Assembly: GCA_019240015.1 (NCBI GenBank)
Contig: JAFAZB010000327.1
Span: forward strand, 1 to 33,017
Direction: 5' to 3'
Length of the DNA stretch: 33,017 bases
DNA from: Solirubrobacterales bacterium
GTDB taxonomy: Bacteria > Actinomycetota > Thermoleophilia > Solirubrobacterales > Solirubrobacteraceae
Below, one piece after another: positions 1 to 33,017 of this stretch. A model generated the notes under the pieces. It ran no database searches. It was not told the DNA's origin and saw only the letters and a program-made list of their open reading frames with translations. The position numbers were made by a program, and so were the translations under genes. Positions within the stretch are counted from its first letter, which is position 1. Each line of letters begins with the position of its first letter.

Positions 1-801
1 CGCGAGCACGAGTCCGAGGCCGCGCTGCGCTCCTACGCGCAGCGAGACCGCGTCCACACGGCCGAAGACCCAAGGCAGGTCGAAGACTTGGCGCTCGAGC
101 AAGCACACGCCGACCGGCAAGGCGGCAAACGAACACTCGTGCTCGCCCAAGCCACCAACGAGCACCTCGACGAGCTCAACGCCCGCGCCCAAGCGATCCG
201 CCACCAAGCAGGAGAACTCGGACGCCACAGCGCCGACCTCCCCGGCCGCCCCTACAAACTCCACGCCGGCGACGAGATCCAAATCCGCCGCACCACCCCT
301 CACCCCGAACTAGGCGCCCTTCGTAACGGCACCACCGCCCACATCACCAACGTCGCCCGCGACGGCCAACGGATCAACCTCCGGCTCCCAGACGACCGCG
401 ACGTACACCTCGACCGGGCACAGATCGACCAGGGCGACATCCGCCTGGCCTACGTCCAGCACCCCTTCCCCGCCCAAGGGCAGACCACCGACACCGCCCA
501 CCTGATCATCTCCGACCACGCGACCCACCAGGGCTCCTACGTCGCCCTCACCCGAGCCCGCGAACAAACCCACATCTACGGCGCGATCGACGAGCTCGAG
601 CTCGCCGACGGACAAGACCGTCTCTCGGCGCTCGCCGAACAAATGAGCCGCTCAGAACGAGAAACACCCTCGATCGACACGCCACTCGCCCACGAAGCCG
701 CGATCGAAGCCGAACAACAACTCGAACTCGACCAGCCGCAGCACGAGCCGAGCGACGCCCGCGAAGTTGGAGCAGAGCCAAGCCTAGGCTGGGAGCCATG
801 A
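1..801 (+). CDS. MobF/TraA-type conjugative relaxase-helicase, C-terminal part (5' end outside window)
   Basis: The frame is open from base 1, so the TTG at 88 given by the ORF track is not the true start. The visible 266 residues match the last part of a RecD-like superfamily 1 helicase domain as found at the C-terminus of MobF relaxases (TraA/TrwC family), which nick the transfer origin and unwind the plasmid or ICE strand. Supporting motifs are the late helicase block 'FPAQGQTTDTAHLI' followed by 'SYVALTRAREQTHIY' (UvrD_C_2-like motif VI), then an acidic, Gln-rich tail with no domain. The stop TGA at 799 overlaps an ATG at 798, a translational-coupling arrangement whose downstream partner is cut by the IS at 820. 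The N-terminal relaxase domain cannot be seen, so a free-standing RecD-like helicase remains possible. Confidence 0.75.
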   Translation, partial: REHESEAALRSYAQRDRVHTAEDPRQVEDLALEQAHADRQGGKRTLVLAQATNEHLDELNARAQAIRHQAGELGRHSADLPGRPYKLHAGDEIQIRRTTPHPELGALRNGTTAHITNVARDGQRINLRLPDDRDVHLDRAQIDQGDIRLAYVQHPFPAQGQTTDTAHLIISDHATHQGSYVALTRAREQTHIYGAIDELELADGQDRLSALAEQMSRSERETPSIDTPLAHEAAIEAEQQLELDQPQHEPSDAREVGAEPSLGWEP

Positions 802-819
802 CCGTCGTGGTAGCCGACC

Positions 820-845
820 TGAGCCAGGCCGGGTTTCACGGAGGC
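820..845 (+). repeat. IS3 left terminal inverted repeat
   Basis: The sequence starts TGAGCCAGGCCGGGTTT and matches the reverse complement of the right end at 22 of 26 positions. It defines the left boundary of the element, 18 bases after the relaxase stop codon. Confidence 0.85.
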
Positions 846-852
846 TTTGAAT

Positions 853-871
853 CGAGGACGATCTGTCCTCG
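853..871 (+). promoter_or_regulatory. hairpin ahead of IS3 orfA
   Basis: CGAGGAC and GTCCTCG form a perfect 7-base-pair stem around the loop GATCT, just inside the left IS end and about 20 bases before the orfA ATG. Structures at this place in other insertion sequences are known to block transposase expression from transcripts entering from outside. That role here is an inference. Confidence 0.4.
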
Positions 872-891
872 GGACAGGAGACCCTCCGCGG

Positions 892-1194
892 ATGTCAAGA
901 CCCCGGAAGTACCCAGATGAGCTGATCCAGCGTGGTGTGCGGCTGGCCTTGGAGTCCGGCCGGCCGATCTCGCACGTGGCGCGGGATCTCGGGATGCATC
1001 CCGAGACGTTGCGCAAGCGTGTGCGCCAGGCCGAGGCCGATAGTGGCTTGCGGCCTGATCTGCCGACCAGCGAGGAGCGCGAGGAGATCAAGCAGTTGCG
1101 CAAGGAGAACTTCGAGCTCCGCCGCGCGAACGAGATCCTGAAGGCCGCGTCGGTGTTTTTTGCGACCGAGCTCGACGCAGACCGTCCGAGGTGA
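892..1194 (+). CDS. IS3-family transposase OrfA (helix-turn-helix subunit)
   Basis: This 100-residue protein binds the IS ends and is the N-terminal part of the OrfAB fusion transposase. An HTH_Tnp_1-type helix-turn-helix spans roughly residues 5 to 50 ('HVARDLGMHPETLRKRV'). A leucine-zipper-like coiled coil follows ('LRKENFELRRANEILK') and ends in the usual KAAS block. The ATG at 892 was preferred over the TTG at 847 because it starts the conserved SRPRKY segment and has a GGAG about 11 bases upstream. It overlaps orfB by 4 bases in the -1 phase. A run of six T at 1156-1161, in frame as TTT TTT, is the likely slip site, since the orfB frame has no stop between that run and its GTG. Confidence 0.9.
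   Translation: MSRPRKYPDELIQRGVRLALESGRPISHVARDLGMHPETLRKRVRQAEADSGLRPDLPTSEEREEIKQLRKENFELRRANEILKAASVFFATELDADRPR
1156..1161 (+). promoter_or_regulatory. probable -1 programmed frameshift site of the IS3 transposase
   Basis: Six consecutive T sit as two Phe codons near the end of orfA. A tRNA slipping back one base on the second TTT re-pairs perfectly and enters the orfB frame, which is open from there on. IS3-family elements generally make their active transposase by such a -1 shift. No obvious stimulatory structure was identified. Confidence 0.55.
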
Positions 1195-2075
1195 GCGTGT
1201 TCGTCGATGAGCATCGTGATCGCTTCGGCGTCGAGCCGATCTGCCGGACTCTGGGCGTGTCGGCGTCCGCCTACTATCACCGCCGCTGCGGCGCCCGCTC
1301 GCAGCGTCAGCTCGAGGACGAGCGAGTGCTCGCGGTGATCCGCAGCACGCACAAGAAGAACTACGAGGCCTATGGGTACCGCCGGACTTGGAAGGCACTG
1401 CTGCGGGCGGGTGAGCGGGTCCCGCGCTGCCAGGTGCAGCGGCTGATGCGCTCCCACGGCATCCAGGGGGCCAAGCGTCGCGGCAAGTCGTGGCGCACGA
1501 CCAAGCCCGACCCGAACGCCCACCGGCGACCCGACTTGGTGCAACGGAACTTCACCGCTGATGAGCCCAACCGCCTCTGGGTCGGCGACCTGTCGTATCT
1601 GCGCTGTTGGGAGGGCGTCGTCTACTTCGCGTTCATCATCGACGTGTTCAGCCGCCGCGTGGTCGGCTGGCAGCTCGCTTCGCACATGCGTACCGACCTG
1701 GTCCTCGACGCGCTCAGAATGGCGCTCGGCACCCGCGAGCACGGCGCCGACTTCCGGCTGGTCGCACACTCAGATATGGGCAGTCAATACACGTCGGGCG
1801 ACTACACCCAAGTGCTCGACGACCACCGGGTGCTCGCCTCCGTCGGATCGGTCGGCGACGCCTACGACAACGCGCTGGCCGAGAGCTTCGTCGACAGCTT
1901 CAAGACCGAGCTGATCTCCGACCGCGTCTGGCAAACCAGATCCCAACTCGAGCTCGCCGTCGTCGAATACATCGCCTGGTTTAACCACGACCGCCTGCAC
2001 GAAGCCCTCGGCGACATCCCGCCGATCGAGTTCGAGACCCTCGCCGCTCTACGGGTTCAGAGCATGGCTCGATGA
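1191..2075 (+). CDS. IS3-family transposase OrfB (DDE integrase-fold subunit)
   Basis: This 294-residue protein is the catalytic part of the transposase, carrying a retroviral-integrase-like rve domain. An HTH_21-like region ('YEAYGYRRTWKALL') precedes the core. The catalytic residues are visible: first Asp in 'LWVGDLSYL', second Asp in 'VAHSDMGSQYTSGDY', and Glu in 'ALAESFVDSFKTELI', giving the DDE triad with the IS3 spacing. The end 'WFNHDRLHEALGDIPP' is typical of the family. Length is normal and no stop or frameshift is seen, so the copy looks competent. Translation may start at the GTG at 1191 but the functional product is more likely the OrfAB frameshift fusion. Confidence 0.92.
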   Translation: MSVFVDEHRDRFGVEPICRTLGVSASAYYHRRCGARSQRQLEDERVLAVIRSTHKKNYEAYGYRRTWKALLRAGERVPRCQVQRLMRSHGIQGAKRRGKSWRTTKPDPNAHRRPDLVQRNFTADEPNRLWVGDLSYLRCWEGVVYFAFIIDVFSRRVVGWQLASHMRTDLVLDALRMALGTREHGADFRLVAHSDMGSQYTSGDYTQVLDDHRVLASVGSVGDAYDNALAESFVDSFKTELISDRVWQTRSQLELAVVEYIAWFNHDRLHEALGDIPPIEFETLAALRVQSMAR

Positions 2076-2099
2076 AAAGATCACAACCCACCAAACCCA

Positions 2100-2125
2100 G
2101 TCTCCGTCAAACCCGGTCCGGCTCA
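2100..2125 (-). repeat. IS3 right terminal inverted repeat
   Basis: Read on the minus strand it starts TGAGCCGGACCGGGTTT, the mate of the left end. It lies 24 bases after the orfB stop codon, the normal position for an IS3 right end. Confidence 0.85.
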
Positions 2126-2473
2126 GAGAACCCTGGCCTTGAGCGTTGGAGGAGGTTGAGTGCGCTCGCGCTGGCGCCCGAATGCAGCATTCTGCAATGC
2201 GGACACGCGATTTCGTGCAGTGAGACGAGATGTACGCGCGGCCTCGGTGCCCTCGTCCCGGAGGGCGGACGGGCACGCAGAATCAGGAGACCTCCCGCCT
2301 AGTCGTCGCATTCGAGTAGGACGGAGCGCGACTGAACGTCGCCATAGACCAGCCGCGCTCCTGCGAGCGCACACCAGATCGGGATCCTGGCGCTGAAGCA
2401 GTTGGCGCTAACCTGTCGGCTCGCTCACCGGATACGGACTATCGTATACCCGTCGCGAGGCTGAAATTAGGGT
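2126..2473. other. 348-base gap between IS3 and next gene
   Basis: No ORF here resembles a protein; the ORF-track entries are short, shadow-like and have no ribosome site. The segment is the right flank of the IS. Joined to the left flank, the ATG that overlaps the relaxase stop would reach a stop after 12 codons, so no interrupted gene is restored. Two small dyads are visible: GCATT-CTGC-AATGC near 2187-2200, and ATACG-GACTAT-CGTAT at 2432-2447, the latter 30 bases before the next start and possibly part of its promoter region. Confidence 0.5.
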
Positions 2474-3079
2474 GTGATGCCGACCAGACGGCCGTGGCTG
2501 CGATTTGCGCGGGTGAGCGGACTCGCCGCGGGGGTGGCGATGTTCTGGTGCGTTCTTGTGCTGCTCGCACACGCCGCTGGTGGCTGGCTGGCGTGTGGGT
2601 TTGATACGTCCGACTGTGCGACCACCACCGCCAAGACATTCGTCTACCAAGGGCAGCTGCGCTACCCCAACGCTTCGTTTGACGTCACAGGCCCGGGCGC
2701 CTACCGGGTCGGCGGGTTTCGCACGGACAGCCAAGGTCGCTACTGCATCGTCTGGACCCCCGACGGCGCTGGCTTCACTCTCCGGGGGAACCCAAACTAC
2801 GTGATCGGGACCACCGGCACGGGTCAACGGCTTCACGGCCACCCACCCGCAGGCTGCCAATACGGCAACGGAGGCGTGCTCTGGGACCGTTCCAAGGACC
2901 TGACCAGCAGCCCTCAATACCTGTCGGTGGTCATCCTCGACCTAGCGACGATGGGCCTGCTCGCAGTCGGGATCGTCCGCGGAAGGCGCTATCCCGGTGG
3001 AGAGATACGAGCCATCGGGCTGGCGCTGACCGCTGCAAGCACCGCACTTCCACTGATCTTGTGGTGGAGCCAGCTCTAG
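2474..3079 (+). CDS. membrane-anchored hypothetical protein with extracytoplasmic domain
   Basis: I do not recognise a family. The 201 residues start with a basic stretch and a membrane segment at about 14-36 ('LAAGVAMFWCVLVLLAHAAGG'). An extracytoplasmic domain with four Cys follows, including 'CGFDTSDC', and the segment 'YPNASFDVTGPGAYRVGGFRTDSQGRYCIVW' has the look of a carboxypeptidase-regulatory-like beta-sandwich. Two further membrane segments lie near 145-165 and 177-197. The start is GTG 2474 or the adjacent ATG 2477. It is cargo of the putative integrated element and has no clear operon partner. Function is unknown. Confidence 0.6.
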   Translation: MMPTRRPWLRFARVSGLAAGVAMFWCVLVLLAHAAGGWLACGFDTSDCATTTAKTFVYQGQLRYPNASFDVTGPGAYRVGGFRTDSQGRYCIVWTPDGAGFTLRGNPNYVIGTTGTGQRLHGHPPAGCQYGNGGVLWDRSKDLTSSPQYLSVVILDLATMGLLAVGIVRGRRYPGGEIRAIGLALTAASTALPLILWWSQL

Positions 3080-3097
3080 CGACCTCCTGAGCCGTCG

Positions 3098-3122
3098 CGG
3101 CTGGCATCTTGGCTACCAGCCG
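3098..3122. terminator. hairpin between convergent genes
   Basis: CGGCTGG and CCAGCCG form a 7-base-pair stem with an 11-base loop, in the 94-base space between the stop codons of two convergent genes. There is no T run, so termination is only suggested by the position. Confidence 0.35.
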
Positions 3123-3173
3123 TGGGGCGATCGGGCACCAGTTGCTTTCTTGGGGCGGCCACGAGCTCAGCGG

Positions 3174-5990
3174 TCAGAACGCCGACCTGGCTCGCCGTCG
3201 ACGTGGTGCCGGCAGTGTTTGACGTTGTAGAGCAACGGGTTTGATCTTCTTCCCCCTTAGCACCAGCCACACGATGGGTTCGCCGTGCGGTCCGCGGGAA
3301 ACGCGTATCACCGCATGTCCGCGCAACTGTCTGGAAATCAGAAACGTCGCGGTGATGAGCTTCCGGCCATTGACCGCTCGAACGAGCAGCTGGGTGTGAC
3401 GGGGGATGACCCCACTGATGATGGCTAGCGCGCCAGGGTGGAGCGGGGCCCCAAGCAATTGGGCCAGGCCAGGTGCGGTTGCTGCCTTGCGTCGTGTGCT
3501 AGGCAAGGTAATGGTAAAAGACCCGCGCGAGCTCAGGCGACGCGTGCGAACAGCGTTTTGCATCGGTGTCGGGTCGCACGCAGCAGCAACAACCCCTGCC
3601 CCAAACCAGCTTGAGCACGCCAACGGCGCCGGGCCGGACGCCCTTCGGCGCAGTTGTGGACAGTCGGCACCTGAACAGGAAAGATTACCGCCGGTCTGAC
3701 TCCATGGAGCATAGTAATGCCCTGCATGGTCTGCGCCGCAATCGCCGGCGGCCGCAGGGGGAGGCGCAGCCGGCCCGCATGGAGACCCCGACGGCGTGCC
3801 GGGCTCAGGGGTCTCCCCCCAGGCGCCAGGCCAGTCAGTCCAGTTCTCTGGGCCGCTGGTCCAAAGATTTCCTTCACCGGCAGTCGCCGGGAGGGGGATC
3901 AGCGCACTCGCCTGCTGATTGTTTCCCCATAGGGCGCCGCCATCGTTCGGATTGTCGTTCAGTGCCGCGCTATCTGGCTGCGCGTAGTTCGCGTGCGACC
4001 CTGCGGCGGGGAACACGTCCACGTTGAGCCCGCTCGCGAGCGGCTGGCTACTGGTGGAGCATGTCCCCGGGGTGGAGATACCTAGCCCGCAGTCGAGCCC
4101 GGCAGGCAGGTAGCTGTCCCATGACCCATGGTCTGAGAGCTCAACATACGCGATCGCGTTACCCGTGGTAGCCGGGGCAACGGTGATCCCTTCCCAATCG
4201 CCAGCATGATTGCCCACATCGCCCAGCGCCTGGTTGTACCTGTAGTAGATCCAATAATCGATGTACGTGTAACCACCGGGGGATGGCCCCACCAAATGAT
4301 AATAGATAGCCGATGCTGGCCCAGTATCGCAGTCATGTAGGGGATAATTGTCGACGTCTGTCTGATGGCATGCTGGATTGGGTGATACATAGGAGTCCGG
4401 GTCTGACGCACCATCGTGGTTGATACTGATGTAGCTATCAGTCGTAGGGTGCTGCTGCAGGCTGGAGTCCCCCATCAGGGCCACGCAACCCGTGGTCGGT
4501 GAGCAAAGCTCGTTCCAGTTCCTCCCCGTCGCCGGGTCGCGCTCGTTCAGAAAATCTTCAACGTTGAGCGGCCGCCATTTTTCTGAGCTATCAAAGTTAA
4601 GGTATGGCCTGAATTGCGCGGCCAAGGCGGCAGCGTTGACGCCTGTGTCGGTAGCGGTTATGTCAATGTAGCCGCTGTATTGGTCGTTTGGCGTCAGTAT
4701 GAACGTATACGTACCAGTCTGTTGTAACGTGACGTTCCCTGTCGAGCTCGAACTGCATGCGCCCCCTGTCCAGGCGGGCGAGCCGTCGGGATTGCGAAGA
4801 TCCAGGTTCTTACACCCATCGTCCCAATTGGGTTCAGTGATCGTGATGGGGTCCCCCGCGGTCGCCCAGAACGAAACGCGTGCTAGCTGCCATGGCGTGG
4901 TCTGCACCCTGACATTGCCGCCGGAGGGGGTTGGGACAACGGAGTAGTCTGCCGTCGCGGGCACGTCGAAGACCGTCATGGCGATGGTGCCAGCGTTCTG
5001 ATCTGCAGGATCGAGCCTAAGCGTGTAGGTGCCGGTCTGGCTCAACGCGATGCGCCCGGTCGATTTGGAGCTACACGCGCCGCCGCTCCAAGCCGACGTG
5101 CCGTCTGGATTGACCAGCGTCATGTTCTTGCAGCCATCCTGCCAGTTGTCTGCGTCTGCTGCGACGATCTCGCCGGTAAAGCCGGAAAAGTTCACCTGTG
5201 CCACTTGCCACGGGCTAGTTGAGATTGATGCCGCGCTCCCTGACGAGCTTGGACTCACCGTGTACAGACTGGCTGCCGGGACGTCGAACACCGTCATGGC
5301 GATCGTCCCCGAGTTCTGGTCTGTCGGATCGAGCTCGAACGTATACGTGCCGGTCTGGCTCAACGAGATGCGGCCGGAGGATTTGGAGCTACACGCGCCG
5401 CCGCTCCAAGCCGACGTGCCGTCTGGATTGACCAGCGTCATATTCTTGCAGCCATCTCGCCACGCGTCCGCGTCGACGGCCACGACCTCTCCCGAAGAGC
5501 CGGAGAAGCTCACGTCTGCGACCTGCCAGGGGGACGTCGAGACCGTTGCCGTGTCGCCAGACGCGCTCGGCACTACCGAGTAGCTGCCGGTGGTGGTCGC
5601 GTCGAAGAACGTGAGGTCAATCGATCCCGTATTCTGGTCGGTGGGGACGAGCTGAAAGGTGTACGTTCCGCTCTGCTGGAGCGCGATGCGTCCGGTTGAC
5701 CGCGCGCTGCAGCCACCGCCGCTCCAGGCGGTGGATCCATCTGGATTGAGCAACGCCATGTTTTGACAACCGTCATGCCAGTTGTCGGCGTCGACAGCCA
5801 CGACCTGCCCCGCGTTCCCGGAGAAAGTGATATCGGCGACTTCGTTCGGGCTGTCCTGTGCCACATGGACCGTTGCCCCTGAGGCCGCGGGAGACACTGA
5901 GTAGGACAAAGTGTCAGCGGAGGCGGAAGACGGCGACAATGTAATCGCCACTGCTAGCACTGCGCTGATCACACACGCTATCCGTCGCAT
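3174..5990 (-). CDS. large secreted protein with four tandem beta-sandwich repeats and a Vps62-like domain
   Basis: The start is ATG 5990 (938 residues), not the upstream start of the ORF track. It has a GGGAGG ribosome site and opens a clear signal peptide, 'MRRIACVISAVLAVAITLS' with cleavage after 'ASA'. Residues about 29-456 are four repeats of about 106 residues, each with a 'DGCKNMTLVNPDG' segment, a second Cys in 'GGACSS' and a closing 'TGTYTFELDPTDQN'. They resemble PPC-type beta-sandwich modules, each probably with one disulfide. Residues about 465-750 resemble Vps62/DUF946-type domains: 'FRPYLNFDSSEKWRPL', 'YIDYWIYYRYN', 'NHAGDWEGITV', 'AGSHANYA'. The last 190 residues are basic and unassigned. 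No catalytic role is known. The middle is more AT-rich than neighbouring genes, which fits transfer on the element. Confidence 0.7.
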   Translation of the reverse strand: MRRIACVISAVLAVAITLSPSSASADTLSYSVSPAASGATVHVAQDSPNEVADITFSGNAGQVVAVDADNWHDGCQNMALLNPDGSTAWSGGGCSARSTGRIALQQSGTYTFQLVPTDQNTGSIDLTFFDATTTGSYSVVPSASGDTATVSTSPWQVADVSFSGSSGEVVAVDADAWRDGCKNMTLVNPDGTSAWSGGACSSKSSGRISLSQTGTYTFELDPTDQNSGTIAMTVFDVPAASLYTVSPSSSGSAASISTSPWQVAQVNFSGFTGEIVAADADNWQDGCKNMTLVNPDGTSAWSGGACSSKSTGRIALSQTGTYTLRLDPADQNAGTIAMTVFDVPATADYSVVPTPSGGNVRVQTTPWQLARVSFWATAGDPITITEPNWDDGCKNLDLRNPDGSPAWTGGACSSSSTGNVTLQQTGTYTFILTPNDQYSGYIDITATDTGVNAAALAAQFRPYLNFDSSEKWRPLNVEDFLNERDPATGRNWNELCSPTTGCVALMGDSSLQQHPTTDSYISINHDGASDPDSYVSPNPACHQTDVDNYPLHDCDTGPASAIYYHLVGPSPGGYTYIDYWIYYRYNQALGDVGNHAGDWEGITVAPATTGNAIAYVELSDHGSWDSYLPAGLDCGLGISTPGTCSTSSQPLASGLNVDVFPAAGSHANYAQPDSAALNDNPNDGGALWGNNQQASALIPLPATAGEGNLWTSGPENWTDWPGAWGETPEPGTPSGSPCGPAAPPPAAAGDCGADHAGHYYAPWSQTGGNLSCSGADCPQLRRRASGPAPLACSSWFGAGVVAAACDPTPMQNAVRTRRLSSRGSFTITLPSTRRKAATAPGLAQLLGAPLHPGALAIISGVIPRHTQLLVRAVNGRKLITATFLISRQLRGHAVIRVSRGPHGEPIVWLVLRGKKIKPVALQRQTLPAPRRRRARSAF
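4660..5935 (-). repeat. four in-gene tandem repeats, about 318-base period
   Basis: The four protein repeats are also visible in DNA. The two central copies are nearly identical over long stretches; for example CTACACGCGC occurs at 5071 and 5389, 318 bases apart, followed by the same sequence. The outer copies have diverged. This indicates recent internal duplication of the middle unit within an older repeat array. Confidence 0.7.
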
Positions 5991-6518
5991 GCGCGCCTCC
6001 CAACGTTTCAAATACCTGGCCCGCAGGCAGGTCCGACGTACAGGAGCATGCCCAGCATCGGTCCTGTCGTCAAGGGCGTTAGTACATAGGTCCATGCGTC
6101 TACGTAACACCACCAGCCTCGGGCTAGTCCGCGCCGCTTGTGGTCCTCAGCCGGGCCACGCCCACTTTGATTTGCGAACCCGCTTGGCTGCGGTCCCGCC
6201 AGCTAGCAGATGCTCTCGGGGCGAGGCATTCGCTGCGCCGCTACGGGCGAGGTCTGCCGGCGGCCGTGCCCTGGGTCGGCTTTGCTTCCGAGGGCTCTCT
6301 CAGGCCACGCTGGGCACGTGCTTCTGGGTCAACGGAGCAATGCGAAACGAGCGAGCTCCCGCCCTCGGATGGGTCGGACGCAGGCCGGGGGTGAAATGAG
6401 GGGCTGGCGCGTTCGTCTCGACAAGCTGTAAAGGGACCGGCCGTCGCGTTCGATTAACGACTACGCGGCGGTTAGCGCTACAGCAAATGACCCGGCTCGC
6501 AGCGCCGCGAACGTCTCG
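5991..6518. other. 528-base divergent intergenic region
   Basis: It lies between the divergent starts of the large secreted protein and the polytopic membrane protein. The ORFs called here have no homology I can recognise and lack convincing ribosome sites, apart from the GGGAGG serving the 5990 start. Promoters for both genes must lie here, but I see no clear -35/-10 pair, tRNA or strong hairpin. Confidence 0.4.
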
Positions 6519-7718
6519 ATGTATGTAACAGAACCAACGGTGGCCCTGAACTGCCCGGCACGCGCCCGTTCGAGCGGACGCGGACGGGTCCTATTCCCGA
6601 CGGTGATGGTTGCTCTCGTATTGCTGCTCGCGATCGGCTTGCACCTGAGCGGCTTCCGCGGCGGCCTCACCGTGTTCGTCGGCTTCGGGAGCCATTTCGC
6701 CGCCGCGACGCATCCGCCACCCGGAGCGCTCGTCGATACGTCGAACGGGTACGACGGCCAGTTCTTCTACCTCCAGGCTCACGATCCGTTGCTGCTACAC
6801 AGCTCGACGGTGAGCGCGTTGCGCGCCGCCGGCGAGGGGTTCCGAGTCCAGCGCGTCGCCTATCCGGCGCTTGCGTTTCTGCTGGCCGGCGGTCGGTTCA
6901 GCGCAATCCCGTTCGCGCTGCTGGCGGTCAACCTCATAGTGGTGCTCGCCCTCACTGCCGGGTTTGCGATCTATGCCCGTCGCCGCGGCTGGTCGACCTG
7001 GTGGGCGGTCGCGATCGCGCTGATGCCCGGCATGCTGCTACCCGTCTTGCGCGATCTGAGTGATCCGCTGGCCGCGGCCAGCATGCTGGCCGCGGTGCTG
7101 ATGTGGCGCAGTGGGCAAAGATGGCCTGCCGCCTTGGCGCTGAGCGTCGCGGTGCTCGCGCGGGAGGTAATGATGGTCGTGGTCCTTGCACTGGCAGCCG
7201 AGGCCGCCGTCCGAGCCTGGAGGCAGCGCGCGATCCCCGGCGCTTGGCGTAGCGCGGCGTCGCGGGCGTGGCCGGTGGTGGTCGTGCCGACGGTGATATT
7301 TGCCGGGTGGCAGGCCTACATCACGACCCGTTACGGCGGCCCGGTTGGCGGTGCGCCCCTGAGCCCTCCCCTGGTCGGCATCGTCGATGAGGTGCGACGA
7401 TCGATGCACAACAGTTGGCCGCCGTACGCGGTGTGGGACCTCGTCTACGTGCTGCTGATCCTCGCCGCGGCGGCCGCGGCACTCGCCTCGCTCAGCCGCC
7501 AGGTGACCATCACCAGCGCCGCAGCCTCCGCGCTAGCTTTGGGGGCGCTGATCCCGATGATGGGCGACGCCTGGAGCGACACCCGCCTGAGCGCGCCGCT
7601 GTTCGCCGTCCTGCTCGTCGACGGCCTGCAACGGCGACACCGCAGCTCCGTGCTGATCAGCACAATCGCTGCGGCAACGACGATCCTGATCCCGTTCTCC
7701 ATCCCCGGCGCCTTCTAG
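6519..7718 (+). CDS. polytopic membrane protein, AZOBR_p60025-like (cell-surface glycopolymer type)
   Basis: The 399 residues contain roughly eight to ten hydrophobic segments from residue 28 onward. The N-terminal extracytoplasmic loop 'GYDGQFFYLQAHDPLLL' and the following 'RVQRVAYPALAFLLAGG' match the signature I associate with the AZOBR_p60025 family of polyprenol-dependent glycosyltransferase-like proteins (GT-C fold). These are thought to add sugars to envelope polymers. That assignment rests on motif memory and the substrate is unknown. The ATG at 6519 has no strong ribosome site. A GTG at 6606, just before the first membrane segment, is an alternative. An 11-base-pair hairpin lies 62 bases downstream. 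Confidence 0.6.
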   Translation: MYVTEPTVALNCPARARSSGRGRVLFPTVMVALVLLLAIGLHLSGFRGGLTVFVGFGSHFAAATHPPPGALVDTSNGYDGQFFYLQAHDPLLLHSSTVSALRAAGEGFRVQRVAYPALAFLLAGGRFSAIPFALLAVNLIVVLALTAGFAIYARRRGWSTWWAVAIALMPGMLLPVLRDLSDPLAAASMLAAVLMWRSGQRWPAALALSVAVLAREVMMVVVLALAAEAAVRAWRQRAIPGAWRSAASRAWPVVVVPTVIFAGWQAYITTRYGGPVGGAPLSPPLVGIVDEVRRSMHNSWPPYAVWDLVYVLLILAAAAAALASLSRQVTITSAAASALALGALIPMMGDAWSDTRLSAPLFAVLLVDGLQRRHRSSVLISTIAAATTILIPFSIPGAF

Positions 7719-7780
7719 GATCGCCGGTCCCGCTCCAGGCCTCACCTCAGAGCTCCTCGATCCGGCTCGTTGGATTGCTC

Positions 7781-7812
7781 GCTCCGCTACTGATCGCATG
7801 TAGTAGCGGAGC
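7781..7812. terminator. strong 11-base-pair inverted repeat after the membrane protein gene
   Basis: GCTCCGCTACT and AGTAGCGGAGC pair perfectly around the 10-base loop GATCGCATGT, 62 bases after the stop at 7718. No T run follows, so it is either a terminator of the GC-rich, U-poor kind or an RNA-stabilising end structure. Confidence 0.5.
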
Positions 7813-8069
7813 CGCGACGTCCCCAGACTGCAGGGCAGCACCACTGCTTCTAGGTCAGGCCCGGCGCCGAGAGCTAACTGCGCTCCGACACGGCCTGCGG
7901 CGCATCCGACGACGATCCTTGGTCGAACGAAGCAGTGGACCTCGCAGGCTGCACAGGCGGCGTAGTGCGCACTCAAGGGCGGATCCTTGGAGACCCGCGC
8001 TGGGGTTCAAGCGACCGCCCCGAGGCGAAACCGGGCACAGCTCGAGCGATAAGTTCAGCCAGCAGTCGA

Positions 8070-8350
8070 GGCCGTGTGGCGCCGGGATGCGGCTGAGCCG
8101 GGCTGACAGCCGGCCTGCGGCGTCGTGCTGTGGCACGTGGTGCACGTAGATCATGTCGTCGCGATATCGGCGTGAACCATGTATGCCTTCACGTCCGAGG
8201 ACGGCCAGGGTGCCGAACGTAAGGCGCAGATCGTGAAAACGAAGGTGCGCGATGCCAGCTGCCCTAAGCGCCTTGTAATAGCGGGCCGGCGGTTCGGGGG
8301 TGGCGGTCACGGCACTCGACGTCTCGTTTTCCCGGTCGAAGTGGTCAGCG
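8070..8350 (-). pseudogene. decayed C-terminal fragment of a phage-type tyrosine integrase
   Basis: On the minus strand a frame reads 'RYYKALRAAGIAHLRFHDLRLTFGTLAV' and then 'MIYVHHVPQHDAAGRL', a clear match to the end of the catalytic domain of actinobacterial integrases. The HxLRH box has become HDLRL, losing one conserved His, and the roughly 20 residues that normally contain 'MGHADIQTT' are replaced by a shorter unrelated stretch. The Tyr in 'MIYVHH' remains. No N-terminal domain exists upstream, because the intact integrase and a tRNA remnant begin there. The frame continues as non-homologous sequence to 7855. It is the remains of an earlier integration module, different from the intact enzyme next door. 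Confidence 0.75.
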
Positions 8351-8386
8351 CGGCGTGTCGGCGGCTTTCAGGCGATTCGCCTGGCA

Positions 8387-8434
8387 GGTGAAGGATCGGA
8401 ATCGAACCCACGACCGTCTGGACCAGAATCAGAG
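8387..8434 (-). other. tRNA-Gln(CTG)-like 3' half, probable attachment-site remnant
   Basis: The minus strand reads TCTGA-TTCTGGT-CCAGA, an anticodon arm with CTG in the anticodon place. It continues CGGTC, a T arm with GTGGG-TTCGATT, and an acceptor strand ending CCTTCACC. The anticodon stem pairs at 4 of 5 positions and the T stem at 4 of 5 (one G-G mismatch). No D arm or 5' acceptor strand (it should be GTGAAGG) lies at the expected distance, so only the 3' half is present. The TGA stop of the intact integrase is inside the anticodon stem. tRNA 3' halves are standard attB cores for integrases, so this is best read as one end of an integrated element. Confidence 0.7.
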
Positions 8435-9652
8435 TGGCGACTCGCTGGCGTCCGCAATCGCCCTCCCAACCGACAGCGGCGTGAAGACTTCCTGGATCCA
8501 TGCCGCGTGCAGGTCGTTCGGTGCGAAGTGCGCGTAGATCGCTGTCGTCGCTGGATCGGAGTGGCCGAGCCATCCCTGCAGCGTTCGCATCGAGACGCGA
8601 GGATCGCGCGCCATCATCGTCCCAAACGTGTGGCGGAGGTCGTGGAAGCGAACCCGGCGCACGTGAGCACGATGCAGAGCGAGCTGAAATCGCTTCGATA
8701 CGGCGGATCCGTCGAGCGGGAGTCCTGTTCCCCGAGGATGGGTGAATACTGGGGCGTCCTCGGCCTGGTACGGCGTAACCTCCCAAAGCCGTTGCAACTC
8801 TCCGGCAACACGATCTGCCAGCGGAACGTCGCGGCGAGAGCTAGCTGACTTGGGGGTGTCCTCCTTCCCGCCGACGAACGTGCGAGCCACCCTGATTTTC
8901 CGCGCCTCCCAGTCGACATCCTTCCACCGCAGGCCGAGGAGCTCACCTCGGCGCAAGCCGGTCATTGCCGCCGTCAGCACCAGGGTCCGCTCGACATAGC
9001 CAAGCGGATCGTCTGGCATCTCGCGCAACACCTTCTCGAGCTCCTCGAGAGTCAGGAAACAGAGCTCGTCCGGCTCGCTGCGCGCCTTGCGCGGCTTGTC
9101 GTAATCGGCGACCGGATTCTCGGCGAGCCAGCCCCTCCGCTTCGCGGTGGTGAGCATCGCGCCAAGTAGCCCCAAAACGTTTCGACGCGACTGCGGTTTC
9201 AGTCCGGCTTCTCGGAGAGCTCGATCCAGAGCGGCAACGTCGTTGGTTGTGATCCGGTCGACTGGGAGCGCCCCGAAATACGGCACCAGGTGCGCGTCGA
9301 TGAGCGACCGATATCCCCGGACGGTCGAGCGCTTGAGGCCGGCGTTCTGCTTTATCTCGAGATGCGCTTCCACCACGTCCGAGATCGTCCTGCGGTCGCC
9401 GCCGGCCGTTGTCGGCCGGACGTCCGCACCGATCAGACGCCGCAACTCGGCTTCGGCTTGAGTCCGGGTCAGGCCCTGGCGCGTGCCGCGGGGGCGGACC
9501 ATGCCGAGCCGACGCATGATCTGGTGACCGCCAGCAGCTCGCCACTTCCCGTAATAGACGCCGTCGCGAACGATGATCGAGCCGGTGCCACGGCGACGGC
9601 GATTCGGCTTTCGAGACCGGGTGTTGGACACTGACGAGACCTCCGGGCGCAT
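8429..9652 (-). CDS. int: site-specific tyrosine recombinase (integrase), intact
   Basis: The 407-residue enzyme has the usual order: an N-terminal basic arm-binding segment ('GTGSIIVRDGVYYGKW'), a SAM-like core-binding domain ('LKRSTVRGYRSLIDAHLVPYFG') and a catalytic domain. The catalytic residues are all visible: Arg in 'TGLRRGELLGLRW', Lys in 'PKSASSRRDVPL', His and Arg in 'HDLRHTFGT', His in 'GWLGHSDPATT', and the nucleophile Tyr in 'AIYAHF'. It inserts and excises an element at att sites. The start is ATG 9652; a GTG at 9631 with GGAGG about 9 bases upstream is an equally good candidate. Its last codons run into the tRNA-Gln-like remnant, the int-att arrangement seen in many actinobacterial integrative elements. 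No xis gene was found beside it. Confidence 0.93.
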   Translation of the reverse strand: MRPEVSSVSNTRSRKPNRRRRGTGSIIVRDGVYYGKWRAAGGHQIMRRLGMVRPRGTRQGLTRTQAEAELRRLIGADVRPTTAGGDRRTISDVVEAHLEIKQNAGLKRSTVRGYRSLIDAHLVPYFGALPVDRITTNDVAALDRALREAGLKPQSRRNVLGLLGAMLTTAKRRGWLAENPVADYDKPRKARSEPDELCFLTLEELEKVLREMPDDPLGYVERTLVLTAAMTGLRRGELLGLRWKDVDWEARKIRVARTFVGGKEDTPKSASSRRDVPLADRVAGELQRLWEVTPYQAEDAPVFTHPRGTGLPLDGSAVSKRFQLALHRAHVRRVRFHDLRHTFGTMMARDPRVSMRTLQGWLGHSDPATTAIYAHFAPNDLHAAWIQEVFTPLSVGRAIADASESPL

Positions 9653-9783
9653 CGTTCCGGCGAACCAACGGTTGCCTTGCTACCAACGATGCTACCAAAC
9701 TGAGCAAAACTCAGGCGATCTCTATGCAGCTTGTCGCCTTTATTTACAGGCTCATCCGAGTCAGAAGATCCTCTGCCATCATT

Positions 9784-9825
9784 CTACGGAACCGAAGGTC
9801 GGGAGTTCGAATCTCTCCGGGCGCG
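9784..9825 (+). other. tRNA-Arg(ACG)-like 3' half, probable att site and element boundary
   Basis: The plus strand reads CTACGGA (anticodon loop with ACG), ACCGA, AGGTC, a T arm GGGAG-TTCGAAT-CTCTC and an acceptor strand CGGGCGC with discriminator G. Five of five T-stem positions pair, one of them G-T. The 5' acceptor (expected GCGCCCG), the D arm and a pairing anticodon 5' strand are missing upstream. It is therefore the 3' half from the anticodon loop on, the typical crossover segment duplicated by integration. With this orientation the intact tRNA-Arg should lie left of the window, and the element should span from there to here. Confidence 0.75.
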
Positions 9826-9826
9826 T

Positions 9827-10384
9827 CTAACAGCGTGTCAGCGTTCGGGGCTCGCCAAACCGGCCTTGGAGATCGCGGACGATCGTGCCAAGAAGGCCCG
9901 ATGCGAGCAGTCCTGGCCCGAGCGGCCCGGACCTATTCTCACCCACTGGTGGTAGCTGCCGGAGTGCGGTTCTGGTCGCCGGCGACATATGACTGAGCTG
10001 CCATTCGATCTCGTCGCTGACAGCCCCGGGAAGGTCGGGGGCAGCGAGCCCAGCCGCCTTGGCGGCGTACGCGGCGGCACCCAGGGCGTGCGCGCCCATG
10101 TGGGGAATCGCTCCGGCCTGCGCAGCTGCTCTGGCGGCAGAAACCGCTGACGGCGTGGCAACCGCGCCCGCGGGGGCGCCGCCGACGAAGCGAGATCGGA
10201 TCTCTTCTGCGACATCGAGCTCGCCCCGGGCAAACGCCCGCGTTCGGGCGATTGCATCACGGGGACGGCTATCACCTGGGCGTTCCGATTCGAACAACCA
10301 CAGCACGCGCTGTGCGCAGTCCGCCGCCCACCCAGCGACGGTTCGCCTGTCCGACTCGCTCAATGTCTGCGGAGAGCCCACCAC
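9827..10384 (-). CDS. putative immunity protein, Imm-5-like family
   Basis: The 185-residue soluble protein resembles the actinobacterial 'imm-5 like' or putative immunity protein family throughout: 'AGWAADCAQRVLWLFE', 'RPRDAIARTRAFARGELDV', 'ARAAAQAGAIPHMGAHALGAAAYAAKAAGLA', 'WQLSHMSPATRTALRQLPPVGENRSGPLGPGLL'. It is alpha-helical and rich in Ala. The family name comes from domain databases and no toxin target is known; no toxin gene is adjacent here. The start is GTG 10384 with GGGAG about 9 bases upstream. Its stop lies 2 bases after the tRNA-Arg-like remnant, making it the first chromosomal gene beyond the element. Confidence 0.75.
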   Translation of the reverse strand: MVGSPQTLSESDRRTVAGWAADCAQRVLWLFESERPGDSRPRDAIARTRAFARGELDVAEEIRSRFVGGAPAGAVATPSAVSAARAAAQAGAIPHMGAHALGAAAYAAKAAGLAAPDLPGAVSDEIEWQLSHMSPATRTALRQLPPVGENRSGPLGPGLLASGLLGTIVRDLQGRFGEPRTLTRC

Positions 10385-10427
10385 CTCTGATTCTCCCGTC
10401 CCACCCTCGATATCGGAATCACGGCCG

Positions 10428-10847
10428 CTACCGAGCCTCCAGCATGTGCTTCAGGGCATGTAGCTGGTGGCGGACGTCGCGTTGAACGCCGCGGGCGAAG
10501 CCCTTACGCAGGAACCGCGGCAGCGTCTTCCGTTCGAAGTCACTGATCTGCGTAAAGCTGGTTCCCCGTTCAGTTCCCTCCAGCCGGTACTCGACCTCGA
10601 ACACCGAGGCTCGGTCCTCCTCGCGCAGTTTCAACCGACGGGGCGGATCGAGTTCGAGCTGTTCGACCAGCAGCGTCACCGGCGGGCGCAAGGGAAACGG
10701 TTTATGCCGCACCTGCCACCGTCGAGCTCCCGCAGACTCGACGGATTTGACCTTCCTACACCAGCGTGGGTCATTGGCGTGGTCGGCGACGAAGACCCAC
10801 ACCTCATCGGGCGAGCGCGCGATCTCGATCGTCTCTTTGACCTGCAT
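10428..10847 (-). CDS. SRPBCC-family protein (START/polyketide-cyclase fold)
   Basis: The 139 residues open with 'MQVKETIEIARSPDEVWVFVADHANDPRWCRKV', the first strand and helix pair typical of polyketide_cyc2/SRPBCC proteins, and continue with 'FEVEYRLEGTERGTSFTQISDFE' and a C-terminal helix. The fold makes a deep hydrophobic pocket and binds lipids or aromatic ligands; the ligand here cannot be read from sequence. It is 43 bases upstream of the Imm-5-like gene on the same strand and may be co-transcribed with it. Confidence 0.8.
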   Translation of the reverse strand: MQVKETIEIARSPDEVWVFVADHANDPRWCRKVKSVESAGARRWQVRHKPFPLRPPVTLLVEQLELDPPRRLKLREEDRASVFEVEYRLEGTERGTSFTQISDFERKTLPRFLRKGFARGVQRDVRHQLHALKHMLEAR

Positions 10848-11051
10848 TTCTGCGACCCCGACTCTACGGTCAACCGGTCATCCCGACTAGAGCCAGTTGT
10901 GATGGGCGACCACAGCTGGAGCACTCCTCGGCGCGCCAGCGCGTCTTCGGTGTGACGTGGCACAACGACCTGGTCGGAGCGTCGAGAGCCGGCGTCGTGG
11001 AGCGCTGGAGCGGGCGGGTGCGATGATTTCTTTCCGACAGTCTCTTTCCCA

Positions 11052-11654
11052 ATGACAAAGACATCCGCTCACCTCTCCATCTCCCTCGACGGCTACATCG
11101 CTGGGCCGAGACAGGATCGTGAGAACCCGATCGGTGTCGGCGGCCTGCAGCTGCACCAGTGGCACCTGGCTGAGCCGCTGCACGAGGGAGACGCCCGCTC
11201 CCGAGAGCACCTGGCCATGAAACGTGGTGCCTACGTGATGGGCCGGAACATGTTTGGCCCGATCCGCGGCGAGTGGGACGAGGAATGGCGGGGGTGGTGG
11301 GGCGACGAGCCGCCCTACCATGCGCCCGTGTTCGTGCTCACGCACCACGACCACGAGCCGATCGAACTGGAGGGCGGTACGACGTTCCGCTTCGTCACCG
11401 ACGGCTTCGACGCCGCCTACGCGCAAGCGGTGGCCGCCGCGGGCGACCGCGAGGTCCTGATCGCGGGCGGCGCTTCGACCGTGCGCCAGGCGTTTGCAGC
11501 GCGCGTGATCGACGAGCTCGTGCTCGACGTCGCACCGGTGCTACTCGGCGACGGCGAAGCGCTATTCCAGGGCGTCGAAGATCCCGGGCTGGAGCCAGTC
11601 GAGGTGATCCACTCCCCGAAGGCGACACATATCACCTACCGCGTGGGCCGTTGA
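11052..11654 (+). CDS. dihydrofolate-reductase-fold protein (RibD C-terminal family)
   Basis: The 200-residue protein matches the RibD_C/DHFR-like reductases common in actinobacteria. It has an N-terminal 'SISLDGYIAGP' (first strand and substrate loop), 'AYVMGRNMFGP', and the NADPH-binding 'DREVLIAGGASTVRQAF', then 'IDELVLDVAPVLLGDGEALF'. These enzymes reduce pteridine- or pyrimidine-like substrates with NADPH; the real substrate of this stand-alone group is unknown. The ATG at 11052 lacks a clear ribosome site, so translation may be leaderless. It is divergent from the SRPBCC gene. Confidence 0.85.
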   Translation: MTKTSAHLSISLDGYIAGPRQDRENPIGVGGLQLHQWHLAEPLHEGDARSREHLAMKRGAYVMGRNMFGPIRGEWDEEWRGWWGDEPPYHAPVFVLTHHDHEPIELEGGTTFRFVTDGFDAAYAQAVAAAGDREVLIAGGASTVRQAFAARVIDELVLDVAPVLLGDGEALFQGVEDPGLEPVEVIHSPKATHITYRVGR

Positions 11655-11940
11655 GCGCTGCCGCTCCCGGCGGTCCACCAAGCACCGAACTACCCATCGC
11701 CTGTTCGTTAACTGAGACGGATGGCGCGGAAAGGATGATGCGCTGGCAGGCGCTCGCCGACCGCCGCGCAGGCTTACTCAGGACGCGGATCACATCGCGC
11801 TGATCATCCGATCCGAGCCTGATGGCCTTGCGACGATCACGGAGCTATTCGAGGCGCGCGACCGCCGGCCCTAAGCGGCGCCGTGCTGCGCTGGGGAGCC
11901 ACTTTCTAAGCTTGTTGTGACACAGACCAAAGGAGCAGTC
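11655..11940. other. 286-base gap, possible short gene remnant
   Basis: No complete gene is seen. Near 11785-11874 one plus-strand frame ends in 'IIRSEPDGLATITELFEARD' before a stop, which reads like a protein C-terminus, but no start or family could be assigned. The last 12 bases hold the AAAGGAG ribosome site of the next gene. Confidence 0.3.
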
Positions 11941-12378
11941 ATGCCGCTACACGGCGAGTACGAGCCGAGCTCGGAGAAGTGGGTCCGCGACCAGGTCGAT
12001 AGCTACGAAGGTTCAGGGGGAACGTCAGGGACGACTTTGCGCGGCGTCCCGGTCGTCGTGATCACCTCGCGCGGCGTCCGTTCCGGGAAGCTGCGCAAGA
12101 ACCCGGTCATGCGAGTCGAGCACGACGGCGTATACGCGGCGGTGGCTTCCAAGGGCGGCGCTGCTCGGCATCCGGCCTGGTACCACAATCTCATCGAGCA
12201 TCCACTCGTTGAGCTGCAGGACGGGGCATCCACCGGCGACTACACCGCACGAGAAGCTTCCGGCGAGGAACGCGCGGTGTGGTGGCAGCGCGCGGTCGAG
12301 GTCTGGCCCGACTACGACAGCTACCAGACCAAGACCGACCGGCAGATCCCGGTGTTCGTGCTCGAGCCTCGTAAATAG
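11941..12378 (+). CDS. deazaflavin (F420)-dependent nitroreductase-family protein, DDN-like
   Basis: The start is ATG 11941 (145 residues), with AAAGGAG 5 to 6 bases upstream; the GTG at 11917 lacks such a site. The order of motifs is that of the DDN/FDOR-A split-beta-barrel family: '[56 protein letters not shown]'. The Lys-rich and Arg-rich loop and 'HPAWYHNL' form the F420 phosphate and deazaflavin pocket in characterised members such as mycobacterial Ddn. Such enzymes reduce quinones or nitro compounds with F420H2. The physiological substrate is unknown. Confidence 0.9.
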
Positions 12379-12426
12379 GTCAGCGGGTCGAGCGGCGTCG
12401 ACGCCGGCGCCAGATCACGCGGACGG

Positions 12427-12699
12427 TCAGGCTCGCTCGTAGAACTCGACTCGCAGCGAGCCCGCGTCCACCCCGGCATCCTCCATCGCTTGGCGCAGCT
12501 CCGGGTTCTCCATGAACGAGTGCGCCTCATCTGAGCTACTGAACCGATGCATCACCAGAATCTCATCCGGTTGGCCCTCAGCGCGATAGACCGCTTCTTC
12601 GGTCACCCCACCCTGGCGCTGGAGCTCACCAACGCTGTCGTACACACGACGCCAGGCCTCATAGTCGGCGACACGGTGGCGAACGAACATGACCGTCAT
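12427..12699 (-). CDS. small dimeric alpha+beta-barrel-like protein (ABM/antibiotic monooxygenase-like)
   Basis: The start is ATG 12699 with GGAGGA close upstream, giving 90 residues. The pattern 'MTVMFVRHRVADYEAWRRVYDS', then 'EEAVYRAEGQPDEILVMHRFSSSDEAHSFMENPELRQAMEDAGV', is the strand-helix-strand layout of dimeric ferredoxin-like proteins of the Dabb/ABM type. No metal or heme ligand is obvious. It may be an enzyme or a small-molecule binder. It is divergent from the epimerase-like gene, 50 bases away. Confidence 0.7.
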   Translation of the reverse strand: MTVMFVRHRVADYEAWRRVYDSVGELQRQGGVTEEAVYRAEGQPDEILVMHRFSSSDEAHSFMENPELRQAMEDAGVDAGSLRVEFYERA

Positions 12700-12749
12700 C
12701 CTGTCCTCCTCGAGTTTGTGGTTGCGCAACCCCTCCCCACGGTCCGCTG

Positions 12750-13409
12750 GTGAACGTATCCGATCCAAACGAGCAGGCGCAAGCACGCCCGAAGCGGATC
12801 TTTCTGGCTGGCGCGACGGGCGTCTTGGGCATCCGCCTGCTGCCGATCCTGATCACCGACGGCCACCGAGTAGCGGGGATGACCCGCTCAGCGGCGAACA
12901 CCGCGCAACTCGAAGCGCTCGGCGCCGAGCCGGTGGTGTGCGACATCTATGACGCGGAGCGACTCGCCGATGCCATCCGGTCATTCGCGCCAGAGCTCGT
13001 CATGCATCAGGTGACCGACCTGCCCGATCGGCTGGAGCAGCTCGGCGACTACGCAGAGCGCAACGATCGGATCCGCACCGAGGGGACGCGCAACCTGATC
13101 GCGGCCGCTGCCGGCGCGGGTTGCGATCGCCTGCTGGCGCAGAGCATCGCGTGGCGACCGCAGGGTCGGGGCGCGGTCGTGGAGCAGCACGAGCATCAGG
13201 TCCTCGACGCCCGCGGAATGGTCGTCCGCTATGGACAGCTCTATGGTCCGGGAACCTTCTACGAGGACCGGCCTCCTGGCCACCCCCAAGTGCATGTCGA
13301 CGCTGCCGCGCGGGCAACGATCGAGCTGCTCGGCGCGCGGCCCGGGGTGGTGGCGATCGTCGAAGACGAGCACGGTCACGTGCAGCCGACACGGGTCGAC
13401 GGTGATTGA
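12750..13409 (+). CDS. NAD-dependent epimerase/dehydratase-like protein (extended SDR, short)
   Basis: The 219 residues start with a Rossmann nucleotide-binding motif, 'IFLAGATGVLGIRLLPIL', followed by 'VVCDIYDAERLADAI', the adenine-binding region of extended SDRs. The usual catalytic YxxxK is not evident. Around the expected place is 'VVRYGQLYGPGTFY', normally found downstream of it, and the protein is about 80 residues shorter than typical members. It may be an internally deleted or non-enzymatic member (NmrA-like regulators are an alternative). Its 3' end overlaps the convergent kinase gene by 34 bases. Confidence 0.75.
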   Translation: MNVSDPNEQAQARPKRIFLAGATGVLGIRLLPILITDGHRVAGMTRSAANTAQLEALGAEPVVCDIYDAERLADAIRSFAPELVMHQVTDLPDRLEQLGDYAERNDRIRTEGTRNLIAAAAGAGCDRLLAQSIAWRPQGRGAVVEQHEHQVLDARGMVVRYGQLYGPGTFYEDRPPGHPQVHVDAAARATIELLGARPGVVAIVEDEHGHVQPTRVDGD

Positions 13410-14251
13410 GAGCGTGCGCGGCGCTGGGCGTCGTAGTGCTGCCAGATCTCGAGGTAGAGAACCTGCGCCTCCACGAACGGGGCGAGAGCTCGTTCGTCGG
13501 CCCAGCCGTAAGCCTCGAGCGCCCGCGCGACGAACGCGCGGTCGGCTCCGCGAGCACCGAGACTGATCACGAATCCAGCTAGGTCCCACTGGACTGGGCC
13601 ACGGAAGGTGTCCTCGAAATCGTTCCAGACGAGCCGCTCACTCGTACTGAGGATGTTGCCGAGCGACACATCGCCGTGGAGCGCTTGCACCGGCAGGGGC
13701 GCTGCGAACACCGGGGCGCTGAGCGCGAGCAGCCTAGTCCGCAGGCGGTCGATCGCTTGACGGCTGAGGGCCTCGGTTGGCCGGAGCTGTCGCTGCAGAC
13801 GCTCGATCTCACGCTGGACATCGAGCGGCCCCCCCAGCTCGCCCGCGAACCCAGACAGGGACACGTGAAGGTCGCGCAGGGACCGTCCGAGCCTGTCCGG
13901 ACCGTGCTCGAGCCCGCCGCGTTTGTGGTCCCCGACCCACTCCCAGCAGGTCAGCCACAGTCCGTCTTGGTGATACGGGCCCGGGGCAATCAGCGAGCTG
14001 GGCCGCACGGCCACGCCCGAGGGCGCCAGGAAGCTCAGCACCGAGACCTCGCGCTCCAGCCATCGCCCGGGGTCGGCGTGCAGCGCCGCCGTGCCGGTCA
14101 TCACCCGCGCGACCACGGGCGCAGGCCGAAGGTGGACGAGCACGTTGCTAGCCGAGTGCAACACCCTGGCCCGCTCGCAGCGAACGCCGCGCTCGGACGC
14201 GACCGCGCACGCCGCGGCGACCGCTCGCCGTTCGTTAGGACCAGCGTCCAT
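13376..14251 (-). CDS. aminoglycoside phosphotransferase-fold kinase (APH family)
   Basis: The start is ATG 14251 (291 residues); the longer ORF reads into the regulator gene. The catalytic loop 'LPVQALHGDVSLGNIL' carries the Brenner motif HGD...N, and 'LVWNDFEDTFRGPVQWDLAGFV' gives the metal-binding Asp, as in APH-family kinases. N-terminal 'SASNVLVHLRPAPVVARVM' is the ATP-lobe strand pair. Substrates of this family range from aminoglycosides to choline and sugars, so resistance should not be assumed. It follows the response-regulator gene by 34 bases on the same strand and may be co-transcribed with it. Confidence 0.85.
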   Translation of the reverse strand: MDAGPNERRAVAAACAVASERGVRCERARVLHSASNVLVHLRPAPVVARVMTGTAALHADPGRWLEREVSVLSFLAPSGVAVRPSSLIAPGPYHQDGLWLTCWEWVGDHKRGGLEHGPDRLGRSLRDLHVSLSGFAGELGGPLDVQREIERLQRQLRPTEALSRQAIDRLRTRLLALSAPVFAAPLPVQALHGDVSLGNILSTSERLVWNDFEDTFRGPVQWDLAGFVISLGARGADRAFVARALEAYGWADERALAPFVEAQVLYLEIWQHYDAQRRARSQSPSTRVGCT

Positions 14252-14285
14252 CGATGCCAGCGATAGGCCTACCGCCGCGCCCGGC

Positions 14286-14960
14286 TCATGGTGGTGGCGT
14301 GGCGATGCCGGTGCGATAGGCGTAGTTGACCGCCTGCGCGCGGTCGCGGATCCCCGCTTTGGCGAACAGGTGGTTGATGTGGGACTTGATCGTGGCCGGG
14401 CTGACCACCAGGCGCGCGGCGATCTCGGCATTGGTGAGGCCTTCCGCGATCAGCGCGAGCACCTCGGCTTCGCGGGGAGTGAGCTCGTCCGGCAGCTCCG
14501 ACTCGCCTCGAGCAGCGGCCCGGCCGTCGGTAGCTGCCAGCGCCGCGACGACGTGATGCTGCACGGCGGGGTCGAGCGACGCTTCGCCCGCGGCAACGGT
14601 GAGGATCGCGGCGTGGATGTCCTGGCTCGAGGCGTCCTTGGTCAGGTAGCCGCGGGCGCCGGCCCGCAGCGCCCCGAGCACACTCTCGTCGTCGGCGTAG
14701 GTCGTGAGCGCGATCACGCGGACATCCGGCTGGCGTTCACGCAGCTGCCTGGTGGCCTCGATTCCGTCCATCCGTGGCATCCGCAGATCCATCAGGACCA
14801 CGTCCGGTTTGTGCTCCGCGGCGAGCGCCAGCGCCTGCTCTCCGTCCGCAGCGGTCCCGACCAGCTCGATCCTGTCCAGCAGCCCGAGCAGCGTGCCGAG
14901 GCTGTCGCGCACGAGCCGCTGGTCGTCGGCGAGCAGGACCCGGACTCGCGCGCGAACCAT
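14286..14960 (-). CDS. NarL/FixJ-type response regulator
   Basis: The 224-residue regulator starts at ATG 14960, 10 bases after the kinase stop codon. The receiver domain has the acidic pair in 'VLLADDQRLVRDSL', phospho-acceptor Asp58 in 'VLMDLRMPRMDG', the Thr in 'IALTTYAD' and the Lys in 'GYLTKDAS'. A LuxR-type helix-turn-helix follows at about 155-210 ('LTPREAEVLALIAEGLTNAEIAARLVVSPATIKSHINHLFAKAG'). It is the cognate partner of the kinase. The nested palindromes in the kinase/ABC intergenic region are its most likely target, by inference. Confidence 0.95.
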   Translation of the reverse strand: MVRARVRVLLADDQRLVRDSLGTLLGLLDRIELVGTAADGEQALALAAEHKPDVVLMDLRMPRMDGIEATRQLRERQPDVRVIALTTYADDESVLGALRAGARGYLTKDASSQDIHAAILTVAAGEASLDPAVQHHVVAALAATDGRAAARGESELPDELTPREAEVLALIAEGLTNAEIAARLVVSPATIKSHINHLFAKAGIRDRAQAVNYAYRTGIATPPP

Positions 14961-14970
14961 CTGCGACAAC

Positions 14971-16164
14971 TCATCCGCCCGCCGGCAACCGCAGCTCGAC
15001 GCGGAAGCCCTGCGGGGTGGGAGCGGCGAGCAGCTCACCGCCGAGCAGCTCGGCGCGCTCGCGCATGCCCGTCAATCCGTAGCCGCCGCCGTTCACGCCG
15101 GCCCCGGCCGTCGGCGGCGAGCCGCCGACCGCGTGGTCCTCGACGACCAGCGTCGTTGTCTGCGGCGCATAGTCGAGCTGGACCTCCACGCGCTCGGCGC
15201 TCGCATGTCGCCGGACATTGGTGAGCGCCTCTTGAGCGGTCCGGTAGACGGCGAGCCGTGCCTCCGGGGGGAGCTGGCGCGGCTCGCCGCGAACCTCTAG
15301 CGCCACCGGCAGGCCGCTCTGCTCCTCGAACGCGACGGCCAGCGCGCCGATCAGCTCCGGCCCGGGTAGCTCGTCGCCGCGCTCCGCGGCGATCGCACGC
15401 CGGGCCTCTTCCAGCCCGCTCGCCGCCACATGGTGGGCCCGATCGATCGCGAGCGATACATCCTCGTCGACGCCGCGGCTGCGCGCGAGCAGTCGGGTGC
15501 TCTCGAGCTGGAGCGCCAGCGCCGAGAGCGAATGAGCGAGCACGTCATGCATCTCGCGGGCCAGCCGGCCGCGCTCGGCCGCGGCCGCGGCCTGGGCCTC
15601 CGCCGCCTGGGAGGCCTTCAGCTCGTCGCGCTGCCCGCTGACGTAGCGGAGCAAGCGCATGGCGAAGAACCAAGGCAGAATCCCGGACAGGAACGTTCCC
15701 GCGCCGGCGCCCTGGCCCTTGATCAGATAGCCGCCGACGAACGGGATCACCGCGGCGATGAAGACGAGCCACGCAGTCCGGCGGTCGAGCTTGAGCGCCG
15801 CGACGATCGCGACGTAGTACGGGCCGATGACCCAGATACCGTGTGGCTGGGCGGAGCCCAGCACGCCCGCGGCGACGATCACGCCGACCAGCGCCGCGAC
15901 CAGTTGCCGGCGCGAGACGGTCGTGCGCTGCGGATGGGCGGCGGTCGCGCACAGAACCATCGCGGCAAACGACGCGAGCACCGCCGCATCGCGCCCGTGC
16001 AGGCCCGGGCGGGGGTGGGTCGCGAATGTGACCACGATGCACGCCGCCAGCAGAACGACTCCGAAGAGACGCCACGCAACCGCCTCGAGCGGCGCGGTCC
16101 CATCACCATCCAAGCCACGCGTAATCCAGCTGCGCCGGAACCATTTGTGCAGCGCGCCCATCAT
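14971..16164 (-). CDS. sensor histidine kinase (HisKA_3 / LiaS-DesK type)
   Basis: The start is ATG 16164 (397 residues); the 663-residue ORF of the track extends antisense into the ABC gene and is not real upstream of this point. Four to six membrane segments occupy about residues 28-172 with almost no external sensor domain. The phosphorylated His206 is in 'REMHDVLAHSL', typical of HisKA_3. The ATPase has the N box 'QEALTNVRRHA' and G box 'GYGLTGMRER'. Kinases of this design often sense envelope or membrane stress and control an adjacent ABC exporter. It forms an operon with the response regulator and faces the ABC genes. Confidence 0.93.
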   Translation of the reverse strand: MMGALHKWFRRSWITRGLDGDGTAPLEAVAWRLFGVVLLAACIVVTFATHPRPGLHGRDAAVLASFAAMVLCATAAHPQRTTVSRRQLVAALVGVIVAAGVLGSAQPHGIWVIGPYYVAIVAALKLDRRTAWLVFIAAVIPFVGGYLIKGQGAGAGTFLSGILPWFFAMRLLRYVSGQRDELKASQAAEAQAAAAAERGRLAREMHDVLAHSLSALALQLESTRLLARSRGVDEDVSLAIDRAHHVAASGLEEARRAIAAERGDELPGPELIGALAVAFEEQSGLPVALEVRGEPRQLPPEARLAVYRTAQEALTNVRRHASAERVEVQLDYAPQTTTLVVEDHAVGGSPPTAGAGVNGGGYGLTGMRERAELLGGELLAAPTPQGFRVELRLPAGG

Positions 16165-16198
16165 TCGACGCCAGAAACGATAAGCGGCGTTGGCGCCA

Positions 16199-16283
16199 GT
16201 GTCATCGGCCGGTGGGTGCAAGCAGGCCCGCCCCCGCCTCCACCCATGGGTGGAGCCAGATTCGACCCGCGCGCCGATGACAC
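16199..16283. promoter_or_regulatory. nested inverted repeats in the divergent kinase/ABC promoter region
   Basis: An 18-base perfect palindrome, CTCCACCCATGGGTGGAG, lies at 16238-16255. Around it is a wider dyad whose arms GTGTCATCGGC (16199-16209) and GCCGATGACAC (16273-16283) match over 11 of 11 bases. The two centres differ by only about 6 bases. The 148-base spacer between the two divergent starts has little else. A dimeric regulator, probably the adjacent NarL-type protein, could bind here and control both operons. Confidence 0.55.
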
Positions 16284-16312
16284 GTCCACGGTGCGCGCGT
16301 AGCTTGCCCGCC

Positions 16313-17089
16313 ATGCTCACGAATTCACTCGACGCGGCCGTCGCGCAGCAGGCCGCCAAGCAGGACGGATCGGCCGCTCGCGCGGTCGCGCTGGTCAAGA
16401 CGTACGGAAAAGGCGACGCCACGGTCCGCGCGTTGGACGGCGTCACGCTCGAGTTCCAGCGCGGCCGGTTCGCCGCGGTGATGGGACCCTCGGGTTCGGG
16501 CAAGTCGACGCTGATGCACTGCATGGCGGGCCTGGATGCCCCGACTTCAGGTCGCGCGTTCATCGGCGACCAGGAGCTCGGCGACCTCGACGACGGGGGA
16601 TTGACCGACCTGCGCCGGGAGCGGGTCGGGTTCGTGTTCCAGTCGTTCAACCTGGTCCCGACCCTGACGGCCGGGGAGAACATCACGCTCGGCGCCGATC
16701 TCGCCGGAGTCGCGGTCGACCGGTCATGGTTCGACACGCTGGTCGCCCAGCTCGGCGTGGCCGACCGCCTCTCGCACCGCCCGAGCGAGCTGTCGGGCGG
16801 CCAGCAGCAGCGGATCGCGTGCGCGCGGGCGCTGATCGGTCGCCCCGAGCTGATCTTCGCCGATGAGCCGACCGGCAATCTCGACTCGAACGCCTCGGCC
16901 GAGCTGTTGGCGTTCCTGCGCGCCGCGGTCAGCGAGCACGGGCAATCGATCGTGATGGTCACCCATGATCCGCGCGCTGCGGCGTACGCGGACCGGGTCG
17001 TGTTCCTGGCCGACGGCCGGGTGGTGGCGGAGCTGCGCGCGCCCTCCGCGGACGACGTGCTCGAGCAGATGAAGCGACTCGGGAGCTAG
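16313..17089 (+). CDS. ABC transporter ATPase, MacB/LolD type
   Basis: The start is ATG 16313 (258 residues), since upstream codons overlap the regulatory spacer. Walker A 'GPSGSGKST', Q loop 'FVFQSFNLVPTLTAGENI', signature 'LSGGQQQR', Walker B 'LIFADEPTGNLD' and H loop 'VMVTHDP' are complete and have the wording of the MacB/LolD/FtsE group. It powers the mechanotransmission permease encoded 2 bases downstream. The preceding 35 residues are a non-conserved extension. Confidence 0.95.
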   Translation: MLTNSLDAAVAQQAAKQDGSAARAVALVKTYGKGDATVRALDGVTLEFQRGRFAAVMGPSGSGKSTLMHCMAGLDAPTSGRAFIGDQELGDLDDGGLTDLRRERVGFVFQSFNLVPTLTAGENITLGADLAGVAVDRSWFDTLVAQLGVADRLSHRPSELSGGQQQRIACARALIGRPELIFADEPTGNLDSNASAELLAFLRAAVSEHGQSIVMVTHDPRAAAYADRVVFLADGRVVAELRAPSADDVLEQMKRLGS

Positions 17090-17091
17090 CG

Positions 17092-19626
17092 GTGCGGAGG
17101 ATCACCGTCAGAGGGCTGCTCGCCCGCAAGCTGCGGCTGGCGCTGACCGCGCTGGCGATCGTGCTCGGCGTGACGTTCGTCACCGGCACGCTGGTCCTCG
17201 GCGACACGCTCAACCGCACCTTCAACAACCTCGTCGGCACCGTCTACCAGCACGTCAGCTTCCAGATCCGCGGCAAGGCCGCGTTCGACACCAAGACCCC
17301 GGCCGGCGTCACGGGCACCGCAAACCGCAAGCTGGTGTCCGAGTCGATCGCGAGCGAGCTCGCCCGGCTGCCGGGCGTGGCCTACGTGTTCGGTTCGGTC
17401 GGCGGCTACGCCCAGTTCGTGGCTCCCGACGGGAGCGCGATCGCCAACGGCGCCGGCAAGGGCCTCGGGTTCGCGTTCGACCCAAACCAGCAGCTATCGC
17501 CATACCGGCTCCTCGACGGCCGCGCGCCCGCGACTCCGAACGATGTGGTGATGGACAGGGGCACGGCGACCAAGTACCACTTCGCGATCGGCGAGCAGGT
17601 GCGCGTGCTGCTACCGAATGCCGCGCGGACGTTCACGATCACTGGTGTCGTGACCTTCGGAGGCGACGACAACCTAGCCGGCGACACGCTGGCCGGGTTC
17701 GCCCAGACCACCGCGCAGGCGCTGTTCAACTCGAGCGGCCGCTACAACACGATCAGCGTGCTTGCCGCGCCAGGCGCGGACACCGTGAAGCTCCAGCAAC
17801 AGATCGCGCGGCTGCTGCCACCGGGCGTCGAGGTCGTCAGCGGGCAGACCGTCGCCAACGAGCTGACCGACGCGGTCGACAACGAACTCTCATTCCTCTC
17901 CACCGCGCTGTTGATCTTCGCGTCGATCTCGCTGTTCGTCGGCGGCTTCACGATCTTCAATACGTTCACGATCACGATCGGCCAGCGGACCAGGGAGCTG
18001 GCGCTGTTACGGGTCGTCGGCGCCAGCCGCCGACAGCTGTTCGTGTCCGTGATCGGTGAGGCCGCCGCGATCGGACTGCTCGCCTCGCTGATCGGCCTCG
18101 GCCTCGGCATCGCCGCCGCGCTTGGCCTGAAGGCGCTGCTCACGGCGTTCGGAATCACGCTGCCCTCCGCACCGTTGGTGTTCGAGGCGCGCACCGCGGC
18201 GGTCGCGATCGGCGTGGGGGTTGGCGTCACGGTCCTGTCGGCGCTGCTCCCGGCTCGACGGGCGGTGCGGATCCCGCCGGTGGCCGCGCTCGCGGCGCAC
18301 GGCGAGGACGGCGCTCAGACGCTGCGCCGGTGGCGTGTAGGGGGAGGCTTCGCAATCGCGCTCGCCGGGGCTCTCGCCGTGGTTGCCGGCGCGAGCGGCA
18401 CCACGCTCGGGCTGGTCGGCGTCGGTGCCGCGGCGGTGTTCGTTGCCGCGGCGATGCTCGTGCCCCTGATCGCCCGACCGCTGGCGGGGTGGATCGGTCG
18501 CCCGGCGGTGGCGATGTTCGGCACGCCGAGCCTGCTGGGTCGCGCGAACTCGATGCGCAACCCGCGCCGGACCGCGCAGACCGCCGGGTCGCTGATGATC
18601 GGAATCGCGCTCGTGTCGACGATCGCCGTGCTGGGTGCCTCGCTGATCAGCTCGGTCACCGACGAGGTCAACAGCGCGGTCAGCGCCGACTACCTCATCA
18701 CGGGCTCGGGTGCGTTCAGCAAAGCGGTTCCCGCGACCGTCTCGCGACTGCCAGGGGTCACCGCGATGACCAGCGTGTACCGGGGGCAGTTCGAGTTCCG
18801 CGGCTCGCTCTCGAGCCTCGCCGCGGTGTCGCCGGCCAACCTGCCGCAGACGGTGAACCTGCACCTCGCCGCGGGCGCCGGAGCTCCTGCGCTGGCCGCG
18901 GGCGAGCTGCTGGTCGACACCAAGACCGCCACTGCCAACCACCTCCACGTGGGGTCGGTGGCCGCGGTCAGGTTCGCTCAGACGGGCGAGGGCACGATGC
19001 GGATCGGCGGGATCTATGAAGCAAATCCGCTCGTTGGCAGCTTCATCACCGGCGAGCAATTTTTCCTCACCCACTTCGACAACCCGCTGCCGGGTGGCGT
19101 CCTGGTCAAGACGCGGCCCGGCACCCAGAACTTCGAGGGCACGTTGGGCCGCGAACTCGCGGCGTACCCAAATCTCACGATTCAGAGTCGCGCGCAGTTC
19201 ATCAGCCAGCAGAAGACCAACGTCAACCAGCTGCTCGGACTGGTGTACGTGCTGCTGGCACTGGCGGTGCTCGTCGCCCTGATCGGCATCGTCAACACGC
19301 TGATCCTGTCGGTGTTCGAGCGCACGCACGAGATCGGGTTGCTGCGCGCCGTGGGGATGAGCCGCCGTCAGGTGAGGAGAATGATCCGCTCGGAGTCCGT
19401 CATCACCGCCGTGTTCGGCGCGGTGATCGGGGTCCTGATCGGCACCGGCATCGGGCTCGCGCTCGCCGCGGCGCTGCGCAACAACGGCGTCACCGCCGTG
19501 TCGGTGCCGGTGTTGCGCCTGGCCGTGTTCGTGACGCTATCCGCGGCGCTCGGCCGCGTCGCCGCGGTCTGGCCGGCGCGGCGGGCCGCCAACCTCGACG
19601 TGCTCGCCGCGATCGCGACCGAATGA
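17092..19626 (+). CDS. FtsX/MacB-like ABC permease
   Basis: The 844-residue permease starts at GTG 17092, 2 bases after the ATPase stop, so translation is coupled. It has an N-terminal membrane helix (about 14-36), a large extracytoplasmic MacB_PCD-like domain, a first FtsX domain with three helices (about 265-390), further helices at about 415-475, a second MacB_PCD-like domain, and a final FtsX domain (about 715-840). This duplicated layout is usual in actinobacterial permeases of the type. Such systems move lipids, peptides or antibiotics or act as mechanical signal relays. Substrate is unknown; the neighbouring kinase suggests induction by envelope stress. A small dyad TGAGCG-GTCTCG-CGCTCA overlaps the stop codon. 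Confidence 0.93.
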   Translation: MRRITVRGLLARKLRLALTALAIVLGVTFVTGTLVLGDTLNRTFNNLVGTVYQHVSFQIRGKAAFDTKTPAGVTGTANRKLVSESIASELARLPGVAYVFGSVGGYAQFVAPDGSAIANGAGKGLGFAFDPNQQLSPYRLLDGRAPATPNDVVMDRGTATKYHFAIGEQVRVLLPNAARTFTITGVVTFGGDDNLAGDTLAGFAQTTAQALFNSSGRYNTISVLAAPGADTVKLQQQIARLLPPGVEVVSGQTVANELTDAVDNELSFLSTALLIFASISLFVGGFTIFNTFTITIGQRTRELALLRVVGASRRQLFVSVIGEAAAIGLLASLIGLGLGIAAALGLKALLTAFGITLPSAPLVFEARTAAVAIGVGVGVTVLSALLPARRAVRIPPVAALAAHGEDGAQTLRRWRVGGGFAIALAGALAVVAGASGTTLGLVGVGAAAVFVAAAMLVPLIARPLAGWIGRPAVAMFGTPSLLGRANSMRNPRRTAQTAGSLMIGIALVSTIAVLGASLISSVTDEVNSAVSADYLITGSGAFSKAVPATVSRLPGVTAMTSVYRGQFEFRGSLSSLAAVSPANLPQTVNLHLAAGAGAPALAAGELLVDTKTATANHLHVGSVAAVRFAQTGEGTMRIGGIYEANPLVGSFITGEQFFLTHFDNPLPGGVLVKTRPGTQNFEGTLGRELAAYPNLTIQSRAQFISQQKTNVNQLLGLVYVLLALAVLVALIGIVNTLILSVFERTHEIGLLRAVGMSRRQVRRMIRSESVITAVFGAVIGVLIGTGIGLALAAALRNNGVTAVSVPVLRLAVFVTLSAALGRVAAVWPARRAANLDVLAAIATE

Positions 19627-19660
19627 GCGGTCTCGCGCTCAAGCAGCGATCATCGTCCCC

Positions 19661-20719
19661 ATGAGCCTCCTCGACCAGCTCCCCACTCCCGTTGTTCTGG
19701 CACCGCTCGCGGGCGGTCCGTCCACGCCGGAGCTGGCCGCCGAGGTCGCGTCGGCCGGCGGCCTCGGGTTCCTCGCCGCGGGCTACCTCACCGCCGCCCA
19801 GCTGGCGGAGCGGATCGCTCGCGTCCGTTCGCTCACCGAGGGGCGGATCGGAGTGAACGTCTTCGTGCCGGGACCGGGGCCCGCCGAGGCCGGGAGCTAC
19901 CAGCCCTACCTCGAGCGGCTGGCTCGCTGGGCCGGCGAGCGGGAGCTACCACTCGGAGATCCTCGCTACAGCGACGACGACTGGCCCGCCAAGATCGAGC
20001 TGCTCCTGCGTGAGCGCGTCCCGGTGGTGTCGTTCACGTTCGGATGCCCGGAGCGGCGGGTAGTCGAAGCGCTCCGCGATGCGGGCTGCGAGGTGTGGGT
20101 GACGGTCACCAGTCCGGATGAGGCGGCCGAGGCCGAGCGGGGCGGAGCTGACGCCCTGGTCGTGCAAGGCGCCGAGGCCGGCGGCCACCGCGCCTCGTTC
20201 GTCGATCGCCCCGAGCTGCCTGTCTACGCTCTGCTGCCGCTCCTCGCGCTGGTCCGGAGCAGATCGGCGCTGCCCCTGGTTGCCTCGGGAGGGATAGCTA
20301 CGGGGGAGGCGCTCGCCGCGGTCCTGTGCGCGGGAGCGAGTGCGGGCCAGCTCGGCACCGCGTTCATGCTATGCCCGGAGGCGGGGACCAGCGAGGTCCA
20401 TCGCAGCGCGCTCCAGAGCGACGCGGAGACGGCGCTGACCCGCGCGTTTACGGGTCGCTTGGCGCGCGGGATCCGCAACGCATTCCTCGACGAGCACGAC
20501 GCGAGCGCGCCGATCGCATATCCAGAGCTCCACTACGTGACGGCGCCGCTACGCCAGCAGGCGCGCGAGCAGGGCAACCCGGAGCTGGTCAACCTGTGGG
20601 CCGGCGAGGCGCACGCGCTCGCCCGTGCGCTCCCGGCGGCGGAGGTGGTTCGCCAGCTGGTGGCCGATGCGCGAGCGTCGCTGAGCGCGGCCGCCGCGCG
20701 CCACGCCCGGGCACGCTAG
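19661..20719 (+). CDS. nitronate monooxygenase (2-nitropropane dioxygenase family)
   Basis: The 352-residue TIM-barrel flavoenzyme oxidises nitronates such as propionate 3-nitronate with FMN and O2. Visible family features are the N-terminal 'PVVLAPLAGGPSTPELAAEVASAGGLGFLAAGY', the FMN/substrate loop 'VVQGAEAGGHRASF' with the conserved His, 'PLVASGGIATGEALAAVLCAGASAGQLGTAFMLCPEAGTS', which binds the FMN phosphate, and a final helix region. Length is normal. It overlaps the convergent tatC stop by 4 bases. No pathway partner is adjacent, which fits a detoxification role. Confidence 0.92.
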   Translation: MSLLDQLPTPVVLAPLAGGPSTPELAAEVASAGGLGFLAAGYLTAAQLAERIARVRSLTEGRIGVNVFVPGPGPAEAGSYQPYLERLARWAGERELPLGDPRYSDDDWPAKIELLLRERVPVVSFTFGCPERRVVEALRDAGCEVWVTVTSPDEAAEAERGGADALVVQGAEAGGHRASFVDRPELPVYALLPLLALVRSRSALPLVASGGIATGEALAAVLCAGASAGQLGTAFMLCPEAGTSEVHRSALQSDAETALTRAFTGRLARGIRNAFLDEHDASAPIAYPELHYVTAPLRQQAREQGNPELVNLWAGEAHALARALPAAEVVRQLVADARASLSAAAARHARAR

Positions 20720-21720
20720 GCGCTCTCGCCGAGCCCCCGCTCAGCGACGATCGCCTCGCGACGTCCGCGCGCCTTGACGCGACGCTCGGCGATCGTCGCG
20801 AGGAGCAGGCTGCCCTCGAACAGGAGGTACAGAGGCACGGTCTCGAGCAGCATCGTGATCGCATCGCCGGGCAGCACGGCAGCGATCAGCGCACAGGCCG
20901 CGATCGCGTATCGGCGGTTGCGCCGCAGCTGCCGTGGCGTGATCACGCCGGCACGGGTAATCGCAAGGATCCCGACCGGAACTTGGAACAGCAGTCCCAT
21001 CGCGAGGATCGTCGTGGCCGCGAACTTGTAGTACTGGCTCGCCTGCACCAGCACGTTGAACTGGGAGCTATTGAAGTTCTGGAAGAAATGCACGGCGGCT
21101 GGCAGCACGACGACGTAGCCAAAAGCCACCCCGGCGAGGAACAGCAGCGGGATCGCGAGGGTGAGAGGGCGCATCTGCCGGCGCTGGTGGGGATCGAACG
21201 CCGGCATCAGGAAGCCGTACGCTTGCAGCAGCAGCACCGGAAGGGAAAGGATCAGCGCGAAGATCACCGAGACGGTGACCGTCGTCGTGAACGGCTCGCC
21301 GATCCCGAGCGTCACCGGACGATCGCCCCTCGGCGCAGCGGAGAGCGCCACGATGTCACGGTCGAGGCCGATCCCGGCGCGGCCGAGCGCGGATTGGGCC
21401 GCGGTGCTCTGATGCTGCCCGGGCGCGTGCAACACACCCACGACGGCGCGCAGCTGGACCGCAATGTCGCGGGCGCTGCGCTGCACCTGGTAGGTGGCGC
21501 CGAGTGGGCCGCGGCCGTCGCGGACCTGCTGTTGGGTCTGGTGCGCGAGCGGGCTGTCAATCAGGTGAAGCAGCGTGTGGTTCTGCCAGAAGCAGAACCC
21601 GAACGCGATTACGAGCGCGGCCAGCGACACGAGCAGCCGTGTGCGGAGCTCGTCGAGATGGCCGACGATGCTCAGCCGATCGTCGTGGGAGATGCTCCGG
21701 ACCGCGTTCGGGACCCGCAC
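20716..21720 (-). CDS. tatC: Sec-independent translocase TatC, with enlarged first periplasmic loop
   Basis: The 334-residue protein is the twin-arginine signal receptor of the Tat translocon. The N-terminus 'IVGHLDELRTRLLVSLAALVIAFGF' and 'IGEPFTTTVTVSVI', 'AYGFLMPAFDPHQRR', 'FLAGVAFGYVVVLPAAVHFF' and 'FQVPVGILAITRAGVITPRQLRRNRRYAI' follow the TatC order with six helices. Between helix 1 and the 'GEPF' segment (residue about 141) there are roughly 70 more residues than in E. coli TatC, an insertion rich in Gln, Ala and Arg. The start is GTG 21720 with a weak ribosome site. It lies 18 bases after tatA, so the two form an operon. Confidence 0.92.
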   Translation of the reverse strand: MRVPNAVRSISHDDRLSIVGHLDELRTRLLVSLAALVIAFGFCFWQNHTLLHLIDSPLAHQTQQQVRDGRGPLGATYQVQRSARDIAVQLRAVVGVLHAPGQHQSTAAQSALGRAGIGLDRDIVALSAAPRGDRPVTLGIGEPFTTTVTVSVIFALILSLPVLLLQAYGFLMPAFDPHQRRQMRPLTLAIPLLFLAGVAFGYVVVLPAAVHFFQNFNSSQFNVLVQASQYYKFAATTILAMGLLFQVPVGILAITRAGVITPRQLRRNRRYAIAACALIAAVLPGDAITMLLETVPLYLLFEGSLLLATIAERRVKARGRREAIVAERGLGESA

Positions 21721-21738
21721 GAGCTCGGCCGCGCGGGA

Positions 21739-21981
21739 TTAGGCGACCGGGCGGACCGGCGGGTGCTCGACCGGTGCGCTGAGGGCCGTGGGGGCCGCGG
21801 CCGGGGCGGCATCGCGCGGCTCGATCTGCTGCGCCGGGCCCGCTTCCCCGCTGATCGACTCCTTGAACCCGCGCATGCCGGATCCGAGTGAGCGACCCAG
21901 CTCGGGCAGTCGCTTGGCCCCGAACACGAGCAGCAGGATGATCAGCAGAAACGCGAGGTGAAGTGGATTGTCAAGTCCCAT
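21739..21981 (-). CDS. tatA: Tat translocase subunit TatA/TatE
   Basis: The start is ATG 21981 (80 residues), with GGAG about 8 bases upstream. One membrane helix, 'LHLAFLLIILLLVFGAKRLPELGRSLGSGMRGFKESI', is followed by the amphipathic helix and the conserved 'FG-KRLPELGRSLG' hinge of TatA. The C-terminal 40 residues are Pro/Ala rich and disordered. TatA oligomers form the translocation pore recruited by TatC encoded next. No separate tatB is visible, as in many actinobacterial minimal systems. Confidence 0.93.
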   Translation of the reverse strand: MGLDNPLHLAFLLIILLLVFGAKRLPELGRSLGSGMRGFKESISGEAGPAQQIEPRDAAPAAAPTALSAPVEHPPVRPVA

Positions 21982-22046
21982 TGGCTGTGCTCCGATCGAT
22001 TGGGTGATTGAGCGGTCTACGAGTGCCGGTCGGATTCGGATCACTC

Positions 22047-22754
22047 TCAGGTCAACCGCGCGACGACCACCGGCGCGCCAGTTGGTCGCGGGCTGCCGCC
22101 CGCCGGCTCCGAGGTGACCATGATCACGCCCACGCCGCGCACGCTGCCGGGAACGCCGACATCAGCCGCGCCGGACGAGCTGACGCTGAATAGCGTGCGC
22201 GTCGGCACGGGCTGTTGGTGAGGGCGCTGGGTCCACAACTCGTAGATCCGGCCTACCGGCGGCGGGGGGAGATGGTTGACGATCAGCTCTGCGTGCGCGC
22301 CGCTGAGGCGCAGTTGCGCGCTCGCCGCGCGCGCGGCGACGCTCGCCTGGACCACCCGCTCGCTACTCGACCCGCGATCGGCGAGTTGAAGGCCCAAGAC
22401 CGCGAGCGCCGCCGTCGCGAGCATCCCAACGGCGAGCACCGGACGCAGCGCAAGGCGGCCCACGGAGCGCGAATTTCGTCGATTGAGCCTCGCATGCGGC
22501 GTTGCGCGTGCTTCGGCACGTACATCCCGCATGACTCGGCGGCGCAACCCGCTCGGAACATGCTCCTGGGGGACGGCGATCGCCAGGACGTCGACGACAG
22601 GCCGAAGCGAAGCGACCTCGTCGCGGCAGATGGCGCAGCTGTCGAGATGCCGGCGGAACTGCTCGGCCTCGCCGGGATCAAGCGCGCCCAGCACGTACGC
22701 CGCGGCGTCACCACCGCATTCACGGGTTTCGGAAACGGAGCCTCCGACCGTCAT
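22047..22754 (-). CDS. anti-sigma factor, RskA/zinc-finger type
   Basis: The 235-residue membrane protein has a cytoplasmic N-terminal zinc-finger anti-sigma domain ('AAYVLGALDPGEAEQFRRHLDSCAICRDEV', with the H-x3-C-x2-C signature). One membrane helix follows at about 105-123 ('LALRPVLAVGMLATAALAVLGLQ'), then an extracytoplasmic RskA domain ('LPPPPVGRIYELWTQ', 'GSVRGVGVIMVTSEPAGGSPRPTG'). It sequesters the sigma factor encoded immediately upstream and releases it after regulated proteolysis, as known for RskA-SigK. The ATG overlaps the sigma stop codon (ATGA). Confidence 0.92.
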   Translation of the reverse strand: MTVGGSVSETRECGGDAAAYVLGALDPGEAEQFRRHLDSCAICRDEVASLRPVVDVLAIAVPQEHVPSGLRRRVMRDVRAEARATPHARLNRRNSRSVGRLALRPVLAVGMLATAALAVLGLQLADRGSSSERVVQASVAARAASAQLRLSGAHAELIVNHLPPPPVGRIYELWTQRPHQQPVPTRTLFSVSSSGAADVGVPGSVRGVGVIMVTSEPAGGSPRPTGAPVVVARLT

Positions 22755-23362
22755 CGCACGACCTCTGCCGGATCGCCTAGCGCAAGTCGCAGCTTCGCGA
22801 GCCCCAACCGCATCCGACCCTTCACCGTGCCCGCCGGGAGCTCGAGCATCTCTGCGATTTGGCTGTGCGTGAAGCCCCCAAAGTAGGCGAGTTCGATCAC
22901 CAGCCGCTGGTCACGGACGAGCCCGTCGAGCGCGCTGCGGACGGCGCTGGCCTCCTCACGGCGCGCGGCCTCGACGTCCGTGCGCTCGCCTGCGGGGATC
23001 CGCTCGGCGGCGGTGTCGTCGCCGACATCGCGTCCCTGTTTGATCTCACGCTGGCGGAACGAGTCGATTGTGCGGTTGCGCACCACCCCGAGCACCCACG
23101 AGCGGACGCTCCCACGCGCTCGGTCGTAGCGTGCTCCGCCACGCCACATCGACAGGAACGCATCCTGGACCACATCCTCCGCCATCGCGCGTCGCCCACA
23201 CATCCGGTAGGCGAGTGAGTACGCAACCGCGCCATGCCGGTCGAAGATCACCCCGAACGCGTGCGCGTCACGGCCTGCGACGAGCTCCATCAGCTCCTCG
23301 TCGGCGAGCGAGCGCAGGGCCAGGTGGCGGGATCGGAGCATCTTGGTCGTCTCAGCTGTCAT
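22751..23362 (-). CDS. ECF RNA polymerase sigma factor, SigK-like
   Basis: The 203-residue protein has sigma region 2 ('GVIFDRHGAVAYSLAYRMCGRRAMAEDVVQDAFLSMWRGGARYD' and 'GSVRSWVLGVVRNRTIDSFRQR') and region 4 ('DGLVRDQRLVIELAYFGGFTHSQIAEMLELPAGTVKGRMRLGLAKL'). It is the SigK type, paired with an RskA-like protein. The start at ATG 23362 is uncertain, because no clear ribosome site precedes it or the 23407 alternative. Its regulon probably includes its own operon and possibly the adjacent ferritin-like genes; in Mycobacterium SigK controls secreted proteins. Confidence 0.92.
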   Translation of the reverse strand: MTAETTKMLRSRHLALRSLADEELMELVAGRDAHAFGVIFDRHGAVAYSLAYRMCGRRAMAEDVVQDAFLSMWRGGARYDRARGSVRSWVLGVVRNRTIDSFRQREIKQGRDVGDDTAAERIPAGERTDVEAARREEASAVRSALDGLVRDQRLVIELAYFGGFTHSQIAEMLELPAGTVKGRMRLGLAKLRLALGDPAEVVR

Positions 23363-23428
23363 GCGCCAGAGCGCGACCCACGGAGGAGGACTCGCGGGCC
23401 GCGCCATCGCGGTCGTCAGGGGATCGGA

Positions 23429-24061
23429 TCACGCCTTGATTAGCGGGCCGGCCTTCGCGAGCACCTGGGCCTTGGTCAGCGGCTTGTCGAATCCGCGGTC
23501 CGGGGTGACCGGTTGCCCCGTGAGCAGCCCGATCGCTGCGGCGTGGCGCGCCTCGACCTGCACGATCGAGCCGGCTGCCGCCAGGTACGCGGGGTTTGAG
23601 AGCGCCGGCCCGGCGCCGTTATACGCCCCCACGCCGGTGTTCTCCAGCACGTATGCGAGCTTCAGGAAGCTCGCTTGGTCGGTGACGGGGAACACGAACG
23701 TCGGCTGCTTGACAGGGGTACCGCCGGCGCCCTGGATCGCCTTGATCAGCGCGTCCACGTGCTGCTGCTCGTGGCCGGCGATCAGGGCCGCCAACGATTT
23801 CGCCTCGCCACCGAGGTTGACCATCTTGGCCTTGTGCTCGTAGAAGTCGGTCTCCAGGTATTCGAGCGTCAGCGCGAAGTTGAGGATCTCGAGATCGCCG
23901 CCGCCGGACGCGGCGAGCGCACTGCCCACGTACGGCCCGACGGCCGTGGCGCCGTAGAGAGCGCCAGCGGTCATCGCGCCACGCAGGATGAAGCTCGCGC
24001 GGGAGATGCCGTGGACCTCGATTGCGGCCAGCTCGGGGCTGACGATGTTCGAATCAGTCAT
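23429..24061 (-). CDS. exported ferritin-like domain protein (Ferritin_2 / PF13668 type)
   Basis: The 210-residue protein has an N-terminal export-like segment ('SRASFILRGAMTAGALYGATA'), with only one Arg at the twin-arginine position. A four-helix bundle follows with the conserved pattern 'DLEILNFALTLEYLETDFY', 'GHEQQHVDAL', 'ASFLKLAYVLENTGVGAY' and 'VQVEARHAAAIGL'. The Glu and His residues are placed to make a di-metal site as in ferritin-like bundles. Homologues are linked to desiccation and stress; enzymatic activity is unproven. The AGAGGAA ribosome site is visible. It lies 40 bases downstream of the second ferritin-like gene and probably forms an operon with it and, further on, the sigma gene. 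Confidence 0.88.
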   Translation of the reverse strand: MTDSNIVSPELAAIEVHGISRASFILRGAMTAGALYGATAVGPYVGSALAASGGGDLEILNFALTLEYLETDFYEHKAKMVNLGGEAKSLAALIAGHEQQHVDALIKAIQGAGGTPVKQPTFVFPVTDQASFLKLAYVLENTGVGAYNGAGPALSNPAYLAAAGSIVQVEARHAAAIGLLTGQPVTPDRGFDKPLTKAQVLAKAGPLIKA

Positions 24062-24101
24062 TTGAGTTGTTCCTCTCTTGGAAGGTCGCGTGACGAGCGC
24101 T

Positions 24102-24806
24102 TTATGCGATGAATGGCTTGACCGCCGCGAGCACCGAGGGCATGTCCATCGGCTTGGCGAACGCGCCGTCCGGCGTCGGGGACAGCTTCAACACGGTGTT
24201 CAGCGTCGCCGCGTGACGCGCCTCGACCGTGTGGATCGACAACGCGGCGGCGAGGATCTCCTTGCTCTTGATGTTTCCCGCCTGCCCGAGGTACGCGGCC
24301 GCGCCGAGGTTCTCGACCGTCGCCGCGAGCTTCGCCACCGAGCTCGCGCTCGTCAGCGGGAACTTGCCCGTCGGTTTCACGGCCGGCGCGCCGAGGCTCG
24401 ACGCGACCGTCATCAGCGCGGCGACGTGCTGGTGCTCCTCGGAGCCAAACGCCTTCAGCGTCGACAGCGTCGGACCGCTGAACAGGTGGCTGGCGATCAC
24501 GTTGTCGTAGAACTGCGCCTCCAGGTACTCCAGCGTCAGCGCGTAGTTCACGATCGCCAGGTCACCCGAGCCGCTCGGCGTGGTGCTTGCGGGCGTGGAA
24601 GCGGAGCCCGTCGAGGAGGAGCTCGATGAGCTCTTCGCGCTGCCACACGCCGCGATGAACGCCGCCAAGCCAGCAGCCGCCGCCCCGGGGCCCATCGTCT
24701 TGCCCGCGATCTTCAGGAATCTCTTACGCTCGAGGTCATCGCGCGCAAGCTGCTGAACCACACCACTCTCAGGCCGGCCAGCTTCGGTCGTTGGCTGCTT
24801 ACTCAT
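24102..24806 (-). CDS. lipoprotein-like ferritin-like domain protein
   Basis: The 234-residue protein has a signal region 'LERKRFLKIAGKTMGPGAAAAGLAAFIAACGSA'. It contains an RKRFLK variant of the twin-arginine motif and a lipobox ending at Cys, so it is probably Tat-exported and lipidated. A Ser-rich linker precedes the helical bundle: 'DLAIVNYALTLEYLEAQFYD', 'GSEEHQHVAALM', 'SVAKLAATVENLGAAAYLG', 'HTVEARHAATL'. The layout parallels that of the next gene, so the two are paralogues. The AAGGAG ribosome site is 6 bases before ATG 24806. Confidence 0.88.
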   Translation of the reverse strand: MSKQPTTEAGRPESGVVQQLARDDLERKRFLKIAGKTMGPGAAAAGLAAFIAACGSAKSSSSSSSTGSASTPASTTPSGSGDLAIVNYALTLEYLEAQFYDNVIASHLFSGPTLSTLKAFGSEEHQHVAALMTVASSLGAPAVKPTGKFPLTSASSVAKLAATVENLGAAAYLGQAGNIKSKEILAAALSIHTVEARHAATLNTVLKLSPTPDGAFAKPMDMPSVLAAVKPFIA

Positions 24807-25032
24807 CGCGTCTCCTTGGTCTAGCCGCAGGTTCGTACCCCCCCCGGGTCAGAAGCACTACGAGACCGAGCGGCAAGCGGATCACCGAGGTCTCCGAGAC
24901 GCTTGCGGGCAGTGATCCGATCCGCCGATGGTGCCCCTGCGGCGAACACCTGCGGATAACCCGGATTGATCCGCATCGATCGTCCGCTCGTATTGGGTCG
25001 GTCACGACCGAAACAATCGACGGAGGTACTTA
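24807..25032. promoter_or_regulatory. divergent promoter region between ferritin-like genes, with repeated CGGATCAC-type sites
   Basis: The 226-base spacer separates two divergent exported ferritin-like genes. CGGATCAC at 24878-24885 and its inverse GTGATCCG at 24912-24919 form an 8-base dyad, and TGATCCGC recurs at 24968-24975. The same CGGATCAC sequence is found again at 25037-25044 inside the start of the right gene. They could be binding sites for a shared regulator. No clear ECF -35/-10 pair was recognised. Confidence 0.35.
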
Positions 25033-25776
25033 GTGTCGGATCACATCAATGACGTGTACGCGTCGATCGACCGCGGCTTCGCAGCGCAGTCCGCGTCGAC
25101 GCGACGCAAATTCGTCGCCGGCGCCGCCGGCGCACTCGGCGGACTCGGCCTGTTGTCGCTTCCCGCTGCGGCGATGGCGGCCAACGATGCGCAAACGATT
25201 CTCAACGTCGCGGCGACCGCCGAGGTGCTGGCCACGATCGTCAACACCGAAGGCGCCAAGAAGGTGAGCTTCTCCAGCTCGGTGACCAAGCGCAACGTGC
25301 TCGATGCCGCCTATCAGGAGCTCGACCACTACAACGTGCTCACCAATGCGCTCGGCGCAACGGCGGTCACGAAGGAGATCTGGATCCCCGACGCGCTGTT
25401 TGCCAACGAGCGCAACCTGCTCTCAGCGCTCGTGTTCGGCGACGGTGTGTTCGTCAACGCCTATCAGATCGGAGTGACCGCGTTCGGCAACGCCGGCAAG
25501 GGACAGTTCGCGCGCTACGCCGCCGAGATCATGGGCGTCGAGTCAGTGCACCGGGCGCTCGCGCTCCAGTCCCTCGGCAAGCCCGGCAACGATCAGGCAT
25601 TCGCCTCGGGATCGACGCCGTACTTCACCGACATCACCAAGGCCGTCTCCCTGCTCGAGGGAGCCGGCTTCGGATTCGGGACCAAGGGCAAGACGCCCGG
25701 CGGGTTCTACGCGTTCGACCAGGTCAAGAAGCACACCCAGCACCGTTCCGAGGTGCACCAGCTCTCGCCGCACTGA
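25033..25776 (+). CDS. Tat-exported ferritin-like protein
   Basis: The 247-residue protein starts at GTG 25033, with GGAGG 7 bases upstream. A classical twin-arginine signal, 'STRRKFVAGAAGALGGLGLLSLPAAAMAA', is followed by an all-helical domain of the ferritin-like type ('TILNVAATAEVLATIVN', 'AAYQELDHYNVL', 'MGVESVHRALALQSLG'). Metal ligands are fewer than in the two paralogues upstream, so the site may be altered. It ends with a His-rich tail. It is divergent from the other two and ended by a strong hairpin. Confidence 0.85.
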   Translation: MSDHINDVYASIDRGFAAQSASTRRKFVAGAAGALGGLGLLSLPAAAMAANDAQTILNVAATAEVLATIVNTEGAKKVSFSSSVTKRNVLDAAYQELDHYNVLTNALGATAVTKEIWIPDALFANERNLLSALVFGDGVFVNAYQIGVTAFGNAGKGQFARYAAEIMGVESVHRALALQSLGKPGNDQAFASGSTPYFTDITKAVSLLEGAGFGFGTKGKTPGGFYAFDQVKKHTQHRSEVHQLSPH

Positions 25777-25807
25777 GCACGCCGGCGAGCCGCCGACCCC
25801 ACGATCG

Positions 25808-25848
25808 GCTCCCTCTGGCCAGATCCGGCCGGGCTGGCTGGAGGGAGC
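25808..25848. terminator. strong 15-base-pair hairpin after the third ferritin-like gene
   Basis: GCTCCCTCTGGCCAG and CTGGCTGGAGGGAGC pair along 15 positions (two G-U) around an 11-base loop that itself contains CCGGCCGG. It lies between the convergent stop codons at 25776 and 25896 and is the strongest hairpin I saw outside the mobile region. There is no T tract. A shared bidirectional terminator is likely. Confidence 0.6.
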
Positions 25849-25895
25849 TCGTGGGGCAACCAGCACCAAGGGGCCGGACGCAGCGGCCGATTGCG

Positions 25896-26360
25896 CTACG
25901 ACAGCTCTGCCGCCAGGGCGGACCAGTTAGGAGGTCCCGCGGCGAAGCCGAGCAGCGACCACTGGCTCGTCAGGTAGGACGGATTGTCAAACGGCGAGGA
26001 GCCCCAGGTGAACGGCAGCCAATCGACCTGCGCGTGGCGCTGGGTCTGGGTGGAGTCAAACGAAGACCCACTCGCGTGCAGGAACACGAGCACGCATCCC
26101 TGACCGCCGGGTGGGCTCCAGGTCGTCGCCGCCCACTTGAACAAAACGTGGTGGGCGGCGTAGTAGACGACTCGAAACGCACTCAGGTGTCCACCGCCGC
26201 CTGTGTACCCGCACACCTGCGTGCGCTTGGCGTCGTGGACGATCGCGGCGACCTCGCCCTTGGAGGCACGGCGCTTTGGATACGCCGATGCCACGCTCGG
26301 CAGCGCGATCGTCATTAACAGCGCTCCAACCAGCACCGCCGTCCATCTCAGGCGAAGCAT
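25896..26360 (-). CDS. small secreted hypothetical protein
   Basis: The start is ATG 26360 (154 residues), opening a signal peptide ('MLRLRWTAVLVGALLMTIALPSVASA'). The mature part 'EVAAIVHDAKRTQVCGYTGG', 'FRVVYYAAHHVLFKWAATTW', 'CVLVFLHASG' has two Cys and a repeated aromatic pattern. No family is recognised. The rest of the longer track ORF (to 26663) is antisense to the MmcQ gene and not real. It is divergent from that gene by 19 bases. Confidence 0.65.
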   Translation of the reverse strand: MLRLRWTAVLVGALLMTIALPSVASAYPKRRASKGEVAAIVHDAKRTQVCGYTGGGGHLSAFRVVYYAAHHVLFKWAATTWSPPGGQGCVLVFLHASGSSFDSTQTQRHAQVDWLPFTWGSSPFDNPSYLTSQWSLLGFAAGPPNWSALAAELS

Positions 26361-26379
26361 CGACGGCAGACTAGTCAAC

Positions 26380-26745
26380 ATGAGTCCCGCCGAGCTCCGT
26401 GAGCACTGCCTGTCGTTTCGAGGCGCGCAGGAAACGTTTCCGTTCGGCGCGGAAACCTCGGTGTTCAAGGTCGCCGGAAAGATGTTTGCCCTGTCTCGGC
26501 TTGGCGCGGACTCGCTCCGGATCAGCCTCAAGTGTGAGCCACGGCTCGCCGAAGCGCTCCGCGGGGCGCACCCGGCGGTGCTACCCGGATACCACCTGAA
26601 CAAGCGACACTGGAACACCGTGATCCTTGACGACTCGCTCGCCGATCGGGTGATCAAGGACATGATCGAGGACTCATACGATCTCGTCGTGAGCGCGCTG
26701 CCGCGGGCGCGGCGGGATGCGTTGGGCTGGGGGCCCGACGCGTGA
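26380..26745 (+). CDS. MmcQ/YjbR-family DNA-binding-fold protein
   Basis: The start is ATG 26380 (121 residues). The sequence 'ELREHCLSFRGAQETFPFGAETSVFKVAGKMFAL' followed by 'ISLKCEPRLAEALRGAHPAVLPGYHLNKRHWNTVIL' and 'DMIEDSYDLVVSALPR' is the characteristic order of the MmcQ/YjbR family. The fold resembles the C-terminal DNA-binding domain of mobile-element regulators, but its biological role is not established. Length is normal. Confidence 0.92.
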   Translation: MSPAELREHCLSFRGAQETFPFGAETSVFKVAGKMFALSRLGADSLRISLKCEPRLAEALRGAHPAVLPGYHLNKRHWNTVILDDSLADRVIKDMIEDSYDLVVSALPRARRDALGWGPDA

Positions 26746-26763
26746 CTCGGCCCGCGGGCGCGC

Positions 26764-27303
26764 CTACTCGGCCCGGTCTTCCCCTGGCAGCAGCACGCTG
26801 GCCAGGATTCGCCGTCGCCGGCCTGGCCTCGCGGGGTTGGCTAGCCGAGGCTGGATCACGCGCAGCAGGTCGCGGGCCAGCTCGGCAAGCTCGCCGTCGG
26901 TCAGCCACAAACCCGCGACGCGGTAGCTGACGCCGTCGCGCAGCACGTCGATCTGCTGCCGGGCGAGGTAGCGGTCGAAGTCGCCCAGCAGGCCGGCGAC
27001 GAACGCCATGAACGCCTGGCGGTGATCCTCGCGGCTCATCCGCTCGAGCTCGTCGATGTTGAGAGTGGCGGCGACGACCCGCAGGACGTAGGTGCGCTCG
27101 ACGGCCCCCCTCACACGCCGCTCGCTCGCGACGCTCAATACGCCGGCCTCGGCAAGCCTTGCGATGTGCCGGTACAGACTGGCCGGCGGCACGTCCGGGA
27201 GCTCGGAGCGGAGCTCGGCGGTCGTCAGTGCTCGGTCCCCGAGAAACGCCTGGATGATCCGGAGCCGAACGGGGTGCAGGAGCAGATCAGCACTGGTCAT
27301 CAC
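26764..27303 (-). CDS. winged helix-turn-helix transcriptional regulator (ArsR/PadR-like, helical C-terminus)
   Basis: The 179-residue regulator has an N-terminal winged HTH: 'HPVRLRIIQAFLGDRALTTAELRSELPDVPPASLYRHIARLAEAGVLSVASERRVRGAVERTYVL'. A helical C-terminal domain at about 75-165 probably binds ligand or mediates dimerisation. The start is ATG 27303 or the next ATG 27300. It is divergent from the small Cys/His membrane-associated gene with a 73-base AT-rich spacer, so it probably controls both. No ligand can be inferred. Confidence 0.88.
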   Translation of the reverse strand: MMTSADLLLHPVRLRIIQAFLGDRALTTAELRSELPDVPPASLYRHIARLAEAGVLSVASERRVRGAVERTYVLRVVAATLNIDELERMSREDHRQAFMAFVAGLLGDFDRYLARQQIDVLRDGVSYRVAGLWLTDGELAELARDLLRVIQPRLANPARPGRRRRILASVLLPGEDRAE

Positions 27304-27376
27304 ACATTCACCGCCTCGTTATCGATTCTGATATCGTTCTCGCTACAGGTAATGATTACTAACACGGGAGGTCAAG
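27304..27376. promoter_or_regulatory. AT-rich divergent promoter/operator
   Basis: This spacer is clearly richer in A and T than the surrounding sequence. GTAATGATTAC at 27349-27359 is a perfect dyad with one central base, and TATCG occurs twice nearby. It sits between the winged-helix regulator and its divergent neighbour, the usual place for an autoregulatory operator. Confidence 0.4.
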
Positions 27377-27730
27377 GTGCTCAGTCTGCTCACTTCGGGC
27401 CGCCGGCGCCGCGGCACCAGGACGCGCGGCAGCTCCCGCGCTCGACGCGCAGCGGTCGTCCTGGCCGCGATCCTCGCGGAAGTAGCCAGCACCTGGTGGC
27501 GTGCCGGGCGGCTGGGTGGCAACGTCGTGGTCCGCTGCCGGCAGAGCCACGTGTTCACGACGATCTGGATCCCGGCGGTGTCGCTGAAGTCCATCCGCCT
27601 CGGACCGTGGCGGGTCCAGCGCTGCCCGGTGGGACGTCACTGGTCGCTCGTCACGCCGCTCAAGGATTCCGAGCTAACCGACGAGCAGCGGCGAAGCGCG
27701 GCAGCGCACCGGGACGTCCGCGTTCCCTGA
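27377..27730 (+). CDS. small conserved protein with membrane segment and Cys/His-rich domain
   Basis: The 117-residue protein starts at GTG 27377, with GGGAGG about 6 bases upstream. A basic N-terminus precedes a weak hydrophobic segment ('AAVVLAAILAEVASTWWRAG'). The conserved-looking part 'CRQSHVFTTIWIPAVSLKSIRLGPWRVQRCPVGRHWSLVTPL' has two Cys and two His spaced like a metal site. I recall similar small actinobacterial proteins next to winged-helix regulators, without a known function. It is probably regulated by the divergent gene. Confidence 0.6.
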   Translation: MLSLLTSGRRRRGTRTRGSSRARRAAVVLAAILAEVASTWWRAGRLGGNVVVRCRQSHVFTTIWIPAVSLKSIRLGPWRVQRCPVGRHWSLVTPLKDSELTDEQRRSAAAHRDVRVP

Positions 27731-27742
27731 GTCGCGCCCCGG

Positions 27743-28774
27743 CTAGACCCTCGCGCCGCAATCGGTGAGGTCGTAGCCGCCCAGCTGGCCGACGCGTTCG
27801 GTGAAGGCGCGGCTCGCGAGCAGGTCGCCTAGCGCCTCGATGCCTGGGTGCGCGCGCCACCGTCGGGCGAGCCAGATCTGCACCGTGTGGTACTCGAGCG
27901 CTAGGAAGCGAAGCCCGAAAGCGGCGGCGGCCGCTTCGGTGGTCACCGCAGCGCAGTTCAGCGTCGCAGCGATCCGTGCCGCCTCGATGTGACCGGTGGC
28001 CCGCGGACCGCGCGGCGGCGAGTCACGCCCGAGCTCCGCTGCCGCACGCTCGAGCGCCTGCTGGCTGGCAGCCGCTCGATCGCGCTGGACGATCCTGATC
28101 CCCCCGTGGAGCACTGCTTCGACCGATCGGTGCCTCCGCCCCGTCGCGACCGCCAGTCCCACCCGCCAGCGCGCCAGTTGCAATCGCGCCACCGAGACCG
28201 GCGCCGCGGGCAGCCCCTCCTTCGGCCCGTGCACGAGGGCGGCGTGCACGCGGCCGCCGGCGAGCGATTGCAGCGCGGTACCGGTGGCGGTCGAGATCGC
28301 GAGCAGGCTCCGCGGACCGAGGCCTTGCAGCATCGCCTCCGCAACGCCGAGCGCCGGGTCGCAGCCAGCCAGCACCAGCCCCGCCGGCAAGGCGCCCGGG
28401 AACAGTCGCACGGCGCCGCGCTCGAGGATCGCGTCCGGCTTCGCCCAGCCTGCGCCGGCGACGCCGTGGTCGGCGAGCTCAGTCGCCACCAGCTGATCGC
28501 CAACCCGCCCCACGCGGAGCAGGCTTCGCTCGCGCAAGGGCTCGCCCAGAGCTGGCTCGATGTCCCGGCGGCCGCTGGGGAACAGCTGCTCGACGGTGGT
28601 GGCGAGCGCGCCCGCGAGTCGCAGGGCGGCATCGACGGCGGGGGTGTTCTGTCCGAGCTCGACGGCCGCCACCAGCTGGCGGCTCACGCCGGCACGAGCG
28701 GCCAGCTCCGCTTGGGTGAGGCCGCATTCCATGCGGCGTGCTCGCAACGCTGAGGCGCCGGCGATCGCAGCCAT
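27743..28774 (-). CDS. XRE helix-turn-helix regulator fused to a PBP-like (PF12727-type) domain, probable molybdate regulator
   Basis: The start is ATG 28774 (343 residues); the longer track ORF is antisense to modA. Residues about 8-65 form an XRE HTH ('LRARRMECGLTQAELAARAGVSRQLVAAVELGQNTPAVDAALRLA'). The remainder matches PBP-like domains associated with molybdopterin and molybdate genes: 'LAGCDPALGVAEAML', 'GRVHAALVHGP', 'ARWRVGLAVATG', 'GGIRIVQRDRAAASQQAL' and 'TGHIEAARIAATLNCAAVTTEAAAAAFGLRFLALEYHTVQIW'. It is divergent from modABC by 44 bases with a palindrome between. It is likely to sense molybdate or molybdenum cofactor and control the transporter. Confidence 0.85.
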   Translation of the reverse strand: MAAIAGASALRARRMECGLTQAELAARAGVSRQLVAAVELGQNTPAVDAALRLAGALATTVEQLFPSGRRDIEPALGEPLRERSLLRVGRVGDQLVATELADHGVAGAGWAKPDAILERGAVRLFPGALPAGLVLAGCDPALGVAEAMLQGLGPRSLLAISTATGTALQSLAGGRVHAALVHGPKEGLPAAPVSVARLQLARWRVGLAVATGRRHRSVEAVLHGGIRIVQRDRAAASQQALERAAAELGRDSPPRGPRATGHIEAARIAATLNCAAVTTEAAAAAFGLRFLALEYHTVQIWLARRWRAHPGIEALGDLLASRAFTERVGQLGGYDLTDCGARV

Positions 28775-28787
28775 GATCAGGGTAGGA

Positions 28788-28803
28788 TGCCAGGATTCTG
28801 GCA
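28788..28803. promoter_or_regulatory. palindromic operator candidate between the XRE-PBP regulator and modA
   Basis: TGCCAG-GATT-CTGGCA is a perfect dyad with a 4-base spacer, located 14 bases upstream of the regulator start and 15 bases before the modA start. Its symmetry and position fit an operator for the dimeric regulator next to it. It could repress both divergent genes. Confidence 0.55.
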
Positions 28804-28818
28804 GACGATGAGGAGGGG

Positions 28819-29646
28819 ATGACGGCGGTGAGCACGGTTTCTGGCTGGCGCGGGCTTGGTTCGTTGGTGGCGATCGGCGCTTGCGCGCTCGCCGCTGGGT
28901 GTGGCAGCAGCAGTAGCAGCAGCTCCGCGAGCTCGAGCGCCTCGGGGACGAGCTCGACCCCGGCCGCGACGAGCACCGCGGGCGCGGCTGCCGGCCGGCT
29001 AACGGTGCTGGCCGCGGCGTCGCTAACCAAGGTCTTCCCGCAGATCGACCCGAGCCCGAAGTACACCTTTGGGGGCTCTGGTGCACTCGAGACCGACATC
29101 GAGCAAGGCGCGCCGGCGGACGTATTCGCCGCGGCGAGTCCCAAGCAGCCCGCTCAGCTGTACGCGAAGGGGCTGGTCGAGAAGCCGGTCGAGTTCGCCA
29201 CCAACACACTTGTGCTGATCGTTCCCAAGGACAACCCGGCGCACATCACCTCGGTCGCCGACGTCACCAAACCCGGTGTCAAGCTAGTGATCTGCAACGC
29301 CACGGTGCCATGCGGTGACTATGCCCGGACCGTGTTCAAGAACCTGGGAATCACCTCACAAGCGATGAAGAACGTGGTCAGCCAGACGACCGATGTGACC
29401 CAGACCGTGGCCGAGGTCGCGCTCGGGCAAGCCGATGCCGGCTTCGTCTACATCACCGACGCCAAAGCGGCGAACGGCAAGGTGGCGGTGGTTCAGCTAC
29501 CGCCCAAGGCCAAGCCTGGTGCCGAGGACTTCATCGCGGTCGTCAAGTCGGGCAAGGATCAGGCTGCGGCAACCGCGTTCGTCACGACCGTGCTGTCTGC
29601 CGTCGGGCAATCGAAGCTCGCTGCCGCGGGGTTCGGAAAGCCGTGA
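28819..29646 (+). CDS. modA: molybdate ABC transporter substrate-binding lipoprotein ModA
   Basis: The 275-residue protein has a signal with lipobox 'GACALAAGCGS', a long Ser-rich linker, then the periplasmic binding fold: 'LTVLAAASLTKVFPQI', 'YTFGGSGALETDIEQGAPADVFAAAS', 'LVLIVPKDNP', 'VKLVICNATVPCGDYARTVF', 'TVAEVALGQADAGFVYITDA'. The ASL and GxSGxL loops are those that hold molybdate or tungstate in ModA. The start may be ATG 28819 (ribosome site AGGAGG only 2 bases away) or GTG 28828, which has better spacing. It overlaps modB by 4 bases. Confidence 0.93.
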   Translation: MTAVSTVSGWRGLGSLVAIGACALAAGCGSSSSSSSASSSASGTSSTPAATSTAGAAAGRLTVLAAASLTKVFPQIDPSPKYTFGGSGALETDIEQGAPADVFAAASPKQPAQLYAKGLVEKPVEFATNTLVLIVPKDNPAHITSVADVTKPGVKLVICNATVPCGDYARTVFKNLGITSQAMKNVVSQTTDVTQTVAEVALGQADAGFVYITDAKAANGKVAVVQLPPKAKPGAEDFIAVVKSGKDQAAATAFVTTVLSAVGQSKLAAAGFGKP

Positions 29647-30479
29647 GACGCGCAGGGATGGCGGTCGGCGCGACGCTTGTCGTCGCGCTCGTCCTCGCGT
29701 TCCTGCTTTTGCCGATCGTCGCGCTGATCGCCTATCAACCGATACACGAGCTGGTCAACGGGTTTGGGACCCGGGTCGCGACCGACGCGGTCCTGGTCTC
29801 GCTGAAGACCAACGCGATCGCGTTCGCGATCATGCTCGCGCTCGGAACGCCGTTCGCGTACATCCTGGCCCGAGCGCGCTTTCGCGGTCGGAGCCTGGTC
29901 ATCACGGCCGTCGAAGTGCCGCTCGTGATGCCACCCGCGGTGGCGGGGCTGGGGCTGCTGGTGGCGTTCGGGCGTCTTGGCCTGCTGGGCCACACGCTGA
30001 AAGTGCTGGGGATCGACCTCGCATTCACGCAGGCGGCGGTGGTGCTCGCGATCCTGTTCGTCGCGAGCCCCTTCTACCTCCGCGGGGCGATCGCGTCGTT
30101 CGGCGCGCTCGACCCGACGCTGATCGACGTGGCGGGGACGCTCGGCGCTGGACCGTTGCGACGGATGCTGCGAGTCGCGGTGCCGGTCGCGGCCGGCGGG
30201 CTTGGGGCCGCCGCCGCGGTGGCGTTCGCACGTGGAATCGGAGAGTTCGGCGCGACGATCCTGTTCGCCGGCAGCTTCCAGGGGACCACCCAGACGCTGC
30301 CGTTGGCGGTCTACTCGCTGTTCGACGCCAACCTCGACCAGGCCATCTCGATCGGGGTGCTGTTGATAATCGTCAGCGCTGCGATCCTGCTCGCAGCCAA
30401 GTTGCTCGCCCGAAGATGGAGCTCCTCGCAATCGACATCACCCTCCCGCGGCGATCGTTCGATCTTCGCGTCAAGCTGA
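29643..30479 (+). CDS. modB: molybdate ABC transporter permease ModB
   Basis: The 278-residue permease starts at GTG 29643 inside the modA stop codon. It has five to six helices and the ModB/CysT EAA-loop wording: 'IDVAGTLGAGPLRRMLRVAVPVAAGGLGAAAAVAFARGIGEFGATILFAGSFQGTTQTLPLAVYS'. 'VEVPLVMPPAVAGLGLL' is also typical. Its last 21 codons overlap modC, and the C-terminal tail there is non-conserved. Confidence 0.93.
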   Translation: MRRAGMAVGATLVVALVLAFLLLPIVALIAYQPIHELVNGFGTRVATDAVLVSLKTNAIAFAIMLALGTPFAYILARARFRGRSLVITAVEVPLVMPPAVAGLGLLVAFGRLGLLGHTLKVLGIDLAFTQAAVVLAILFVASPFYLRGAIASFGALDPTLIDVAGTLGAGPLRRMLRVAVPVAAGGLGAAAAVAFARGIGEFGATILFAGSFQGTTQTLPLAVYSLFDANLDQAISIGVLLIIVSAAILLAAKLLARRWSSSQSTSPSRGDRSIFASS

Positions 30480-31459
30480 GCCTCGGCACCGAGACGATCG
30501 CGATCGTCGGACCTTCGGGAGCCGGCAAGACCTCGCTGCTGCGCGCGCTCGCGGGTTTGGAGCGAGCCTGTCGCGGCCGGATCGCGCTCGGGGACGAGCT
30601 GTGGCTCGATGCCGATCGCCACGTCCACCTGGTTCCCGAGCGGCGTCGTGTCGGTTACCTGCCACAGGACTACGCGCTGTTCCCGCATCTCACCGTCGCG
30701 GGCAATGTGCGTTTCTCAGGCAGACGGGATCGCTCCGACCTGCTCGAGCGGCTGCGGATCGCACACCTCGGGGGTGCCCGCCCGGCGCAGCTCTCGGGAG
30801 GCGAGCGACAGCGCGTGGCGTTGGCCCGCGCGCTGGCGCGCGAGCCGCGTGTGCTGCTGCTCGACGAGCCGTTCGGCGCGTTGGACGCGATCACGCGCCA
30901 GCGAGTTCGCAGTGAGCTCGCCGAGTTTCTGGCGGGCCTTGGCCTCCCTGCGCTACTGGTGACTCACGCGTTCGACGAGGCCGCCTTCCTGGCTGACCGG
31001 ATCGGGGTGCTCGACCAGGGCACCCTCGTGCAGCTGTCCTCCCCGAGCGAGCTGATCGAAAACCCAGCCACGGCTTTGGTGGCGGAGCTAACCGGCGCCA
31101 ACGTACTCGACGGCATCGCAGAGCCGTCGCCCGCAGGAGCGAGCGTGCGGCTGAGCGGCGGCGGCGAGCTGGTCAGCTCGACGCGGGCGAAGGGTCCGGT
31201 GCAGGTGATCGTGCACCCCTGGGCGCTCGAGCTCACCGATCCGGGCGCCAGCGCGCTAACCGACACCGTGCTCGCGGTCGGCCAGGATCGAGGCGCATTG
31301 GTGGTCCGGCTGACCCGCATGACAGTGCACGCCCCTCCGGGCCTCAATGGTCGCGCGGCGCTCGCAGCAGGCTCCAGGGTGGGAGTTCGTGCCGAGCCAG
31401 GCAGCGTGAGGTTGATCGAGGCCGCTCCCCCCGGCGCCGTCGGTGGAGTCGGTGGCTAG
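30416..31459 (+). CDS. modC: molybdate ABC transporter ATPase ModC
   Basis: The start is ATG 30416 (347 residues); the 674-residue track ORF is a read-through of another frame upstream. Walker A 'GPSGAGKTS', Q loop 'GYLPQDYALFPHLTVAGNV', signature 'LSGGERQR', Walker B 'VLLLDEPFGALD' and 'VTHAFDEAAFL' are complete. A C-terminal TOBE/Mop-like domain of about 100 residues follows ('ANVLDGIAEPS', 'VIVHPWALELTDP', 'GSRVGVRAEPGSVRLI'), as in ModC, and may bind molybdate for feedback. It overlaps modB by 64 bases and the convergent gene by 4. Confidence 0.93.
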   Translation: MELLAIDITLPRRSFDLRVKLSLGTETIAIVGPSGAGKTSLLRALAGLERACRGRIALGDELWLDADRHVHLVPERRRVGYLPQDYALFPHLTVAGNVRFSGRRDRSDLLERLRIAHLGGARPAQLSGGERQRVALARALAREPRVLLLDEPFGALDAITRQRVRSELAEFLAGLGLPALLVTHAFDEAAFLADRIGVLDQGTLVQLSSPSELIENPATALVAELTGANVLDGIAEPSPAGASVRLSGGGELVSSTRAKGPVQVIVHPWALELTDPGASALTDTVLAVGQDRGALVVRLTRMTVHAPPGLNGRAALAAGSRVGVRAEPGSVRLIEAAPPGAVGGVGG

Positions 31460-32121
31460 GCGTGGCGCCGAAGCGCCAAAGGCCGCGCCCTGAAACTCGC
31501 GCTCCACGCGGCAGCGATCAGCACCACGCCTACCCCGAGCGTCAGCCAAACGAGCGTCCCGGTCGTGGCCGGCCCAGAGGAGCGCAGCTGCACGCTCACA
31601 AGCGGGAGGCTGTGACCTGACGCCGCGGCGAGGCGCGGAACCGCGAGCAGCGCCGCTGCCGCAAGCCCACCCCCCGGGACGGCCGGCCTGATCCCGGCAA
31701 GCGCGGCGCGCTCGACGGCGAGGGGGCGGTCGAACCGGTACAGGCCAAAGCCGCCAGGCATGATCACGAGCAGCGGACCGCTGTAGACGAACGACAGCTC
31801 CTGGCCGAGAAATTGCGCATAGCTCTGCGGTTGGCCCCAGAGCTCGGTGATCGAGCCGAGGTCCGCCGAGGACGCGACCAGCGCAACCCGGATCGGGTAA
31901 CCACTGCGGGGTGCTGCGTCCAGCAGCGCCGCAAGCTGGGCATCGCGCCTGACGGTCACCCCGGCATCGGCCGGGAGGAACAGGGGCTGCGAAGCCAGCA
32001 CGTCGGAGGCGGGATCGCCGTCGGCGTGCGCAAGGGCCGCGGTCCATCCCATCACCAGCGCCAGCGCCAGTATCAGTACGACGGCGCCGGTGCGCGCCCT
32101 CAACGGCGGCAAGACCGGCAC
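31456..32121 (-). CDS. exported, membrane-anchored hypothetical protein (TPM-like fold possible)
   Basis: A hydrophobic signal/anchor ('AVVLILALALVMGWTAALAHA') is followed by an extracytoplasmic domain: 'ASQPLFLPADAGVTVRRDAQLAALLDAAPRSGYPIRVALVASSADLG', 'LLVIMPGGFGLYRFDR'. A C-terminal membrane helix ('TLVWLTLGVGVVLIAAAWSASF') closes the protein. The domain has an alternating pattern that could be TPM-like, but I am not certain. The track start at 32211 would overlap the divergent gene at 32165 by 47 bases, so GTG 32121 is preferred. It is tail-to-tail with modC; function unknown. Confidence 0.6.
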   Translation of the reverse strand: MPVLPPLRARTGAVVLILALALVMGWTAALAHADGDPASDVLASQPLFLPADAGVTVRRDAQLAALLDAAPRSGYPIRVALVASSADLGSITELWGQPQSYAQFLGQELSFVYSGPLLVIMPGGFGLYRFDRPLAVERAALAGIRPAVPGGGLAAAALLAVPRLAAASGHSLPLVSVQLRSSGPATTGTLVWLTLGVGVVLIAAAWSASFRARPLALRRHA

Positions 32122-32164
32122 CGGCAGTCGGCGTGTCGGTGTGTGCGTAGAGTCCGGCAACGCG

Positions 32165-33017
32165 ATGGGCGCGAAGGTTGGTGCAACCGCGCGGTCGGCC
32201 GCGCAGGCCAAGTCTAGGGCTGGTGCAGCCAGCGCCGTCCTGGTCGGCGCCGTGCTGGCTGCGTCGCTGATGTTCGCAGCGCTGCCGCAGGCGGCGCACG
32301 CCCACGGTCCCGTAGCACCGCTGGCGTCGAGCTATCTGGCGCGGGTCACGGCGCTGCCGCCGGGCCTGCACGCCAAGATCGTGGACGGCGACCAGCGGAT
32401 GTGGCTCGAGGCGCCACCGAGCGAGACGGTGACCGTGCTCGATTACCAGGGGGCGCCCTATCTGCGCTTCGACAGCGCGGGCGTGCAGGTGAATCAGAAC
32501 TCGGCCATGTACTACCTCAACCAGACCCCCGTCGCCGAGACTCCTCCGCCGAACCTGACCGCGAGCACGCCGCCGAGCTGGCAGCGGGCAAGCGGCGGGC
32601 ACAGCTTCAGTTGGCACGACGGCCGACTTCACGCGCTTGCCGCGGTCGCGCTCCTGCCGGGCAAGAGGCTGGTCGGAAACTGGCGCGTCGCGTTGCGGAT
32701 CGATGGTCGCCCGAGCATGATCTCCGGCGGGCTCTGGCACGCACCCGACCCCTCGATCGTCTGGTTCTGGCCGATCGTGGTGCTGTTGGCGTGCGTGCTG
32801 GCGGCCCGGCGAGTTCGTCGTCGGGAGCTCGATCGGCTCACCGCTCGAGGGGTGTCGCTCGCGACACTGGCCGCGCTGGGCGCCGTCGGCATCGGTCGGG
32901 GCCTGCATGGACGGCCGACTGTGTCGGTGCTCCAGTGGATCGAGCTGGCAGTCATGCTCGCGTTCGTGGTCTGGGCGCTGCGAAGGGTGCTGTTCGTCCG
33001 AAGCGGCTACTTCATCT
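32165..33017 (+). CDS. secreted/multi-pass membrane hypothetical protein, 3' end outside window
   Basis: This frame is open from ATG 32165 to the last base and is missing from the ORF track because it has no stop. The 284 visible residues have a signal peptide ('AVLVGAVLAASLMFAALPQAAHAHG'), an extracytoplasmic domain ('LHAKIVDGDQRMWLEAPPSETVTVLDYQGAPYLRF', 'NSAMYYLNQTPVAETPPP', 'WHDGRLHALA') and at least two or three helices from about residue 200. I recall related proteins near copper-handling or CopC-like genes in actinobacteria, but the evidence is thin. Function not assigned. Confidence 0.65.
   Translation, partial: MGAKVGATARSAAQAKSRAGAASAVLVGAVLAASLMFAALPQAAHAHGPVAPLASSYLARVTALPPGLHAKIVDGDQRMWLEAPPSETVTVLDYQGAPYLRFDSAGVQVNQNSAMYYLNQTPVAETPPPNLTASTPPSWQRASGGHSFSWHDGRLHALAAVALLPGKRLVGNWRVALRIDGRPSMISGGLWHAPDPSIVWFWPIVVLLACVLAARRVRRRELDRLTARGVSLATLAALGAVGIGRGLHGRPTVSVLQWIELAVMLAFVVWALRRVLFVRSGYFI

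What the first reader, a model, noticed from the sequence alone, without database searches (positions are those of the whole stretch)
9784..9825. tRNA-Arg(ACG)-like 3' half marks the right border of the mobile region
A 42-base segment from the anticodon loop to the discriminator base is a well-paired tRNA-Arg 3' half, with no 5' half upstream. It ends 2 bases before the stop of an Imm-5-like chromosomal gene. All genes to the left look mobile (relaxase, IS, integrases, cargo) and all genes to the right look chromosomal. With this orientation the intact tRNA and the left end should lie upstream of the window.
Basis: partly seen in the sequence, partly recalled or inferred. Interest (0 to 1): 0.62.

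Follow-up and report, generated by a model that had tools for sequence, protein, structure and literature searches.

The report
Island border in tRNA-Arg gene
The 42-base piece is the cut-off second half of an arginine tRNA gene, left where a mobile DNA element with its own integrase and transfer genes inserted into that gene; this is a well-known way for bacterial islands to insert, here in a little-studied genus where the same gene is a frequent landing site.

Summary
Bases 9784-9825 (43 bases counting 9783) are identical to positions 32-74 of the intact tRNA-Arg(ACG) of 12 same-genus genomes, and no 5' half precedes them (10/31 identity). The window's genome (540 contigs, 89% complete) has no second copy of this 3' half, but its contig C197 stops inside a tRNA-Arg(ACG) 5' half (...TCGGTCTACGGAAC|), where such a repeat could break an assembly.

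A tyrosine integrase (8429-9652, minus) lies 130 bp left of the fragment. Closed relative G012 has intact tRNA-Arg(ACG), HTH, coupling protein, relaxase remnant, cargo, integrase(-), then the same 3' half 14.65 kb on. G006 has HTH, coupling protein, relaxase, integrase(-), 3' half. The window's genome shows this order in two pieces: contig C170 (HTH, coupling protein, relaxase N-terminus) and the window (relaxase C-terminus to 3' half). So this is the right end (attR) of an integrative, mobilizable-type element.

Eight of 21 genomes with the 3' half carry an extra copy: a hotspot. Related integrases sit beside tRNA-His, -Pro and -Met 3' halves cut at the same place. Not shown: an empty site, physical linkage to the left end, an undisturbed right junction. 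Ordinary; low interest.

The parts
9783..9825 (+). displaced 3' half of tRNA-Arg(ACG), positions 32-74 (anticodon loop to discriminator base): right attachment site attR
   Evidence: 43/43 identity to intact tRNA of relatives, 10/31 before it
8429..9652 (-). tyrosine integrase (Phage_integrase with SAM-like and central domains), start 130 bp from the fragment
   Evidence: Pfam 94 bits, PHROG integrase 257 bits
1..801 (+). C-terminal (helicase) part of a MobF/TraA-type relaxase, cut by the contig start; N-terminal part probably on own contig C170
   Evidence: TIGR02768 TraA_Ti match below cut-off; collinear with whole relaxase genes in G145, G012, G007, G006
847..2075 (+). IS3-family insertion sequence, orfA and orfB
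   Evidence: HTH_Tnp_1, HTH_21, rve
2474..7718 (.). cargo: small membrane-like protein, 979-aa secreted repeat protein (-), glycopolymer-related membrane protein (+)
7855..8310 (-). decayed C-terminal remnant of a second integrase
   Evidence: no library match, but 45% over 62 aa to the integrase region of L170
9827..10384 (-). Imm5-like gene, first gene outside the element
   Evidence: PF21805, 115 bits; homologues at 72-75% in the genus

Best explanation
The left 9.8 kb of the window is the right end of an integrative element of mobilizable type (excisionase-like HTH, type IV coupling protein, MobF relaxase, cargo, tyrosine integrase) that inserted by site-specific recombination into the anticodon-loop part of the tRNA-Arg(ACG) gene. 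The element's attP carries a copy of the tRNA 3' half, so insertion rebuilds an intact tRNA at the left end and pushes the original 3' half to the right end, where it is seen at 9783-9825. Shown: identity of the fragment, absence of its 5' half, the adjacent full-length integrase, the 5' half with a contig break at the same point in the same genome, and the same anatomy in relatives. Inferred: that the C197 tRNA is the left end of this very element, that C170 is its missing middle, and that this integrase catalysed the event.
For: 43/43 match from tRNA position 32 on. Integrase next to it. Own contig C197 ends in the tRNA-Arg(ACG) 5' half at ...CTACGGAAC. G012, one contig: tRNA-Arg, HTH, T4CP, relaxase remnant, integrase(-), second 3' half at 14.65 kb. 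G015: pair 6.25 kb apart with integrase. G006: T4CP, relaxase, integrase(-), 3' half. Own C170 carries HTH, T4CP and TrwC N-terminus; only one TrwC in the genome. 14 of 29 related integrases have a tRNA or its 3' half within about 0.5 kb of their start.
Against: The own genome has no second 3' half and no complete tRNA-Arg(ACG), so the left end is unseen. No empty site found; Imm5-like genes of relatives are not beside tRNA-Arg. No terminator follows the fragment. The tRNA-Arg integrases of G006, G012 and G015 are only 30-32% identical to this one, and its closer homologues use other tRNAs.
Confidence: 0.92

Rival explanations
1. The fragment is a true displaced 3' half, but the right junction was rearranged: the sequence right of 9826 is not the original flank of tRNA-Arg but another island or a chromosomal segment joined later by deletion or tandem insertion at the hotspot.
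For: No terminator hairpin after the fragment (z 0.23), while one follows the displaced fragment in G006, G015 and, more weakly, G019. Block 10994-11672 is 94% identical to G010, where it lies about 0.5 kb from a degenerate tRNA-Arg 3' half. No relative has Imm5 next to tRNA-Arg.
Against: Most right-hand genes have genus-typical identity and operon order; flanks of tRNA-Arg are not conserved in the genus anyway.
Confidence: 0.3
2. A relic: the fragment and integrase are remains of a decayed element that no longer moves, perhaps with several elements nested at the site.
For: Second integrase remnant at 7855-8310 and an IS3 element next to the relaxase.
Against: The integrase is full length with all domains and the repeat is still perfect; the C170 modules have long open frames.
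Confidence: 0.25
3. The contig is an assembly chimera that joins an element end to an unrelated flank through the shared tRNA repeat.
For: Fragmented assembly; C197 ends in the same repeat.
Against: A misjoin through the 3' half would still require a second element end carrying this half, so the attachment site reading would stand; right-hand genes fit the genus.
Confidence: 0.06

Closest known systems
tRNA-targeted genomic islands as catalogued in Islander (PMC4383910), 3' fragment type, anticodon attachment class 'A'
   Same: Displaced 3' tRNA fragment, tyrosine integrase inside the element, crossover at the anticodon loop. Islander lists 3760 islands with 3' fragments and 2083 with anticodon-centred sites.
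   Different: Left end and intact tRNA are on another contig, so the island cannot be delimited. Genus and order differ from any island named here.
Integrative mobilizable or conjugative elements with MobF (TrwC/TraA) relaxase and type IV coupling protein
   Same: HTH_17 gene, T4SS coupling protein, TrwC relaxase and integrase in this order, here and in G006 and G012.
   Different: No VirB4-type ATPase above cut-off in the own genome; self-transfer not shown. oriT not sought.
Actinomycete integrative elements of the pSAM2 kind (AICE), from memory
   Same: Insertion into a tRNA gene by a tyrosine integrase with an excisionase-like gene.
   Different: Those move double-stranded DNA by an FtsK-like protein; the modules here are relaxase and coupling protein. 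A lead from memory, not tested.

Membership tests
tRNA-targeted genomic island (Islander definition) | Displaced end fragment of a tRNA gene | tested here: met
   43/43 identity, no 5' half
tRNA-targeted genomic island (Islander definition) | Cognate tRNA gene in the same replicon, same orientation, upstream of a 3' fragment | tested here: inconclusive
   Own 5' half on contig C197 ends inside the repeat; linkage not resolved. Met in relatives G012 and G015
tRNA-targeted genomic island (Islander definition) | Tyrosine integrase gene inside the element | tested here: met
   8429-9652, Phage_integrase 94 bits
tRNA-targeted genomic island (Islander definition) | Element absent from relatives at a site otherwise continuous (empty site) | tested here: inconclusive
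   Flanks of tRNA-Arg not conserved in the genus; no relative joins tRNA-Arg to Imm5
Integrative mobilizable element | Relaxase plus integrase | tested here: met
   Relaxase C-terminus in window, N-terminus on C170, gap about 1 kb by G145; the joining of the two contigs is inferred
Integrative conjugative element | Own type IV secretion apparatus (VirB4-type ATPase) | tested here: inconclusive
   PF19044 only below cut-off in an 89% complete genome
Actinomycete AICE (pSAM2-like) | FtsK/TraB-type double-strand DNA transfer and replication protein | not tested
   Not searched; the modules seen are of relaxase/coupling protein type

The most novel reading that the evidence does not exclude
An integrase family spread through this order switches between tRNA-Arg, -His, -Pro and -Met while always using the anticodon part of the gene and usually keeping the displaced 3' half next to the integrase, carried by HTH / coupling protein / MobF relaxase elements not yet described in this lineage.
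Probability: 0.4. Interest if true: 0.3.

Novelty: new member of a known kind. Interest (0 to 1): 0.17.

Why it matters
It gives an exact right border for an island in a poorly studied lineage, shows that tRNA-Arg(ACG) is a repeated landing site in that genus (8 of 21 genomes with the 3' half carry an extra copy), and supplies related integrases with different tRNA targets, useful for studying how target choice shifts. The mechanism itself is textbook.

Tried and rejected
Second full copy of the 42-mer in the own genome: none. Complete tRNA-Arg(ACG) among the 35 own tRNAs: none, only Arg-TCT, -CCG and -CCT. Imm5-like gene next to tRNA-Arg in relatives: no. Conserved gene downstream of tRNA-Arg in the genus: none except about 0.5 kb shared by G012 and G021. 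Ferritin pair of the right flank lies 47 kb from tRNA-Arg in G016, but in the opposite relative orientation, so not taken as synteny. Close integrase relatives among named genomes: only distant Clostridia hits. End overlaps between C151, C170 and C197: none. Rfam on the fragment: nothing. Published account of such elements in Solirubrobacterales (a guess at the lineage): nothing relevant in the library. Considered and rejected: chance resemblance or a split tRNA gene; 43 identical bases, ordinary complete tRNA-Arg(ACG) genes in relatives and a normal 5' half on C197 rule both out.

Full report
Observation. Bases 9783-9825 of the window are identical to positions 32-74 of tRNA-Arg(ACG) as found complete in 12 same-genus genomes (43/43), and the 31 bases before them are not (10/31). 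ARAGORN finds no tRNA in the window. The Imm5-like gene's stop codon lies one base beyond.

The missing 5' half. In the window's own genome (540 contigs, 3.15 Mb, 89% complete) the 42-mer occurs once and no complete tRNA-Arg(ACG) exists among the 35 tRNAs found. A pattern for the 5' half finds it once, at 4278-4316 of contig C197, which is 4318 bases long and ends ...GCGTCGGTCTACGGAAC. Such a break is expected if the 3' half occurs twice, or if element-carrying and empty chromosomes were mixed; the chance that some contig end falls in a given 42 bases is about 1.4%. Relatives keep tRNA-Ser and tRNA-Arg(ACG) as neighbours, as on C197, so C197 is the normal locus.

Anatomy in relatives. In the single-contig genome G012 an intact tRNA-Arg(ACG) is followed, 14.65 kb later, by a second 3' half in the same orientation. 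Between them lie a regulator, an HTH gene, a coupling protein, a relaxase remnant, cargo and an integrase on the opposite strand next to the second 3' half. G015 has the pair 6.25 kb apart with an integrase at the same place. G006 has, on one contig, regulator, HTH, coupling protein, relaxase, integrase on the minus strand, then a tRNA-Arg 3' half. The window's own genome reproduces this order in two pieces: C170 (regulator, HTH, coupling protein, TrwC relaxase N-terminus running off the contig end) and the window (relaxase C-terminus, IS3, cargo, integrase, 3' half). It holds one TrwC gene. In G145 the two relaxase parts are about 1.0 kb apart in one gene. The integrases of G006, G012 and G015 are only 30-32% identical to the window's.

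Hotspot and integrase family. Of 28 genus genomes searched, 21 have the 3' half and eight of these carry a copy beyond the normal one (G000, G006, G010, G012, G015, G019, G024, G145); for G000 the normal gene is the truncated C197 copy. Sequence downstream of tRNA-Arg is almost never shared between genomes. Among 29 integrase homologues from the order (about 40-48% identical), 14 have a tRNA or its 3' half within about 0.5 kb of the integrase start: 12 fragments beginning at tRNA position 25-33 and two whole genes, of tRNA-His(GTG), -Pro(GGG) or -Met(CAT). Five more have a match on the other side. The window's integrase thus belongs to a family that uses the anticodon part of tRNA genes, with the tRNA differing between members.

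Right side. Right-hand genes have homologues in the genus at about 70-76% DNA identity, often with operon order kept (Mod genes, sigma/anti-sigma/TatA/TatC, ferritin pair), which fits resident genes. G+C is 64.8% left of the fragment and 69.2% right of it; other own contigs are mostly 68-72%. Two facts call for caution. Block 10994-11672 (RibD-C-type reductase) is 94% identical to G010, where it lies about 0.5 kb from a degenerate tRNA-Arg 3' half. And no terminator hairpin follows the fragment, whereas one follows the displaced fragment in G006, G015 and, more weakly, G019. The right junction may therefore have been altered since insertion. No relative shows the empty site.

Mechanism. Integrase-mediated recombination between attP (with a copy of the tRNA 3' half) and the anticodon part of tRNA-Arg(ACG) restores the tRNA at the left and leaves the old 3' half at the right. 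The principle and its anticodon-loop class are described in Islander (PMC4383910); islands split between contigs are discussed in PMC9580842. Membership as a tRNA-targeted island is met on fragment and integrase; linkage to the tRNA and the empty site are inconclusive here, though linkage is met in G012 and G015. Mobilization genes are present; self-transfer is unproven.

Verdict. A real, correctly read attachment site of an ordinary tRNA-targeting, mobilizable-type element. New member of a known kind, low interest.

Noticed in passing
7855-8310 (-): Decayed C-terminal remnant of a second integrase, 45% over 62 aa to the integrase region of L170; suggests an older or nested element at the site.
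   Followed up: partly
10994-11672 and L099 8271-8955: RibD-C-type reductase block 94% identical in DNA between the window and G010, far above the usual 70-76%; in both genomes it lies within about 1.2 kb of a tRNA-Arg 3' half, but on opposite sides of it.
   Followed up: partly
L178 (own contig C170, 5545 bases): HTH_17 gene, type IV coupling protein and TrwC relaxase N-terminus running off the right contig end: probable missing middle of the element.
   Followed up: yes
L089 4079-4179 (G031): A second tRNA-Arg 3' half only 59 bases after the intact tRNA-Arg(ACG), with no room for an element: looks like the scar of a lost island.
   Followed up: no
L115-L141: Homologous integrases beside 3' halves of tRNA-His(GTG), -Pro(GGG) and -Met(CAT), all cut near the anticodon loop.
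   Followed up: partly
L170 and L075 (G019 contig C175): About 58 kb separate the intact tRNA-Arg(ACG) from a second 3' half on one contig: probably a much larger element at the same site.
   Followed up: no
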